Below the pieces are notes generated by a model. That model did no database searches. It was not told where the DNA came from and saw only the letters and a list, made by a program, of their open reading frames with translations. From the NCBI GenBank assembly GCA_029570385.1, contig JAKPXD010000020.1, forward strand, positions 1-64,000: a stretch of DNA of 64,000 nt, given 5' to 3'. Both the position numbers and the translations under genes were made by a program. Below are positions 1-64,000 of this stretch, piece by piece. The DNA is from a bacterium. GTDB taxonomy: Bacteria; Patescibacteriota; Patescibacteriia; Patescibacteriales; Patescibacteriaceae. Each line of letters starts with the position of its first letter. The first letter of the stretch is position 1.

Positions 1-783
1 ATCGCCGCTTTTGGCGCCACGCCGACCGGCCTCGCCTTGGCCGGTAAATTTAATGGTTTGGCCGTTAGCTACTCCAGCTGGTATCTTGATGGTTAGTGGC
101 TTTTTTTCCACCGTTCGGCCTTGGCCATGGCAATGTGGACAAGGTTGATCAATAATCTGTCCCTGGCCGTTGCATTTAGGGCAAGTGGTTTGAGTGCGAA
201 TATTGCCTAACATAGTTCGTTGAAACTGATCGATCACTCCCCGACCTTGGCAATTTGGACAATTCTTGGGCGAGCTGCCCGTCTTGGCGCCGCTACCCTG
301 ACATTTAGGACAAGTAGTTTGTTTTTCCAGATTAATAACTTCTTCGCCGCCAAAGACCGCCGTTAAGAAATCAATTTTTAGGCCGACTTCCAAATCGCGG
401 CCGCGGCCGCTATCGGTCCGCGAGGAGCTACGGCTAAAACCGAAGAGATCACCAAACATTTCACCAAGATCGCCGAAGTTGGCTTCAAAACCACCGGCTT
501 GGCCGCCTTGATAAAATTGGCTAAAATCAAAGCCGCCCATATTGGCACTATTAAAGCCGCCAGCGCCGCCTTGAAAAGCGGCCGAACCGAAGCGGTCATA
601 TTTAGCCCGTTTATCTTGGTCACTTAAGACTTGGTAGGCTTCATTAATTTCTTTAAATTTAGCCTCGTTGCCGCTAGCTTTATCCGGATGATATTGGTGA
701 GCTAGTTTGCGGAAAGCCTTTTTGATTTCTTCAGCCGAAGCGGTCTTGCTGACCCCAAGAATTTGGTAATAGTCAGTCGCCAT
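1..783 (-). CDS. dnaJ: Chaperone protein DnaJ (3' end cut by window edge)
   Basis: Hsp40 co-chaperone that stimulates DnaK ATPase activity and delivers unfolded clients in the cytoplasm. The visible 261 codons begin [13 protein letters not shown] and contain a full J domain with the HPD tripeptide (QYHPDKAS). A Gly/Phe-rich linker follows, then the zinc-binding region with four CxxCxGxG-type repeats ([32 protein letters not shown]) and the start of the substrate-binding C-terminal domain. The reading frame is open to base 1, so the last part of the protein lies outside the window. The gene starts 16 bases after dnaK and is the last visible member of the hrcA-grpE-hsp20-dnaK-dnaJ operon. All family hallmarks seen are intact, so identification is very secure. 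Confidence 0.97.
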
Positions 784-799
784 GAAAGGTTATTATTTT

Positions 800-2707
800 T
801 TATTCTTCTTCGATTTCACCTTCAACTGGACCATTAGCTTCAGTGCCGGCCGTTGAATCGGTAGCGCTGTCAGCTTGATTAGCGCCAGCGCTATTAGCTT
901 CGGCCGCTGTCTGTTGATACATAGCCGCGCCGATTTTTTGGGCGACCTCATTGGTTTCTTCTAATTTCTTTTTTAAGGCCTCTAAATCGCTAGCATCTTT
1001 AGCGGTTTTTAATTCGGCTATTTTTGTTTCTAGCTCAGTCTTATCTTCAGCTTTAATTTTATCAGCGGAATCTTTGAGCAGTTTTTCCAATTGAAAAATA
1101 ACGCTATCGGCTTGGTTTTTTAGTTCAGCTGCTTCTTTTTTCTGCTTGTCTTCTTCAGCGTGCTTTTCGGCTTCTTGACGCAGTTTTTCAATCTCATCTT
1201 TACTTAAACCAGAGGAAGCGGTAATAGTAATCTTTTGTTCTTTACCGGAAGCCTTATCGGTTGCCTTAACATTCAATATACCATTGGCATCAAGATCAAA
1301 ACTAACTTCAACCTGAGGTACACCACGCGGAGCTGGCGGAATACCATCTAAAATAAAGCGGCCCAGTGATTTATTGTCTGTTGCCATAGGCCGTTCGCCT
1401 TGGACAATATGGATTTCCACGCTAGTTTGACCGTCAGCGGCCGTAGAAAATACTTGGCTCTTAGAAGTTGGGATAGTGGTGTTGCGTTCAATTAATGGTG
1501 TAGCCACGCCACCCAGGGTTTCAATGCCGAGGGTGAGCGGAGTGACATCTAGAAGTAAAACGTCTTTAACATCACCTTGCAAAACACCAGCCTGGACAGC
1601 TGCGCCTAAAGCGACAACTTCATCAGGATTGACGCTTAAATTCGGCTCTTTACCAAAAAATTCTTTAACTTTAGCTTGAACCATCGGCATTCTGGTCATG
1701 CCGCCAACCATAATAACTTCTTCAATGTCGCCAACTTGATAGCCAGCGTCAGCTAGAGCTTTTTGACAAGGCTCAATTGTTTTGGCCACCAGATCGCCGA
1801 CCAAGTTTTCCAACTGGGCTCTGGTCATTTTCATGACTAAGTGTTTGGGGCCGTTGGCGTCGGTCGTGATAAACGGTTGGTTGATTTCAGTTTCATTAAG
1901 AGTAGATAATTCAATCTTGGCTTTTTCGGCCGCTTCTTTAATTCTTTGTAGAGCCAGAGTGTCTTTAGATAAGTCAATCCCCTGATCTTTTTTGAATTCA
2001 TCAATAATCCAAGTGATAATTCGTTGGTCAAAATCTTCGCCGCCCAAATGGGTGTCGCCATTGGTTGCCTTAACTTCAACTGTATCTTCAGAAATATCCA
2101 GAATAGAAATATCAAAAGTACCACCACCTAAATCATAAACAGCAACCTGCTGGCCCTTTTTTTTGTCAAAACCATAAGCTAAGGCAGCCGCAGTCGGTTC
2201 GTTGATAATACGTTTCACATCTAGACCGGCAATTTTACCGGCATCTTTAGTAGCTTGGCGCTGGGAATCATCAAAATAGGCCGGTACAGTGATAATCGCT
2301 TCAGTCACAGTTTCACCCAAGCGAGCTTCAGCATCGGCTTTTAATTTAGCCAGAATCATCGCCGAGATTTCTTGCGGCGTATATTCTTTATCTTGCAGTT
2401 TAACTTTAATACCACCACCAGCTTGAACAATGGAATATGGTACATTTTTAAGGTCATGCTGAATTTCTTCATCTTGGAAGCGGCGGCCAATCAGGCGTTT
2501 GACAGCATAAACGGTATTTTCTGGATTAGTTACTGCCTGGCGGCGAGCGGTCTGACCAATTAATCGTTCACCGTTTTTGGAAATAGCCACCACCGATGGG
2601 GTAGTTCGATTACCTTCAGCATTCTCTAAGATTTTGGGTTGCCCGGCCTCCATAATGGCTACTGCGCAATTGGTGGTACCCAAATCTATTCCAATAATCT
2701 TGCTCAT
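800..2707 (-). CDS. dnaK: Chaperone protein DnaK (Hsp70)
   Basis: ATP-dependent Hsp70 chaperone of the cytoplasm, working with DnaJ and GrpE. The 635-residue length is normal for bacterial DnaK. The N-terminal nucleotide-binding domain shows GIDLGTTNC near residue 6, the [10 protein letters not shown] and [12 protein letters not shown] motifs, and the VGGMTRMP stretch. The interdomain linker [16 protein letters not shown] is present. The substrate-binding domain is followed by a helical lid and an acidic tail ending in EGEIEEE. The gene lies 27 bases after hsp20 and 16 bases before dnaJ. Transcription probably comes from the CIRCE-controlled promoter upstream of hrcA. Nothing is missing or unusual. 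Confidence 0.99.
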
Positions 2708-2734
2708 AATCGTTATATTGTTTTAAATTATTAA

Positions 2735-3169
2735 TTATTTTTTCTTGCTTTCAATTTTAATAGTTTTAGGTTGAGCTTCTGGAGCTTTGGGGATCATAAT
2801 TTTTAAAACACCATCTTCAGCTACTGCCTTAGTTTCACTGCTTAAAACATGAGCCGGCAGCTGAATACTACGATAGAAGCTACCGCGGCGGATTTCTTTG
2901 CGATAATAATTTTTTTCATCAACTTCGCTGTGGCGTTCGCCTTCGCCTTTAATGCATAAAATGTCGTTATCAATCGAAATTTGGACATTTTCCGGCTGGA
3001 TACCGGCTAATTGAGTTTCTACGATAACATTGTTTTTATCTTCATACATATCAATGGCCGGCACGAAATTGTGCTGGTCATTACGTAAGGCTGGTAAGAA
3101 GTCGTTAAAGACTTTTTCGGCTTCCGCCAAACTGTCAAATAAGGGATTCCATTTTATTAGTCCTCTCAT
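2735..3169 (-). CDS. Small heat-shock protein, Hsp20/alpha-crystallin family
   Basis: ATP-independent holdase that binds unfolding proteins and hands them to DnaK. The 144 residues contain an alpha-crystallin domain from about residue 38 to 135, with the PAIDMYEDKNNVIVE opening strand and the typical RSIQLP...GVLKIMIPK core. The C-terminal tail has the consecutive hydrophobic positions expected for oligomer contacts. The gene sits between grpE and dnaK, an unusual position that should put it under HrcA control. The 56-base gap from grpE is very AT-rich and contains a TATAAT on the minus strand (3202 to 3197) without a convincing -35, so a weak internal promoter is possible but unproven. Confidence 0.95.
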   Translation of the reverse strand: MRGLIKWNPLFDSLAEAEKVFNDFLPALRNDQHNFVPAIDMYEDKNNVIVETQLAGIQPENVQISIDNDILCIKGEGERHSEVDEKNYYRKEIRRGSFYRSIQLPAHVLSSETKAVAEDGVLKIMIPKAPEAQPKTIKIESKKK

Positions 3170-3225
3170 ATTGTTGTTTTTAATTAAATTAATTAAATTA
3201 TATTTATTAATTAGTTTAAGTGATG

Positions 3226-3729
3226 TTATTGTTTAAAGCGATAAACTTTAACCCGAGCCGGCGTAATCACTCTGTCTTTCAGCTGGTAGCCGGGCTTGAT
3301 TTCTTCAGCCACCAAATTATCTTGCTGATTGTCAGCGGTTTCAACCATTTCAGTCGCATCCATAGTGGTATGGTCAAATGGTTGGTCAATGGTCGGAATT
3401 TCTTTAACTCCCTGCTGGCTTAAAATATTTTGAAATTGTTTGATAATATAATTGATACCCTCTAACCAGCTGGCGGTATTATCCGGATTAAAGTGGCGGC
3501 AAGATAGCTTGAGATTGTCGTAGACCGGCAGAATTTCTAAGAGCAATTGCTCGTTGGCGTAATGAACATAATGGGCCCGATCTTTCTGGTGCTGTTTGAT
3601 CAAATTTTGTTGCTCGGCTAAGGCGCGGCGATATTTATCTTCCAGTTCGTGATATTGTTCGTGACTATAACCATGTTTAGTTTTGCTTTTAGTTTCTTTA
3701 ACATTTTTCTTGGATGGCTCGGTAGACAT
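3226..3729 (-). CDS. grpE: Nucleotide exchange factor GrpE
   Basis: Exchange factor that releases ADP from DnaK. The 167 residues carry a charged N-terminal tail, a long helical segment with heptad-like spacing (about residues 25-85, including YHELEDKYRRALAEQQN), and the C-terminal beta domain with the family signature around GYQLKDRVITPARVKV. The start overlaps the end of hrcA by 32 bases, so the two genes are translationally linked. The length is slightly short but within the family range. It is the second gene of the heat-shock operon. Confidence 0.97.
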   Translation of the reverse strand: MSTEPSKKNVKETKSKTKHGYSHEQYHELEDKYRRALAEQQNLIKQHQKDRAHYVHYANEQLLLEILPVYDNLKLSCRHFNPDNTASWLEGINYIIKQFQNILSQQGVKEIPTIDQPFDHTTMDATEMVETADNQQDNLVAEEIKPGYQLKDRVITPARVKVYRFKQ

Positions 3730-4384
3730 AATTGATTAGATTAAAATTAGTCTGGTAATCGGTTCTAAGTGGTGCCAGCAAGCCAAAGAGGCCGATGTGC
3801 TGGTCGAAACGATATTTAGTTAAAATTGTACTGGAAAAAGCGCCAAAAGGGCTATCGTTACCTAGCCGGATGGTTGGCTCTTCACCGATCTGGTTAAACA
3901 AATCGTCAATGATTTCTTCCAAACTGTCAATGACCTGAGAAATATCATAGATCATGGATAATTGTTTAAACTCTGGCTGACCAAGTAAGCCGCTTAATCC
4001 GGTATAATAAGAATCATAGCGATGAAAAGACCAAAAAACGCCGCTATTAGTTAATTGGGCCAGCGCTTTAGCTAGCGGTTTCCAATTGTGGCCAAAATCA
4101 GCTAAAACTGGTTCCAACAGCTTTTTAACGGTACTGGTCGGTGCTTTCGGTTCAATCGTAGCAATTAATTGGCGATAAGCTAATTCGGTTGGAATACGGC
4201 CGGCGGAGGTATGTGGTTGAATTATATAACCAGCCTCCTCTAAGTCGGCTAAGTCGTTGCGGACTGTTGCCGGTGAGAAATTTAAATGATATTTGTCTAC
4301 TAGAGCTTGAGAAGCTACTGGTGTTGCCGTTTGGATATAGTCTTCAGTCAAGAGCTTAAGAATTAAGGCTGGTCGTGTTTCCAT
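3698..4384 (-). CDS. hrcA: Heat-inducible transcription repressor HrcA (short form)
   Basis: Repressor of heat-shock genes that binds the CIRCE operator when folded with chaperonin help. The N-terminal winged helix-turn-helix is clear: LILKLLTEDYIQTATPVAS, then NFSPATVRNDLADLEEAGYI and the HTSAGRIPTE wing. The C-terminal part is GAF-like and ends at residue 228, whereas typical HrcA proteins are about 340 residues. The missing length probably corresponds to the inserted dimerisation domain (inference). The gene is first in the operon and overlaps grpE by 32 bases. A CIRCE element and a strong promoter lie directly upstream, matching autoregulation. The DNA-binding part looks fully functional. 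Confidence 0.93.
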   Translation of the reverse strand: METRPALILKLLTEDYIQTATPVASQALVDKYHLNFSPATVRNDLADLEEAGYIIQPHTSAGRIPTELAYRQLIATIEPKAPTSTVKKLLEPVLADFGHNWKPLAKALAQLTNSGVFWSFHRYDSYYTGLSGLLGQPEFKQLSMIYDISQVIDSLEEIIDDLFNQIGEEPTIRLGNDSPFGAFSSTILTKYRFDQHIGLFGLLAPLRTDYQTNFNLINYVYRAIQEKC

Positions 4385-4407
4385 AGATATTTTTCATAGT
4401 TATCCTC

Positions 4408-4446
4408 AGTATATCATCGTTAGCAGTCAACTGTCAAGAGTGCTAA
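4408..4446 (-). promoter_or_regulatory. CIRCE operator overlapping the hrcA operon promoter
   Basis: The inverted repeat TTAGCAGTC (4420-4428), nine bases, GAGTGCTAA (4438-4446) matches the CIRCE consensus TTAGCACTC-N9-GAGTGCTAA with one mismatch. On the minus strand a perfect -35 TTGACA (4437 to 4432) lies inside the nine-base spacer. A -10 TATACT (4413 to 4408) follows after 18 bases. HrcA bound here would cover the -35 element and block transcription of hrcA-grpE-hsp20-dnaK-dnaJ. The first codon of hrcA begins only 24 bases after the -10. Confidence 0.93.
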
Positions 4447-4467
4447 AATAATTTGCAAATAAACAAT

Positions 4468-4491
4468 AAAAAGCCCCAGTTAGGGCTTTTT
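4468..4491. terminator. Bidirectional intrinsic terminator
   Basis: Hairpin with left arm AAAAAGCCC (4468-4476), six-base loop and right arm GGGCTTTTT (4483-4491), so a T run follows the GC stem on either strand. It lies just after the stop of the winged-helix regulator and ends that minus-strand transcript before the CIRCE promoter. Confidence 0.85.
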
Positions 4492-4512
4492 ATTATGGTA
4501 TTCATAGCTTAT

Positions 4513-5091
4513 TTAAATACCTAATTTATTGATGATAATTTCTTTTTGACTGTTTAAGATCTGATGGAGAAAAATATCGGCCATATTTTGGCGATATTCA
4601 AATTCAGCTTTGTCCATTAAAGTATAACGGATATTGCGGCCAGTTCCCTGCTCAATTTTTTTAATCAAGTCGTTGAGTTTAGTTTTATTAAAGTGGTCGC
4701 TAATAATTAAAATATCAGTCGGTGCCGATAAATCATTAGTAAAAAAGCCGGTTATAATTAATAGTTCAATAGCGCCTAATTTTTGGATATCGTTGAGCAG
4801 CTTGCTCTCTTGACCGATCTCGGCTTTAGCTAACAAAGCGCGCAATTCGGCCAGCAGATAAAAGTTTTGGTTAACTTGATAAAACTTCTTGTCCAGCTTT
4901 TGCTGGTGGTCGGTTTTAACTTCTAATAGACCGATCTCTTCCAAATTGGCCAATTCACGACGCACTGAATTGAGCTGCAAATCAAGCTCCCGCGCTAGTT
5001 GTCGGATATAAAAACAATCATCTGGTCCGGAAAATAAGAAAAGTTTAAGCAGTTTGAGCCGAGCTCCAGAGCTAAAAAGTTTTTCTAGCAT
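4513..5091 (-). CDS. Winged helix-turn-helix protein, putative transcriptional regulator
   Basis: Probable DNA-binding regulator of 192 residues. Residues 1-65 form a winged helix-turn-helix resembling ArsR/MarR-like folds: ARLKLLKLFLFSG, then IRQLARELDLQLNSVRRELANLE as the recognition region, followed by a wing. The rest (about residues 90-190) is an alpha/beta segment with IELLIITGFF and DILIISDHF. This pattern resembles a nucleotidyltransferase-like sensor domain seen in some CPR regulators, but no catalytic residues can be assigned. It is transcribed divergently from the 804-residue membrane protein, and the two promoters share their -35 bases, so it may control itself and that gene. The target and ligand are unknown. 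Confidence 0.75.
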   Translation of the reverse strand: MLEKLFSSGARLKLLKLFLFSGPDDCFYIRQLARELDLQLNSVRRELANLEEIGLLEVKTDHQQKLDKKFYQVNQNFYLLAELRALLAKAEIGQESKLLNDIQKLGAIELLIITGFFTNDLSAPTDILIISDHFNKTKLNDLIKKIEQGTGRNIRYTLMDKAEFEYRQNMADIFLHQILNSQKEIIINKLGI

Positions 5092-5119
5092 ATAATTATT
5101 TAAGGCTTGAGTTTTAGGC

Positions 5120-5148
5120 TGTATAAATTTTGTGTTAGCCCTTGTCTA
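5120..5148 (-). promoter_or_regulatory. Promoter of the winged-helix regulator
   Basis: On the minus strand, TAGACA (5148 to 5143) is separated by 17 bases from TATACA (5125 to 5120). Both boxes match the sigma-70 consensus at five of six bases. The -35 shares its bases with the opposite-facing promoter. Confidence 0.65.
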
Positions 5149-5170
5149 AAAACATAATATCTTATATAAT
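5142..5170 (+). promoter_or_regulatory. Promoter of the 804-residue membrane protein gene
   Basis: TTGTCT (5142-5147), 17 bases, TATAAT (5165-5170) on the plus strand, giving a leader of roughly 55 bases. The -35 bases overlap those of the divergent regulator promoter, so the two polymerases could compete for this site. Confidence 0.7.
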
Positions 5171-5230
5171 TATTTTCGTCAATCTTTTTAACTGAAGAAA
5201 GTAATTTATTTTTGGTTAACCTCAGCCTAT

Positions 5231-7645
5231 TTGTTTATGCCATATAAGCTCGCGTCGTTATTATTGAGCTCTGAACAAAAAAGCAGTTCAATTGCTAAAA
5301 TTGCTTGGGCCGAAGCCGATCAGGGCGATCCGGCGAACGAGGTTCGTTTTTCTCGGGTCGGTAAAATTTTTAGTCTGGTAGAAGTTTATGCCACTAACGC
5401 CAAAGCACTGCTGCTGTTGGATTTTTTTAGCGAGCGGCCGAAATTGAATTATTATCAGCAGCCGGATTTGGATAAGAATGAACACCCTGGCCTAGATGAT
5501 TTGGAAAAATTTTTTACCGCCGCTATTCAACAGACTAATCACGATCTAGCCGCTTTTTTAGCTGAGCATAAAATCAGTTATCTTGAGCCAGAGGTTAGCG
5601 CCACGATTGGTTTATTAACAGAACGCGGTTTATTTTTGACTTCAATCGGCCGCAATCAGGCCTGGATGTTATTGCCTGGTCAAGATAGCGGTAAGCAAGT
5701 TGTTAAGATGATTGTTCCGGCCGACGACGGCGCTGAACGAACCGGCCGTTTATTTAGCGAAATATTTAGCGGCACTTTACCTAATGGTAATTATTGTTTA
5801 ATCAGCAATGAGGCCTTGGCGGAATATATTGAACCGGCCACGGCGGTAAACTTATTAACCAATAAATCGCCGTTAGTTGGTGCTGAAAAATTACGTCATT
5901 TCTTGCAACAGACCAATCGTCGGGTAGATTTTTTGGGTTTAATTATTAAGCGCTGTCATCGCGATGAAGATGATGAAGCTTGTCTGGAAATGCCAGCTGG
6001 TCTGGTAAGCAATAATCAGTCAACCACTATTGCCACTCCACTCATAAGTAATAATCTGCGCTTGACTGAAGAACGAACCGAAAAGATTCTCAATCCATCT
6101 GGCTGGTCCAAGTTTATTTTATTATTTAAGAAAATAATAAATTCTGTCTGGCAATGGTTAATCCGTTTAAGTCGTCGAGACTGGGTTAAAGTTTGGCGCA
6201 ATAATTATCACAATGGTCGAGCATACTACCAAGAAACTAAAAAAAAGATTAGAGCTTGGCGCGGTTGGCCAATTATTGGTCGCTATAGCCACCGTCTACT
6301 ATTAATCGGTCGATCGGCTTGGTATAAGATCCAGCCTTGGTTTCGTCAGATTAATAATCGTTGGACAGCCTATTGGTTTAAGACGGCGCCTTGGCGTTGC
6401 CGTTTAGTGGAAAAATATTGGTTGCCACTGGAACGAATTATTCGGCCGCTTATTAATTTTTTTCAAGCTGTCAGTCATCGCGTTCGTTGTTTTTTCAATA
6501 AGGGCTATCAACAACCGCGGACTTATTGGCAGCGGCTTAGTAAGCGCAGCCGGATATTTTTAGGCCTGGCTGGCGTTTGTCTGCTGCTATTGATTATCGG
6601 CATGTTTTGGCAGTATCGCCGCCAGATAAGACAGGCTAATTGGCGACAAAAAACCGATCAAGTCGCTTTGGTTGAACAAAAACATAATCAAATTGAAGCT
6701 AATCTTTTATATAATAATCTAACTTCGGCTAATCAGAGCTTGGATGAAGCCGCTGCCCTATTGGAACAATGGCAAGCCGCCAAAGAACAATTACCGGCCG
6801 ACATTACTGAGCGCTGGCAAAATGCTTTATTGAAGCAGGAAAAACTATTAGGTCAAGTTCGGCATATTTATACTTTAAGAGATGGTCAGGCCTTGGCTAA
6901 TCAGCCGATCGCTATTGTTACTTCCACGGATAGCTTATTGAGATTAAATGGTCAATTACTGGCTTGGACTGATTCGGCTAGTCGGCAAGTGATTTATCAA
7001 AATAGTCGCCAAGAATGGCAAACCGTTGCTTGGCCGGAAGGCTGGCAGATTATCGTGGCTGCGGCCGCTGATGGTCAGAGCTGGTATTTTGCTGCTGGCG
7101 ATGGGCAAATTGCTTCGCTGAGTCGCGATGGCCAATGGAAAATTTGGTCGCTGGACAAGCCAATCAGCCAAATTAAAGCGTTGGCTTTTTATGGCGGCCG
7201 TTTCTATGTTGTGGCTGGTGATAATCAAATCTATCGCTACCAAAAGCAAGCCGATAATTTTACCAGTGGTCAGCAATGGAATACTGATCAATTGCCGGCT
7301 GGCGATATTGTCGGCCTAGTCGTTGACGGCCAAGTTTATGTTTTCTATAGTGATGGCCAAGCGTTTAAATTAAATAATGGCCGCAGCCAAAACATTGCCA
7401 TTAAGATCGCGGAGCCGACTACAGAGGGCTGGTCCAGTTGTCAATTATTGGCTGATAGCGATAATTTTTATTGTCTAGAGTCTGGATATCGGCGGATACT
7501 ACTTTATGGCAAAGACGGTGCCATTTCTGGCCAATACCGACTAGCTGATCGTCAAGCTCAAGCTGTGGCTATTAGCTCGGCGAGCAAAGCTATTTATTTA
7601 TTAACTGATCAGGCGATACAGAAATTCGTTTTACCAACTGAATAA
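5231..7645 (+). CDS. Membrane protein with degenerate PP2C-like and propeller-like domains
   Basis: I do not recognise a named family for the whole 804-residue protein. Residues 1-245 resemble a PP2C-type phosphatase fold (ATIGLLTERGLFLTSIGRNQ, later YCLISNEALAEYI), but the metal-binding Asp of GDSR- and SDG-type motifs is absent, so activity is doubtful. Residues 290-435 form a strikingly Trp/Arg-rich basic stretch. One membrane helix follows at about 441-461 (FLGLAGVCLLLLIIGMFW). Next comes a probable coiled coil (about 475-545). The C-terminal 250 residues have repeated beta-strand units of the YFAAGDG, FYVVAGDNQIYRY and VYVFYSDGQAFKL kind, suggesting a propeller outside the membrane. The start is TTG at 5231, with an ATG two codons later (5237). 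The gene is single and ends at a strong terminator. Confidence 0.6.
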   Translation: MFMPYKLASLLLSSEQKSSSIAKIAWAEADQGDPANEVRFSRVGKIFSLVEVYATNAKALLLLDFFSERPKLNYYQQPDLDKNEHPGLDDLEKFFTAAIQQTNHDLAAFLAEHKISYLEPEVSATIGLLTERGLFLTSIGRNQAWMLLPGQDSGKQVVKMIVPADDGAERTGRLFSEIFSGTLPNGNYCLISNEALAEYIEPATAVNLLTNKSPLVGAEKLRHFLQQTNRRVDFLGLIIKRCHRDEDDEACLEMPAGLVSNNQSTTIATPLISNNLRLTEERTEKILNPSGWSKFILLFKKIINSVWQWLIRLSRRDWVKVWRNNYHNGRAYYQETKKKIRAWRGWPIIGRYSHRLLLIGRSAWYKIQPWFRQINNRWTAYWFKTAPWRCRLVEKYWLPLERIIRPLINFFQAVSHRVRCFFNKGYQQPRTYWQRLSKRSRIFLGLAGVCLLLLIIGMFWQYRRQIRQANWRQKTDQVALVEQKHNQIEANLLYNNLTSANQSLDEAAALLEQWQAAKEQLPADITERWQNALLKQEKLLGQVRHIYTLRDGQALANQPIAIVTSTDSLLRLNGQLLAWTDSASRQVIYQNSRQEWQTVAWPEGWQIIVAAAADGQSWYFAAGDGQIASLSRDGQWKIWSLDKPISQIKALAFYGGRFYVVAGDNQIYRYQKQADNFTSGQQWNTDQLPAGDIVGLVVDGQVYVFYSDGQAFKLNNGRSQNIAIKIAEPTTEGWSSCQLLADSDNFYCLESGYRRILLYGKDGAISGQYRLADRQAQAVAISSASKAIYLLTDQAIQKFVLPTE

Positions 7646-7660
7646 ACAATATTATATAAC

Positions 7661-7689
7661 AAAAAAGAGCTCGCTCGGAGCTCTTTTTT
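7661..7689. terminator. Bidirectional intrinsic terminator
   Basis: Perfect 12-base arms, AAAAAAGAGCTC (7661-7672) and GAGCTCTTTTTT (7678-7689), around a five-base loop. It sits between the convergent 804-residue membrane protein gene and rplL and serves both transcripts. Confidence 0.92.
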
Positions 7690-7708
7690 GTTATTCGAGA
7701 GTCAGCGC

Positions 7709-8131
7709 TTATTTTAAGGTGACCTTGCCGCCAGCTTCTTCTAACTTAGCTTTAATGGTTTCGGCTTCTTCTTTCTTAACGCCTTCTTTAATCATTTTTG
7801 GAGCGGCATCAACCAAGTCTTTAGCTTCTTTTAGGCCTAAATCTTGGTTGATTTCGCGGATAGCCTTGATGACAGCAATCTTATTGGCACCAGCATCGCT
7901 GAGCTCAACATCAAAGCTATCCTTCTCTTCGGCTGGAGCAGCCTCAGCACCGGCAACCGGGCCAGCCATCATCATAGCTGGAGCAGCGGCGCTGACGCCG
8001 AATTTCTTTTCCAAAATTTTGACCAATTCGGCCAAATCAATGACGGACATTTTTTCAATTTCGTCCACCAATTTTTGGAATTTAGCAGGAACTTCAATCT
8101 GTTCCTCAGTTTTGTTCATTTCTTCAGTCAT
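7709..8131 (-). CDS. rplL: 50S ribosomal protein L7/L12
   Basis: Stalk protein of the large ribosomal subunit that recruits translation GTPases. The 140 residues show the N-terminal dimerisation helices ([20 protein letters not shown]), an Ala/Pro/Met-rich hinge and the highly conserved C-terminal domain with [34 protein letters not shown] and [20 protein letters not shown]. It begins 36 bases after rplJ and shares its transcript. A second in-frame Met at residue 5 could be the true start. It is slightly longer than the usual 120-130 residues because of the N-terminal extension. Confidence 0.98.
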
Positions 8132-8167
8132 AGGATTAAATTAATTCCGTAGATTACGGAGCGGTTA

Positions 8168-8698
8168 TTAAGCTTTTTGGTCAGCGACCGCTTGCAGAAC
8201 AGTCACCAGACCGCGTAAATTACCAGCCAATACATTAACAAAGCCGCTGACTGGCGCGTTTAAGGCGCCGACTAAGCGAGCTTGTAATTCTAACTTGCTT
8301 GGCAAGTTGGCTAACGACTGGACATCAGCAGCCGACAAAAATTGGCCATCTAAAATACCGCCCAGGAAGGCAATTTTGTCTTCATGGGTTTTTTGGAATT
8401 TTTGTAGCAGTTTGGCCGGCAATACCTGATCGCCATAGGCGAAAATAATAGCCACCTGACCGTCAAATTCTCTGACATTCGGTTGTTCGGTCAACTGGAT
8501 ATTGTTTAAAGCGCGGCCCAGTAAAGTTTTTTTAATAGCCAAGAATTCGCCTTGTTCTTCCAGAAGCTGACCACGCAGCTCTTCAGTGTCCCTAACAGTC
8601 AAATTATTAAAAGAAGCGAAGACCACAGCTTTGGATTGAGCTAGCTTGGTATCCAGATCGCGCAGGATAATTTCTTTCTGTTGTTTAGTTTTTGGCAT
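8168..8698 (-). CDS. rplJ: 50S ribosomal protein L10
   Basis: Anchors the L7/L12 dimers to 23S rRNA. The 176 residues include the N-terminal KQQKEIILRDLDTKLAQSKAVVFASFNNLTV region, the VAIIFAYGD and KIAFLGGILDGQFLS strands, LANLPSKLELQARLVG, and the C-terminal helix that binds L7/L12. An L10 leader with an attenuator lies upstream, so free L10 or L10-L12 complex probably represses its own operon. Genes for L11 and L1 do not precede it, and rpoB does not follow rplL. The usual cluster is therefore split. Confidence 0.98.
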   Translation of the reverse strand: MPKTKQQKEIILRDLDTKLAQSKAVVFASFNNLTVRDTEELRGQLLEEQGEFLAIKKTLLGRALNNIQLTEQPNVREFDGQVAIIFAYGDQVLPAKLLQKFQKTHEDKIAFLGGILDGQFLSAADVQSLANLPSKLELQARLVGALNAPVSGFVNVLAGNLRGLVTVLQAVADQKA

Positions 8699-8710
8699 AG
8701 TCGTTGCATG

Positions 8711-8744
8711 AAAATAAAAAAACTGCCATGTAACAATCGCAGTT
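8711..8744 (-). terminator. Attenuator hairpin in the rplJ leader
   Basis: On the minus strand the stem AACTGC (8744 to 8739) and GCAGTT (8726 to 8721), with a 12-base loop, is followed by a T-rich run (8720 to 8711). It stands 12 bases before the rplJ start codon, where premature termination would control rplJ-rplL. Alternative pairing with the L10 leader is an inference. Confidence 0.75.
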
Positions 8745-8832
8745 CGACCTTTGGGGCAGAGTCAAAAATATTTTTGTCTCGGCAGGTTTTACGCCTAAGC
8801 CACCTGCTGTCTGCGACGAAGTATTACATTAT
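8711..8832 (-). ncRNA. Ribosomal protein L10 leader
   Basis: Cis-regulatory leader of the rplJL mRNA. On the minus strand it contains CGTCGCAGACAGCAGGTGGC and, after a short loop, CCTGCCGAGAC. This is the conserved core of the known bacterial L10 leader family, in which CAGCAGG pairs with CCTGC. The kink-turn-like L10 binding region is followed by the terminator hairpin. Exact ends are estimated from the promoter position and the terminator. Confidence 0.85.
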
Positions 8833-8836
8833 TTTT

Positions 8837-8865
8837 ATCTTAAAGGGAAATAATTAATCTGTCAA
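8837..8865 (-). promoter_or_regulatory. Promoter of rplJ-rplL
   Basis: On the minus strand a perfect TTGACA (8865 to 8860), 17 bases, then TAAGAT (8842 to 8837). Transcription would begin near 8830, just ahead of the L10 leader core. A small inverted repeat AAGTTT-ACG-AAACTT (8864-8878) borders the -35. Confidence 0.85.
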
Positions 8866-8904
8866 GTTTACGAAACTTCGGTTTGACTGATAAAGCAGGT
8901 TTAT

Positions 8905-9816
8905 TTATTTCAAATATTTAGCTTTATTAGCTTTGTGCTCTTCAAAATTACGGCTAAACACTGTCTCACCGTTATCGGGGCGAGTTAAGAAAAAATTATA
9001 ATCATTACTGGTTGGATAAATAGCAGCATTAAGAGCCTTGAGGCTGGGGCTACTGATTGGCCCCAGTGGCAGGCCGTCATTAATATAAGTATTATAGGGA
9101 GAATCAATTCGGGTTTCTTCGTAGGAATATTGCGGTTTATTTTCACCAAGAATATAAGCTAAAGTGGCGCATGATTCTAGGCGCTGGCCGTTTTTAATTC
9201 GCCGCCAGAAAATATCCGCAACTATTTTCATATCTTTTTCGCTACGCACTTCCTTTTCTAGTAAAGAAGCCATGGTAACAATCTGGTAAATTGTCTGGCC
9301 TTGGCGTTTAATATCTTGACGCATTTTTGTGTTCAGCTGACGGTCAAAGTTATTTAATAGTTTAATAATCACCTCTTCTGGACTTGATGATGGATGGAAA
9401 CGATAGGTATCGGCAAATAAATAGCCCTCCAGGCCTAGATATTTCGGCTTATCTTGTAGAAACTCATAGCGGTCGGAAAAATCCTGCGGCCATTTATTAA
9501 CTGGCAGTGATTGGTAATTTTTTTTGGGATAACCGCTAATTTGTAAAAAATCGTCAGCGCTGAAATTAAGCTGGCTATCGGCTAATTTATTGGCAATCTG
9601 CTGGCTATTCCAGCCTTCAATCAGGGTTACTAAGCGATCGGCTTGTTGATTGGCCTGTTCTTGCCAATAATTAATCCGTGCCCGGCGGTTCTCTAACTTT
9701 TTAGTTATATAATAAAGTCCGCTGAAGATTCCGCCAAAGATAATAATTGAAACTAACCAAACTAGATAAACAGTTGACTTTTTTTGCGGTGGATAATTGT
9801 TATAATAAGTTGACAT
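8905..9816 (-). CDS. mltG: Endolytic transglycosylase MltG (YceG-like)
   Basis: Membrane-anchored lytic transglycosylase that cleaves nascent peptidoglycan and ends glycan strands. The 303 residues have one N-terminal membrane helix (TVYLVWLVSIIIFGGIFSGL). A LysM-like region follows, then the YceG domain with GYLFADTYRF, the catalytic glutamate in MASLLEKEV (near residue 187), IFWRRIKNGQRLESCATLAY and the closing YNTYINDGLPLGPISSPS block. The gene begins at the base after the manC stop, so the two are co-transcribed. Length is slightly short for the family, but all hallmark motifs are present. Confidence 0.96.
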   Translation of the reverse strand: MSTYYNNYPPQKKSTVYLVWLVSIIIFGGIFSGLYYITKKLENRRARINYWQEQANQQADRLVTLIEGWNSQQIANKLADSQLNFSADDFLQISGYPKKNYQSLPVNKWPQDFSDRYEFLQDKPKYLGLEGYLFADTYRFHPSSSPEEVIIKLLNNFDRQLNTKMRQDIKRQGQTIYQIVTMASLLEKEVRSEKDMKIVADIFWRRIKNGQRLESCATLAYILGENKPQYSYEETRIDSPYNTYINDGLPLGPISSPSLKALNAAIYPTSNDYNFFLTRPDNGETVFSRNFEEHKANKAKYLK

Positions 9817-10905
9817 TTAGAGATATTTATCTAGTGATTCTTTTTTTAAATCATCAATAATCTCTTTGGTATTGATAGAATTTTTTAGCGATGAAATAAA
9901 AAGAACATCACCAGTATCAATAATAGCTAAATCGTTAACATCGTTAATTACTATTAGTTTGTCAGTCAAATTGCAGTATACTAGATTATTATTGGATTTT
10001 TTAGTTATTACTCGTCCTTTGGTAACATTATCGCTGACTTCGGTAGCTAGAATATTTTTTAGAACTGGCCATTTGCCTAAGTCGCTCCAGCCAACGCGGT
10101 TGGATACACTCATCGCTAGCTTATCCGCCTTATTAGTAATAGCTGATTCAATAGAAATTTTATCTAATTGGCCATAAAGGCGGCGGACTTTTTCGTTGTC
10201 GCCGTAATTAATTAGCAAACCAACCACCTCTTGACAAATCTGATACATTGTCGGCTGTAACTTGGCAAATAAGTCGGCGATAGTCTGTAAGCGCCAGACA
10301 TACATACCAGTGTGGCAATAATAGATTCCTGAATCAATGAGTTGGCGACAATAATCTTCATTGGGTTTTTCAACGACATTACAGACTGTAAAAATTGTTT
10401 CCTGGCCAATGCTTTGCAGGTTCTGGCCAGCTTTAAGATAGCTGTAGCCAGTGTCAACATAGGCTGGTTTAACAGCAGGAGTCAGGATATAATCGGGGTT
10501 TTGTTGTAAAAATTGTTCGCTAACCAGCAGCAAGTCAGCAAAAGCTTGATTGTCGGAAATATAATCATCAGATGGCAAAGACGCAATAATATCATCAGGC
10601 TGGCAAAAATGTTGCAAATAACAAACCTCTAAACACATCGCCGGTCCGGTATTACGCGATTCACTTTCAACAATAATATTGTTAAGCTTAATTTCCGGGA
10701 CTTCAACTTTAACCCGTTTAACCATCAATTCATTAATGGAGATAAATAAATCATCGGGTTGTTGCAAGATTTCAGCTACTCGCTCATAGGTAGTGCGCAA
10801 CATTGTTTTATCACCAAGTAGCGCTTGAAATTGCTTAGGATTATTCTGACGGCTGAACGGCCAAAGACGTGTTCCTAACCCTCCAGCTCGGATAACTATT
10901 TTCAT
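9817..10905 (-). CDS. manC: Mannose-1-phosphate guanylyltransferase
   Basis: Makes GDP-mannose from mannose-1-phosphate and GTP for glycan or surface polysaccharide synthesis in the cytoplasm. The N-terminus has the nucleotide-binding signature AGGLGTRLWPFSRQNNPKQF. SLPSDDYISD follows as the family's metal- and sugar-binding region, then VEKPNEDY and the GWSDLGKWPVL block. The 362-residue length matches the short type that lacks a fused phosphomannose isomerase domain. It is immediately followed by mltG. The first strand reads KIVIRAGG instead of the common ILAGG, a minor variation. The exact sugar-1-phosphate is inferred from the family. Confidence 0.9.
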   Translation of the reverse strand: MKIVIRAGGLGTRLWPFSRQNNPKQFQALLGDKTMLRTTYERVAEILQQPDDLFISINELMVKRVKVEVPEIKLNNIIVESESRNTGPAMCLEVCYLQHFCQPDDIIASLPSDDYISDNQAFADLLLVSEQFLQQNPDYILTPAVKPAYVDTGYSYLKAGQNLQSIGQETIFTVCNVVEKPNEDYCRQLIDSGIYYCHTGMYVWRLQTIADLFAKLQPTMYQICQEVVGLLINYGDNEKVRRLYGQLDKISIESAITNKADKLAMSVSNRVGWSDLGKWPVLKNILATEVSDNVTKGRVITKKSNNNLVYCNLTDKLIVINDVNDLAIIDTGDVLFISSLKNSINTKEIIDDLKKESLDKYL

Positions 10906-10920
10906 AATTTAGGATTATGA

Positions 10921-10965
10921 TTGACTAATTGTATTATAGCCGATTAATTATCTTTTTGCTATAAT
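10921..10965. promoter_or_regulatory. Divergent promoter region between manC and the DUF212 gene
   Basis: A plus-strand extended -10, TGC followed by TATAAT (10960-10965), faces the DUF212 gene. A minus-strand TATAAT (10938 to 10933) faces manC. No good -35 is visible for either, so the plus-strand promoter probably relies on the extended -10. Confidence 0.55.
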
Positions 10966-10996
10966 GAAAAAAACTTAAATATAAAATTTTAAGTCT

Positions 10997-11425
10997 ATGA
11001 AAATATTAATCGCTCCCTTAGCAGCTGCAGCTATAGCCCAGTTTAGTAAAGTTTTTATTAAAAGCAATAAGCAGAAGTTATCTTGGTCCACCTTATGGGT
11101 TTATTCGGGTATGCCATCGGGTCACGCGGCAATGACGGTAGCCTTGACCACTATTATTGGCTTGGAAAAGGGTTTAGATTATCCGGGCTTTGCTATTGCG
11201 CTAGTTTTTACTTTACTAATTATTCGTGATGCAGTTGGCTTGCGCCGGCAATTAGGTAATCAGGGATCGGTTTTAAATGATTTAGTTGACGATTTAGAAG
11301 ATGATAATTATTTAGACAAACGCTATCCGCAATTGCTGGAAAAAATTGGTCACACTCCAACGCAAATTGCTGTCGGAGCGTTAATTGGTCTAGTGGTAGC
11401 AATTTTTATTTACTATTTTAGTTGA
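10997..11425 (+). CDS. DUF212 family membrane protein (acid phosphatase/haloperoxidase-related)
   Basis: Small integral membrane protein of 142 residues in the family related to vanadium haloperoxidases and PAP2-type phosphatases. The conserved features are SGMPSGHAAMTVALTT near residue 38, IIRDAVGLRRQLGNQ near residue 75, and the final EKIGHTPTQIAVGALIGLVVA helix. Three or four membrane helices are likely. The biochemical role of the family is not settled. It stands alone on the plus strand, and its last eight bases overlap the end of the convergent thrombospondin type 3-like gene. No separate terminator is seen. Confidence 0.88.
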   Translation: MKILIAPLAAAAIAQFSKVFIKSNKQKLSWSTLWVYSGMPSGHAAMTVALTTIIGLEKGLDYPGFAIALVFTLLIIRDAVGLRRQLGNQGSVLNDLVDDLEDDNYLDKRYPQLLEKIGHTPTQIAVGALIGLVVAIFIYYFS

Positions 11426-12083
11426 CTTGTGGTCGTGGGCGACCAAAGATTTGTTGATAATCATCAATGCCGTCGCCGTCGCTATCAGCTTTACGAGGAT
11501 TAGTTCCGCGAATTTCTTCTTCAAAATTAGTAACGCCGTCTTTATCTAAGTCATCATCGGTCAGACTGATACCTTGCCGGTGTGCTTCAGCGTCATTGAT
11601 ACCATCTTGGTTGGTGTCGACCGAATAAGGATTGGAGCCTAGCTCTAATTCTTGTTTATCGCTCAGACCGTCGTTATCACTGTCTAAATCACCTTCTCCA
11701 AGTGGATTGCTTAAGCTCATGTATTCATCATAATCGCTAATGCCGTCGCCGTCGCTGTCGACTTTATTCGGATCGGTGCCTAATGATTTTTCTTCCCAAT
11801 CACTTAAGCCGTCGCCGTCGCTGTCAGCCTTTTCTGGGTTGCTGCCAAATTCTTGTTCAGCCGCATTACTTAAACCATCACCATCTAAATCATCGGCCGT
11901 TTTAAAATCAGGCTGTTTGTTCAGTGGCTGACTGTTTATATTTTCATTATTATTGGTCAATTCGACTGGTGATTTTTTGGGTAAAAATAGCCGCCAGACA
12001 ACAAGACCGACGATTATCAACAGAATAATCGAGGAAATAATAATTGGCCAGCGATATTTAGTAGTTTGTTCCATTTGCTTCAT
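11418..12083 (-). CDS. Membrane-anchored protein with thrombospondin type 3-like calcium repeats
   Basis: Surface protein of unknown function, 221 residues. One membrane helix lies near the N-terminus (IIISSIILLIIVGLVVWRLF), with the rest outside. From about residue 60 to the end it is a chain of Asp-rich repeats, each with DxDxDGLSD or DSDGDGISD followed by E-x2-x-G-x-P. This is typical of thrombospondin type 3 or bacterial calcium-binding repeats, which are likely calcium-stabilised. About six repeats are visible. It follows the 1306-residue cysteine-rich secreted protein by nine bases and is presumably co-expressed. A similar protein (45610-46290) accompanies the other giant protein. Confidence 0.85.
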   Translation of the reverse strand: MKQMEQTTKYRWPIIISSIILLIIVGLVVWRLFLPKKSPVELTNNNENINSQPLNKQPDFKTADDLDGDGLSNAAEQEFGSNPEKADSDGDGLSDWEEKSLGTDPNKVDSDGDGISDYDEYMSLSNPLGEGDLDSDNDGLSDKQELELGSNPYSVDTNQDGINDAEAHRQGISLTDDDLDKDGVTNFEEEIRGTNPRKADSDGDGIDDYQQIFGRPRPQVN

Positions 12084-12092
12084 AGTTACTTA

Positions 12093-15000
12093 TTAATGAG
12101 TGGCTACATAATAAAGCATATTAATCAGAGCCTTTTGTTCATTGTCGTTGATTGATCCAGTATGACCAAGCATTATATGCTCTACTCGTCCGCAAGTTGT
12201 TGCCCAGAATTTAGTATTAATATCGCCGCCATGAAACCATATTTTTAGCCCATCGGCACTAGAACATAAAGACGGATTTGGTAATGATCCGCTAGTGTGT
12301 GTAAAATTCACTACAAAAGAATCATCCATTATATATGGCTTATTAAACATTAGGGCAGAGGCTGGCGTTGATGCTTGGTTAATATTTTTGCTAATATTAT
12401 TATAATTATAACTTGTATTTTGATAGTTGGCCAGTGAGATGCCGGCGTAACCAGCTAATCTGTTGAAATTATTATGACTACCACCACAAATTGTTCCTGA
12501 CTCTTGCCAAATAGTATCATGGCCAAAAATAACACCACCACCGGCATTGATAAATCTTTCCGTTGAACTGGCGGCATTAGGCGACAGATCCCTTCCTCCA
12601 GCCAGTTGATCAGTGCCGTCGCCGCTACCATTACAGTCTTGAAAGCCGAAAACAATAACATTATATGAACTAGTTGGATTGCTGTTAGGTATATAAGTGG
12701 CTGGTGAGGCATTAAAATCAGCTAAAGAGACAGCCGTGATGGTGGCGGTTTTGGTAATATAATTGTTTTTATTGTTATTAATGATATTTTGTAAATCAAT
12801 TAAATTATTATTGCCCGGATGGACCTGCAAAATTTTTAGACGACGTCCTTTTTGACAGCTATCATCACAAAATTCAGTGGCATCATCCCAATTAGGGGGT
12901 CGCATATTAAAATCACAGGTCTCATAGGCTCCTTCTATAACGCCATTACCGCAGTAAGTATTGTCAGACCGAATATTTTGACAGGAGGTTAATGATACAT
13001 CATCAATATTCAATTTATTACCATCGTTAGGTAAATTGTTTTGGCCGATAAAAATAGATAAATATAAGTTATTAGCTAATTGGTTAAGGTTTTGATAATA
13101 AGTAAAACTACCCAGGTATGGTCTGGTGTGGAATGATGTATAGTTGCCCGGGACAATTAAATTACTAGTACTAGTTACTAAATAACTATAATTGATGCTT
13201 GGATTATTACCGATACTCCAATGGATTTGATTAGTTGGATTGGTGGTTGTCGGATGTAAAAAATTAGCCGAGCCTTTATATTTAAATCTCAGAACATAAC
13301 TTTGGTTAATATTTAATCCAATATTAGTAATATTCCAAGTTAAGCCGGTTAAAGATTTACCACCATAGGCTGTGCAGTTGCTATTGCTGGTATAGTTAAG
13401 ATTATTACAAACATTCGGCCAAATGTAGTTGGGCGCTGCTGACTGGCGGTCTTGCACCATTTTAGCTGATTTAGGGTCGCCGCCAGCACTAGTCGTGGGA
13501 TCAATTGTGCTCTTAGCAAAGCTGCCATTAGTGGCCACGGCGGGACCTAAATGGTTAAAAATACCACGGGCAAAATTGTCGAACCAAAGCGGACTAGTAT
13601 AGAGCCATGCCTTGTCGTCGATGTAGCCGTTGCAATCATTATCCAAGCCATCATATTGCGTGCAATTATCCGGTTGGCCTGGATTAATATTGATACCGTC
13701 ATCAGCGCTATTAGCTAGATTATCGGCACCATTTGGTCTGTCCTCGCAATCAACAGCTGTATTGGTGCAGTTAGTGTATTTTTTGATGCCGTAGCCATCG
13801 CCATCTTGATCATAACAACTAGTTTGACAATTTTGCGTTAGACAAACAGCGATAAATTGGTCGTAGTAAGCTTGATCTATATTAAGATTACCAGTTCTTG
13901 ATTTAAAAACGGAGAGAGGTTCCAACGGGTCGCATTTTTCAGATTGTTCCTGAACGATTCCATCGCCACAATAACCGCCGGTTTGTAAACAGTTTTTACA
14001 ACGATGGGGATTGGTTGGCGAGCTGGTGGCTGAGGGATCGGGATTAACGCTATTACCAGCCCAAGCGCAATCCTTTTGATTATTGGCACAATCGCAATTC
14101 TCAATACCATCTTTAATTTGGCCATCACCGCACCAACCGTCAGTAACTTGACAGGTGGTGGCTGAACAGGCGTATTGCTTAGTTGAACTAGAATTAGCTG
14201 GAGTGGGCACAGTATAAGTGCTTCCTTCGCAAGTTTCACCATAATCATAATCAACTACTGCGTCACCGCACCAACCGCCGGTAAATTTGCAGGCGTTGAC
14301 TGTACCCGGTTGACCGCATTGGTAACGTTGAATCCCGTTATAGGTTGAGCTGGGGTCAGGATTGGGACTATCGATTGGCCGATCACAATCTTCGTTAATT
14401 TGGGTATTGGCACTAGTCTGAATAATATGGTCGCCACAATAACCGCCAGTAAATGTACAGGCGTTTGGACTTATTGATTCATGACAGGCATACTGTCTAT
14501 TGGGACCAGAATCATTGGTCTTAGTGGCTATTCCGTTGTTGCCATCGCATTGTTCGCGGTTAACAGTAAAATTTTGTCCGTTTTGAATAATATTATCACC
14601 GCACCAGCCACCGGTAAATTTACAGTACTGATTACAGCTATACTGCTTATTAGGACTAGAATCATGGGCATTAGCTGCTACACCCAAATCACCTTCACAA
14701 TCTTCATTGGGATCAATTAAATTATTACCACAAAGTCCATGGCCAATAATTATGGAACAAGTTTTAGTGCTAGTGGCGCCCAGGCTATCACTAGTATTTA
14801 ATATTAAATCATAACGACCATCTGGTCCGGCGGTGGCGGCCGAAATTTTGAGTTGTCGGCCGGAATTAACTAATTGAACGTTTAAATGACTCCAACCACT
14901 TAACTGATTATGGTTAATTATAGAATTGATAGTATCGCCTTCATTATCAAAAATTTCAGCATAAGCAGAAAAAGCTTGTCCGGCCGTGCCTCTTATTACC

Positions 15001-16013
15001 GGGCAATTAATTACCGGCCCTTGATTAGTATAGTTATTAGCGCAGGCATAATTGGTAATATTTTGGTAATTGGTTTCAAAATTAGCACATAAAGTATAGC
15101 GGGTATTATTAATTAACTCATATTGATAGACTCGGCTGTTTTCGGGTAGTGTCGGCCAAGTGGTAGCAAAAGATCGTTGTTGCTCGTTCCAGCCGGTTAT
15201 TTGGTTGTAACCGCTAGGAGAAGTACCAAGACGATTAATTGGGTCAACCGGTAGGGCTGTTTTCATTTTAACAGCCAAGGTTTTCTGCCAGCTCGGCCAA
15301 ACTGATAATGTTTTGTTGACCAAATAAGTTCCAGACTCTAGGCTGGGATAACGCTGATAAGTTTGTCGGTATTGTTCTAATTTGGTTTTCATTGCTGATA
15401 AGTCGATCAATCGTTTGGTGTCTCGAACCACTCTAGCTTTCAAGCTGTCACAAATTTGTCCAGACTGGCAATCTCGATCAGATAAACAACTAAGATTGCC
15501 GCCGCTATTAGAACAAACACCGGGCTGGCTATTAATATTTTGATTAAAGCGCCAATTAGCTAGGATTTGCCCAAAAATATCGACCGTTTCATTAGAAATA
15601 TTTTGGTTAAAGGAAATAATGACCATGATTGGTTTTAGACAATTCGACTCAGCGCTTATACTCTGGCAAGAAGTTATATTAGCGGCAGCCACATAAACCG
15701 TTCGATTGTCTCTCACCGCATCATAACCATCTACTAATAGCGATTGTAGTGATCGCTTAGCTCCAATATTTTGAGTATACCAAGTTCGAGGACTGAGATT
15801 ATTAGCATTGTCAAAGATTCTGATGGCAATAGCATCCGGACTGACCGATGGGACGGTTTGGGTGCTTGAAGTTATCCTATTGGTAGTATCGGTATTTATT
15901 AATCTTAATCCCTCAACTGCCAGCAGATTGTTGGCTGCCAAAGCCGGCAATGTTAAACTAGCCAAAACTAAGGTTATTAGGCTAGCAAATAAGAAGCGGG
16001 AGTGGGTTGGCAT
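12093..16013 (-). CDS. Large secreted cysteine-rich repeat protein
   Basis: Predicted surface or extracellular protein of 1306 residues, function unknown. A signal peptide with an ALA-type cleavage site opens it (SLTLPALAANN). Residues about 430-700 hold six repeats of the CGD-type cysteine-rich unit (GGWCGDNIIQ, GGYCGDHIIQ, GGWCGDAVVD and others, each followed by ExCD). A seventh is near residue 1018 (YCGNGVIEGAYETCD). These match the Myxococcus-type/DUF4215 cysteine-rich repeats. Around residues 731-805 lies a MopE-like putative metal-binding motif (DQDGDGYG...DCDD-type, ending NDCNGYIDD). Residues about 830-1010 resemble a jelly-roll carbohydrate-binding module. The last 250 residues (LKILQVHPGN...GGGVIFGHDTIW) look like a ThuA/glutamine amidotransferase-like fold. 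It has its own promoter. Confidence 0.75.
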   Translation of the reverse strand: MPTHSRFLFASLITLVLASLTLPALAANNLLAVEGLRLINTDTTNRITSSTQTVPSVSPDAIAIRIFDNANNLSPRTWYTQNIGAKRSLQSLLVDGYDAVRDNRTVYVAAANITSCQSISAESNCLKPIMVIISFNQNISNETVDIFGQILANWRFNQNINSQPGVCSNSGGNLSCLSDRDCQSGQICDSLKARVVRDTKRLIDLSAMKTKLEQYRQTYQRYPSLESGTYLVNKTLSVWPSWQKTLAVKMKTALPVDPINRLGTSPSGYNQITGWNEQQRSFATTWPTLPENSRVYQYELINNTRYTLCANFETNYQNITNYACANNYTNQGPVINCPVIRGTAGQAFSAYAEIFDNEGDTINSIINHNQLSGWSHLNVQLVNSGRQLKISAATAGPDGRYDLILNTSDSLGATSTKTCSIIIGHGLCGNNLIDPNEDCEGDLGVAANAHDSSPNKQYSCNQYCKFTGGWCGDNIIQNGQNFTVNREQCDGNNGIATKTNDSGPNRQYACHESISPNACTFTGGYCGDHIIQTSANTQINEDCDRPIDSPNPDPSSTYNGIQRYQCGQPGTVNACKFTGGWCGDAVVDYDYGETCEGSTYTVPTPANSSSTKQYACSATTCQVTDGWCGDGQIKDGIENCDCANNQKDCAWAGNSVNPDPSATSSPTNPHRCKNCLQTGGYCGDGIVQEQSEKCDPLEPLSVFKSRTGNLNIDQAYYDQFIAVCLTQNCQTSCYDQDGDGYGIKKYTNCTNTAVDCEDRPNGADNLANSADDGININPGQPDNCTQYDGLDNDCNGYIDDKAWLYTSPLWFDNFARGIFNHLGPAVATNGSFAKSTIDPTTSAGGDPKSAKMVQDRQSAAPNYIWPNVCNNLNYTSNSNCTAYGGKSLTGLTWNITNIGLNINQSYVLRFKYKGSANFLHPTTTNPTNQIHWSIGNNPSINYSYLVTSTSNLIVPGNYTSFHTRPYLGSFTYYQNLNQLANNLYLSIFIGQNNLPNDGNKLNIDDVSLTSCQNIRSDNTYCGNGVIEGAYETCDFNMRPPNWDDATEFCDDSCQKGRRLKILQVHPGNNNLIDLQNIINNNKNNYITKTATITAVSLADFNASPATYIPNSNPTSSYNVIVFGFQDCNGSGDGTDQLAGGRDLSPNAASSTERFINAGGGVIFGHDTIWQESGTICGGSHNNFNRLAGYAGISLANYQNTSYNYNNISKNINQASTPASALMFNKPYIMDDSFVVNFTHTSGSLPNPSLCSSADGLKIWFHGGDINTKFWATTCGRVEHIMLGHTGSINDNEQKALINMLYYVATH

Positions 16014-16045
16014 ATAGCTTATTTTTGTTTATATTTATCTTACAT

Positions 16046-16074
16046 ATTATAGCAAATAGCCAATTATTGGCCAA
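16046..16074 (-). promoter_or_regulatory. Promoter of the 1306-residue secreted protein
   Basis: On the minus strand TTGGCC (16074 to 16069), 17 bases, TATAAT (16051 to 16046) with TGC directly in front (extended -10). A short inverted repeat of GCCAAT with ATTGGC lies between the two boxes and could be an operator. Confidence 0.75.
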
Positions 16075-16082
16075 GCTTTAGA

Positions 16083-16955
16083 TTATTTTTGACAATTGGG
16101 ACAAAAATGAGTTCCTCGGCCAGCCAGTTTTATTTTATTTAGCGGTTGTCCGCAAACTAGACAATTTTGTTTGGAGCGGCCATAGACTTGAAGTTGTTGT
16201 GAAAAATTACCGCTTTGGCCACGGCCATCACGATAATCGCTAAATGAGGTACCACGGTAAGCTACCGCGGTGGTTAAAATTTTAACGATTGATGAGTGTA
16301 GTTTCTTAATTTCAATCATCGTTAGCGTGCCAGCTGGTCGACTGGGCTTGATCCCGGCCGCAAAAAGGCTCTCGTCAGCATAAATATTACCAATACCGGC
16401 TAAACAATGCTGATCTAATAGCACCTGCTTAATTTTGGTTGTTGGTTTCTTTTTTAAGATTAATTGCAAATCAGTCCAGGAAAAATTAGAGCTTAACGGT
16501 TCTATTCCTAAGCGTGTTTGGTATTGTAACCACTCTTGTTTATTCATTAATTTAACCCAGCCGAATTTACGACTATCATTAAAAAATAACCGATCATGAT
16601 TCGATAATTCTATAATTAAACGGGTTGATTTATTTGGCCAGCTAGCTTGGTTACTACTCAATAAATCTGTAGTTGGGTGTCCGCCGGCTAGCCACTGCTC
16701 GTTACTTGTCCAAATTAGTTGCCCAGTCATTTTAAGATGGACGACCAAGTAATAATTATTAGCTAGTTCAATGACTAGATTTTTAGCACGTCGGAAAATA
16801 TTAGTAATGGGTTGCCCAATAATTAATTGTAATGACGGCTTAGTATTTAGATTTTTTAGTCGGCTATCTAAAATTTGCAGCCGTATAATATATTTGTTCA
16901 TTATCAGTGGCTGCAAATCATTAACAATCGTCTGTACTTCGGGCAACTCAGGCAT
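16083..16955 (-). CDS. mutM: Formamidopyrimidine-DNA glycosylase
   Basis: Removes 8-oxoguanine and other oxidised purines from DNA and nicks the abasic site. The N-terminus MPELPEVQTI supplies the catalytic Pro2 and Glu3. The substrate-contact Lys lies in the VVHLKMTGQL region. The DNA-binding helix-two-turns-helix includes the conserved QHCLAGIGNIYADESLF. The C-terminal zinc finger is complete (CLVCGQPLNKIKLAGRGTHFCPNC). The 290-residue length is normal. It follows the PfkB kinase gene by three bases, so the pair is co-transcribed with htrA upstream. Confidence 0.97.
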   Translation of the reverse strand: MPELPEVQTIVNDLQPLIMNKYIIRLQILDSRLKNLNTKPSLQLIIGQPITNIFRRAKNLVIELANNYYLVVHLKMTGQLIWTSNEQWLAGGHPTTDLLSSNQASWPNKSTRLIIELSNHDRLFFNDSRKFGWVKLMNKQEWLQYQTRLGIEPLSSNFSWTDLQLILKKKPTTKIKQVLLDQHCLAGIGNIYADESLFAAGIKPSRPAGTLTMIEIKKLHSSIVKILTTAVAYRGTSFSDYRDGRGQSGNFSQQLQVYGRSKQNCLVCGQPLNKIKLAGRGTHFCPNCQK

Positions 16956-16958
16956 AAA

Positions 16959-17945
16959 TTAGCGAATTAGTTTACTGATATTAATTAATCCAGACTGAGC
17001 GCCACGTTGGCTGATAGCTGCCGCCGCCTGTTTGGCAGCCAGATATAAAGATTTTTTAAGGCTATTAGTTTTGATTAGACAACCTAATAAAGTCCCGCCA
17101 AAAGCATCGCCGACGCCAGTGGTATCAATAATTTTTTTGACTGGTAATGCCGGCTGATGAATAGTTGTTTGACCATCATAAGACCAAGCTCCTCGGGAAT
17201 CAGCGGTAATGACTACTATTTTGGGACCATAGCACCATAAACGTTGAATAAGTTTTTTCATATTTTGGCCATAGTCGGCTAGCTGTTTATTATCAAACGG
17301 ATGGCTAGCTAATAATTGCAAGGCTTCATCTTGATTAATAATTAATAGGTCAGTTTTTTCTAAAAATGGCCGCAGTTTTTTAAAGCCGGCCGTCAATTGG
17401 GCTTGTCCAGGATTCCAAGCAATCTTTTTATGACTTTTAAAAATGGCTGTTAAATTTTTTAACCAGATTTTACCGCTTAAAGACGAAACATAAAGCCAAT
17501 CACTGGCCAGCTGTTTGGCAGCTGATGAAGTTATTGATAGATGATCATTGGCTCCGCGATAAGCAATAATTGTATGCTCCCCGTCTTGGCCGATTAAAAC
17601 AACCGACACGGCTGATTGCTGCCGGTCAATTATTTGGCACAACCCGGTATCTATTTTATGGCTTTTGAGATTATTAATAATATCTTGACCGCGACGATCA
17701 GATCCAACAGCTAGCCAGCTGGCGACACTAAGGCCGCATTGCTTGATAGCCATTGCCAAATTAGCTGCGCCGCCACCATATTCTACAAAACTCTCATCTA
17801 CAATCGTCTTAGCTCCATACTCAATGGCTAATAATTTTTTAGCCAAAATTTCGCGACGATTATCAAGCAGACGATAATCATTAATTAGAAAAGAAAGATC
17901 TTCAGTGGCTCCGCCGATAGTGATAATGTCAAACTTTTTTTTCAT
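16959..17945 (-). CDS. PfkB-family sugar or nucleoside kinase
   Basis: Cytoplasmic ATP-dependent kinase of the ribokinase family, 328 residues. The N-terminal GGATEDLSFLIN and the YGGGAANLAMAIKQCGLSV block form the substrate side. The C-terminal PfkB signature DTTGVGDAFGGTLLG near residue 280 carries the catalytic Asp and anion hole. The substrate cannot be decided from sequence; adenosine, ribose or fructose-type sugars are all possible. The stop lies three bases before mutM, and the start is four bases after the htrA stop, indicating one operon. No unusual features. Confidence 0.88.
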   Translation of the reverse strand: MKKKFDIITIGGATEDLSFLINDYRLLDNRREILAKKLLAIEYGAKTIVDESFVEYGGGAANLAMAIKQCGLSVASWLAVGSDRRGQDIINNLKSHKIDTGLCQIIDRQQSAVSVVLIGQDGEHTIIAYRGANDHLSITSSAAKQLASDWLYVSSLSGKIWLKNLTAIFKSHKKIAWNPGQAQLTAGFKKLRPFLEKTDLLIINQDEALQLLASHPFDNKQLADYGQNMKKLIQRLWCYGPKIVVITADSRGAWSYDGQTTIHQPALPVKKIIDTTGVGDAFGGTLLGCLIKTNSLKKSLYLAAKQAAAAISQRGAQSGLINISKLIR

Positions 17946-17949
17946 AGAC

Positions 17950-19032
17950 TTATCTATTAGGAAATTCGTCTAAAGTGGCTTGAACGATTATTTTTTTATC
18001 ACCACGTTGAATCTTGAGACCAATTTTTTGATTCGGTTGATATTTTTGAATTATCTGTAATAAACTATTTTGTTCATTCAGCTTTTGCGCGTTTATTTCT
18101 AAAATAATATCACCGGGCAATATGCCGGCTCGTTCGGCTGGCGATCCAGCAATGACCGCCGGCTGGTCATTATTAGCACTGATTAAAGCGCCCTGATTGA
18201 CTGGCAAGTCTTTTTCTAGAGCCAAATCGTCATTTATGGTCAAATAACTGACTCCTAACCTGGGTCGAACGATGCGACCAAGTTTTTTAACACTATCAAT
18301 GACTGGTTTGGCATCGTCAATCGGAATGGCAAAACCAATAGAGCCACCACTAGCATCACGGGCAACATTAATACCGACTACTCGTCCGTTTAGGTCAATC
18401 AATGGTCCGCCTGAATTACCAGGATTTATTTGGGCATCAGTTTGGATGACATTAGTTAGCAGTTCATCTTGACCATTGTCATTAGAGGCACTGAGATTGC
18501 GGCCAATACCGCTAACAATCCCTTTAGTGGCGCTATTTTGATAACGACCCAAGGCATTACCGATGGCAATAACCGTTGTTCCCATGACCAAGTCCTGACT
18601 ATTGCCTAATTGGATAGTTGGTAAATTTTTGTCAAATATTTTAAGTATGGCTAAATCATTGAGCGGATCTTTGTCAATTAGCTGAGCATAATAAGATTTG
18701 CCCGATTGAAATCTAATACGGTATTCACCCTTATCGCCCGCCTGATTAACCACATGGCGATTAGTCAAAATCAGTCCGTCGCTGGAAATAATAAAACCGG
18801 TGCCTGAGCCACGGCGAATTTTTTGATTAACTAATTGGCCATCAATTTTTTGTTTAGTGGTTTCGCTGACAGTAATACTGACTATGGCGGGCAAGGCTTT
18901 TTTGATAGCTGTAATCGTTGCTTGCTGCTCAGCTAAAGCGGGATTGCTCTGAGTAGCCGCCATAACCTGACCAGGCCAGCTGGCCATTATCAATAAATTG
19001 ATAATTATTAGCCGATAACATGACTTTAACAT
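17950..19032 (-). CDS. HtrA/DegP-type serine protease with PDZ domain
   Basis: Envelope quality-control protease. Numbering from the ATG at 19032, the 360-residue protein has a signal peptide or anchor (MLKSCYRLIIINLLIMASWP). The trypsin-like domain has His93 in TNRHVVN, Asp126 in DPLNDLAIL and Ser207 in PGNSGGPL. One PDZ domain follows from about residue 255 with SPAERAGILPGDIILEINAQ. A longer in-frame start (TTG at 19065) exists, but its codons overlap promoter-like DNA and give an awkward signal peptide, so ATG is preferred. It heads the htrA-pfkB-mutM run and is divergent from tRNA-Gln. It acts outside the membrane on misfolded proteins, which fits a genome exporting many large disulfide-rich proteins. 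Confidence 0.93.
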   Translation of the reverse strand: MLKSCYRLIIINLLIMASWPGQVMAATQSNPALAEQQATITAIKKALPAIVSITVSETTKQKIDGQLVNQKIRRGSGTGFIISSDGLILTNRHVVNQAGDKGEYRIRFQSGKSYYAQLIDKDPLNDLAILKIFDKNLPTIQLGNSQDLVMGTTVIAIGNALGRYQNSATKGIVSGIGRNLSASNDNGQDELLTNVIQTDAQINPGNSGGPLIDLNGRVVGINVARDASGGSIGFAIPIDDAKPVIDSVKKLGRIVRPRLGVSYLTINDDLALEKDLPVNQGALISANNDQPAVIAGSPAERAGILPGDIILEINAQKLNEQNSLLQIIQKYQPNQKIGLKIQRGDKKIIVQATLDEFPNR

Positions 19033-19058
19033 TGTTGTAATATATAATAATTTAATTT

Positions 19059-19087
19059 TTGACAAAATTTTAGCAGTGCGTTATATT
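19059..19087 (+). promoter_or_regulatory. Promoter of tRNA-Gln
   Basis: Perfect TTGACA (19059-19064), 17 bases, TATATT (19082-19087), placing the start site only a few bases before the tRNA 5' end at 19099. The -35 sits in a TTTTGACAAAA palindrome whose minus-strand reading TTGTCA could serve htrA. Confidence 0.88.
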
Positions 19088-19098
19088 GATAAAGTTTT

Positions 19099-19169
19099 TC
19101 GGGGATCGTCTAATGGTAGGACAGTGGCCTTTGGAGCCATTAATCGGGGTTCGAATCCCTGTCCCCGAG
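19099..19169 (+). tRNA. tRNA-Gln (anticodon TTG)
   Basis: Complete cloverleaf: acceptor TCGGGGA with TCCCCGA, D stem GTCT/GGAC, anticodon stem GTGGC/GCCAT around loop CTTTGGA (anticodon TTG) and T arm CGGGG-TTCGAAT-CCCTG. The discriminator is G, and the terminal CCA is not encoded. Confidence 0.97.
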
Positions 19170-19173
19170 CATT

Positions 19174-19199
19174 ATAACATCGCTTTAGGGCGATGTTAT
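19174..19199 (+). terminator. Terminator of tRNA-Gln overlapping a convergent stop codon
   Basis: Ten-base arms ATAACATCGC (19174-19183) and GCGATGTTAT (19190-19199) around a six-base loop, followed by a short T-rich tail on the plus strand. The convergent minus-strand gene ends at 19196, inside the right arm. Confidence 0.75.
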
Positions 19200-20245
19200 T
19201 TTGTTGGCAAATAGCTAGGCAATATTCGTCCGCGATAACTAGGGCTGGGCCAATTATGGGTAGTCAGAAAACCGGGGTTAGCGACCATAATTTCGGGAAT
19301 TCGATTAACAATAGTGGCACAAGTTAGTTCGACCGTAGCTGGTTGAGTAATAGTGACATTAATATCGGGTTGGCCTTTAATCGTCCAATTATTAGTATCT
19401 TGATCAGCTGGTCCATAAATTTTACCAGTACTTTTAGCTTGAATAATCGGTCCTTCATTAGTTTCTAAATCAATAGTGGCTGTCATGCCCAGACATTCGC
19501 CAGCAGCAATCGTCCGATTAAGCAAACGACTGGCAGTTGGTTGCTCAGCAATAACTGGGGTTATTTTTTGATTAATATTTTTAACCGTCAACCCTAATCT
19601 GGCTGCTAGCCATTCATTGCTATTCCACATGTATGTCGGCAAAATATTGGCTTGACTGATTTTGGCGGCAAACTCAGCTGACGGCAAACCGACTCCATGA
19701 ATCTTAGCTAGGGCGATACCATAGTCTTCAATATTATAGCTAGCTTGACCCTCAATGGCGATTATTTTATGGCTGGCGCCGGCCAAAACGGTAATTAAAT
19801 TTCCCCAAAAAACATCTTGGTAACCACTAGCCGTTAGCGTGCAATAATTGTCTTTAGCTAATGAATCAAGGCGTTTGCTAAATTCCGGTGAAGTGGTCCA
19901 CGGGAAAAAGGCTTCCTCACAAGTAGTAATAGTATTAACGCCATATTTTAGTGGAATAGTCAGTAATGGATACATTTCTGTCATTAAGCTGCCAATGGCT
20001 ACGATACAGATATCGGCTGGTTGTTTAGCAAAAACTTCTTCAGGGTTGCCACTGATGGTGATACCTAATTTTTGTTCTAAGCCGATTAAATCGGCAATGT
20101 CTTGACCAATTAAAGACGGATTACTATCAATCGCGCCCACAATCGTTACCCCCTTTTCATAAAGATAACGTAATATTAACTTACCCATTTTACCGCAACC
20201 GTATTGGATAGCGCGTAATTCTGAATGTTCAAAATTTTTATTCAT
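19196..20245 (-). CDS. 2,4-diaminopentanoate dehydrogenase-like oxidoreductase
   Basis: NAD(P)-dependent dehydrogenase of the dihydrodipicolinate reductase-like superfamily, 349 residues. A Rossmann fold starts at residue 11 (AIQYGCGKMGKLILRYL). The middle shows GVNTITTCEEAFFPW and LTASGYQDVFWGNL, and AGECLGMTATID falls in the C-terminal half. The overall pattern is closest to Ord, the diaminopentanoate dehydrogenase of anaerobic ornithine fermentation. The substrate is inferred only, and no other ornithine-degradation gene is in the window. The start overlaps the end of the RNA methyltransferase gene by four bases, so the two are translationally coupled. Confidence 0.7.
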   Translation of the reverse strand: MNKNFEHSELRAIQYGCGKMGKLILRYLYEKGVTIVGAIDSNPSLIGQDIADLIGLEQKLGITISGNPEEVFAKQPADICIVAIGSLMTEMYPLLTIPLKYGVNTITTCEEAFFPWTTSPEFSKRLDSLAKDNYCTLTASGYQDVFWGNLITVLAGASHKIIAIEGQASYNIEDYGIALAKIHGVGLPSAEFAAKISQANILPTYMWNSNEWLAARLGLTVKNINQKITPVIAEQPTASRLLNRTIAAGECLGMTATIDLETNEGPIIQAKSTGKIYGPADQDTNNWTIKGQPDINVTITQPATVELTCATIVNRIPEIMVANPGFLTTHNWPSPSYRGRILPSYLPTK

Positions 20246-20928
20246 ATATTTGGAGTTTGATAACGAACAAATAAAGCAATGGCCACGGCGGTCGCCACAT
20301 TGATAGACTCAACCCATGGTTGATGATCAATAAACAATGTTTTTCCCGATAGTGGCACGGTAATCCCCTGACCTTCTGAGCCGACAATCAGCAAAATGTC
20401 TGACGGTAAATTATTATTTTTAATATTTAAAGCTTGCGCTTGGTGGTTGTTTTCTAGACGATAGATTGGTCGGTTCAGCTCTTGTATTAGTTGCTTAGCC
20501 GCCGGCCAATCTAGATTTAACCATGGAGTCTTAAAAATGGTGCCGGCGGAAGAACGAATAACTTTAGGATTACCGGGATCAACGCAATTTAACAGGATCA
20601 GTCCGGCCTTAAAAGCGCCGGCCAAACGGATAATAGTGCCAAGATTACCAGGGTCTTGGATATTGTCTAATAACAAGATAGTTTTTTGGCGTTTAATATC
20701 TGCTAGTTGAAATTTGGGCGGTTGAGCCAGGGCGGCAATAGTCGGCAGACTATCAGTGGTAGTCAGCTGACGGAAATTGGCAGTGTCAGCGGCAGTAAAA
20801 GTTAGTTGAATGTTTGGCGCTGCTAGTTCCAAAAATTTTTTACCTTCAATGAGCCATAAGCCGGCCTTAGCGCGGCCTTTGTTAGTGTGTAGCGATTTGA
20901 TCAGTTTTTCTTGACTCTGGCTGAGCAT
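20242..20928 (-). CDS. SpoU/TrmH-family RNA 2'-O-methyltransferase
   Basis: Probable rRNA or tRNA ribose methyltransferase using S-adenosylmethionine through a trefoil-knot fold. The 228 residues include a short N-terminal substrate-binding region (LHTNKGRAKAGLWLIEGKKFL). The three SpoU motifs follow: LLLDNIQDPGNLGTIIRLAG, ILLIVGSEGQGI, and INVATAVAIALF at the end. The target RNA position cannot be told from sequence. The gene follows ftsX closely and overlaps the dehydrogenase gene by four bases. Confidence 0.93.
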   Translation of the reverse strand: MLSQSQEKLIKSLHTNKGRAKAGLWLIEGKKFLELAAPNIQLTFTAADTANFRQLTTTDSLPTIAALAQPPKFQLADIKRQKTILLLDNIQDPGNLGTIIRLAGAFKAGLILLNCVDPGNPKVIRSSAGTIFKTPWLNLDWPAAKQLIQELNRPIYRLENNHQAQALNIKNNNLPSDILLIVGSEGQGITVPLSGKTLFIDHQPWVESINVATAVAIALFVRYQTPNI

Positions 20929-20930
20929 AG

Positions 20931-21842
20931 CTAGATGCGAGAATATTTGCCGACGGCGATATAACTAGCCAGTAAATTAACAGTGCCGATGCCCAACAAT
21001 TGCAAACCGGCAATTTGCCACCAATAATGGTTGAAATATTGCAATAAATCAATATTATAACCAAAGAAAAAAGTATCTAAATAAGGTTGGAGAACATTTA
21101 AAAATGGATAAAAAATGGCCGCGGTTAGAATTACGCCAGCCACGGTATAAATGATACTGGAAAAGAGAAACGGCGCTTTAATAAAAAAATTAGAAGCACC
21201 AACCAGTTTCATAATAGCAATTTCTTGACGATGGCTATGAATAGCTAGCTTGACCGAATTAAAGATAACTAAGAGCATTATTAGGACAAAGATTGAACTA
21301 ATAACGATAGCAATATCATTAATTTTATTAGTGATATTGTTAATCTTAGCTAATAGGGCCTGGTTATCTTGAAAATTACGCGAACCGATCAGTGGATCTT
21401 GAATTTGGCTTAATTGTTCAATCAATTGATTATATTGATCCGGATCACGAGGCTTAATGGTTAAGCTGGAAGTTAATGGATTTTTGTCTAGTTCTTGCAA
21501 TGCTTGTAGAATTTCTGGATTATCTTGGTGTTGACGGCGAAACGCTTCTAAGGCATCAGCTTGAGATACATAGCTAACTTCTTGCACATTGTCTAAATTA
21601 GCTAAGCGGGCCTTAAGTCCGAGAGCTTTATCTTCGGATACCCCCTCTTTGAGATAAATAGAAATATCAACGCGATTTTTTAGATTGTCTACAGCGGCTT
21701 GACCAATAATTCTTAATGATAACAGGAGATTAACTGAAAATAGCGTCAAAATTAAAATCATGATGGTCGCTAGTGACAACCAGAAATTACGCCAAACATC
21801 CTGGAAGCCAAATTTAACAATTCTACTTAAAGTTAAGAACAT
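20931..21842 (-). CDS. ftsX: Cell division protein FtsX
   Basis: Membrane partner of FtsE in the divisome complex that activates peptidoglycan hydrolases. The 303 residues have a first membrane helix near residues 20-40 (FWLSLATIMILILTLFSVNL). An extracytoplasmic loop of about 120 residues carries VDISIYLKEGVSEDKA and LTSSLTIKPRDPDQY. Three further helices form the FtsX/MacB permease domain. It starts four bases after ftsE, giving the standard ftsE-ftsX order. Peptidoglycan hydrolase genes close by are the RlpA/carboxypeptidase fusion upstream and mltG further away. Confidence 0.95.
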   Translation of the reverse strand: MFLTLSRIVKFGFQDVWRNFWLSLATIMILILTLFSVNLLLSLRIIGQAAVDNLKNRVDISIYLKEGVSEDKALGLKARLANLDNVQEVSYVSQADALEAFRRQHQDNPEILQALQELDKNPLTSSLTIKPRDPDQYNQLIEQLSQIQDPLIGSRNFQDNQALLAKINNITNKINDIAIVISSIFVLIMLLVIFNSVKLAIHSHRQEIAIMKLVGASNFFIKAPFLFSSIIYTVAGVILTAAIFYPFLNVLQPYLDTFFFGYNIDLLQYFNHYWWQIAGLQLLGIGTVNLLASYIAVGKYSRI

Positions 21843-21846
21843 AATT

Positions 21847-22527
21847 TTAAATAATATATTTGCCGCGCGCTTGGTCGCTAACTAGTCGGCCATCGCTAAT
21901 CGTTAAAACTCGTTTATTAAGATTATTAACAATTTCACGGTTGTGAGTAACTAAAATAACAGTAGTGCCAAATTTATTAATCTTCTGTAAAAGCTCAATA
22001 ATTTCTTCGGCATTAATTGAGTCTAAATTACCAGTTGGTTCATCAGCTAATAAGATTTTAGGCTGATAAACTAAAGCTCGAGCAATAGCGGTTCGTTGTT
22101 GCTCACCGCCGGAAACTTCATGTGGATAACGATCCATCTGTTCACTAAGGCCGACAATTTTCATTAATGGCGGAATAATGGCATTGATTTTTTTCGATGA
22201 TTTGCCACAGACTTGCAGGGCAAAAGCGACATTTTCGGCTAGAGTTTTTTTGGGTAATAATTTAAAATCTTGAAAAATAACACCGATTTGCCGCCGTAAA
22301 AAGGGCACTTCGCTACTGGACAGTCTGGTAATATCCCAATCGCCGACGATTATTTGACCGCTATCTAAACGCTCTTCACCGATTAAACATTTAACCATGG
22401 TGGTTTTGCCGCTGCCTGATTGGCCGACAATTGATACAAATTCGCCAGGGCCGATGTTGAGAGACAGGTTGTCTAAAGCTTTAGTTTGCGGTGGGTAAAA
22501 TTTACTAGCTTGTTTAAATTTAATCAT
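21847..22527 (-). CDS. ftsE: Cell division ATP-binding protein FtsE
   Basis: ABC-type ATPase that works with FtsX at the division site. All motifs are present in the 226 residues: Walker A GQSGSGKTT near residue 36, the Q-loop IFQDFKLLP, signature VSGGEQQR near 138, Walker B ILLADEPTGNLD near 160 and the H-loop VTHNREIV. The gene follows the RlpA/carboxypeptidase fusion by 13 bases, which places a divisome signal module with wall enzymes in one transcript. Confidence 0.96.
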   Translation of the reverse strand: MIKFKQASKFYPPQTKALDNLSLNIGPGEFVSIVGQSGSGKTTMVKCLIGEERLDSGQIIVGDWDITRLSSSEVPFLRRQIGVIFQDFKLLPKKTLAENVAFALQVCGKSSKKINAIIPPLMKIVGLSEQMDRYPHEVSGGEQQRTAIARALVYQPKILLADEPTGNLDSINAEEIIELLQKINKFGTTVILVTHNREIVNNLNKRVLTISDGRLVSDQARGKYII

Positions 22528-22540
22528 AATTTGATAATGA

Positions 22541-23890
22541 TTAATTCAAGGCGGTTGTTAATATTTGGCTGGCGGTGGCGTAGCTCTTGGACCAACTTGA
22601 TGAACCTAAAGTAACAACAATAAATTTTTGTTTAGTGTTCTGATTTTGCGCCGCCATAGCTAAACAGTGGCCGGCTTCCACTAAATAACCGGTCTTGGAA
22701 GATTGTAGTGGAAATTGGCCATTTTGTAATAATTTATTGGTATTTTTGATAGTGTGCGGTTGCTTAGTGTTGGTAGTGCTAAATTTATAAATAGCGGTCG
22801 TGCTTATTTTTTTAATATTAGCATCCTGACTGACCGCTTTTAAAATTAAAGCGTAATCTTTGGCAGTGCTCACATTATCAGTTGATAGGCCGGTCGGTTC
22901 AACAAATTTAGTATTAATAGCTCCCCATTTCTTGGCATTAGCGTTCATTTTTTGGATAAATTCGGCGCGGCTAAGACCACTAACACGGACTAGCGACTCC
23001 ACGGCGTTATTAGCTGATCCAATTAAAGCGGAATAGACTAAATCTCTAATTTTTAATTGATCGCCGTCTTTCAGTTTTAAAAGAGCGGCTTCGGATAACG
23101 CGCAATATTTGGTGATTTCTTGTTCATCTTGACGACGATAGCTGACTACTTTATTTAAATTAGGTTTAGTGTCCAGGAAAGTTTTAATCGCCACCATTTT
23201 GGTTAAACTAGCAATCGGCACAATTTTTTGGGCATTTTTTTGCCAGAGAACTTGATTGTTATCAGCATCCAAAACAACCACCGAATTGGCATCTTGATTG
23301 GATATTTCTAAAGACTTAAAATCACTAACCGTTTTGGTGGAACTGGCGGCATAGGCTAAATTATTGATTATTTGCCAATCAGCTGAATTCTTAGGTAAGC
23401 GGCCATATTTTTTGGTGAATTGTTGCAAAGCAAGTCTTTCTTTAGCTAAATCGCGGGTTGGTTTTGGCGATTCTGGCTTGTTATTGCTGGCGCTCGAGGT
23501 TGAACTTGGTGATAGCGGTTCCAAACGAACAGTAATAACGCCAGTGCCTAGTGTAGCTAATTGAGCAAAAGCCTCTTTTTGTAAATCAATTACTCGATCA
23601 GGATGAGCTTGGGGGTCGGGGCCATAATCATTAATAACCACATCAACAGTTTTGCCACTGGCTAGATGATAAACTCTGACTTTTTGGCCAAGCGGATAAA
23701 TAGTAGAAGCAGCAAAGAGTCCTGGTTTGAAGTTGTACCAGCTAGCTTTACCGCTGGGACTGCTCGTTGCCGAAACAGCGGCATTAGCTGAGGTTAAAAT
23801 TGGCTGAGCTAAAATTAAGATAAGGCCGGCGATAATAAATAGCAATCGGCCAATTTTTAACCAATAAAAATTAGATCGTGATGAATCCAT
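22541..23890 (-). CDS. RlpA-like domain fused to D-alanyl-D-alanine carboxypeptidase
   Basis: Envelope protein with two wall-related domains in 449 residues. After a signal anchor (IGRLLFIIAGLILILAQPIL) comes an RlpA-type double-psi beta-barrel (about residues 45-130) with KASWYNFKPGLFAAS, YPLGQKVRVYH and INDYGPD. The second half is an S11 penicillin-binding protein domain with SLTK (near 228), SANN (near 291) and SKTG (near 396), the catalytic SxxK, SxN and KTG motifs. The longer in-frame start at 23938 lies on the promoter -10, so ATG at 23890 is preferred. It should trim pentapeptides, while the barrel may bind glycan strands. It is followed by ftsE-ftsX. Confidence 0.9.
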   Translation of the reverse strand: MDSSRSNFYWLKIGRLLFIIAGLILILAQPILTSANAAVSATSSPSGKASWYNFKPGLFAASTIYPLGQKVRVYHLASGKTVDVVINDYGPDPQAHPDRVIDLQKEAFAQLATLGTGVITVRLEPLSPSSTSSASNNKPESPKPTRDLAKERLALQQFTKKYGRLPKNSADWQIINNLAYAASSTKTVSDFKSLEISNQDANSVVVLDADNNQVLWQKNAQKIVPIASLTKMVAIKTFLDTKPNLNKVVSYRRQDEQEITKYCALSEAALLKLKDGDQLKIRDLVYSALIGSANNAVESLVRVSGLSRAEFIQKMNANAKKWGAINTKFVEPTGLSTDNVSTAKDYALILKAVSQDANIKKISTTAIYKFSTTNTKQPHTIKNTNKLLQNGQFPLQSSKTGYLVEAGHCLAMAAQNQNTKQKFIVVTLGSSSWSKSYATASQILTTALN

Positions 23891-23926
23891 AAGTTGACGA
23901 ATCAAAAGCTTTGTCTTTATAATAAA

Positions 23927-23955
23927 ATTATAGCACATTTCTGATGAGCCACCAA
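23927..23955 (-). promoter_or_regulatory. Promoter of the RlpA/carboxypeptidase-ftsEX operon
   Basis: Minus strand TTGGTG (23955 to 23950), 17 bases, TATAAT (23932 to 23927) preceded by TGC (extended -10). It places the start site about 30 bases before the ATG at 23890 and excludes the longer reading frame. Confidence 0.75.
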
Positions 23956-23975
23956 ACGGATATTATGACAGTTTG

Positions 23976-24047
23976 GCGGGTGTCGTATAGTGGTTATTGT
24001 GCCAGCTTCCCAAGCTGGAGAGGGCGGTTCGATTCCGCTCACCCGCT
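23976..24047 (+). tRNA. tRNA-Gly (anticodon CCC)
   Basis: Acceptor GCGGGTG pairs with CACCCGC. The anticodon stem CCAGC/GCTGG encloses TTCCCAA with anticodon CCC, and the T arm is GGCGG-TTCGATT-CCGCT. The discriminator is T and CCA is not encoded. A TATTAT at 23961-23966 may be its -10; the -35 is weak. Confidence 0.96.
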
Positions 24048-24059
24048 CAGGTTATCGTC

Positions 24060-24132
24060 GCCCGTGTAGCTTAGCTGGTAGAGCAATCCCTTCGTAAGGG
24101 AAAGGTCGTCGGTTCAAATCCGACCATGGGCT
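24060..24132 (+). tRNA. tRNA-Thr (anticodon CGT)
   Basis: Acceptor GCCCGTG pairs with CATGGGC (one G-T pair). The D stem is GCTT/GAGC, the anticodon loop TTCGTAA has anticodon CGT, and the T arm is GTCGG-TTCAAAT-CCGAC. The first pair of the anticodon stem is an A-A mismatch. CCA is not encoded. It lies 12 bases after tRNA-Gly and shares its transcript. Confidence 0.95.
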
Positions 24133-24139
24133 CAAACAT

Positions 24140-24161
24140 AAAAACGCCAAATGGCGTTTTT
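24140..24161. terminator. Bidirectional intrinsic terminator
   Basis: Arms AAAAACGCC (24140-24148) and GGCGTTTTT (24153-24161) around a four-base loop. It closes the tRNA-Gly/tRNA-Thr transcript on the plus strand and the ftsB transcript on the minus strand, overlapping the last codon region of ftsB. Confidence 0.9.
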
Positions 24162-24594
24162 ATTGTACTTTATGATCAAAAAAATATTTGAACCACAAAC
24201 TAGGATTACGACTGATCGCCACCTTTTCCTTTTGGGGAGCCGGTAAATCAAAGACCGAATTAGCGCTATGATCAGCGGCGTCAGTTGACGAATCGGATTG
24301 CTTGATAACAATTATTTGTTCATTGGGCTGACGTAAATCAAATTTTAGGCGCGCCTCCTCTTCTAAAAATTCTTTAGAATCAAGATAATCTACCAAGTCG
24401 GCCACCTCTTGATTTTTTTTGTCTAAACGCTTAATCTCAGCTTCCAGTTGAGTTATCTCGCTTTTAACACCAAAAACTTGACGAATATTTTTAACTAGTC
24501 CGGTTAGTATAAAAATTAAAGCCAATAAACCAGCAATAGTGATTAATATTGATTGGTAACGTTTGTGTCGATTTTTGCTAGGCAGTTTATTCAT
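24160..24594 (-). CDS. FtsB/DivIC-type septum formation protein
   Basis: Bitopic divisome protein of 144 residues. A short basic cytoplasmic tail (NKLPSKNRHKRYQ) leads to one membrane helix (ILITIAGLLALIFILTGLV), then a coiled coil (ITQLEAEIKRLDKKNQEVADLVDYL). The C-terminal segment has the family-typical SKEFLEEEARLKFDLRQPNEQIIVI. An in-frame extension upstream would run through tRNA-Pro and is rejected, so ATG at 24594 is the start, three bases from the tRNA 3' end. It shares a transcript with ndk and tRNA-Pro. After tRNA processing its message would be nearly leaderless. Confidence 0.85.
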   Translation of the reverse strand: MNKLPSKNRHKRYQSILITIAGLLALIFILTGLVKNIRQVFGVKSEITQLEAEIKRLDKKNQEVADLVDYLDSKEFLEEEARLKFDLRQPNEQIIVIKQSDSSTDAADHSANSVFDLPAPQKEKVAISRNPSLWFKYFFDHKVQ

Positions 24595-24596
24595 AG

Positions 24597-24667
24597 TCGG
24601 GCTATCCGGAATCGAACCGGAACTACATGCACCCCATGCACGCGTACTACCACTATACGATAGCCCG
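24597..24667 (-). tRNA. tRNA-Pro (anticodon GGG)
   Basis: On the minus strand, acceptor CGGGCTA pairs with TAGCCCG. The anticodon stem CGTGC/GCATG encloses ATGGGGT with anticodon GGG, and the T arm is TCCGG-TTCGATT-CCGGA. The discriminator is A, and CCA is not encoded. It lies between ndk and ftsB. A hairpin without a T run (24670-24689) separates it from ndk. Confidence 0.96.
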
Positions 24668-24693
24668 TTAAGCGGTTTTGAGGCCGCTTTCAA

Positions 24694-25188
24694 TTATTCT
24701 TCCTCCTCTTCATCGCCTTCGCCTTCAGCATAAATCGCTTGCAGGTCAAGACGATCCCAATCAAATAATTCTTCTGGTTGAAAGAATCTAGCCAGTTCTT
24801 TGTGAGCATTGTCAACGCTATCCGAAGCATGGACAACATTAGCTTGGATACTCATGGAAAAATCGCCGCGAATAGTGCCGGCATCAGCTTTGCGGCCCAA
24901 AGTTTCGCCAGTCAGTAAACGAACACTATTAACTGCCTCCATACCTTCTAGGGCCATAACAATAACTGGCCAATCAGACATAAATTTAGCAATCCTTGGG
25001 AAAAATGGCTTGTCGATCAAATGAGAATAGTGCTCAGCTAAGATAGCGTTATCTAATTGCATCATTTTGAGGCCGACTATTTTTAGGCCTTTGCGTTCAA
25101 AGCGATGGATAATTTCGCCAGCCAAACTACGATTTAGAGCGTCTGGCTTGATAATTACCAGAGTGCGCTCCTGTCTTTTCTTTGCCAT
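24694..25188 (-). CDS. ndk: Nucleoside diphosphate kinase
   Basis: Transfers the gamma phosphate of ATP to other nucleoside diphosphates through a phosphohistidine. The 164 residues contain RTLVIIKPDALNR, VGLKMMQLD, GETLGRKADAGTIRGDF and the active-site NVVHASDS with the catalytic His near residue 119. The C-terminus carries an additional acidic tail (EGEGDEEEEE), absent from most family members, which explains the length above the usual 140-150. A strong promoter lies upstream. The downstream genes are tRNA-Pro and ftsB. Confidence 0.97.
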   Translation of the reverse strand: MAKKRQERTLVIIKPDALNRSLAGEIIHRFERKGLKIVGLKMMQLDNAILAEHYSHLIDKPFFPRIAKFMSDWPVIVMALEGMEAVNSVRLLTGETLGRKADAGTIRGDFSMSIQANVVHASDSVDNAHKELARFFQPEELFDWDRLDLQAIYAEGEGDEEEEE

Positions 25189-25229
25189 ATATCTTCAATA
25201 ATTCCGCCTAACAATAGCGGTTGGTTATT

Positions 25230-25258
25230 ATTATAAACCACTAAAGCAGTTTTGCCAA
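25230..25258 (-). promoter_or_regulatory. Promoter of ndk-tRNA-Pro-ftsB
   Basis: Minus strand TTGGCA (25258 to 25253), 17 bases, TATAAT (25235 to 25230). The -35 matches at five of six bases and the -10 is perfect. Confidence 0.82.
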
Positions 25259-25276
25259 ATTAGTTATTAGCGATAA

Positions 25277-26128
25277 TTATTGCCAGATTAATTGACCATT
25301 GCTTAAAATATTAAAATCGCTTAATTGATCAGTGCGCCATAGGCGTATACCGAGACGACGCAGACGATCAATAATAAGTTGGCTAGGTAGTCCAAATTTA
25401 TTGGTGCTGGCCAAACTGATAACCGCTATTTTGGGTTGCCAATAGTTTAACCAGGCCAAACTAGTGGCGGTTAACGAACCATGGTGGGCAATTTTTAGAA
25501 TATCAATCGGTTGGCCGATGGGTTGTTGGGCTAATAATTCGCTTTCAGCATCAGCCTCCAAATCACCAGTCCAGAGGAATTTATTGTGGCCGTATTGCCA
25601 TAATATAACTAAAGACTGGTTATTAATATTATCTTGGTAGCGAATCAATTGTTCATTGGTTGGCCACAAGATGGTTAGCTGGCTATTATCGGATAATTTT
25701 ATGACTGCTGGCGCTCGGACATCATTAATAATAATCCCCTTTTGTTGAGCATCATTTAAGACATTAGCTAATTCGGTTGATAATTGCGGCGGTTGAGCCA
25801 AAATTATCTGCTGAATCGGATATTTATTAATTAAATAAGGCAGACCGCCCCAATGATCAGCATGATCATGGCTGATAATAATTATGTCTAAATGTCTATC
25901 CCACCATCGTAGTTTACGGCTAAGCGCTGATAAAATTTGTTGGTTTGGCCCACAGTCAATTAAAATGTTTTGGCCGCTGGTGGTAGTAATTAAGGCGGCA
26001 TCGCCTTGGCCGATGTCCAGATAGCTTATTCGCAGCCAAGACGATACTGATGATTTAGTAGTGGCGATTATTATTATGATCAAGCTGATTAAACCGCCAA
26101 GAGCCAACCAGATAAATAATTTTTTCAT
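25277..26128 (-). CDS. ComEC/Rec2-like metallo-beta-lactamase-fold hydrolase
   Basis: Stand-alone version of the beta-lactamase domain of the DNA-uptake protein ComEC. The 283 residues have one N-terminal membrane helix (LFIWLALGGLISLIIIIIA). The domain follows with SYLDIGQGDAALI, the zinc motif SHDHADHWGG, LWTGDLEADAE, LKIAHHGS and a final WRTDQLSDFNI. The competence channel part of full ComEC is absent, so DNA transport by this protein alone is unlikely. A nuclease or phosphodiesterase role outside the membrane is plausible. It starts one base after comFC ends, the last gene of the long minus-strand run that begins with the secretion locus. Confidence 0.9.
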   Translation of the reverse strand: MKKLFIWLALGGLISLIIIIIATTKSSVSSWLRISYLDIGQGDAALITTTSGQNILIDCGPNQQILSALSRKLRWWDRHLDIIIISHDHADHWGGLPYLINKYPIQQIILAQPPQLSTELANVLNDAQQKGIIINDVRAPAVIKLSDNSQLTILWPTNEQLIRYQDNINNQSLVILWQYGHNKFLWTGDLEADAESELLAQQPIGQPIDILKIAHHGSLTATSLAWLNYWQPKIAVISLASTNKFGLPSQLIIDRLRRLGIRLWRTDQLSDFNILSNGQLIWQ

Positions 26129-26129
26129 A

Positions 26130-26795
26130 TTAATGAGCTAAGGCTAATCCCCTAATCTCGTTGGCTCCAGACTGCTTAAGACAATTAGCCATTTCAGTTA
26201 AAGTGGTGCCAGTAGTGACAACATCGTCAATAATAATAAAATTTTGGCCAGCTGAATATTTTAACCAAGAAAAGGCTTGATCAAGATTGGTTAATCGTGC
26301 GTTTTTGTTCAAATGTGCTTGGGGCGGCCGGTGTTGACGGCGCCAATAGCTAGCAGTTGGACAGTTATTGACTTTAGCTATGGTCTCAACCAGTAATTGA
26401 GCCTGATTAAAACCGCGCCAATTAAGCCGCTGCCGACTCAAAGGAACAGCCGTAATAAGCGATTGCTTAAACCATAATTGCTCAGCAATGGTTTGCTGAA
26501 TAAATTCCGCTAAATTGATAGCTAAAATCCGGCCAGCTATGGTTAACCGTTGGTATTTAGTTAATTTAAGCAGCTTATTTAAGAGCGGCTGATGATAATC
26601 AGCACAATAAATAATCGCGGTTAGACTTGATTTATGGTCAATTGGTAACGACCGCCAATGCCAATTAGCTGTTAATTGTTGTTGACCGTCATGACACAGC
26701 CAGCTACCCGGCTGCTGACAATGGTAGCAGTGTTTTGGCCATAATAAATCTAACCAAAAAAGCCCATGACGGGCTTTTTGTTCCCCTCCTAACAT
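26130..26795 (-). CDS. ComFC-like phosphoribosyltransferase
   Basis: ComF family protein linked to natural transformation, 221 residues. The N-terminus has the double zinc-knuckle-like segment with CYHCQQPGSWLCHDG (fewer cysteines than usual). The C-terminal PRTase domain has AVPLSRQRLNWRGFNQAQLL, then the PRPP-binding FIIIDDVVTTGTTLTEMA. The start at 26795 is odd: a Shine-Dalgarno-like AGGAGGGG falls just inside the coding region, and a terminator-shaped hairpin spans codons 6-14. No better in-frame start codon is visible before the conserved LDLLWPKHC. It follows the 208-residue membrane protein gene and precedes the ComEC-like gene. Confidence 0.88.
   Translation of the reverse strand: MLGGEQKARHGLFWLDLLWPKHCYHCQQPGSWLCHDGQQQLTANWHWRSLPIDHKSSLTAIIYCADYHQPLLNKLLKLTKYQRLTIAGRILAINLAEFIQQTIAEQLWFKQSLITAVPLSRQRLNWRGFNQAQLLVETIAKVNNCPTASYWRRQHRPPQAHLNKNARLTNLDQAFSWLKYSAGQNFIIIDDVVTTGTTLTEMANCLKQSGANEIRGLALAH
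26756..26779 (-). terminator. Terminator-like hairpin inside the start of comFC
   Basis: Arms AAAAAGCCC and GGGCTTTTT (26757-26765 and 26771-26779) with a five-base loop; a six-T run follows on the minus strand (26761 to 26756). It would cut the secretion operon transcript before most of comFC or act as an attenuator. Confidence 0.65.
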
Positions 26796-26810
26796 AAATT
26801 AAAAAATTAA

Positions 26811-27437
26811 TTATTGATATTGGCGATCTTGCCAAGTCAGTTTATTGGCTAGCCAAACATCATTTTGTTTAACTAAACTTAATTGATAGTTTTGATAAAA
26901 ATTTTTGGGTTGAGTTGAAGCCGTAGCGATAGTTTCTTGGCCACGAATCTTAACATCAACAGTTAGTGAAGTGCTATCAACCGAATCTAAAGTTCCTTGA
27001 GTAACAATAGCTTGAGCCCTGGTGCCGATATAAGTATCAGTCTTTTTAGTGGCTGATTGATTTTTTATATAATCATCGGTCCAAGCAATCATTGATTGAG
27101 TCATGCTATTTTTGAGAATTTCCAAATTGCTAAAATTATCTTGGCTAGATAGACTAGCCCAGCGTTCCACAAAGGCGCCAGCTTTTTTCTCTAGTTCAAT
27201 CTCTAGACGGCCGCGATTATCTAGAATTATTTGGTTATTAGCCAGTTGTTCGGTAGAAAAAGTTTGCGGCTCTGGTTGGGTTATTTCAGGGGTGGTTGTG
27301 GTCGGACTGACGATGGTTGCAGGCGGATTATAACTGGGATTCAGCTTGCCGCTAAGTAGAATATACAGCAAAACAATCAAAATAATAATAACCCCACCAA
27401 TCATTAGCCAATTAATAGTTTTTGGAGAAAGCCGCAT
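26811..27437 (-). CDS. Membrane-anchored protein of unknown function, possible VirB8-like
   Basis: Bitopic protein of 208 residues. A short N-terminus is followed by one membrane helix (INWLMIGGVIIILIVLLYIL), then a Pro/Thr-rich linker. The soluble domain (about residues 75-208) has an early helical part (AGAFVERWASLSSQDNF) and late strands (SLTVDVKIRGQE, YQLSLVKQNDVWLANKLTW). Helices before a curved sheet suggest an NTF2-like fold, as in VirB8/TcpC-type secretion components. Its position right after virB4 supports that reading, but sequence motifs are not diagnostic. The stop is 15 bases before comFC. Confidence 0.55.
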   Translation of the reverse strand: MRLSPKTINWLMIGGVIIILIVLLYILLSGKLNPSYNPPATIVSPTTTTPEITQPEPQTFSTEQLANNQIILDNRGRLEIELEKKAGAFVERWASLSSQDNFSNLEILKNSMTQSMIAWTDDYIKNQSATKKTDTYIGTRAQAIVTQGTLDSVDSTSLTVDVKIRGQETIATASTQPKNFYQNYQLSLVKQNDVWLANKLTWQDRQYQ

Positions 27438-27457
27438 AAAGTTAATTAGTTAATTAT

Positions 27458-29344
27458 CTATTCAGCTTCAGCCTGAGCTTCAGCCTGATTTTGTTTTTCC
27501 ATCTTTAATAATTGTTCCGGATCGGAAGTTATTAATTGATCTTCTATATAAGAGGCGACAATTTTAATGGCGGCATGTTTGTTGCCGGCAAAAAATATTC
27601 CCTCACCAACACCGCTTTCCAATAATAGATATTTTTCTCCTTCTGTTAATATAAAAGTTTTTTGCACCAGATCAATGGCGGCTGGAGACTGTTTTAATAA
27701 TATTTGCATGGCCGAGTTGGTGACAATAGCTTTACCGTATGGTGATAATAGAAAATCATTAACATCTTGAGTAATGGTGGTAACGCCTAAATAATATTTA
27801 CGGCAACGTTTAACTAGGGCATAAATAAATTTGGCGCTATCTTCATTCTGCATTAACCACCAGGCTTCGTCAATTACTAAAATGCGTTTTTTTAATTGGC
27901 TGCGGACCACATTCCAAATATAATTAACTATGGTATAGATAGCTAAAGGCCGCAACTCATCTTCAAGATCGCGAACCGAGAAAGCGACTAATTGATTGTC
28001 CATTTGGACATTAGTTGGACTAGTAAATAATCCGGAAAAAGTGCCCTCAGTATATTTTTTGAGCCGTAACGCAATATTCTCACCGCCTTCCATTCCTTCT
28101 AAAATATACTGGAAATCCCGCATAGTTGGCGGTTCAATCTGGCTTAAATCACTATCGGCGGTAATATCTTTCTTGGCATAAGTTTCAAGGAGAGCCATAT
28201 CAATAATAGAATCTTCTTCGGCTGATAATTGGCCCAACATAATTCTAACTAAGCCCTTAACCGTAATAACGCCGCTCCGAATAATATCCTCAGTTTTGGA
28301 TTCTTGTCCGACCGGTCGTGGCAAATCAAATGGATTAATTTTGGCCTCGCTAGCTAACGATATATTAATATAGGTGCCGCCAACAGCTTCAGCTAGCTCT
28401 TTATATTCATATTCCGGATCAATAACAATAACATCGGTGCCCATCATCATTGTCCGGAGAACCTCTAGTTTAATCGCATAACTTTTACCGGCGCCGGATG
28501 TAGCAAAAACAACATTATTAGCGTTGGGCAGACTGAAACGATCAAATAGAATTAAACTATTATTGTGACGATTGATACCGTAAAGAATACCGTTATCGCT
28601 AGTCAGTTCACTGGAAATAAAGGGAAAAGACGAGGCAACCGGTGATGAATTCATATTAAAAGCAATATTTAAACCATCATCACACAGTGGCAAGGTGGAA
28701 TTAAAACCTTGTTCAGCTTGATAAAAAACTTTTTTAGAATAGATAAGTCGTGAACCAAATAAATCTTCTATGTTATTGGCTAATTGGTTGAGCTCTTCTT
28801 CGGTTTTGGCGTAAATAGTAACATACAGAGCGAATTGAAAAAATTTTTCAGTCCCTTGAGTTAAGGAATCACGCAGAGCCTCAACATCGCGCAAAGCAGT
28901 TTCTCTTAATGGATCACGCGGATTACCGCGATCAATGTCAGCGCTAATTTGAGCTTCTAAGACACCAGCCTTATTTTTTAACTGTTTCAGGACAATAGCC
29001 GAATTAATTGGATAAAAGAACATGGAGATGTCAAACGATTCGTTAAGATTGAGAATCGGCGCAAACCAGCCAACACTGATATAGCGAGGATAAGCAACAA
29101 TAAAAATAGTGCTAACATATTGGCCGTTGAGCAATAAATATTTAGGTTTAACCTCAAGACTAGATGGCGCTATCAAATCACGAATATTGACGACGCCATA
29201 ACGATAGGCTCTTTCTTGTTCAATCAACTCCTCGGCCAATCTGGCTTGTTCAGCAAGAGCGGCCGAAGTCTGTTTATTTAAAAAACTAATATCGTTTGCT
29301 TTGTCGGGACTGGTTGTTTTTTTGTTAGGCTGAATATTGAACAT
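27458..29344 (-). CDS. VirB4-family type IV secretion ATPase
   Basis: Cytoplasmic ATPase that powers assembly or transport in type IV secretion systems. The 628 residues contain an N-terminal CagE/TrbE-like domain (about 60-250), then the RecA-like motor with Walker A ATSGAGKSYAIK near residue 279, IDPEYEYKELAEAVGG, and Walker B KRILVIDEAWWLM near 487. The later TQDVNDFL and TNSAMQILLKQSP motifs are typical of VirB4/TraC. No VirD4 coupling protein is found nearby. It begins eight bases before the end of a TraC-N-like gene's spacer, so it is tightly linked to the genes upstream. The C-terminus is Ala/Glu/Gln-rich. Confidence 0.93.
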   Translation of the reverse strand: MFNIQPNKKTTSPDKANDISFLNKQTSAALAEQARLAEELIEQERAYRYGVVNIRDLIAPSSLEVKPKYLLLNGQYVSTIFIVAYPRYISVGWFAPILNLNESFDISMFFYPINSAIVLKQLKNKAGVLEAQISADIDRGNPRDPLRETALRDVEALRDSLTQGTEKFFQFALYVTIYAKTEEELNQLANNIEDLFGSRLIYSKKVFYQAEQGFNSTLPLCDDGLNIAFNMNSSPVASSFPFISSELTSDNGILYGINRHNNSLILFDRFSLPNANNVVFATSGAGKSYAIKLEVLRTMMMGTDVIVIDPEYEYKELAEAVGGTYINISLASEAKINPFDLPRPVGQESKTEDIIRSGVITVKGLVRIMLGQLSAEEDSIIDMALLETYAKKDITADSDLSQIEPPTMRDFQYILEGMEGGENIALRLKKYTEGTFSGLFTSPTNVQMDNQLVAFSVRDLEDELRPLAIYTIVNYIWNVVRSQLKKRILVIDEAWWLMQNEDSAKFIYALVKRCRKYYLGVTTITQDVNDFLLSPYGKAIVTNSAMQILLKQSPAAIDLVQKTFILTEGEKYLLLESGVGEGIFFAGNKHAAIKIVASYIEDQLITSDPEQLLKMEKQNQAEAQAEAE

Positions 29345-29352
29345 GGCGGAAT

Positions 29353-30030
29353 TTAAAAATTATTATTGATATTAATTTTTTCAACGTTATCAAGGGGTTG
29401 GTTAGCGGCGGTTTCTTGGTTATAGACATTGTAAAACATTTCAATTAAGCCCTGGGTGTCTAATTGAACGACATTAAGCCCCATGGATGATAAGCCGTTA
29501 ATAACGCTGACAATTCTTTCGGAAAGTTGTTTTTTTAAACGGATAAAGCGTTCTTCTTTGAGATTAATAACATCAATCGGCCGGAAAGCCTCAATGAGCG
29601 ATTGCCAAAACCCTTTGCGTTTGTCCGAAATTGGATTATAAGGAACAACGATATAAAAATGCTTGTTCATTATCTTGCCAAGACTAACTAACTGACTAAC
29701 ATAATCAATATATTGCAATGTTTGATTCTTTAATAATTCATTAGTTTGTTCATTGGCTTTTTTGCGCATTGACTCTAGGTAGTTGGCGATATTAAGTTCG
29801 CGTGATTGGACTACCACTTGGATAGGAAAATCAAGATTATTAAGAAAACTGACATAACCGCTAATAATTGCCTCTTGCTCATCTTCGCTTTTAAGGGCGA
29901 AATTAATGCTAGATACCATTAGGATGGCCCGTAACGTGCCGTCTTTCATAATAACGGTATCTTTTTTAATATCAGCTATCTTTAAATAGCGCTGAGTAGA
30001 AATTGGATTGTTTTTTTGCTGACTAGCCAT
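29353..30030 (-). CDS. TraC/VirB4 N-terminal-domain-like protein
   Basis: Soluble protein of 225 residues resembling the N-terminal part of TraC/VirB4 ATPases (KDTVIMKDGTLRAILMVSSINFALKSEDEQEAIISGY, here named in parts: KDGTLRAILMVSS, then SFLNNLDFPIQVVVQSRELN). No Walker motifs are present. It ends with QPLDNVEKININ. It sits between the PrgI gene and virB4, an order common in CPR and Firmicutes secretion loci. It may form a partner or regulatory subunit of the VirB4 motor. This is an inference from domain likeness and position. Confidence 0.72.
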   Translation of the reverse strand: MASQQKNNPISTQRYLKIADIKKDTVIMKDGTLRAILMVSSINFALKSEDEQEAIISGYVSFLNNLDFPIQVVVQSRELNIANYLESMRKKANEQTNELLKNQTLQYIDYVSQLVSLGKIMNKHFYIVVPYNPISDKRKGFWQSLIEAFRPIDVINLKEERFIRLKKQLSERIVSVINGLSSMGLNVVQLDTQGLIEMFYNVYNQETAANQPLDNVEKININNNF

Positions 30031-30032
30031 AA

Positions 30033-30491
30033 CTAAGGCTTAGTAATTAACTCATCAATCAATTCTGTCTCTCCGCCATAAGCACCGCGCGTATCAACAA
30101 TTAGTGATAACTCAGCTAAACGTGAAGAAGTAAAACGATTTTTAACAGCTGGCGGCTGTGCTTTAATAATATTTTTGCTATCAAATTGAGCTTCAGCTAA
30201 ATTCTTGCCAAAATTTTTATTCCAAAGACGTAGCCGCGGCATAAATAAACTCTGAATCAGATTAAGTAAAAAATAATGAAACGGTCGGCCGTTAATCTTG
30301 CCAAAAGCAAAAGTAAAAAATACACCGGCAGTTAATAGAGTGGCTACTAAAAACAGAGAGAAGTCAAACAGTTTATATTCTAAAAAAATTACCCCGGACA
30401 TGACTAATAGTATAATAAATTGCCGAGTGGTAATCGGACCGATAATTTTATCTTCGGCGTCAATAAATTGTGGGACAGTAAATTGTTGCAT
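30033..30491 (-). CDS. PrgI-family membrane protein (VirB3-like)
   Basis: Small inner-membrane component of Gram-positive-type type IV secretion systems. The 152 residues open with FTVPQFIDAEDKIIGPITTRQF, the recognisable PrgI start. Two membrane helices follow (FIILLVMSGVIFLEYKLF and FLVATLLTAGVFFTFAFG), then the NGRPFHYFLLNLIQS loop and a soluble tail. It starts two bases after the 433-residue protein gene ends and is directly followed by the TraC-N-like gene. Confidence 0.85.
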   Translation of the reverse strand: MQQFTVPQFIDAEDKIIGPITTRQFIILLVMSGVIFLEYKLFDFSLFLVATLLTAGVFFTFAFGKINGRPFHYFLLNLIQSLFMPRLRLWNKNFGKNLAEAQFDSKNIIKAQPPAVKNRFTSSRLAELSLIVDTRGAYGGETELIDELITKP

Positions 30492-30493
30492 AA

Positions 30494-31795
30494 TTAAAAG
30501 CGGATCTGTTTATTTAAATTCATTATAGCGATAAATTCGTTGAAAGTTAAATTATCATTATCCGGATTGTCTTCTTTGGATAGTAATTGTTCGGCTGGTT
30601 GGCAATTTTGAATGCTACGCTGGCCAATTTGCAGATATAGGCGGTTAAGCGGACTTTGTCGCCAAGCGCTAAGACCTTGCAGACGTTTGCTATAACCGTG
30701 CTCAGCTAACATATCTAGCTTTTCCTTGATCTTTTGGGTGCGTTCTTCTGGACTACGGCCAAGATAACGAAAGCGTTTTAAATTGAGATTGGCTAACTCA
30801 TCAATCGGGGTCAAGGTTTTAGGGGTAAAACGGACATCGTCCATGCGAATTTTACCGGTTTTATTATCAGTCGCGCGTTGATCAATTGGAACAACAATTG
30901 TCGGCGCTGAATCAGTTGATACAGCTGCAACTTGCTGATCGTCGGTTGAATTTTTTTCTGCCGGCCGGGCGGCTTCCAGTAACTTGGAATTATTAGCTGG
31001 TGGTGCTGGTAGCTCACTTTCGGTCTTTAGATCTGGTCGTGGCCGGTTATCAATCTTTTTAAGACTAGCTAATAAATCAGACTCAAAATCACGAACAGCC
31101 GTTTGATTAATTAACTGATCAACTGGCTTGACTGGCGGCGCGACAGCTACTTGTTGCTCAGCCGCCCGATGAAGCAGTTCTTTAGCCTCAATTAATTGTT
31201 GATTGAGCTGTTGCTTTTGATTGGCTGACACCCCTAACCCGCCGCTAGTTAAAGGACGAGACAAAAAATCATCCACGGCTCGTTGATTACGGACACCGAT
31301 TAAAAAGGTTTTAGCCAATTGTCGCCAACGGTTTATTAGTTCGGGTTGTTTAAATATTTTTTGTTGACTAACTAATTTGTTCAAGACCGATTCCAGATCA
31401 ATATTAACTGTCGATGACGGGTCAGCTTTTTGATTAAGCGGCGGCTGACTGGTAGCTGTTAAGGCTTTAAGCGTGCCGCCCTTAGCTAGCTGATTGATAT
31501 CAATCGGCGCGTTTAATGGTTTAGCTAAATAGCTTTGGACAGTTACTAATATTTTGGCTTGTAATTCGGCAGTTAATTTTTGCGCTTGATCGCCAGATAA
31601 ACCATAATTTTCACTAAGATAATAAGATAAACGACTTGGCGATATGTCTTTAACCATGATTTTAATTAATAGACTCGCCAAAGAAAGACGATAGGTTTCT
31701 TCTAACTGCTTAATGGTTGCCCTAATTAAGGGGGTGTCCAGCTTAGCCCGAACATCAGCCGGGACTTGTTGATATTTTTGCAAATAATCAAACAT
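30494..31795 (-). CDS. Soluble protein of unknown function in the secretion locus
   Basis: I do not recognise a family. The 433 residues have no signal peptide or membrane helix. Residues 1-90 are helical (FDYLQKYQQVPADVRAKLDT, YRLSLASLLIKIMV, LSYYLSENYGLSGDQAQKL). They align by eye with the start of the next gene upstream (31799-32818), so the two are probably diverged paralogs. The middle holds further helices and a low-complexity Pro/Ala/Asp linker (about 225-320). The end has a helical segment (TQKIKEKLDMLAEHGY). Being packed between virB6-like and prgI genes, it may be a cytoplasmic part or effector of the apparatus. Confidence 0.5.
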   Translation of the reverse strand: MFDYLQKYQQVPADVRAKLDTPLIRATIKQLEETYRLSLASLLIKIMVKDISPSRLSYYLSENYGLSGDQAQKLTAELQAKILVTVQSYLAKPLNAPIDINQLAKGGTLKALTATSQPPLNQKADPSSTVNIDLESVLNKLVSQQKIFKQPELINRWRQLAKTFLIGVRNQRAVDDFLSRPLTSGGLGVSANQKQQLNQQLIEAKELLHRAAEQQVAVAPPVKPVDQLINQTAVRDFESDLLASLKKIDNRPRPDLKTESELPAPPANNSKLLEAARPAEKNSTDDQQVAAVSTDSAPTIVVPIDQRATDNKTGKIRMDDVRFTPKTLTPIDELANLNLKRFRYLGRSPEERTQKIKEKLDMLAEHGYSKRLQGLSAWRQSPLNRLYLQIGQRSIQNCQPAEQLLSKEDNPDNDNLTFNEFIAIMNLNKQIRF

Positions 31796-31798
31796 ACT

Positions 31799-32818
31799 TT
31801 AATTTTTTTTCAGCTTAATAATCTCCTCAGTAATCGCCTGTGCTTCCAAACTGTCGGGGTTATAACGCTTAAGCATCAGCTGCAGCTGATTGATTTTATT
31901 AATAACAATTTCGTCTTTTGGTGCCGCTGCACTTTTGGTTGGCGCTACTAGCGGCTGCATTTCGGGATCAATTGATTGAGCAGTGGTATGACTGGTAGTG
32001 GAATCACTAGTTAAATCAATAGTTTCGTCAAAGGAAACATTTTTTTCCGGTAGTGGGATGATAGCCCAATCAGTACCGTCATCGTTAGGCATACTATCGG
32101 GGAAAAACTTAATATTACGATAAGTATTAAAAAGAGCACGTAAGATTTTCTTGTCTGAATCGGAAAGATTGGTAGTGTTTTTTGACAACCCCAAGAACTC
32201 GGAAATGCTTAAAGAGTTAAAATTTTCAGCCCCTTTTTCGGCAGCGAAACAACGCAGCCAATTAGTGACTGTGCCTGGAAATTTTTCGTTATTGATAACT
32301 AACGACTGGTCAGTGACTTTTTCTTGATTTTGTAATAAGGCAGTTTCAATTTGTTTACGAGCGCTTAAATCACGATCTAGCCAAGCAAATATCCGCTGAT
32401 TGATGGCGGCAATAATTTGTTCGTAATTTTTTAACTCAACTAGTAAATTTTCTTTGAACAAGTTAATAATTATTGATTTTTCTTCGTCTAACGTCGGACT
32501 AATTTTATGGGGATCCTGATTAAAAAAGGATAAGCGCTTAATGATTGGCTCAAAATAAAGACTGTTCAGCTTATTGGTTATTGTCGCAGCGATTCTTTCA
32601 GGAAGATCATAGCGCTTCATTAAATACTCGGTTAAATTATCCAATGATAACTCATTAATAGCTATCAGAATTACTAGAAAGCTTAATTCCAAACCATATT
32701 CAGCGGCTAATTCATCAATTATTTTTAAACGGTCTGGATGATTAAATTCTAGAATTACCTCATCAGGCAATTCATAAAATTTATCGAGACAGCTGTATAA
32801 ATATTGTTTAGTAGACAT
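31799..32818 (-). CDS. Soluble helical protein of unknown function, paralog of the downstream gene
   Basis: No known family is recognised. The 339 residues are mostly helical and lack membrane segments. The N-terminal part (YLYSCLDKFYELPDEVILEF, YGLELSFLVILIAINELSL, LTEYLMKRYDLPERIA) shares spacing and residues with the first 90 residues of the 433-residue protein downstream. The last third contains a Thr/Ser-rich linker and ends with a short helix (LMLKRYNPDSLEAQAITEEI). Gaps to both neighbours are only three to five bases. A structural or regulatory role in the secretion apparatus is an inference from position alone. Confidence 0.5.
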   Translation of the reverse strand: MSTKQYLYSCLDKFYELPDEVILEFNHPDRLKIIDELAAEYGLELSFLVILIAINELSLDNLTEYLMKRYDLPERIAATITNKLNSLYFEPIIKRLSFFNQDPHKISPTLDEEKSIIINLFKENLLVELKNYEQIIAAINQRIFAWLDRDLSARKQIETALLQNQEKVTDQSLVINNEKFPGTVTNWLRCFAAEKGAENFNSLSISEFLGLSKNTTNLSDSDKKILRALFNTYRNIKFFPDSMPNDDGTDWAIIPLPEKNVSFDETIDLTSDSTTSHTTAQSIDPEMQPLVAPTKSAAAPKDEIVINKINQLQLMLKRYNPDSLEAQAITEEIIKLKKN

Positions 32819-32823
32819 AGTGT

Positions 32824-35800
32824 TTATTGCTTAGGGGGCTGTTTAACTGCTTTTTCAATATTCTCAGCTCGGCGTCTATCATTTTTATCTTCGTTAAGAC
32901 CGCGAAAATAGCGATAGTCCTCCAATCTCTGTCTTTGTTTAATATCTTCGGACAATTTGTTTATTTTTTTTGGCTCTCTGCTGTTTTTATCAGCCCCGTC
33001 AAAATATTCGTCGTTATTATTGTCATTATTAGATTCATCACCTTCTTCTTGGTTGTTGTAGATCGTAGTATTATTAATTGTTGTTTGATTATTGATAACA
33101 GTTTCGCCGTTCTCTTTGGAAATAACTTGTTCAGCTTGACTAATCGGTTGAACACCACTAACGGCTTGATCGATGTCGGCGGCGGTTACTTGTTCTTGGG
33201 TAATATTTTTTTGTGCCATAATATCTTTGATATTTTGCGCTGCTGCTGCGACATCATCAACTCGATAAGAACCGCTAGCCATTTTTTGAGCAATGGCCTC
33301 GGTTAGATTTTCATTATCCAAGCCGAAACCATGTAGCGCTTCATGAATATTAGTAGTATGACTTTCACGAGCACTAGCTAAAGAAACGCCGGTATTTTTA
33401 AGACTTAAATTATCTAAATTAGCCGGATCGGCTAAACGTTCTTTAGCAACACGTAAATCACGAATTCTTGATAAAGGCTCTAGTTCTTCCATGGCTGAAC
33501 TAGCTTCATCTAGATTGCCATTTTGCAGAGCAGTTGATCGTTGATCGCGCAACTGACTAATCTTTTGTTCCAGGACATCAAGCGGTTCAGTCACCATAGC
33601 CGACCCAGCTTGTTCTAATGTAGCTAATTCATTATCAATTAAACCAGTTAACTCACTAGCGACTGCCGCCATTTTTTCCGGAGCAATATTAGCGCCAACC
33701 ACCTTACCTGTTTCAACGTCTGGGGTTAAATCACCAAGCGATTTCAACTGATCAAAGTCAACACCAATAATATTGGCTTTATGCATGCCGCTAGCAAAAG
33801 AATTAACTCTTAATGATCCATCACCTTGGCCGACAGCCGCATTTGGACCAACTTGGCGCATTTTAACGGCCTTTTTTAAATAATCATCGTATTGGTCTAC
33901 CTTTCCACCAGTTCCAGCAGCTTGACTATTTAAAGCTTTAATTAAAGGTTGCAATCGACTAACATCACCGCCATTAAATTCAAACCCGGCAATACCGCGT
34001 AACATTGATCTTATAATATTTTGATCTTTTTTCTCATTGGGGTTAGCTTGACCAACAGCGCCAACCAGATTATTTATGGCCGCAGTAGTTTCAGCTGGAT
34101 TTGATCTGTTAGTTAACTTCTCATAAAAATTTTTGTGTTTAGGGGTAATACCAGCTAAACCTCCCGAAAAATCACCAGCGGCAAGATCGTGGAATAAGGC
34201 GGCATGGTCAGTTCTTTGTGATATCTGCTTGACTCTTTCCTGAGCCGCATTACTATCTTTTAAATATAGGTCAGCTGCATCTGCTGATAATCGAAAAGGA
34301 TGATAATCTTCAATACCTTGACCAAGCTTTTTAAGTCCAGTGCCACCAGCCAACCAAGCAGTTAGTATTGGCAAATTAGCCTCGATATTTTTCCATGAGC
34401 CACCGCCAGCATAATCTTGTTTAGCTTTTAATAGAGCAGCTTGCTTCATTTCATTAGATAAACTGGGGTTACTATTTATTGCACGAACTTTGTCATCATA
34501 GTTTTGTTTTTCTTGGTCAGCTTTAGCTATTTTACCTTTTTGTCGCAAATTTCTTTGTCTTATATCTATAAATTCATCATACATCTGTTCAGTAGCGGCT
34601 GCCTTAGTAGATTTATAAGTTTCAACAGCTTTTCCGACTTTTCTTTTATAAATATCATCAGCCTTGTCCATGCCTTGTTGATAGCGATCTCTAGTGATTC
34701 TACCATTTCTAAACAATTCTTCAGTTCTCTTTTTTGAAGCGTCTCTAGCTTCAGCTGCTTTTAACCGCTCGCTTCCCATTGTGACCGCTGCGTTCTTAAT
34801 GGCTTTATGCCGCCTATCATATGCATCTTCATAGGCTGGCACTGTAGTGCCGCCAATCATTCTTTTAATACCGCCGCCAATCACTTTATTAAGAGGAGAT
34901 TGAGCAAGTCCAGCGGCAGTAGAGCCGCCAATCATTAATGCGCCCAGAAAAGGGTTGCCGGTAAGTATCCCGGCAGCTGTGCCGCCAGCCATGGTTAAGC
35001 CACCCTTAACAGTTTTACCGATTGTTTTAACAACGTCATCATTAGCAACCTCCTTAAAAGCAGCCATTGTTTTGTCGCCGACACCAAGTCCAAGTTTTTT
35101 TAGAGTCTTGAGACGTTTTTTAGTCTTTTCTTCTTTACGTTCTTTGGTTAATTCATCACCCCAAGTTTTGCCGGCGGTGCCCAATTTTTGAAACATTTGG
35201 CCAACTTTGCTATTACTATTTTTACTCATGGCATAAGTTAAGCCGCCAGCTCCCTTTAAAGCATTGCGGCCCGCCCATTTGGCTGTGGTGGTGGCCATTC
35301 CACCGGCTGTTTTTTTAACTTTATTGCCCATTTTCTTAAGATTGCTCATGCCGGCCCCGACAACGCCACCCACAAGAGAGCTGGTTTCTTTAGTCAACAT
35401 CATACCACCCCATAATAAACCGATGGACACTATAAACTTAATAATCGCTTGAGCTGTGCCAGATTTAGTTACCCCAGCATTAATATCATCCGTCAAATCA
35501 GAGCCTTGATTGGGATCAATCGCTTGGCCACTGCCACCAGTAAGTTTTATCTCATTGTCCTTATTTACTGAATTACTGACACCGCTGCCCGAAGCTGTAA
35601 AAAATGACAACCAAATAAAGAAAGCCAGCATCGGGCCAGTAATTACCAGTCCAGTAAAATCAGACCACCAGCGACGGCCGGCTTGGCCTAACTTACCTGC
35701 TTTGGGCAAAGCGGATAATAAATAAGGAAAAGGCGACAAAACAATATAAATCCATAACATGACGGCTCGCTGAATTAACATTATAGCCATTGTTAAAATA

Positions 35801-36453
35801 ACTACTAAAGCAACAATAATATATATTAGGGCCAGCAGATAACTAATAAAAACACCTAAACCCTCCAATGGTGCATCTGTGGCCTGGACACTATTATTAA
35901 CAACAACATCAAATAAAGCAGTTAACCCGAGCATCTCAGTTAAATTACCAGCACCGACATCCTTAAAACCGTTAACAAAAGTTAACATGATAATTTGGGC
36001 AAAATCCAAGATTAGGCCGCAGATAGTTTTGGAAAAATTAACAAAAATGGCACCAAGAATAAAACTACGCAATAAATTCTTAGCTTGGTAATTCTGCAAT
36101 CTTAAAACCGTGCCAAAAGCGATAATTAAAAGACCTAAGACAAAGAACATATTGCAGACATCGCGAACAACTTTCCACCCCTCAACCACTACCTGCTCAT
36201 TAATAAAATTATTATATTGGGCAACATAGACTAGAACATGCAAGACAACGGCTAATAACTTGCCAAAAAAAGATACCAAAATACTAATAATGCCGGTTAA
36301 TATTTTTAAAATGGCTGTCGTGATAATATCAAGGGCAAAAACAAAAATTGGAGTAAAAATTAGTAATAAAATTAAACCGGCAACAAAATATTTTTGTTTC
36401 GGACTAAGTTGGCCCCAGCTATTGCTAAAAAAAGTTTTTATTTTTCGCCACAT
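32824..36453 (-). CDS. VirB6/TrbL-like polytopic membrane protein with long cytoplasmic tail
   Basis: Large 1209-residue protein. The first 365 residues hold about seven membrane helices (YFVAGLILLLIFTPIFVFAL, VFFVLGLLIIAFGTVL-type, YLLALIYIIVALVVILTMAI and others), as in VirB6/TrbL channel proteins. A Gly/Lys-rich region and long charged helical stretches follow (about 370-760). The tail shows a zincin-like HEALH at residues 1037-1041 with a glutamate at 1052, and then an Asn-rich segment. The same locus encodes VirB4 and PrgI. The gene follows the 234-residue membrane protein by 19 bases. The channel role is from family likeness; a peptidase role for the tail is only a possibility. Confidence 0.78.
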   Translation of the reverse strand: MWRKIKTFFSNSWGQLSPKQKYFVAGLILLLIFTPIFVFALDIITTAILKILTGIISILVSFFGKLLAVVLHVLVYVAQYNNFINEQVVVEGWKVVRDVCNMFFVLGLLIIAFGTVLRLQNYQAKNLLRSFILGAIFVNFSKTICGLILDFAQIIMLTFVNGFKDVGAGNLTEMLGLTALFDVVVNNSVQATDAPLEGLGVFISYLLALIYIIVALVVILTMAIMLIQRAVMLWIYIVLSPFPYLLSALPKAGKLGQAGRRWWSDFTGLVITGPMLAFFIWLSFFTASGSGVSNSVNKDNEIKLTGGSGQAIDPNQGSDLTDDINAGVTKSGTAQAIIKFIVSIGLLWGGMMLTKETSSLVGGVVGAGMSNLKKMGNKVKKTAGGMATTTAKWAGRNALKGAGGLTYAMSKNSNSKVGQMFQKLGTAGKTWGDELTKERKEEKTKKRLKTLKKLGLGVGDKTMAAFKEVANDDVVKTIGKTVKGGLTMAGGTAAGILTGNPFLGALMIGGSTAAGLAQSPLNKVIGGGIKRMIGGTTVPAYEDAYDRRHKAIKNAAVTMGSERLKAAEARDASKKRTEELFRNGRITRDRYQQGMDKADDIYKRKVGKAVETYKSTKAAATEQMYDEFIDIRQRNLRQKGKIAKADQEKQNYDDKVRAINSNPSLSNEMKQAALLKAKQDYAGGGSWKNIEANLPILTAWLAGGTGLKKLGQGIEDYHPFRLSADAADLYLKDSNAAQERVKQISQRTDHAALFHDLAAGDFSGGLAGITPKHKNFYEKLTNRSNPAETTAAINNLVGAVGQANPNEKKDQNIIRSMLRGIAGFEFNGGDVSRLQPLIKALNSQAAGTGGKVDQYDDYLKKAVKMRQVGPNAAVGQGDGSLRVNSFASGMHKANIIGVDFDQLKSLGDLTPDVETGKVVGANIAPEKMAAVASELTGLIDNELATLEQAGSAMVTEPLDVLEQKISQLRDQRSTALQNGNLDEASSAMEELEPLSRIRDLRVAKERLADPANLDNLSLKNTGVSLASARESHTTNIHEALHGFGLDNENLTEAIAQKMASGSYRVDDVAAAAQNIKDIMAQKNITQEQVTAADIDQAVSGVQPISQAEQVISKENGETVINNQTTINNTTIYNNQEEGDESNNDNNNDEYFDGADKNSREPKKINKLSEDIKQRQRLEDYRYFRGLNEDKNDRRRAENIEKAVKQPPKQ

Positions 36454-36472
36454 ATATAAGTGTTGTCATGAA

Positions 36473-37177
36473 CTAAAGTAGGCCATCTAGCGCGCCACCA
36501 AATAAATCCCAAAGAATTTTCATATTTTCTATGGGATTGGTCATAACATTGATAATAAAAATTAAAAAAGATAAGACGGCTAAAATAATAAGAAAAATTA
36601 ATAAATCTAGGGTTAATAGTCCGGCGACCTCTAGCCAGCCAATAGCTTTTTTAAAAATTCCGGGAGCTTTCCATTCCTCGCCTAATTTACAAAAAAATTT
36701 ATGCCCTTCAATAAAACCAACCCAGGCCTGCAAATTTAGAGGGATTATTGTTAGGCCATATGAGTTTATTAGTTGGGTCCACCAAGTTTTTAAAAATTCA
36801 CCAGTGAGCATTTTACCGCCATTACCCTTTTTAATAGCATCAATTGCCATTTCGCCAGCCACAGCGGCGGCACCGGCTACGGTTGGATTAGCTGCCAATT
36901 TAGCTAATTGTTGTGCTTGTTTAAGTGAATCGGCAGTGTCTTGGGTGGCTGTCTCCTTACGGCTAGTCTGGTTAGATTCGGTTGAATTTTGGTCTTGATT
37001 ATTAGAATTCTGACGAGACATTAATCGATCATTAATCCTGGAAGAATCAATTACTTGAGCACTTATTCTTTGGTTATTAGCCTGCTGGCTAGCCTCAGCT
37101 TTTTGTTGACGTAAAATTTCTCCATTATAATAAGGAGAAGAATATTGATCTTGCAGATTAACAGCTGCTTCAGCCAT
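36473..37177 (-). CDS. Membrane protein of unknown function heading the secretion operon
   Basis: Not recognised. The 234 residues start with a polar Gln/Asn/Ser-rich region (1-95). A hydrophobic Ala-rich segment follows (LAANPTVAGAAAVAGEMAIDA), then amphipathic stretches (WWTQLINSYGLTIIPLNLQ). One long or two short membrane helices lie at about 180-215 (AGLLTLDLLIFLIILAVLSF). It is the first gene after a good promoter and is followed by the VirB6-like gene, so it is likely part of the secretion apparatus. No motif indicates its role. Confidence 0.55.
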   Translation of the reverse strand: MAEAAVNLQDQYSSPYYNGEILRQQKAEASQQANNQRISAQVIDSSRINDRLMSRQNSNNQDQNSTESNQTSRKETATQDTADSLKQAQQLAKLAANPTVAGAAAVAGEMAIDAIKKGNGGKMLTGEFLKTWWTQLINSYGLTIIPLNLQAWVGFIEGHKFFCKLGEEWKAPGIFKKAIGWLEVAGLLTLDLLIFLIILAVLSFLIFIINVMTNPIENMKILWDLFGGALDGLL

Positions 37178-37204
37178 AATTTCAAGCCATTTTAAATTGA
37201 CTTA

Positions 37205-37233
37205 ATTATACCATAATCAAAAAAACCGAGCAA
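37205..37233 (-). promoter_or_regulatory. Promoter of the secretion-locus operon
   Basis: Minus strand TTGCTC (37233 to 37228), 17 bases, TATAAT (37210 to 37205) with TGG in front (extended -10). It is the only clear promoter for the run from 37177 down to 25277. Confidence 0.75.
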
Positions 37234-37256
37234 ACGACTGATGATTTATTTGCCGA

Positions 37257-37296
37257 TTAATCTAAAGCCACCCTAATTAGGGTGGCTTTAGATTAA
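37257..37296 (-). terminator. Forty-base perfect palindrome after the giant protein gene
   Basis: A perfect inverted repeat centred at 37276/37277. Its core arms are CTAAAGCCACCC and GGGTGGCTTTAG, and AT pairs extend it to 20 bases per arm. The stop of the 2769-residue protein is directly adjacent at 37297. The tail on the minus strand is only moderately T-rich. Confidence 0.7.
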
Positions 37297-40200
37297 CTAA
37301 TTCGTTTGGCTGGGTTTAATTCTAAACGAGAAACTTGATGTTGCGCCCCAGTTATCAGTCAAAATAATGGTAGCATTATTGGTCTGGCATTCATTGCCAG
37401 CAGCTGCCTGACAAGAATAGCGATGAGTAAACTGGTGAGGAGCAGATATGTCGGTGCGATCAAGAAAATTACCTCGACGATCATAGGGTGTTGTACCATC
37501 GCCCCAATCAATCTGAATTTGTTTAAGCGGTCGCTGATTGGCATCAACACGACTGTTGAAAGTTAAATTCACACTAACTACTGGCTTATTAAAGGCTACT
37601 AGGCCACCAGTCGCTATTGGCATCTCATTAATTTGAACATTTTCAATAATGGGTTTGACTAAACAATAAGAATTAGCGCTATTACCAGTTGGTCGAACAT
37701 TATTTGGACAAGCATTGGTTGGCGTGGTCCAAGTAAAAGCATCGGAACTATTAGCTACATAGCGACCGCTATCAGCAAAATAATCATGACCATTGACGCC
37801 TTTACCATTATCAAATTGCCACTCAAAACCGCCATAAGCCTGAGCAAATAAATAACGCGGGTGAGCAGAATTATTGGTGCTAATGCTAAATATTTTACCG
37901 ATATGGACACCCTCAGCTAAATCTTGGTAAAAAAGCGGCTGATTACCGGGTAATGTTGCTACGGTCATGCTATCCCAATTTTCGGGGCTACCGCCCTGAT
38001 TGGCCGGATAACCGATAGAAGCGAATGGCACTGATGATTGATTAAATAAACAGTCCGCTGAATTAAAGCCAGCACTGGTTGGGCTCGGGATATAACACGG
38101 CATAATAAAGGAACTGCCGTCTTTAACCCGATCCGACCAATAAGCATTATTGCCGCTATCGTCAACTACTTTAACAAATTTAGTACAGTAAACCGGCGCC
38201 TTTGATGGAGTGCTGGTATTAGAAACAACTACACCAAATTGATCACGATAAACTTCGCTCGTTAAATATGGATCGCCCCCAGTTAGACCTAGAAAAAAGT
38301 CTTTAATGGTTGAGCTACTCATGTCAGATATTGAGACTCCCTTGTTCCAATAAGCGGCTAAATCGTTTTCGGTTTTTAGGTGCCAACCATCATTAACACT
38401 GGTGACATTCTCTTTAATATTATGCCAATCGGCATTATGTACATAACAAGTTGTTGATGTCCCATGGTTTGCATATGTTGAGTTAAAACAATTACGATAG
38501 CAATTAGTTGTAAAATAAAGCGTGGTTGAAGAAATATCTGTACAATTTTGAAGAGTACGTTTTAAAATGTTGGTGGTATTATTATCTGATATTATTGGCG
38601 ATCCATCTGGAATGCAGTAACATCTTTCTATTTCGGTTAGATCGGCAACACAACCATCATCCTTATAATTTCCTTCTATTTCTATATTTGTATAGCCAGT
38701 TGGGCAATCGTGATGTTCCCAACCTCTATCGCCATCGCCTTCATCAGTAGTACCGTCTTCACAGTGCGCATCACTACAATCACCACCACCATTATAAAAG
38801 GCGTGTCGATATTCCAGCTCTAGACTATTAGCCGCTTCTAAACAATAATATAGCGGCCGTTTACCATTATAACCAATCCCCTCTTCAATCGGATCGGCAG
38901 CGATTTTATCTAACGGATACCACAGTAGACAATTTCTTTCATTGGCCGGATCATATTCCAAACAATAGCCCATTAAGCCCTTTTTGCGGATGACCGAGTT
39001 GCCGCTAGATTTATAGTCGCAGGACAAGCTATTACCCTCCGGATAAAGCCGGCAGGTTGGAGCAATAAATTGATTATTAGCGCCATCTGTGCGATAGGCC
39101 AAGCTGGGCTTTAGCTGGATATTATCAAAATAAGCAACACCATTTTCAGTATAAGCGTCGAGTTCAAGCTGGATATATTTAGTGTCTTTTTTAGTAGTAA
39201 ACGACAAAACTTTATTTAACCATTTGCCATTAGTATTAGCAATAGTCATAGTATTGGTGATATTGCTAGCTAAACCTTGCGGTCGGCAGGGGTTATTTTC
39301 AGTGGGATTTTGACAAGTATATTCCCAAACCTTAAAGCCAGCGTGGCTATTATTAATAGTTCTCACCACTCCCGACATACTATAATTTGTATCACTATCT
39401 ACTTTTATTAAATTGGTGGGGCTTGTCTTGATATAGCCATAAAAACCATTATTGCCTTGCAGCTTAGTGGTTAGCCGCAAGAAATTATTACCATCCGGCG
39501 CTAAATAATTATTACTAAAACTTGCATCAATGTTAATCGCCTGCTGTGGGCTGACAATCAGCTTGGATAAAGTAGAATTCGTCCAGTTATTGGCGTCGTA
39601 GTTATAAACTAGTTGTTGACCATCACCAGTCAGCGATCCGGTGGCAAATTCAAAACTACCATTAATATCTTGCTCAATATTTTTACCAAACTCGGTCATA
39701 GCCGCCAGATGATAGAAATCGTTATAGTAGCCGGTAGAATTAACGCCAACTTTACTATAGCCAGTTAAATTACTAATCTGGTCAGTATTTAGATTATTGC
39801 CAAATGTTTGGTTGGTCGGAGTAGTTGGCAAATCAACAAAATGAGCGCAGTTATTGTAAGCATCTAAACTATCACATAGGCCAAAAGAAGTACAAATTTT
39901 CTTGATACTGCCGTCATTGGCCTGAACCGAATTGTAAGTCGTACATTCTAACCATTTACCGCAAGTTCTTGAAGGCTTAACCTTGATTAAACGATTGGCA
40001 TTATTGCTACCGTCTAATGCTTTTGGACTAACACCATTGGCATCATTAGCACTCAAATTAGTATTATATAACAAGGTAGAATACTTATTTTGTTGATAGT
40101 TGCGTTCATTGAATAATAGACAGCCTTGATCATAATTGGTTTTGCCATCAGTGCACTCGGAACTGCTCAAATCTTTATTCAGTTGATAACTAACAATGGC

Positions 40201-43200
40201 CGGGCGAACTGAAATATCTTTAACTTTAGCAGCCGATGAGGTGGAAATATTAATTGTTAGATTGGTAGCACCATTAGTCATAAACATAGTATTGGCGTAA
40301 TAGCCATTGCCGGAAACATTACTGGTATTTTCACTATACTGATTGACTAATAAATTTTGGTCACTAGAGGTAGCAATTAACTTGTTCTGTCCATTCATTA
40401 GCCAGAAGCTGCTACCTAATCGCCAATTAATTGCTTCATTCTCAATTGGCTGATCGGCCTTAACTTGTAAAATATAACTAGTAAAAGCATCCAATGGTAT
40501 GGTTTGATTAAAGGCGGTACTGGCCGCTGGCTGGCCAGTTATAATATTGCCATTGATTCTAGATAATGGATCAATGTATTCCGTGCAGCCGGATTGAGTG
40601 GCCGGACAGAGACCAACCCAGTTTTGTCCCTGATTATCTACTCGCGGCTGACGAACAATGTCGCCACCAAGACCAATAGTTTTACCAACGCTATTATTAA
40701 CCGGACAAGCGACTAAATTTTGGCTAACCAGACACTGGCTGGTTGAGCTAATACTTGAACAATCTTGATTATCGTTACAAAATTTAAAACTAGCGGTTTG
40801 ACTACAACTCTTCACCGGTCGTTTATACCAACCAAAATTAGTGCCATCTTCTCCGGCTCGCCATTCGCACAATTGATCGCCAGGATCTTTAAAGAAATTT
40901 AAACCACTAGTATCGCCAACCAAGGTTTGACAACCAACATCGTCCACGGAGCAACTTATTGGATTAGTGGCGTCTGAACGATAACGATCCGGATCAACCT
41001 TTAGATAGGTAGCCTGATAAATGGCTTGATCTTGGTAAACAGTTTCCTTGCCTAACCTTTGACAGCCCTTGTTAGTAGCCGAACATAACTTATTCTGGTC
41101 ATAAACGGCATAGATAATCTCATCAGCCGGGGTGATATCAGCATCAACATCACCATTAATCGGCTGAAAAGGATAATAGTAATTGGTATAATTATTGGTA
41201 TTTAACATAGCTTCACAACCAACAGCTGATTCTTGGCAAAGATCAGTAAAGCCATGTAAATAATGAGTATTGCCGTTGTTGTCTTGATACTGTTGACAAC
41301 CTAACATAAAACCGGCAGCCGGAGAACCATTATAATCTTGATTGCAAGCTTTAGGAATAGTAATACTATTCTCCAATAAATAATGCTCATCATTAATCTC
41401 TATCAAACGAACCTCATCCAGATAAAAACGATTATTGGCCAGCAACCGAAGTCGGTAATCGGTTATTTCTGCCTCAACTATACTAACGGCTGGAACATCT
41501 AGGCTATAGCTATAAAATTGCCAATCGTTATTTTTTAGATTTATACCAGTTGCCGGCAGATCAAAATTGGCGATATCGGCTGAACCATTTTTAAGACTAA
41601 TACTAGTGATGGTAGTTTCGGCGGATAAGGGTTTAGCAAAGAACTGCAAACGATACTTAGCGCCATTATTTAAACTATGGGGATCAAGATTAATGTCAAT
41701 CTGATTGCTATTAGATAATAATGAATATCCAGTAGTTCTAATGGTTTCCGATGATGTGGCCGCCCCATGCCAATCACTGGTTAATTCATTATCAAAATCT
41801 CGATTTAAAACTAGTCGCCAATCAGCTGCTCCAGTTCCGCTGTAGCGCTTACAGGTGTTTTGATTGGCCGCGCAAGATTGACTCTCGGCCGGCAAGCCGC
41901 GATAAATACAAGCCTGATTATTATCGCTCCATTGTCCATTACCCCGACAAACAACACATTCTGCTTTTGAGCTTAACCAGTGACCACCTTCTTCATTTTG
42001 ACAGCTGATGGCGTCGGCAATATTATCAACAACATTATGTTTTGATAGCCGGTAGCTTAAACAATTGGCGCTACAAGTAACAGTCTTAGAATAAGGCACA
42101 TAAAAAACTGCACCGGCTTGATTACGAACCTCACGACAATCAGGATTATAGTTGACAGAATTGGGTTGGATTGATGAAGCAGTGCATTGTTGGCTTTGAT
42201 CGGTCAATTTGGGGGAACCATTGGTCTCGGCTTGCCAAGTATAAGAATAAAGCTGCAGACCAGTACTGGCCGTGTTTTGCCAAATATAGAATTCAGCACA
42301 ATTAGCCTGTGGTTCATCTGGCTTGACGCATTGTCTGAGATAGCTAAAATATTCTTTATCTTCACCGCCAGCGGCTAAATTGTCTAAATTGGTAAATTCA
42401 GTGCAGCCGACGCTAGCAGCCGAACAGGTAGTAGCTAAATTGGGAATTAATTGTTTTTCCTGACCATCATTAAATATGGTCGGTTCTTGCCAATATGAAG
42501 CAAAGCCGACGCAAGAGGCTGGACAATAATTCTGTAAATTAATTTTAGCCGGTATTCTGTCACCGGTCAGATTATTAGTAAACATCTGACAATCGGCTTC
42601 ATCTGGAAGACAAGTTCGAGCATAATTATCGCATTCAGCTGGAGCATCCGGCCGTTCAATTAGACTGTCCCCATTCTGAACATAACAAACAGTTCGTAAA
42701 TATTCCGGTAATATTTTTTCATAAGTATAAGCGGCTTGACGATAGGGGCGATAACCTTGATTGCCTTGGCTGGAAATCTCCAGCATCATATTATCAATAT
42801 AGAAATTGCCCGGTTCTTCTGAATAGATAGCTATTGCGTTAGCATTATAATACTCATCGTTATTGATAGTTACAGTAAGTTTTTGCCAACGGTCGGTTTG
42901 GTTGCTCGTTTTAGTCAGCCAAGAATCACTATTAATAGCTGGATTACCATTGCCAATACCAATGGTTACTGGTGTTTGTTCAGTATAAACATAGGCACTA
43001 AAAGTATAGCTAACGCCAGGGCGTAGCAAAAAGTTTTTAGGCAGGCTACTTTGAGACGGCTGACTCCAATCATATGACCAGAAGCCACTATACGGGGTCT
43101 CGCTGATGATTTTTAGGGCATTTTGACCGGAATAAACTTGGTCGCTACTGCTAACCACAACAGCTGAGCCAGCAATAATTAGATTATCTAAACGATTATT

Positions 43201-45606
43201 AGATGATGTGGCGCCGGCATGGCTAAACTCCAGATCACCATTAAAGAGCAGATTAACATTAGTGTTGTTAGCCAACCTGATTAATTGTTGGCAACCATCT
43301 TGATTTTGATCGCAGGTTTCGGCTTTAGCCGATAAATAATATTTATCAGTGGTATTGCCCGGAGTGCAGGTAAATGATGAGCTAGCCCAGTTATAACGTG
43401 AGCAATAAGCAGCACAGCCACTATTATCAGCATTACAATTGCCATAATCCAAAGTATTAGCTAAATAAGCAGTCGTCTGCCCAGAACTATTAGTATAGGC
43501 TTGACAGGTATTGAAGTATGGTTGGCAAGTATCTGATGTAAATTGCCATGTTCGGCGATCTTCAGTACAATAGCCATAAATCTCACAATTATTATTATCG
43601 CCTTCTTTCAAACAACTTTGCTCATCAGCGCAGTAATTACTTGATCGCAAAAGATTAACCGTGCTTAAGCTAGCGGCCACCGTTCCTGTCGCGACTTGGT
43701 CGCTGGTTAAAATATCCATGTAATCAATCTGATTACCGAAACCGGATTTAATACAATAACTAAGGGGAGCTTTAAGCGGCCAATTGGGGTCAATCATTCC
43801 TCGACACCAACTCTGGTTATAACCAGTATCATATTGATCGAGTGGATTATAACAACCGATCATATCGCCAATGGTTATATCCTTTTCTTTAATGTCAAAA
43901 GAAGCTAATTTTTCCGCCGCTACCTCCCAAGTAACCGGTAAAATTCGATACTTGCGCAAAATTTTCATAGAGCGCCAGCTGATATCGCCAGACTCTATGT
44001 TGAGAGAATTGTCAGATTCAGCTGCACCAAAACGTGCATTACCATTTAATAAACCTTTTTTCAAAGCCTCGCCAACCGTCAATTCCTGGCTAATGGCTTG
44101 AACAAAATTATTATTCACTACACAATTCATTGGCCCAGGATTATTAGCATCAGGGCAGGTAGCCAGATTATTTAATAGGTCAAGATCGTTCCCCGCTCCA
44201 AAATTCATGTCAGTTATCGGGGCTAACAATGCCTCTGATTCGGCTCGACCAAAACTATTGGAAGAATAAAAGTTACTTAATTTTTCAGTCACCTTGGAAT
44301 CATCCTGACCAGCCAATAATTCTAATAGCTTGGCCATGTACTTGTCATACAGCTTATTACTTAAGACTGAAATAAATAAATTGGTGCTATCCAATAATAT
44401 ATCGCCTGTCTGCGAAAAAAAGGTTTCTCTTTTCCTGGCTTCGGTATCCCAAAGCTTTATATCTAATGATCCTGGTAACTCTAAATATTTGCCGCCAGGG
44501 TTAGTTATTCTATTTTGTTCCCTATTAGCTCTTCGCTCTGACTGACCAAGGTCAGTTGAAGTGCTCACCATGGTATCTTGCCGTGAGCTTATTGAGAAAG
44601 CAATGCCAAGATCATTAACTCGTGGATCAAAAATACTTTGAACATTTTTTAAATAAGTCTTCTGATCATTGATTGATTGCTGAATAGCAGTTGCCCAAGA
44701 ACTAGTTGCTCCATCTTTGCCAATTCCGTAAAAAGCATCCCGAGCATTACATAGATTTTCAGTAGGATTGGGGGCAGCGCCAGTTAGACCTAAACCAATC
44801 TTAAAGCCGACCATTATGCTGGATGGTTGACAGACATCAAAATCGCTACCAAGGTATTTTTTTAAACTAAACCCGCTGTTATCACCAGCACGAGCGACAT
44901 CCTTATGGAGCTTACGAAGATTCAAGGAAGCATCATTAACGTCATTTAAACAAGTTATGGCAATTGCCGGATCAGCTATCTCACTATTAATAGCATTTTG
45001 GATTTCTACAATTGTATTATAAATATCTCCATCGTCAATTTGATAAGTAATGTCGTTTTCTGTTATAACATCATTTTCATCATACCAAGCTGAATTAGTT
45101 ATTGTTGCTGTTAATACCAAATGAACAGTTTTAGTACCACAAGAAACATCCTGTGTTTTTGTGCCGGTTTTAGTTGAACCTTCCTCTAGGGCGGTAAAAT
45201 AATTTTCCACAAATGTTCCGGCAGCATTTCTGGCTAAATCAGTAGCAAATGTTGACCAAGTATAGGTATAAAATTCAGCTTTTTGCCCCTTGCCACCACT
45301 AGCCACATAGAGTGCTGTTTGATTGGCAAATTCATTAGCGTATTTTCGCAATAGAGAGCTATATGTCCTGGTAGTCGCCTTCTTAAAAGCTGCCCACATT
45401 TGGTTTGTAATATAACTACTAATCTTATCGGCTGTTCTATCCAGCCAAGAAGTAGTATCAGTAACCGGCGCACCGGCAACTGGAGGCGATATAACCGGTG
45501 GGGGTGTCATCGTATCAGCCTCTTGCGCTTTAGTATAACTGTTTACACCAAACAATAAATAAACTAATACTAAACCGCCCCAAAACAAACGAAAAGACAT
45601 TTTCAT
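37297..45606 (-). CDS. Giant secreted cysteine-rich protein with carbohydrate-binding-like domains
   Basis: Predicted surface protein of 2769 residues; no overall family recognised. A signal peptide is present (LFWGGLVLVYLLFGVNSYTKAQEA). Residues 40-600 are helical and polar. From about 620 to 2350 the protein is rich in cysteine with a recurring C-x5-G-C unit (CNADNSGC, CDQNQDGC, CSAASVGC, CQESAVGC, CSATNKGC, CSVDDVGC, CPATQSGC), each followed by a beta-rich stretch. At least three jelly-roll/CBM-like domains are interleaved (about 780-940 with LLFNGDLEFSHAG, 1260-1410 with LVLNRDFDNELTSDW, 2020-2160). The end (about 2680-2769) has a PKD-like IQIDWGDGTTPYDRRG. It could be a host- or cell-attachment protein. 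It is preceded by the thrombospondin type 3-like anchor gene. Confidence 0.72.
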   Translation of the reverse strand: MKMSFRLFWGGLVLVYLLFGVNSYTKAQEADTMTPPPVISPPVAGAPVTDTTSWLDRTADKISSYITNQMWAAFKKATTRTYSSLLRKYANEFANQTALYVASGGKGQKAEFYTYTWSTFATDLARNAAGTFVENYFTALEEGSTKTGTKTQDVSCGTKTVHLVLTATITNSAWYDENDVITENDITYQIDDGDIYNTIVEIQNAINSEIADPAIAITCLNDVNDASLNLRKLHKDVARAGDNSGFSLKKYLGSDFDVCQPSSIMVGFKIGLGLTGAAPNPTENLCNARDAFYGIGKDGATSSWATAIQQSINDQKTYLKNVQSIFDPRVNDLGIAFSISSRQDTMVSTSTDLGQSERRANREQNRITNPGGKYLELPGSLDIKLWDTEARKRETFFSQTGDILLDSTNLFISVLSNKLYDKYMAKLLELLAGQDDSKVTEKLSNFYSSNSFGRAESEALLAPITDMNFGAGNDLDLLNNLATCPDANNPGPMNCVVNNNFVQAISQELTVGEALKKGLLNGNARFGAAESDNSLNIESGDISWRSMKILRKYRILPVTWEVAAEKLASFDIKEKDITIGDMIGCYNPLDQYDTGYNQSWCRGMIDPNWPLKAPLSYCIKSGFGNQIDYMDILTSDQVATGTVAASLSTVNLLRSSNYCADEQSCLKEGDNNNCEIYGYCTEDRRTWQFTSDTCQPYFNTCQAYTNSSGQTTAYLANTLDYGNCNADNSGCAAYCSRYNWASSSFTCTPGNTTDKYYLSAKAETCDQNQDGCQQLIRLANNTNVNLLFNGDLEFSHAGATSSNNRLDNLIIAGSAVVVSSSDQVYSGQNALKIISETPYSGFWSYDWSQPSQSSLPKNFLLRPGVSYTFSAYVYTEQTPVTIGIGNGNPAINSDSWLTKTSNQTDRWQKLTVTINNDEYYNANAIAIYSEEPGNFYIDNMMLEISSQGNQGYRPYRQAAYTYEKILPEYLRTVCYVQNGDSLIERPDAPAECDNYARTCLPDEADCQMFTNNLTGDRIPAKINLQNYCPASCVGFASYWQEPTIFNDGQEKQLIPNLATTCSAASVGCTEFTNLDNLAAGGEDKEYFSYLRQCVKPDEPQANCAEFYIWQNTASTGLQLYSYTWQAETNGSPKLTDQSQQCTASSIQPNSVNYNPDCREVRNQAGAVFYVPYSKTVTCSANCLSYRLSKHNVVDNIADAISCQNEEGGHWLSSKAECVVCRGNGQWSDNNQACIYRGLPAESQSCAANQNTCKRYSGTGAADWRLVLNRDFDNELTSDWHGAATSSETIRTTGYSLLSNSNQIDINLDPHSLNNGAKYRLQFFAKPLSAETTITSISLKNGSADIANFDLPATGINLKNNDWQFYSYSLDVPAVSIVEAEITDYRLRLLANNRFYLDEVRLIEINDEHYLLENSITIPKACNQDYNGSPAAGFMLGCQQYQDNNGNTHYLHGFTDLCQESAVGCEAMLNTNNYTNYYYPFQPINGDVDADITPADEIIYAVYDQNKLCSATNKGCQRLGKETVYQDQAIYQATYLKVDPDRYRSDATNPISCSVDDVGCQTLVGDTSGLNFFKDPGDQLCEWRAGEDGTNFGWYKRPVKSCSQTASFKFCNDNQDCSSISSTSQCLVSQNLVACPVNNSVGKTIGLGGDIVRQPRVDNQGQNWVGLCPATQSGCTEYIDPLSRINGNIITGQPAASTAFNQTIPLDAFTSYILQVKADQPIENEAINWRLGSSFWLMNGQNKLIATSSDQNLLVNQYSENTSNVSGNGYYANTMFMTNGATNLTINISTSSAAKVKDISVRPAIVSYQLNKDLSSSECTDGKTNYDQGCLLFNERNYQQNKYSTLLYNTNLSANDANGVSPKALDGSNNANRLIKVKPSRTCGKWLECTTYNSVQANDGSIKKICTSFGLCDSLDAYNNCAHFVDLPTTPTNQTFGNNLNTDQISNLTGYSKVGVNSTGYYNDFYHLAAMTEFGKNIEQDINGSFEFATGSLTGDGQQLVYNYDANNWTNSTLSKLIVSPQQAINIDASFSNNYLAPDGNNFLRLTTKLQGNNGFYGYIKTSPTNLIKVDSDTNYSMSGVVRTINNSHAGFKVWEYTCQNPTENNPCRPQGLASNITNTMTIANTNGKWLNKVLSFTTKKDTKYIQLELDAYTENGVAYFDNIQLKPSLAYRTDGANNQFIAPTCRLYPEGNSLSCDYKSSGNSVIRKKGLMGYCLEYDPANERNCLLWYPLDKIAADPIEEGIGYNGKRPLYYCLEAANSLELEYRHAFYNGGGDCSDAHCEDGTTDEGDGDRGWEHHDCPTGYTNIEIEGNYKDDGCVADLTEIERCYCIPDGSPIISDNNTTNILKRTLQNCTDISSTTLYFTTNCYRNCFNSTYANHGTSTTCYVHNADWHNIKENVTSVNDGWHLKTENDLAAYWNKGVSISDMSSSTIKDFFLGLTGGDPYLTSEVYRDQFGVVVSNTSTPSKAPVYCTKFVKVVDDSGNNAYWSDRVKDGSSFIMPCYIPSPTSAGFNSADCLFNQSSVPFASIGYPANQGGSPENWDSMTVATLPGNQPLFYQDLAEGVHIGKIFSISTNNSAHPRYLFAQAYGGFEWQFDNGKGVNGHDYFADSGRYVANSSDAFTWTTPTNACPNNVRPTGNSANSYCLVKPIIENVQINEMPIATGGLVAFNKPVVSVNLTFNSRVDANQRPLKQIQIDWGDGTTPYDRRGNFLDRTDISAPHQFTHRYSCQAAAGNECQTNNATIILTDNWGATSSFSFRIKPSQTN

Positions 45607-45609
45607 AAG

Positions 45610-46290
45610 CTATTGTTTAAGAGCTTCCTGATAAGCTTCCAGTAATTCCTGGTCGCTAAATTGATCTAACATTGTTTTATCCATACCTGATTCTAAGAGA
45701 ACCTGTCTTAAACTAGTAGCATCAGACGGCAATGCGGTGGCTGCCAAACTAGAAGACCCAGTAACGCTATTACCAATTGGCGAATCGATGGTGGTACCAA
45801 TATTAACTGCATCGGAACCGGTTGGGGTCGCCACCGGGTTGACTAAAATTGACCCGCTACAATCCTTGCCAATCGGACAATTAGGGTCTTGACCGCGTTC
45901 AATTTCTACCTTATCCAAAACGCCATCACTATCACTGTCCTCTAAAAATGGCGAAGTATTATAAAGATTTAACTCATCATAATCACTTAAACCGTCTTTA
46001 TCAGTATCGGCTAATTTAAGAGCCTCATCTTGTTGAGCCAGCTGCTCAGCCGTTTTGCCTTTAAAGGCGGTTTCAATTTCTTTGTTATTAGTAAATCCCA
46101 TTTGTCGATAGAGTGGTGCGGTTATGTTTTGTTTAAATTGCAAAAACCACATTACCACAATAGCTACCGACATGGTGCTAAGTCCAGCTAGTGCCCAATT
46201 TTTTTGCCGTTGAGCTCGGCGGCTGGCTTTCCACATCGCAAATTCTTCCGGGGACATTGGTTGTTGATTGTCCGGATTGATATGGGTCAT
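45610..46290 (-). CDS. Membrane-anchored protein with thrombospondin type 3-like repeats
   Basis: Bitopic protein of 226 residues with unknown role. A Lys/Arg/Gln-rich cytoplasmic N-terminus is followed by one helix (WALAGLSTMSVAIVVMWFLQF). The outer part contains two Asp-rich calcium-type repeats (LADTDKDGLSDYDELNLYNT and EDSDSDGVLDKVEIERGQDP). A Ser/Thr/Val-rich stretch follows, and the end is helical (LLESGMDKTMLDQFSDQELLEAY). It is transcribed immediately before the giant 2769-residue protein with a three-base gap. The other giant protein also has a neighbour of this type, so a shared anchoring or assembly role is plausible. Confidence 0.75.
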   Translation of the reverse strand: MTHINPDNQQPMSPEEFAMWKASRRAQRQKNWALAGLSTMSVAIVVMWFLQFKQNITAPLYRQMGFTNNKEIETAFKGKTAEQLAQQDEALKLADTDKDGLSDYDELNLYNTSPFLEDSDSDGVLDKVEIERGQDPNCPIGKDCSGSILVNPVATPTGSDAVNIGTTIDSPIGNSVTGSSSLAATALPSDATSLRQVLLESGMDKTMLDQFSDQELLEAYQEALKQ

Positions 46291-46330
46291 AAATAAATTA
46301 CTAAACCAAATTAAAAAATTGTTCGTTTCA

Positions 46331-46360
46331 ATTATAGCATAACCGGCCGTAGCAGGGCAA
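46331..46360 (-). promoter_or_regulatory. Promoter of the giant surface protein operon
   Basis: Minus strand TTGCCC (46360 to 46355), 18 bases, TATAAT (46336 to 46331) preceded by TGC (extended -10). It lies at the extreme 3' end of rsmA and reads into the thrombospondin type 3-like gene. Confidence 0.7.
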
Positions 46361-47237
46361 CTAATTTAATCCACTGCTCAACTGTTAAATCTTGGGCGCG
46401 ACAATTTGCTTTTTGGCCAATTTTCTCTAAGGCCTGACTAATTATCCGTTCATTAATTTTTAGCCCGGCTGCCAAATTATTTTTAAGCATTTTTCGTCTT
46501 GCGCTAAAACCAAATCTAGCTAGTCGCCAAAAAAGTTTTTCATCGTTAGCGGACAAAATCGTTTTAATGGGCGTCAAGCGGATAATAGCGCTATCAACTT
46601 TTGGCTGGGGCCAAAAATTAACAGCTGGTACTAATGATCGGTATTCAATCTGACTGTAATACTGGGCTAACAAACCAAGCAGACTTAATTGACCAGGCTT
46701 GGCAGTCAAGCGCTCCGCCACCTCCTTTTGAACCATTAACACCATTAAAGCTGGCTTATCAACTTCGCCCGTTAAAAAACGTCGCAGGCAGATTGAGGTT
46801 ATATTGTATGGTAAATTAGCTATCAATTTATAGTTAGCAGCCAAGTTAATATTGGACAATTTATCGTTATCCTGAAGATCTGGACGATTGATGACTGTTT
46901 TTAAAATATCATGATTAACTAGCTCAATATTATCAAAACCAGCCGCGGCAAAGCGGCTAGGCAGTATTTCTGATAATTGCTCATCGAGCTCAACGCTAAC
47001 AACTTTTTTAACCATCTCAGCTAAAGCCATAGTTAAAAAACCCCAGCCAGGACCGATTTCCAAGACTTCATCGCTGGCTTGTAAATTAGCGGCTTCAATA
47101 ATTATTTGATAAGTCTTGGGTTGAATTAAAAAGTTTTGACCACGGCTATGCTTTGGTTCGGCACCATATAAATTAACCAATTGTTCAGTTTCGCGGCGTA
47201 GAGCGGTTGAAGAATTAAATGCGGTAATAACTGACAT
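46332..47237 (-). CDS. rsmA: 16S rRNA dimethyladenosine transferase (KsgA/RsmA)
   Basis: Dimethylates two adjacent adenines near the 3' end of 16S rRNA during small-subunit maturation. The 301 residues include the SAM motif VLEIGPGWGFLTMAL near residue 60 and the KVVSVELDEQL acidic loop. The target-base motif IANLPYNITS follows, with LMVLMVQKEVAERL and the C-terminal LARFGFSARRKMLKNNLA. The N-terminus has the QNFLIQPKTY signature. It starts two bases after leuS and ends just beyond the promoter of the next operon. Confidence 0.97.
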   Translation of the reverse strand: MSVITAFNSSTALRRETEQLVNLYGAEPKHSRGQNFLIQPKTYQIIIEAANLQASDEVLEIGPGWGFLTMALAEMVKKVVSVELDEQLSEILPSRFAAAGFDNIELVNHDILKTVINRPDLQDNDKLSNINLAANYKLIANLPYNITSICLRRFLTGEVDKPALMVLMVQKEVAERLTAKPGQLSLLGLLAQYYSQIEYRSLVPAVNFWPQPKVDSAIIRLTPIKTILSANDEKLFWRLARFGFSARRKMLKNNLAAGLKINERIISQALEKIGQKANCRAQDLTVEQWIKLVALLRPVML

Positions 47238-47239
47238 AA

Positions 47240-49759
47240 TTAAAAAACCAGATTAATCAAGCGACCAGGCAAAAAGATGATTTTTTGCGGCTCTTGACCG
47301 GCTGGCCAATATTTAAATAGCGCAGCTTGTTGTTTTAGTTCGTCAATAACCGCCGTTTGATCGGCTGATGTTGATACTTCAATAGTTCCGCGAGTTTTAC
47401 CATTAAACTGAACAACAATTGTCGACACCTTGTCAGAAATTTCTTGATTATTGATAACTGGCCATGGCTGCTGACTAATATAATTATTATTACCTAGTTT
47501 ATACCAAATTTCCTGGCTAATATAAGGAGCGAGCGGCGATAAAATAATTAAGAGCTGCTGATAACTATCTCTAGATATTCCTGGTTGTTCAAATAATTTA
47601 TTCACTAAAATCATTAGCGCGCTGACCGCTGTATTAAACTTAAACTGCTCAATATCTTGACCGACTTTAATAATTGTTTTAGCTAATAGTTTTTTTACTG
47701 CCTCAGAATCTGGTTGATCAACCAGTCTAGCCTGCAGTGACCAAACTTTATCCAGAAATTTGCGCGTGCCGATTATGCCATTAGTATTCCAAGCGCAAGA
47801 TTGATCAAACGGGCCCATAAACATTTCATATAAACGTAACGCATCGGCACCAAACTGCTTAACCATATCGTCAGGATTGACCACATTATTCCAACGCTTA
47901 CTCATTTTACGGCTATCTTCACCCATAATTAGGCCAACATGACGCAACTTAATAAATGGCTCGGGATGATTAACAATTCCTAAATCATAAAGAAATTTAT
48001 GCCAGAATCGAGCATAAATTAAGTGGCGCGTGGCGTGTTCAGCGCCGCCGACATATAAATCAACCGGCGACCAATATTTTTCTACATCCTTATCAACTAA
48101 AACCTGTTGATTAGTCGGATCAATATAGCGCAGATAATACCAAGATGACCCAGCCCATTGAGGCATAGTATTAGCTTCTCGTTGAGCTGGTTGACCACAA
48201 ATCGGACAAGCTACGGTTAGCCATTGTTTAATATTGACCAATGGCGACTCGCCGGTTCCGCTCGGCTCATAGTGATCAACTTGAGGTAAGGTTACCGGCA
48301 ACTGATTCTCTGGTATCGCCACCGTGCCACATTGTTGGCAATGAACCATCGGAATCGGTTCACCCCAATAGCGTTGCCGCGAAAAAGTCCAATCTTTGAG
48401 CCGATAATTAGTCTGCGGTCGGCCCAATCCCCGACTAGTTAGCCAATCAATAATCCGGGCAGCGGCTGAAGCAACGTCAAGCTTGTCTAAAAATTGAGAA
48501 TTAATAAGCCGACCATCACCAGTATATGGTAATTGATCGTTATTTGATGAAGCGATAACTTGCTTAATCGGCAAGTTGTATTTTTGAGCAAAGGCAAAAT
48601 CTCGCTCATCATGAGCTGGGACAGCCATAATGGCACCGCTGCCATAACCGCCTAAGACATAATCAGCAACAAAAATCGGCACTGGCTGACCATTGACCGG
48701 ATTAATGGCTTGACAGCCCTCTAACCGCACACCGGTTTTATCTTTATTAAAATCAGTTCTATCTAAATCAGTTTTGTTCTTGGCTAAATCAATGTATTTT
48801 TTAACCTCGGACCAATTGGTTAAAATGGGCTGTAGCTGCGGCAATAATGCTTGTTCGGGACAGATAGCCACATAGCTACAACCGAATAAAGTATCCGGGC
48901 GCGTAGTAAAAACCGGCAACTCAGCGATAGTGTTACTTTTGTCGTCAACTACCGTAAAAGTAACTAATGCCCCTTGACTACGGCCAATCCAATCGCGTTG
49001 CATATCTTTAATAGAATCTTCCCAATCTGATAAAATAGCTAAGTCGTCAAGCAAGCGATCGGCATATTTGGTGATTCTTAACACCCATTGACGAATCGGC
49101 TTAAGCTCAACCGGACTACCGCAACGCTCGCAAAGACCGTTTTCTAAATCTTCATTAGCTAAACCGGTCTGGCACGATGGACACCAATTGATCGGTTCAT
49201 TGGATTCATAGGCCAAACGCTGATTATCAACAAACTGGCGTCGCTCTTCAAAACTAAGCCCATCAGGAATAACCAGCTGTTCAATTGGCCGAGCCTTTTT
49301 TTGCTCAGAATCATAAAAGGAATTATAGAATTTGAGAAATATCCACTGCGTCCAGCGGTAATACTGCGGATCAGTAGTATTGATTTCCCGTTGCCAATCG
49401 TAAGACAAACCCAAAATGCCCAGCTGCCGCTTAAAGGTGGCGATATTGTTAGCAGTGGCCACGCTCGGATGAACTTTATTTTTTAGGGCATAATTCTCGG
49501 CCGGTAAACCGAAAGCATCCCAACCTATCGGGTGCAAAACATTATAACCGCGCATTCGTTGATAGCGAGACACGATATCGGTAGCAATATACCCCTTGGG
49601 ATGGCCAACATGCAGCCCGGCTCCGGACGGATAAGGAAACATGTCTAAGATGTAAAGCTTGGGGCGATTGTGATCAATGGCGGAAACATAAAGGCCATCA
49701 GCTTGAAACAATTTCTCCCAGCGAGCTTCAAAGTCGTGGTGTTGATATTTTTCTGACAT
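47240..49759 (-). CDS. leuS: Leucyl-tRNA synthetase
   Basis: Charges tRNA-Leu. At 839 residues it is the usual bacterial length. The class I HIGH motif is HVGH at residues 50-53 (in PYPSGAGLHVGHPKGY). A zinc-binding insertion has CPSCQTGLANEDLENGLCERC. The CP1 editing domain has TTRPDTLFGCSYVAICPE and MAVPAHDERD. A second cysteine pair group (CQQCGT, CPICGQ) follows, and the KMSKS motif is KMSKR at about 617-621. Nothing is missing. It lies between xth and rsmA with two- to four-base gaps. Confidence 0.98.
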   Translation of the reverse strand: MSEKYQHHDFEARWEKLFQADGLYVSAIDHNRPKLYILDMFPYPSGAGLHVGHPKGYIATDIVSRYQRMRGYNVLHPIGWDAFGLPAENYALKNKVHPSVATANNIATFKRQLGILGLSYDWQREINTTDPQYYRWTQWIFLKFYNSFYDSEQKKARPIEQLVIPDGLSFEERRQFVDNQRLAYESNEPINWCPSCQTGLANEDLENGLCERCGSPVELKPIRQWVLRITKYADRLLDDLAILSDWEDSIKDMQRDWIGRSQGALVTFTVVDDKSNTIAELPVFTTRPDTLFGCSYVAICPEQALLPQLQPILTNWSEVKKYIDLAKNKTDLDRTDFNKDKTGVRLEGCQAINPVNGQPVPIFVADYVLGGYGSGAIMAVPAHDERDFAFAQKYNLPIKQVIASSNNDQLPYTGDGRLINSQFLDKLDVASAAARIIDWLTSRGLGRPQTNYRLKDWTFSRQRYWGEPIPMVHCQQCGTVAIPENQLPVTLPQVDHYEPSGTGESPLVNIKQWLTVACPICGQPAQREANTMPQWAGSSWYYLRYIDPTNQQVLVDKDVEKYWSPVDLYVGGAEHATRHLIYARFWHKFLYDLGIVNHPEPFIKLRHVGLIMGEDSRKMSKRWNNVVNPDDMVKQFGADALRLYEMFMGPFDQSCAWNTNGIIGTRKFLDKVWSLQARLVDQPDSEAVKKLLAKTIIKVGQDIEQFKFNTAVSALMILVNKLFEQPGISRDSYQQLLIILSPLAPYISQEIWYKLGNNNYISQQPWPVINNQEISDKVSTIVVQFNGKTRGTIEVSTSADQTAVIDELKQQAALFKYWPAGQEPQKIIFLPGRLINLVF

Positions 49760-49762
49760 ATT

Positions 49763-50524
49763 CTAGGTAATGATTAATTCAACTGGACAATGATCCGATC
49801 CAGTAACTTGATCCAATATTTGCACATCTTTTATTTTAGCCAATAAACTCGGGCTAATCAAGAAGTAGTCAATCCGCCAGCCAATATTGCGAGCGCGGGC
49901 GCCAAAACGATATGTCCACCAAGTATATTGCTGCTTATTAGGATAAAGTTGACGCCAAATATCAATCCAACCATCCGCCAATAATTGATCAATAAATTGC
50001 CTTTCAATTAGAGTATAGCCGGCGCTGCCTTCATTGGCTTTGGGATTGGCCAGATCAATCGGTTGATGGGCGACATTAAAATCACCGCTAATAATAACCG
50101 GCTTGCTTTGCTCCAGCTTTGTAACTAGCGACCGAACTGCTTGATTAAAAGCCTGTTTATAGGGCAAACGGCTAAGTTGGCGATTGGCGTTGGGAAAATA
50201 AATATTTAACCAATAAAAATCAGCTAATTCGCTAATCTGACAACGGCCTTCAAGGTCAAATTGCTTATCATTAAGGCCATTGGTTAAATTAACTGCTAAA
50301 TCCTCTTGAGCAATAACGGCCGTGCCGCTATAGCCGGGCCGCTCCGCGCCATGCCAAAATATTTTATAGCCAGGAATCTTGTCTGACCAATTGCTAGCTA
50401 AGTGGTCGTTAATCTTGGTTTCTTGCAAACCAAGCAAATCCGGTTGCTTATTGATAATAAAATCAAGCAGGCCCTTATGCCAAACTGCTCGCCAGCCATT
50501 GATATTCCAAGTAATGATTTTCAT
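49763..50524 (-). CDS. xth: Exodeoxyribonuclease III
   Basis: Mg-dependent AP endonuclease and 3'-5' exonuclease that acts after glycosylases such as MutM. The 253 residues show the endonuclease/exonuclease/phosphatase fold: ITWNINGWRAV with the metal-site Asn, LGLQETKI with the catalytic Glu, the central WLNIYFPNANR, VISGDFNVAHQPIDL, and the final GSDHCPVELII with the catalytic His. All active-site residues are visible. It heads the xth-leuS-rsmA run and is divergent from the DsbA-like gene. Confidence 0.96.
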   Translation of the reverse strand: MKIITWNINGWRAVWHKGLLDFIINKQPDLLGLQETKINDHLASNWSDKIPGYKIFWHGAERPGYSGTAVIAQEDLAVNLTNGLNDKQFDLEGRCQISELADFYWLNIYFPNANRQLSRLPYKQAFNQAVRSLVTKLEQSKPVIISGDFNVAHQPIDLANPKANEGSAGYTLIERQFIDQLLADGWIDIWRQLYPNKQQYTWWTYRFGARARNIGWRIDYFLISPSLLAKIKDVQILDQVTGSDHCPVELIIT

Positions 50525-50540
50525 TAGTTGATAAATTTGT

Positions 50541-50552
50541 TATAATATTATA
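50541..50552. promoter_or_regulatory. Back-to-back -10 elements for the xth and DsbA-like operons
   Basis: Plus strand TATAAT (50541-50546) preceded by TGT, reading into the DsbA-like gene. Minus strand TATAAT (50552 to 50547), abutting it, reads into xth with a possible TTGCTT -35 (50575 to 50570). Start sites on both strands fall within the same 50-base gap. Confidence 0.65.
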
Positions 50553-50574
50553 GCCCAAACTAATTAATCAAGCA

Positions 50575-51387
50575 ATGAAAAAAAATTATAAAAGCAAACC
50601 ATTACCAATAACGGAGGGGTCGTCCGGCTGGCAAAATCGCTTTAATGCGCTATTAAGATCCAGCGGCCGTCGGCCAAGACGCTGGTATCGCCGTTGGTGG
50701 GGTATAATAATTTTAATTATAGCCGCTCTATTTAGCTTATTCGTAGCTGTTTATCTTTACAAGGTTGTTATCCTGGTTTGGCAGTTAAAAACCGGCCGAA
50801 TAACCGCCGCGGAATTAATGTTGCAACAAAGCAATCCAGGATTGAACACTAAAGAAATGATTGCTCTGACTAAAGGGCCGGCTCCATATTATTTGGGGAC
50901 ATCCAGTCCCAAGGTGCTAATTGTTGAATATGGCGATTTTAATTGCTCACATTGTCGAGTGGTCTCGCCAGAAATTCGCAAAGCCGTCAACCAAAATAAA
51001 GATATTGTTCAATATATCTGGCGCGATTGGCCAGGCCAAGACAATTCAGAATTACTGGCTCAGGCCGCTCGTTGCGCTGGCGAACAAGCTGGCAGTCTCG
51101 GCTTCTGGCTATTTCATGATCAGCTTTTACTCAATCAAAGTCAATTTACCACTACCAGTCAACTAATGGAATTAGCGGAAGAATACAGTCTTTCACCTAC
51201 CAGATTGCAAGATTGTATTGAACAACAGCGCACTCTGGGTTATTTACAAAAAGACTATCAAGACGCTATCGCTTTGGGCGGTATCGGCGGCACTCCAACC
51301 TGGTTTATTAATGGTTATCGTTTTAGCGGCGAATTACCGGCTGATTTTTTTAATTATATGATTAAAGAATTAACCAAGGAAAAATAA
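50575..51387 (+). CDS. DsbA-like thioredoxin-fold disulfide oxidoreductase
   Basis: Membrane-anchored thiol oxidoreductase or isomerase of 270 residues. A basic cytoplasmic tail leads to one helix near residues 43-62 (GIIILIIAALFSLFVAVYLY). The thioredoxin-fold domain has the active site GDFNCSHCRVVSPEI, with cysteines at 124 and 127. The DsbA helical insert lies at about 150-225, and the cis-Pro loop is GGTPTWFINGYRF. The family introduces or repairs disulfides in exported proteins. Its stop overlaps the porG start (TAATG), so it heads the por/pilin operon, which encodes several cysteine-rich exported proteins that would need such an enzyme. Confidence 0.9.
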   Translation: MKKNYKSKPLPITEGSSGWQNRFNALLRSSGRRPRRWYRRWWGIIILIIAALFSLFVAVYLYKVVILVWQLKTGRITAAELMLQQSNPGLNTKEMIALTKGPAPYYLGTSSPKVLIVEYGDFNCSHCRVVSPEIRKAVNQNKDIVQYIWRDWPGQDNSELLAQAARCAGEQAGSLGFWLFHDQLLLNQSQFTTTSQLMELAEEYSLSPTRLQDCIEQQRTLGYLQKDYQDAIALGGIGGTPTWFINGYRFSGELPADFFNYMIKELTKEK

Positions 51388-51947
51388 TGGCAGCCCTAAC
51401 TAAAAAATTAAATAGATCAATTACTATTAAAATACTCGGTCTGGGTGGACAAGGCGTAGTCACAACGGCCGCCACGTTAGCTCGGGCCGCTTTTCACCAA
51501 GGTTACTGGTCGCAATCAATGCCATTTTTTGGAGTAGAGCGAACCGGCACACCGGTCGAGGCCTATGTTAGGATAGCTGACCAATCAATCCGTAATCGCC
51601 AAAAAATTAATCGCTGCGACATTCTAATAATTAATGATTATCGACTTTATCAACAAAATGATTTAGGTAAACAATTAACAATTATTAACCATAGCGATTT
51701 GGCTAACTATCAACCAAAAACTAAACTACTGACTTATGATAGCCGCCAAATTTCTCTAGATATTTTTAATCAAGATTTAGCAATTGGCCTATTGGGCGGT
51801 TTAAGTGCTGCTTGGTCGCTGATTGATGAAGATAATTGGTTTAAGGCCCTGTCGGAACAATTTGCCAATCCAATAATCGCTCAAAAAAATCAGCAAGCTT
51901 TTTTGGCCAATCGTCAATTAGCGATTAAATTAATTAAATCGGCATGA
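51387..51947 (+). CDS. porG: 2-oxoacid:ferredoxin oxidoreductase, gamma subunit
   Basis: Gamma subunit of pyruvate or 2-oxoacid:ferredoxin oxidoreductase, which oxidises a 2-oxoacid to an acyl-CoA and reduced ferredoxin. The 186 residues show the N-terminal IKILGLGGQGVVTTAATLARAA. MPFFGVERTGTPVEAYVRI follows, a family hallmark, then CDILIINDYRL and the GLLGGLSAAWSLI end region. Stop and start overlap on both sides (TAATG with the DsbA-like gene, ATGA with porA). The precise 2-oxoacid is not decided by sequence. Confidence 0.92.
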   Translation: MAALTKKLNRSITIKILGLGGQGVVTTAATLARAAFHQGYWSQSMPFFGVERTGTPVEAYVRIADQSIRNRQKINRCDILIINDYRLYQQNDLGKQLTIINHSDLANYQPKTKLLTYDSRQISLDIFNQDLAIGLLGGLSAAWSLIDEDNWFKALSEQFANPIIAQKNQQAFLANRQLAIKLIKSA

Positions 51948-53119
51948 AACCAATAACTAGCAATGATAGCGCCGGACAATTAACCTTTCTGAAAGGTTCT
52001 GAGGCTATTGCCAAAATGGTGGCTCTTTGTCAGCCTGGAGTAGTGGCTGCCTACCCGATTACCCCACAGACCGGAATTATTGAACAGCTAGTCAAATTAT
52101 CAGCCAGCGGTCAAGCTGATTTTTCTTTTGTCCAAGCTGAGAGCGAATATTCAGCCCTATCAATCGCCTTAGGCGCCGCTGCCATGGGTGTGGCTGCCTA
52201 CACGGCCACCAGCTCGCAAGGACTGCTGTATATGACTGAGGTTATTTATAATTTAGCCGGTTTGCGCTTGCCACTAGTTATGACCTGTGCCAATCGTTCA
52301 ATTTCGGCACCAATCAATATCTGGAATGATCACCAAGACGCCATGGCGGTGCGCGAAGCCGGCTGGCTAATGTTCTTTGCTGAAGATAATCAAGAAGCGA
52401 TTGAACAACATTGGTTGGCTTTTGCCCTAAGTCAAAAATTAAGATTACCGGTCATGGTTAATGTTGACGGCTTCCGCCTAACCCACGCCAGTGAACCGGT
52501 GGCTTTACCAAATAAACAATTAGTTAAAAAACTATTAAATAATAAGATAAAAGCTGTTTTAAATACTAAAAAACCACAAACTACCGGTTGGTTTGCTATG
52601 CCAACTGAATATCAACAACAAAGACTGGAGTTAAGGCGAGTTATTGCCAATAGTTGGCCAATTATTAAGAATACCAACCAGCAATTTAATAATCTGTGGC
52701 AACCAATAAAAACAAAACTGCTCGGACGCAATAATCATAGTAGCGATCCGGCAGTTGAATATTATGGTCCGGCTCAAGCTAAACTAGTTATTGTAGCGAT
52801 GGGCTCAATCATTGGTGAGCTCAAGGACTTAGCTGATAAGGCTAATAAACAAAAACCGGGTTCAGTGGCAATTTTAAAGATTAAATTATACCGTCCATTC
52901 CCTGAGAAAGTTATTGAGCGCTATTTAAATCAAGCCGAACAAATCATAGTAATTGACCGCTCGCCCGGACTTGGAGCTCAGCCGCCGCTATTTAGCGATA
53001 TTATGACAATCAAACCATTAAATAAAAACAATATTTCCAGCCAAATCATCGGTTTGGGCGGTGATATTGATTTAATCAAAATAAACAAAACAATTAAAAA
53101 TATATGGGCAATTGTCTAG
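51944..53119 (+). CDS. porA: 2-oxoacid:ferredoxin oxidoreductase, alpha subunit
   Basis: Alpha subunit of the oxidoreductase, 391 residues. It has the typical N-terminal GSEAIAKMVALCQPGVVAAYPITPQT. The TPP-enzyme partner segment is FVQAESEYSALSIALGAAAMG with YTATSSQGLLYMTE. IWNDHQDAMAVREAGWLMF and the C-terminal KLYRPFPEKVIERYL with VIDRSPGLGAQPPLF follow. The gene overlaps porG by four bases. Its last 16 bases overlap the first pilin-like gene, and a decayed copy of its 3' end lies 1.4 kb downstream. porB comes only after two pilin-like genes. Confidence 0.94.
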   Translation: MKPITSNDSAGQLTFLKGSEAIAKMVALCQPGVVAAYPITPQTGIIEQLVKLSASGQADFSFVQAESEYSALSIALGAAAMGVAAYTATSSQGLLYMTEVIYNLAGLRLPLVMTCANRSISAPINIWNDHQDAMAVREAGWLMFFAEDNQEAIEQHWLAFALSQKLRLPVMVNVDGFRLTHASEPVALPNKQLVKKLLNNKIKAVLNTKKPQTTGWFAMPTEYQQQRLELRRVIANSWPIIKNTNQQFNNLWQPIKTKLLGRNNHSSDPAVEYYGPAQAKLVIVAMGSIIGELKDLADKANKQKPGSVAILKIKLYRPFPEKVIERYLNQAEQIIVIDRSPGLGAQPPLFSDIMTIKPLNKNNISSQIIGLGGDIDLIKINKTIKNIWAIV

Positions 53120-54435
53120 CCAGAAAATATAAGACGTTAATAACCGGCAGTATAATTTTAATTGTGGCGTTATTGCTTATTGGCCATAGTGTTTTGGCCG
53201 CATCAGTTACTACTAGTAGCAATGAATCATCTGGGGCTTTAAAGTTTACTCCCCAGGTTGGTCTACCTGGTTTTATGTCTGAGTATGTTTTTACAGAAAA
53301 TTCAACTATGCCAATAGCAAAACTAATGGGATCGCTATTTAAATATGGCATACAGATTATTGGTCTTATAGCAATAGTAGTCATAATGGCGGGAGGATTC
53401 ATTTGGGTTACTGCCGGCGGTAGCAGCGCTAAAGTCGGAGAAGCAAAACAGTGGATATTTAGCGGATTATCTGGTCTAATACTAATACTTTCTTCTTACC
53501 TCCTATTAAGGACAATAAATGTAAAACTGGTCAACTTTAATATTTCAACAATAAAAAAGATAACTGGCATTAAAATTAATGTTCATAAATCAAATCAGCA
53601 ACAAGTTTTTGAAGATGTCGGATACTTTGATGGTGTTTGTGCGGCAAAATTTGGCGATCCAGCCAATAATCAGGGTTGTTGTCTCGCTTATAACAAAAAA
53701 ATTGGCGCAGATAATTTTAAGGGGGCCACCCTATGTTGGCAAAATAATAAATATCAGGAAGCTGCTGCTGCTTGCGACAAATTTGCAATACAGTATTCTG
53801 GCCAAAATAAGTATGTCTACAGAATAAATAGTAGTGACACACTAACTATGAATCCAAATACAGCTATAAAAGATTGGTCAATAAACGAATTTAAAAAAGC
53901 TGGTGACTGTGGTTATTTTATCAGAGATAGCGCTTGCTGGAATTTAGGTACTTATATAAAGAATAATGTTAAGGGATTAGATGATCCTAATCTGTGTCAA
54001 GACAAACAGGATGGGTGGTCATGTATAATAAAAAAAGGTGATGGAACTAGAGCATGGGGATATTGTGAGAATAAACAATGCCGACATTGTCTAAAATACG
54101 GTTCAACTTGTACTATCAACAGTGGTTATGCCTGTCCAGATTCGGAAAATGCTGGAGCTGAAAGTGTTGATATTGAAGGTTATATGTGTGGAAATAGCGG
54201 CGTTATTAGCTCATTTAAAAACAGTAATAGCATCGGCCGCTGTTATGATGTTACCGGAAATGGCGCCAACTATTCAAATCAATATTATGAAGAAACTGGC
54301 GCTGATCCAGCACTAGGATCTAATACTGGTACTTCAATGGGTGTTTGTACTTGTAGAAAAGGAAAAGGCTGTCAATCACAATGTTTAAGAGATGCCGGAT
54401 CTTATAGTAATAGCGATAAAATTTGTAACTGGTAA
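53104..54435 (+). CDS. Type IV secretion pilin-like protein with cysteine-rich C-terminal domain (copy 1)
   Basis: Exported membrane protein of 443 residues. A signal peptide (TGSIILIVALLLIGHSVLAAS) precedes a VirB2/pilin-like module of two membrane helices: IIGLIAIVVIMAGGFIWVTAGG and IFSGLSGLILILSSYLLL, joined by KVGEAKQW. This is the arrangement of CPR type IV secretion pilins. The remaining 290 residues are outside and cysteine-rich (GCCLAYNKKIGADNF, KDGWSCIIKKGDG-type turns, GYCENKQCRHCLKYG), most likely disulfide-linked. It is 16 bases inside porA at its start. Copy 2 (54575) is a tandem paralog. The function of the cysteine-rich part is unknown. Confidence 0.8.
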   Translation: MGNCLARKYKTLITGSIILIVALLLIGHSVLAASVTTSSNESSGALKFTPQVGLPGFMSEYVFTENSTMPIAKLMGSLFKYGIQIIGLIAIVVIMAGGFIWVTAGGSSAKVGEAKQWIFSGLSGLILILSSYLLLRTINVKLVNFNISTIKKITGIKINVHKSNQQQVFEDVGYFDGVCAAKFGDPANNQGCCLAYNKKIGADNFKGATLCWQNNKYQEAAAACDKFAIQYSGQNKYVYRINSSDTLTMNPNTAIKDWSINEFKKAGDCGYFIRDSACWNLGTYIKNNVKGLDDPNLCQDKQDGWSCIIKKGDGTRAWGYCENKQCRHCLKYGSTCTINSGYACPDSENAGAESVDIEGYMCGNSGVISSFKNSNSIGRCYDVTGNGANYSNQYYEETGADPALGSNTGTSMGVCTCRKGKGCQSQCLRDAGSYSNSDKICNW

Positions 54436-54486
54436 ATAATGCTATGTCAAATCACTACATCGCTAATAGCTATATCTATGATAATT

Positions 54487-54574
54487 AAACAGTTTAATAA
54501 AACAATATTTCCAGCCAAATTATCGGCTTGAGCGATGATATTGATTTAATAATGATTAATAAAATCATTAAAAA
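54487..54574 (+). pseudogene. Decayed duplicate of the porA 3' end
   Basis: This stretch between the two pilin-like genes matches the last 90 or so bases of porA (53012-53103). About four-fifths of the bases are identical by eye, including CAATATTTCCAGCCAAAT and GATGATATTGATTTAAT blocks. One base is missing in an A run. Past that deletion the frame still reads a porA-like IIGL-DDIDL peptide. It is the scar of a tandem duplication that took the porA tail together with the pilin-like gene. Confidence 0.88.
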
Positions 54575-55879
54575 ATGCAACCTATGAAATCAACTAAAGT
54601 AATAATGATTTTCCAGACTATTATCTTATTCGTTGGATTATTTATGATTCCACATCAAGCATTAGTAGCCTCTACTTCGACTAGTTCAGCCGAAAATTTA
54701 ACTTCAACAAAGACTCTAGTCTTTACTCCGCAAATTCCTGGATTTATTGCAAAATATGTTTTTAAAGATAATTCCACCAGACCTATAGCTAATACAATTA
54801 AGACTATATTTGAGTATGCTATAAAAATAATTGGTCTAATTGCAATAATTACTACGATGGTTGGTGGCTTTATTTGGTTGTCGGCCGCCGGTAATAGCCA
54901 AAAAATTTCTGAAGCTAAGCAGTGGATATCAAGTAGTTTAATTGGATTATTATTAATTTTATTTTCTCATACTATACTTAGAACAATTAATTATAATCTA
55001 GTAAATTTTAAAGTATCTGTAATTAAAACTATTGATAGGATAAATATTGTCTATGAAAATAAAACTGACCCACGGCAATTTCACGAAGATAACGCCCAAA
55101 AAACTATGACAATTGCCTCAAGTACTAATCCCAACGGTGTTATTGCTTGCTGTATCATTAATACACCACAAACTCATGGTTCTGCAGTATTTGGTGTTCA
55201 GACATTAAATTGTGCTACTTATCAGGCTACATATTATAAGGGCACCGGATCTACCGACAGCATAGAATCCTTATGTAAACAATTCTATGAGTCCAAAATG
55301 CATTTAGTACTAAATGATCCAATTAATATTGTTAGTCCTCTTGAGGCTCGCAAAATAGGCGCACGAAGCGCTGCTATGTTCGTTGGCCGGTGTGAAGATA
55401 GCGAAGTTTTTAAAGAAATTTGTATGGGTAAAGATCATAAAGATTTTTGCAAAGTTAAAAAGGTTGGTTCAAGTTGTATAACTGACGATAATTATTGGGG
55501 ATATTGTAGCGAACAAAAAAAATGCACAAAATGTGCCGGCTATGGACAACCAGCAGAACACTCCTATCAATGCCCAACATTTGTAGGTGTTGTGGACGAC
55601 AATGGCAATGTTCAACCTCTAAAAAATCTCGCTAATTCTCCACAGGTTCTTGGACATCAATGTGGTAATGACGTTATGGGTTGTCTTGATACTAGAAATG
55701 ACGAGAAATATAAAAGATGTTTATGCTATGGCTCGTTTTGCTACCAAGAATGTATAAATAATGGTGGATATAATGGTGGTTTTTGGTCTTGGCATAATCC
55801 TAATTGTTTAAATGTTAAACCAAAAAAACGACATTTATATGTTGGAACTAATAATGCTGCACCAGACTGTCGTCAATAA
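54575..55879 (+). CDS. Type IV secretion pilin-like protein with cysteine-rich C-terminal domain (copy 2)
   Basis: Paralog of the preceding gene, 434 residues. A signal peptide (VIMIFQTIILFVGLFMIPHQ) is followed by the same pilin-like pair of helices (IIGLIAIITTMVGGFIWLSAAG and SSSLIGLLLILFSHTILRTIN) with the EAKQW link. The outer part is again cysteine-rich, with matching motifs (CKVKKVGSSCITDDNYWGYC, KKCTKCAGYG, YQCPTFVG). It starts at an ATG at the same place relative to the porA tail as copy 1. It ends four bases before porB, so it is co-translated with it. Confidence 0.8.
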   Translation: MQPMKSTKVIMIFQTIILFVGLFMIPHQALVASTSTSSAENLTSTKTLVFTPQIPGFIAKYVFKDNSTRPIANTIKTIFEYAIKIIGLIAIITTMVGGFIWLSAAGNSQKISEAKQWISSSLIGLLLILFSHTILRTINYNLVNFKVSVIKTIDRINIVYENKTDPRQFHEDNAQKTMTIASSTNPNGVIACCIINTPQTHGSAVFGVQTLNCATYQATYYKGTGSTDSIESLCKQFYESKMHLVLNDPINIVSPLEARKIGARSAAMFVGRCEDSEVFKEICMGKDHKDFCKVKKVGSSCITDDNYWGYCSEQKKCTKCAGYGQPAEHSYQCPTFVGVVDDNGNVQPLKNLANSPQVLGHQCGNDVMGCLDTRNDEKYKRCLCYGSFCYQECINNGGYNGGFWSWHNPNCLNVKPKKRHLYVGTNNAAPDCRQ

Positions 55880-55883
55880 TAAA

Positions 55884-56747
55884 ATGAAATTAACCAATCA
55901 TCACACCGCCTGTCTAGGTTGCGCTCAAATTGTGGCTGCTCGCTTAGCTATTAATCAACTAGGGTCAAATACCATAGTTGTTAATTCTACCGGCTGTCTA
56001 GAAGTAACCACCACCGCCTACCCTAACAGCGCCTGGCAAGTTCCTTGGTTGCATTCCACTTTTGCCAATGCTGCTCCGGTAGGTAGCGGCATAATAGCAG
56101 CTTTAGATTATCTGGAAAAAAACAGCCAATCAGAAAAAAAACGACCGATTGTTGTGGTTCAAGGCGGCGATGGAGCAACTTTTGACATTGGTTTTGGCGC
56201 TCTAACCGCTAGCTGGGCTCGTGGCGATGACTTGCTGTATATCTGCTATGATAATGAAGGCTATGCCAATACTGGCATGCAGGCCAGTTTATCCACTCCG
56301 ACCCAGGCCAAAACCCCGACTAGCCTTAACAAACACCAAAATAAACGCGATATGTTGGCTATTGCCTTGGCTCATAATATACCATATATTGCCCAGGCCA
56401 ATATCGCCTTTCCTGATGACTTTAAAAATAAAATAGCCAAAGCACAAAAAATAAAAGGACCGCGCTATATTCAAATTTTAGTCCCCTGCTTGCCTGGCTG
56501 GAAAATAAAACCAGGCGACCAAATGTTAACCGCGAAGTTAGCTAGCGAAACTGGTCTTTACCCATTATTAGAGTTCATTAACGGACAGTTAAATGTTAGC
56601 ATAAAATTACCGACTCCAATACCACCAGTAAGCGATTATATTAAGAATCAAGGACGTTATCAACATTTACTAAAAAATAAATCAGCATTAAAACAACTGC
56701 AATCCTTAGCTGATGCTAATATTGAAAAATACGGTCTATGCAAATGA
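55884..56747 (+). CDS. porB: 2-oxoacid:ferredoxin oxidoreductase, beta subunit
   Basis: TPP- and iron-sulfur-binding beta subunit, 287 residues from the ATG at 55884. The longer frame upstream only overlaps the previous gene. Conserved parts are HHTACLGCAQIVAARL with the cluster cysteines, NSTGCLEVTTTAYP, VVQGGDGATFDIGFGALTAS (TPP-binding), YICYDNEGYANTGMQ, STPTQAKTPTSL and KGPRYIQILVPCLPGW. No separate delta (ferredoxin-like) subunit is seen. It is split from porA by two pilin-like genes, an unusual order. Its end overlaps the third pilin-like gene by ten bases. Confidence 0.92.
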   Translation: MKLTNHHTACLGCAQIVAARLAINQLGSNTIVVNSTGCLEVTTTAYPNSAWQVPWLHSTFANAAPVGSGIIAALDYLEKNSQSEKKRPIVVVQGGDGATFDIGFGALTASWARGDDLLYICYDNEGYANTGMQASLSTPTQAKTPTSLNKHQNKRDMLAIALAHNIPYIAQANIAFPDDFKNKIAKAQKIKGPRYIQILVPCLPGWKIKPGDQMLTAKLASETGLYPLLEFINGQLNVSIKLPTPIPPVSDYIKNQGRYQHLLKNKSALKQLQSLADANIEKYGLCK

Positions 56748-57952
56748 TAAAAAAAATCATTTTCCTTTTTTTTATACTAATTATACTACCACAACAAACG
56801 ATAGCTTCATGTGTGGCCAATGAAAATTGCTTGGGTCAAGGCCTTAGTCCCGATGCAATTTCTAATCGTTGTAGTTCAATAACAACTAAAGAAGTATGTA
56901 ATTCTGACCATTGTTGTAACTGGTGGAACATCACCCTCCCAGCTCAATTTAATACCACTGAAGAAACCACTACAAATACCACGGAAGAAGAAACTGATCC
57001 AGAAGAAACTAGTCCAAAATTAATCATACCTGATCTGCAGATTAAATTACCAAATTTAGTATTCAGTGACCAAAATAAAATTCAAACTAGCAGTGATGGA
57101 GAAAACACCTTCTTTTATATACCTTGGATTGGCGAATATTTAGCTTGGCTATATAATTATTCGATTGGAATTATAGCTGTTTTGGCTTTAATTGCCATTA
57201 TAGTTGGCGGTTTCTACTGGTTATTGGCCGGTGGTAATGCTAGTCGAGTAACTGAAGCTAAAAATTGGATTAACGCCGCCTTTAGCGGTCTAGGGCTAGC
57301 ATTAGGCTCATATTTAATCTTAGTGACTATCAATAGCAATTTGGTAAGATTTTCTAGTATAAAAATGATGGCTAATAAAAAAATAGACATACCAATATTA
57401 GAAGGTGGAAGTGAAAGCGCTGATAACCTTGTCGACACCTCCAACTTATCAGCCGACTGCCATGATCCATGCGTGCCTCCGTCAACATTGGTGTCTATTA
57501 AGAATACTATACCGGCTCTCGATTGTGTGGCTAGTGATTGTCGGGTAAATTTTACTACTTATCAAAAATTAATTACGGCAAGCTCAAAAGCCGCAGCAAA
57601 TAATTATCGACTTAAGGTCACTAGCGCTAACAGAAGCTGTGCCACTCAGCAAAAACTCTGGATACAATCTGGAAAAAATTCAAGTAGAGTAGCTCGACCA
57701 AGTTGCCGATCTCCGCATTTAAGCGGTTCGGCTGTAGACATAACTATCACTGATAAAAAAGGCGCCAATTTAGTTAATAAATCTTATAAGGAGCTATACC
57801 CAAGAAATGGTCCTTATAATCTGGGTGATAATGATAAATTAACATTATTAAAAAGAATTATGATAGAGTCGGGATTTGTTCGTTATTGTAGAGAATGGTG
57901 GCATTTTCAAGTTATCAAAGCGGCTATACCATGCTATGACCCAATAAAATAG
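56738..57952 (+). CDS. Pilin-like membrane domain fused to a VanY-type D,D-carboxypeptidase
   Basis: Protein of 404 residues. It has a signal peptide (IIFLFFILIILPQQTIASC), a cysteine pair region, a Thr/Glu-rich linker (near 75-95) and the pilin-like helix pair (SIGIIAVLALIAIIVGGFYW and FSGLGLALGSYLILVTIN), joined by a VTEAKNW link. The C-terminal 150 residues are a peptidase M15B domain: YRLKVTSANRSCATQQKLW, SPHLSGSAVDI with zinc ligands His327 and Asp334, and REWWHFQV with His389. Such enzymes remove the terminal D-Ala of peptidoglycan stems. Local wall trimming for pilus passage is a reasonable inference. It is the last gene of the por/pilin operon. Confidence 0.85.
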   Translation: MQMIKKIIFLFFILIILPQQTIASCVANENCLGQGLSPDAISNRCSSITTKEVCNSDHCCNWWNITLPAQFNTTEETTTNTTEEETDPEETSPKLIIPDLQIKLPNLVFSDQNKIQTSSDGENTFFYIPWIGEYLAWLYNYSIGIIAVLALIAIIVGGFYWLLAGGNASRVTEAKNWINAAFSGLGLALGSYLILVTINSNLVRFSSIKMMANKKIDIPILEGGSESADNLVDTSNLSADCHDPCVPPSTLVSIKNTIPALDCVASDCRVNFTTYQKLITASSKAAANNYRLKVTSANRSCATQQKLWIQSGKNSSRVARPSCRSPHLSGSAVDITITDKKGANLVNKSYKELYPRNGPYNLGDNDKLTLLKRIMIESGFVRYCREWWHFQVIKAAIPCYDPIK

Positions 57953-57959
57953 TAGACAT

Positions 57960-57990
57960 AAAAACAGCCACCCATTTAGTGGTTGTTTTT
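57960..57990. terminator. Bidirectional intrinsic terminator
   Basis: Twelve-base arms AAAAACAGCCAC (57960-57971) and GTGGTTGTTTTT (57979-57990) with one G-T pair and a seven-base loop. It separates the convergent pilin/peptidase gene and rpoC and has T runs for both. Confidence 0.9.
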
Positions 57991-57996
57991 ATTTAT

Positions 57997-60900
57997 CTAA
58001 ACGGTTGAAGTTATTCCCGTTCCCGCCGGAATCGGCCGACCGATAATAACATTTTCTTTAAGACCTTCCAGCTTATCAACTTTGCCACTAATAGCAGCTT
58101 CAATCAAAACACGGGAAGTTTCTTGAAAGGAGGCTGATGATAAGAAGCTTTCAGTGGTTAGCGCTGTCTTAGTCATGCTTAACAATAAAACTTGCCCCTT
58201 AGCCGGCTGTTTTTTGGCTTTCTTTAAGTCCTCATTGACTTGATCAAAAATTGACCGCTCCACCACCTCGCCATTAGTAAAATCACTATCAGCCGCATCG
58301 GTGATGTAAACCCGGCTAAACATTTGACGGGCGATAATTTCAATATGCTTATCATTTAAGGCCTGTCCTTGTGATGAATATACCCGCTGAATCTCTTGGA
58401 TAATATATTTCTGAGCAGCTATTTGGCCTTTGAGCTCAAATAACTGACGCAAATCCAAACTACCCTCAGTCAATTGATCACCAACCTCAACTGTTTGGCC
58501 GCTTTGAACAACTAAAGCAAAATCCTTAGGAATAATATATTCTTTCTCCTTGGGTAGTTCAACAGTAACAGCGACATAATTCTTACCAAGACTGACTTTA
58601 CCGGGGCGAGTCGCCTTGGTGACTTTACGACCAAGACTAAAAAGCTTGGTCTCAGCCCCGACGATATCACCGTCTTTAACGGCGATTTTAAGTTCATCGG
58701 TTGCCGCCTTGGTCTTGCTAGTTTTGCTGTCATCAAAGAAATAATATTTATCAACATCCTCACCTTGATAACTAATCTTAACCACTTTATTAGCTCCACC
58801 GCCAATCACTTTACCGGTAACCGGATCAATGGTCTTTTGAGCATTCTCAACGGTTACCAAACCAGCAACTTCAGCGATATAAGCTTTACGTTTTGGCGAA
58901 CGAGCTTCAAAAATTTCTTCAACTCTAGGCAAGCCTTGGGTAATATCGTCTTGACTAGCTACACCGCCGGTATGAAAAGTTCTCATAGTCAACTGCGTGC
59001 CTGGTTCACCAATAGATTGAGCGGCCATTACGCCGGCCGAGGTACCAAGCTTGGCAATTTTATTGTAAGCCAAATCATGACCATAACACTTTTGACACAA
59101 ACCTTTCCTGGTGTTGCAAGTCAAAACAGAACGAATTTCAGCTTCCAAAATATCTTCATCAGCTAACTTAGTGGCCAATTCTTCATCAATTAAATCTCCC
59201 TTTTTAGCCAAAATCTTATTGGCGGAATTTTTTAAATCAGCATTAAGATAGCGACCGGTAATCCGACGTAATAATGTTCGGCCAATCAATTCACTTTCAG
59301 CCTTAGTAATTAATAAGCCTTCATGGCTGCCGCAATCTTCTTCACGAATAATAATATCTTGGGAAACATCAACCAAACGACGAGTCAAATAACCGGCATT
59401 GGCGGTTCGCAAAGCAGTATCAGATAGACCCTTACGAACACCATGAGTAGCGATAAAGTATTCCAAAACATCAAAACCGCGTTTAAAATTACCCTTGATC
59501 GGCAATTCAATAATTTCGCCATTGGGTGAAGTCACTAAACCTTTCATGCCCAGAATTTGAGTCAGCTGAGCCCATGATCCGCGAGCGCCGGATTTAATCA
59601 TTGAATAGACCGGACCATCGCGATCCAAATCTTCCATACAGATAGCGGTAATCTTATCTTTAGCCGCTGTCCACAGTTGAATAATTTTGCCATAACGTTC
59701 ACTGTCGGTTAATAAACCATCTTCATACTGCTGTTGAACCTCTTCAGCTTCTTGCTCAGCTTGCTTAATTAGTTCATCGCGACTGGCAAAAGTCGGCAGA
59801 TCGCCCATGCCCCAAGATAAACCGCTACGAGTAATAAACTTAAAACTTTCTCGTTTTAATTCATCCAAAAAATCAACTGTCGCCTCTTCGCCATAATGAC
59901 GCAGGCAATCTTTAACCAAGGCTTTAACCTTCGGCCCCAAGACAATCTCATTAACAAAACGTAATTTCTCCGGCAAAATATTATTAAAAACGATGCGGCC
60001 AACGGTCGTAGTAATCAATTGATTATTTAAATAATCAATTTGTACCCGAATGGTTTCACGCAATCTAATTTTACCACAATCATAAGCTAATTTAGCCTCT
60101 TGCCAAGAACCAAAGGCCTTCATTTTGGTAACATCCTGTTCCGCTCCTTTTTCTTCGCTAGTAATATAATAAACACCCCAAACAATATCTTGGCCGAGAT
60201 TGACAATTGGATCACCAGTGGCTGGTTTTAATAAGTTGTGAGAGGCCAACATGATATCACGGGCCTCGGCTCGAGCTTCTTCAGTCAATGGCACATGAAC
60301 CGCCATTTGATCGCCATCAAAGTCAGCATTAAAAGCTGAACAAACTAAGGGATGAATTTGAATAGACAATCCTTCGGTTAATATGGGCTTAAAAGCCTGA
60401 ATACCTAGACGATGCAATGTGGGAGCGCGATTTAGCAAGACATAAGCCTCACGAACAATATTTTCTAATATTTCCCAGACATCATCATGATCAGCCTCAA
60501 TATAACGAGAGGCGCTACGGACATTATGCACCACCTCCCGTTTAATCAATTCACTGATAATAAACGGTTTAAATAATTCTAGAGCCATTCTTTTGGGCAA
60601 ACCGCATTGCCATAGTCGTAAGTTCGGGTTAACAGTAATAACGCTGCGGCCGGAATAGTCAGTTCTCTTACCTAATAAATTTTGACGGAAGCGACCTTGC
60701 TTGCCCTTAAGCGAATCCGACAATGATTTAAGAGTCCGTTTTTGGCCGGTGGAAGCGGTAACCGTTTTACCATGACGAATAGAATTATCAATCAAAGCGT
60801 CAACCGCCTCTTGCAACATCCGTTTTTCATTGCGGCAAATAACTTCCGGCGCTTTTAATTCTATCAATTGTTTTAAGCGATTATTGCGATTGATAATGCG

Positions 60901-61932
60901 GCGATAGAGATCATTCAAGTCAGAAGTAGCGAAACGGCCGCCATCCAAAGCAACCATCGGCCGCAAATCTGGCGGGATAACTGGAATAACCTTAAGAATC
61001 ATCCACTCGGGACGCAAATTATTAGCTAATAAATTCTTAAAGAAACGGAGACGCTTAACAATTTTCTCTTTTTTAGAATCAATGGCGGTGGCCAGCTCGG
61101 CCTCCAACTCCTGGATAATCTTTTCTAAGTCAATATTGGCTAATAATTCGCGGATACCTTCGGCGCCGATACTAGCAGTAAAGATATGACCATATTTTAA
61201 GCTCAGATTCTGATAAACATTTTCCGGTAAAATCGTCATCGGCCGCAAATCTTTAAGCTCTTTCTGAGTTTGAGCCAAGGCTTCTTCGAGCTCACTAATC
61301 TTGGCATCGCGATCGGCAGTCAGCTCTTCTAGTGATTGATCGATCATCTGTTTAACCTCTAAAGCGGTTTTACCGTTAGCTAAAGCGGCTTGTTTTTGTT
61401 TTTCCAACTCAGCTAAACCTTTAGCGAATTCATTCTCAAACAATTTCTTCTTGCTCTTATATTCCTGGCGAATCTGCTCAATAGTAGCTTCTAACAATTC
61501 TTGATTAACATCAGTGATGATAAAACTGGCGAAATAAATTACTTTTTCAATCGCTTGAACGGAAATATTCAAAGCTAGACCGATTTTTGACGATAGACCG
61601 CGCAAGAACCAAATATGACAGACCGGCGTTTGTAGCGAGATATGACCCATTCGCTCGCGGCGGACGCTGCTGCGGGTTACTTCAACACCGCATTTATCGC
61701 AAACGATTCCCTTATAACGAACTTTCTTGTATTTACCACAATAGCATTCCCAATCCTTGGATGGACCAAAAATTCGTTCGCAAAACAGGCCATCTTTTTC
61801 TGGTTTTTGCGTCCGATAATTAATTGTTTCCGGTCGAGTCACTTCGCCATGAGACCAGGCGATAATTTCTTCCGGCGAGGCTAGTTTTAATTTAATAGCC
61901 TCAAAATCGGTAGTTTTGATTGGATTTAACAT
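57997..61932 (-). CDS. rpoC: DNA-directed RNA polymerase subunit beta'
   Basis: Largest catalytic subunit of RNA polymerase, 1311 residues, full length. Seen are the zinc ribbon [20 protein letters not shown] near residue 70, the clamp region, and the absolute NADFDGDQM catalytic motif near residue 535. The bridge/trigger segment [16 protein letters not shown] is present, and the second zinc site shows [19 protein letters not shown]. It follows rpoB with a 21-base gap. rplL, which usually precedes rpoB in bacteria, is about 50 kb away in this window. No insertion or truncation is obvious. Confidence 0.99.
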
Positions 61933-61953
61933 ATAAGACGATTAATCAAAAAC

Positions 61954-64000
61954 CTAAATAATTTCCAAACCGGCTGATTGGGCATCTTCCGTTAATGCCT
62001 GGCTGGACCGACGAGCCATTTCTTCACCAACCACTTCATTAATATGAGCATTGGCATCCAAATTATTATTATTGTTATAACGACTGTCATAGTCATCAGT
62101 CTGATCGGTTAATTCAACCACCTCCCCATGGCCATCTAATAGCTGAATATCTAAAGCCAGACCCTTGAGTTCTCTAATCAAGACATTAAATGATTCCGGC
62201 ACATTTAGTTTCTTAATCGGCTCACCTTTAATAATCGCTTCATAGGCTTTACTGCGACCGGCAACATCATCAGACTTGATAGTCAGAATTTCTTGCAAGG
62301 TATGAGCAGCGCCATAACCCTCGAGAGCCCAGACTTCCATTTCACCAAAACGCTGGCCGCCGAATTGCGCCTTACCACCCAATGGCTGTTGAGTAATTAA
62401 AGAATACGGGCCGATTGAACGTTGATGAATCTTGTCTTCAACCATATGGTTGAGTTTGAGCATATACTTATAGCCAACGGTTGCCTTATGATCAAAAGGA
62501 GTGCCGGTTTTGCCGTCATAAAGCTGAATCTTGCCATCTTCTGGCAGGCCAGCTTTTTTTAATTCGGCCTTAATCGTTTCTTCACTAATACCATTAAGTG
62601 CTGGACTAGCCACCTTATAGCCTAAAGTCTTGGCCGCTAAACCCAGGTGAGTTTCAAGTAGTTGACCTAAGTTCATACGAGAAACAACGCCGAGCGGAGA
62701 TAAAATAATATCCACCGGAGTGCCGTCAGCCATGTAAGGCATGTCTTCAACGGCGACAATCCGCGAAATAACACCTTTATTGCCGTGGCGACCAGCCAAT
62801 TTATCGCCAGCCTTAATCTTACGCAAATTAGCCACGGTTACCTGAATTGATTCAATAACTCCGGTCTGGAGCTTATCACCCTGGTTGCGGGAAAAAACCT
62901 TAATATCAATAACTTTACCGTGTTCGCCATGTTCTAGATAAAGCGAAGAATCACGAACATCTTTAGCTTTTTCACCAAAAATTGCCCTAATTAACTTCTC
63001 TTCAGCGCTAAGTTCAGTTTCACCCTTGGGAGTAATTTTGCCAACCAAGATATCGCCGCTAGAAACTTCGGCACCAATCCGGACAATACCGCGTTCATCT
63101 AAATCCTTAAGTTTTTCTTCACTAATATTGGGTATGTCATTGGTAACCACTTCTGGCCCCAACTTAGTATCGCGGACATCTAATGTATAATTCTCAATAT
63201 GAATGGAACTATAGGTATCATCTTTAACTAAACGCTCGGAAATAATAATGGCATCTTCATAATTAAAACCTTCCCAAGTCATAAAGGCCACCAAAACATT
63301 ATTACCCAAAGCTAGCTCGCCATGATCAATGGCTGAAGCATCAGTTAATAAGTCATTTTTCTTGACTGCTTGCCCGGGAACCACAATTAATTTCTGATTA
63401 ATACAAGTAGAGGCATTGGAACGCAAGTATTTATTGAGCTTAAAAGTATGAATTTGACCGCTTTTGCCGGTTAATTCTATTTTTAAAGAATCGGCATAAG
63501 TAATGACACCATCTTCCGGGGCGACAATGGCGTGACCAGAATCTTTAGCCGCGCGAGCTTCCATGCCAGTACCGACAATTGGCGACTGAGCCATTACTAG
63601 CGGGACGGCCTGACGTTGCATATTGGTTCCCATTAAAGCGCGGATACCGTCATCGTGTTCTAAAAAAGGAATTAACGAGGTGCCGATTGAAACAATTTGG
63701 TTAGCGGCCACGCCAATAAAATCAACTTCACTGGCATCAACAACCGCCGGCTCACCATAACGGCGTCCTTCCATCCGTTCATTAATAAAATGACCAGATT
63801 TATCAACTGGAGCAGTAAAGGCAACGGTAATAAATTTTTCTTCACTCGCTGCGTCTAAATAAATAATTTCATTGGTAATGGTTGGTACTACTGGAATCGT
63901 GACATTGCCACCCAGTTTATCGTGCAAAGTCTTAGCTAATTTCTCGTCAATGACCTGGCCAGCTTTAGCAATAATAGTTGTCTTCTTGGTTTTTTGGTCT
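61954..64000 (-). CDS. rpoB: DNA-directed RNA polymerase subunit beta (5' end outside the window)
   Basis: Second-largest catalytic subunit of RNA polymerase. The visible part is 681 C-terminal codons plus one base, open to the window edge; a TTG at 63927 is an internal Leu rather than a start. Conserved blocks include the GTGMEARAAKDSG region, WEGFNYEDAIIISERLV, KITPKGETELSAEEKL, AGDKLAGRHGNKGVISRI, MADGTPVDIILSPLGVVSRM and GGKAQFGGQRFGEMEVWALEG. The C-terminal tail is short and polar. The N-terminal lobe lies beyond base 64000. The gene is followed by rpoC. Confidence 0.98.
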   Translation of the reverse strand, partial: DQKTKKTTIIAKAGQVIDEKLAKTLHDKLGGNVTIPVVPTITNEIIYLDAASEEKFITVAFTAPVDKSGHFINERMEGRRYGEPAVVDASEVDFIGVAANQIVSIGTSLIPFLEHDDGIRALMGTNMQRQAVPLVMAQSPIVGTGMEARAAKDSGHAIVAPEDGVITYADSLKIELTGKSGQIHTFKLNKYLRSNASTCINQKLIVVPGQAVKKNDLLTDASAIDHGELALGNNVLVAFMTWEGFNYEDAIIISERLVKDDTYSSIHIENYTLDVRDTKLGPEVVTNDIPNISEEKLKDLDERGIVRIGAEVSSGDILVGKITPKGETELSAEEKLIRAIFGEKAKDVRDSSLYLEHGEHGKVIDIKVFSRNQGDKLQTGVIESIQVTVANLRKIKAGDKLAGRHGNKGVISRIVAVEDMPYMADGTPVDIILSPLGVVSRMNLGQLLETHLGLAAKTLGYKVASPALNGISEETIKAELKKAGLPEDGKIQLYDGKTGTPFDHKATVGYKYMLKLNHMVEDKIHQRSIGPYSLITQQPLGGKAQFGGQRFGEMEVWALEGYGAAHTLQEILTIKSDDVAGRSKAYEAIIKGEPIKKLNVPESFNVLIRELKGLALDIQLLDGHGEVVELTDQTDDYDSRYNNNNNLDANAHINEVVGEEMARRSSQALTEDAQSAGLEII

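Follow-up and report, generated by a model that had tools for sequence, protein, structure and literature searches.

The 114 bases between two pilin-like genes in a Falkowbacteria-type member of the Patescibacteria (placed by its nearest named relatives) are a truncated copy of the 3' end of porA, unique to this lineage and positioned as a porA tail should be ahead of the second pilin. They lie in a window of 64,000 nucleotides, which is the whole stretch of DNA analyzed, from a 654,490-base draft genome of 31 contigs that is ~90% complete. In our judgment the chances are slightly better than even that this relic is the remainder of a second, once-coding porA copy or allele that stood ahead of pilin 2 and was later reduced to this tail. 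In order along the locus come dsbA-like, porG, porA, pilin-like 1, relic, pilin-like 2, porB, and a gene that joins a pilin domain to a peptidase domain (Table 1).

Table 1. Genes and sequence features at the porA-pilin-porB locus, in window coordinates
Feature	Position	Strand	Evidence
porA, alpha subunit of pyruvate/2-oxoacid:ferredoxin oxidoreductase, intact	51944..53119	+	Pfam POR_N 1.7e-60, PFOR_II 2e-17
porA 3' end portion duplicated downstream	52986..53100	+	alignment to 54461-54574
Pilin-like gene 1, with a signal-peptide-like N terminus, a hydrophobic domain resembling T4SS_pilin and a Cys-rich C-terminal region	53104..54435	+	ORF; T4SS_pilin 22.2 bits
25 bases from the pilin-1 stop to the relic; weak resemblance to porB start (ATG...TCAAATCACTACATCGCT)	54436..54460	+	
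Relic: truncated, frameshifted second porA 3' end	54461..54574	+	alignments, blastn, translated search
Pilin-like gene 2, begins directly after the relic	54575..55879	+	T4SS_pilin 3.5e-10
porB, thiamine-diphosphate-binding beta subunit	55884..56747	+	TPP_enzyme_C 7.6e-18; orthologues found
Third pilin-domain gene, D-Ala-D-Ala peptidase (M15/VanY) C-terminal domain	56738..57952	+	Peptidase_M15 9.5e-10

The pilin-like genes resemble proteins of the T4SS_pilin family (PF18895) in having a predicted two-helix hydrophobic pilin domain behind a signal-peptide-like start, but they are much longer (~400 to 500 amino acids) and carry Cys-rich or peptidase C-terminal parts. Several fall under the curated family cut-off of 26.6 bits; pilin 2 passes it at 40.3 bits, whereas pilin 1 stays below it. 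The third pilin-domain gene is matched by the pilin-2 query at 57140-57388.

Local alignment of the relic with the porA end gives 95 identical columns out of 116, with 18 substitutions at 113 compared sites (16%) plus three one-base indels. The original prediction, an 88-base repeat of the porA tail with about 20 percent divergence and one deleted base, proves correct but too small: the left edge lies ~26 bases further left, the divergence figure holds once indels are counted, and the single deletion is right for the 88 bases but not for the left extension, which adds one deletion and one insertion. Besides the indels, the damage comprises two in-frame TAA codons and the change of a GLGG motif to GLSD; read in the porA frame, the relic gives NNISSQIIGLSDDIDLIMINKIIKKC where porA has NNISSQIIGLGGDIDLIKINKTIKNI. 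The spacer between the two pilin genes is almost wholly porA derived, and no part of a second porA remains besides the relic.

Pilin-like gene 1 overlaps the end of porA by 16 bases, and in both units the porA reading frame runs into the start of the pilin. Counted from the A of the pilin-1 ATG, the porA stop (TAG) is 13 bases downstream, and the relic frame runs to a TGA at 54585-54587, inside pilin 2 and 10 bases past the A of its ATG, in agreement with the predicted matching ATG offsets.

The region is AT rich, which might favor a chance resemblance, but this reading is scarcely credible and is refuted by shuffle and locus controls. The relic alignment scores 367 against a maximum of 156 among dinucleotide-shuffle controls (z = 17), the next best place within the window scores 158 against 314 for the relic, and no such match was found in ~45 control loci. 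A translated porA search recovers 54492-54575 (71% identity, E 5e-5), with the two TAA codons included, and blastn with the porA tail recovers 54467-54574 (83%, E 6e-24) and no further copy in the source genome or in two genomes of the same genus. On these sequence comparisons the relic is a partial copy of the porA 3' end, with similarity beyond chance that stays strong up to the pilin start. Very improbable, too, is a metagenome assembly chimera joining two strain alleles, porA-pilin 1 and porA'-pilin 2-porB. The fragmented, incomplete draft would suit such a chimera, and the five-contig assembly of the sister genome G001 likewise breaks inside porA here, but a real porA allele would be in frame, and the relic has its three indels and a broken GLGG motif.

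How far is this relic shared by relatives? In ~45 por loci, the 200 bases at the 3' end of porA were aligned with what lies downstream, the number of independent controls being somewhat smaller since a few genomes contribute two loci. No porA-end relic is present in these loci, all other porA-porB intervals having z ≤ 3.3, and the G001 inter-pilin spacer and the spacer of a second sister genome, G002, score at chance level against porA ends. Nor are copies of the porB end or the porB start significant between genes of these loci, barring the weak 25-base resemblance in the window. The proposed comparison with relatives hence established that the relic is lineage specific, but it does not tie the second pilin to the relic, as G001 already carries a pair of pilins in its porA-porB interval, of which the second lacks a signal peptide, and no detectable relic.

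Where porA and porB share a contig, almost every relative of the order has pilin-like genes in the interval, which holds one to several ORFs, some of which are not pilins. The clear exception is L063, in which porA adjoins porB and the pilin follows porB; in Omnitrophota porA and porB are adjacent. G002 has one full pilin and, directly after porA, a short hydrophobic ORF resembling a pilin head (L039 3438-3562, 41 codons), which overlaps the porA stop and has the look of a degraded 5' remnant of a pilin gene since lost. Because the full pilin of G002 groups with the second pilin of G001, not the first (96/82 and 97/95 support), the common ancestor of G001 and G002 probably had two pilins. Pilin multiplication in this genus occurs without a relic. 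The relic had also been read as a record of pilin family expansion, a role it does not have, because nearly all relatives carry one to several pilins between porA and porB without it.

Several other features of these loci were noted. The break in the G001 assembly falls at the end of contig C1 (L037 6113) and the start of C2 (L038) and may reflect a repeat or strain variation within porA. The pilin-domain gene that follows porB is closely similar in the two sister genomes over its N-terminal half (L037 1612-2904, minus strand, and L039 5985-7181), whereas the C-terminal domain is a C39-like peptidase in one genome and of the M15/VanY type in its sister, which suggests module swapping. Pilin-domain paralogues of one genome often cluster together in the tree, not with orthologues (L040, L041, L042, L051, and L061), which suggests gene conversion or duplication on repeated occasions. 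Elsewhere in the family, in other genera, genes with a lytic-transglycosylase-like motif (AESxG...GLMQLMP, recognized by eye) stand between porA and porB (L040 4424-5209; L041 3973-4707 and L042 4144-4929, both reverse complement).

The relic was originally taken to preserve the junction of a tandem duplication that began inside porA and gave rise to both pilins. Part of this stands: the relic is a porA end, and pilin 2 is placed behind it as pilin 1 is behind porA. What the data do not support is that the relic marks the junction formed at the birth of the pilin pair, with a left end in porA at that time. The two pilins share 37 to 38% amino acid identity and differ at 158 of 244 synonymous and 411 of 923 nonsynonymous sites; their four-fold sites are 38% identical against 34% expected at random (dS about 1.5). 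They are near synonymous saturation, at a distance like that of pilins from different species. For porA itself, the source genome and G002 show 37% four-fold identity against 26% expected (dS 2.9). The in-frame block of relic and porA, only 78 bases with 14 synonymous sites, has 7 synonymous differences, a share compatible with that of the pilin pair (p 0.27), and 8 nonsynonymous differences at 64 sites, far below the pilin level. Positive selection was considered as the cause of the faster divergence of the pilins relative to the relic and rejected, since the pilins approach saturation at synonymous sites as well.

Neutral decay since a split of dS 1.0 or 1.5 predicts 32 to 42 differing sites in the 78 bases, and 15 are observed; none of 3,000 simulations over dS 1.0 to 1.5 gave 15 or fewer. 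Codons of conserved residues are identical between relic and porA in 15 of 20 cases, with ~10 expected at the level of the pilin pair or the genus split (p 0.02). Taken as neutral noncoding DNA, the relic is thus not of the same age as the pilin pair: if unconstrained, it is younger than the pilin split. Since the differences are too few for neutral decay, either the relic turned noncoding after the pilins separated or something maintains its similarity to porA.

The second option is needed by a single tandem duplication of porA end and pilin, in which the relic would be the junction between pilins 1 and 2, kept porA-like by leader constraint or gene conversion. We regard this as unlikely. Position, orientation, and offset are exactly as it predicts, and a clade of pilin 1 and pilin 2, although not recovered in a tree that puts pilin 2 outside pilin 1 and the G001/G002 pilins with weak support, is not rejected by the AU test (p 0.25 to 0.32). 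The 25 bases ahead of the relic could be a leftover of porB, their weak resemblance to the porB start being what is expected of a breakpoint within that gene, but the statistical case is marginal (background p 0.01 to 0.03; shuffle p 0.04 to 0.27, depending on the porB head used) and the same bases pair with 54533-54549 of the relic in the predicted RNA fold, a competing inverted match. That fold of the spacer is predicted to be moderately stable (z -2.2), in line with a constrained leader. A promoter was rejected as the reason for relic conservation, promoter-like sites occurring at shuffle frequency (19 found, 19.4 expected). Against a single duplication stand the near saturation of the pilins beside a relic differing at so few sites, the failure of neutral decay over pilin-split time in simulation, and the collapse of homology beyond the pilin start, where the two units, strongly similar up to that point, pass into unalignable signal peptides; constraint or conversion is moreover an added assumption.

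The pattern of the differences between relic and porA is coding-like. They fall at codon positions 1, 2, and 3 in counts of 2, 6, and 10 and are concentrated at synonymous sites (Fisher p 0.004). With G002 as the outgroup, 8 of 15 differences are assigned to the living porA, where third positions predominate, and 6 of 15 to the relic, where most affect the first or second position of the codon; third-position matches to G002 favor the relic 7 to 1, this polarization depending on a single outgroup whose third positions are close to saturated. From the synonymous enrichment, the codon-position pattern, and the outgroup polarization, the data lean toward, without proving, a divergence of the two porA ends as coding sequence before one was truncated. 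In simulation, a sequence that stayed coding until recently at dS 0.6 to 1.0 explains the differences at most ~threefold better than young neutral decay (omega 0.15), a modest advantage that is smaller at higher omega. The same model at dS 1.5 predicts too many differences (P 0.006), and on this modeling the split of the porA ends seems a little more recent than that of the pilins.

The boundary of porA and pilin must have undergone a duplication or recombination of some kind. We infer that the second porA still coded when it was truncated, and with it a route of origin as follows. Two porA-pilin units would have come to stand side by side, either as tandem copies of the whole unit or as strain alleles joined by unequal recombination. 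Both units would then have diverged while both porA ends were coding, the pilins fast and porA slowly. The second porA would later have been lost save for its last ~114 bases, which may persist as the leader or upstream region of pilin 2, and the outer metabolic genes porA and porB would have remained whole throughout.

A specific form of this history, quite unlikely when taken by itself, has pilin 1 and a porA end inserted ahead of a resident porA end and pilin 2, the incoming DNA deriving from a related strain and entering by a single crossover or by homology-assisted illegitimate recombination; in that case the relic would be native and the porA end now in use partly foreign. The excess of differences on the living porA branch and the third-position matches to G002 are consistent with such an insertion, as are the pilins of these loci, which are far more divergent between species than porB. 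On present data it is indistinguishable from duplication of the whole unit. Formation of tandem duplications and merodiploids by unequal crossing-over during transformation is documented in Streptococcus pneumoniae (PMC3784515). Like the junctions described there, the locus has a partial copy of a flanking gene between two copies of the neighboring gene, with the outer flanking genes intact, and unequal recombination is the likely route. Unlike those cases, which span ~100 to 900 kb and are fresh, it covers ~1.5 kb and is old and decayed, and its duplicated neighbors are far more divergent than the remnant.

Returning to the preferred reading, a second coding porA reduced to its tail, the relic is a duplication remnant of a common type, and what is unusual is the locus. 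Pilin genes undergo birth and death by tandem duplication. The locus shares with this process several related pilin-domain genes side by side and a fast turnover, one relative carrying a truncated second pilin and another a short remnant like a pilin head. It differs in that the genes stand inside a 2-oxoacid:ferredoxin oxidoreductase set and that the relic derives from a metabolic gene, not a pilin. The nesting of pilin-domain genes between porA and porB appears near order-wide from gene order (window 51387-57952; loci L039 to L074), and a narrow literature search returned no account of it.

The relic is a clean, lineage-specific recombination scar that helps to place events in sequence at a locus where genes for rapidly evolving exported proteins sit between those for two subunits of an enzyme of central metabolism. 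It shows that this locus recombines without harm to the metabolic genes; alone, it does not reveal how the pilin family expanded. A broader and rather doubtful proposal is that strains of the order swap whole genes for exported pilin-module proteins at the porA-pilin-porB locus, the conserved metabolic genes serving as anchors for recombination, in which case the relic would be a rare scar of two alleles that once stood side by side. Of wider importance is that pilin-domain genes are nested in the porA-porB interval across nearly the whole order.
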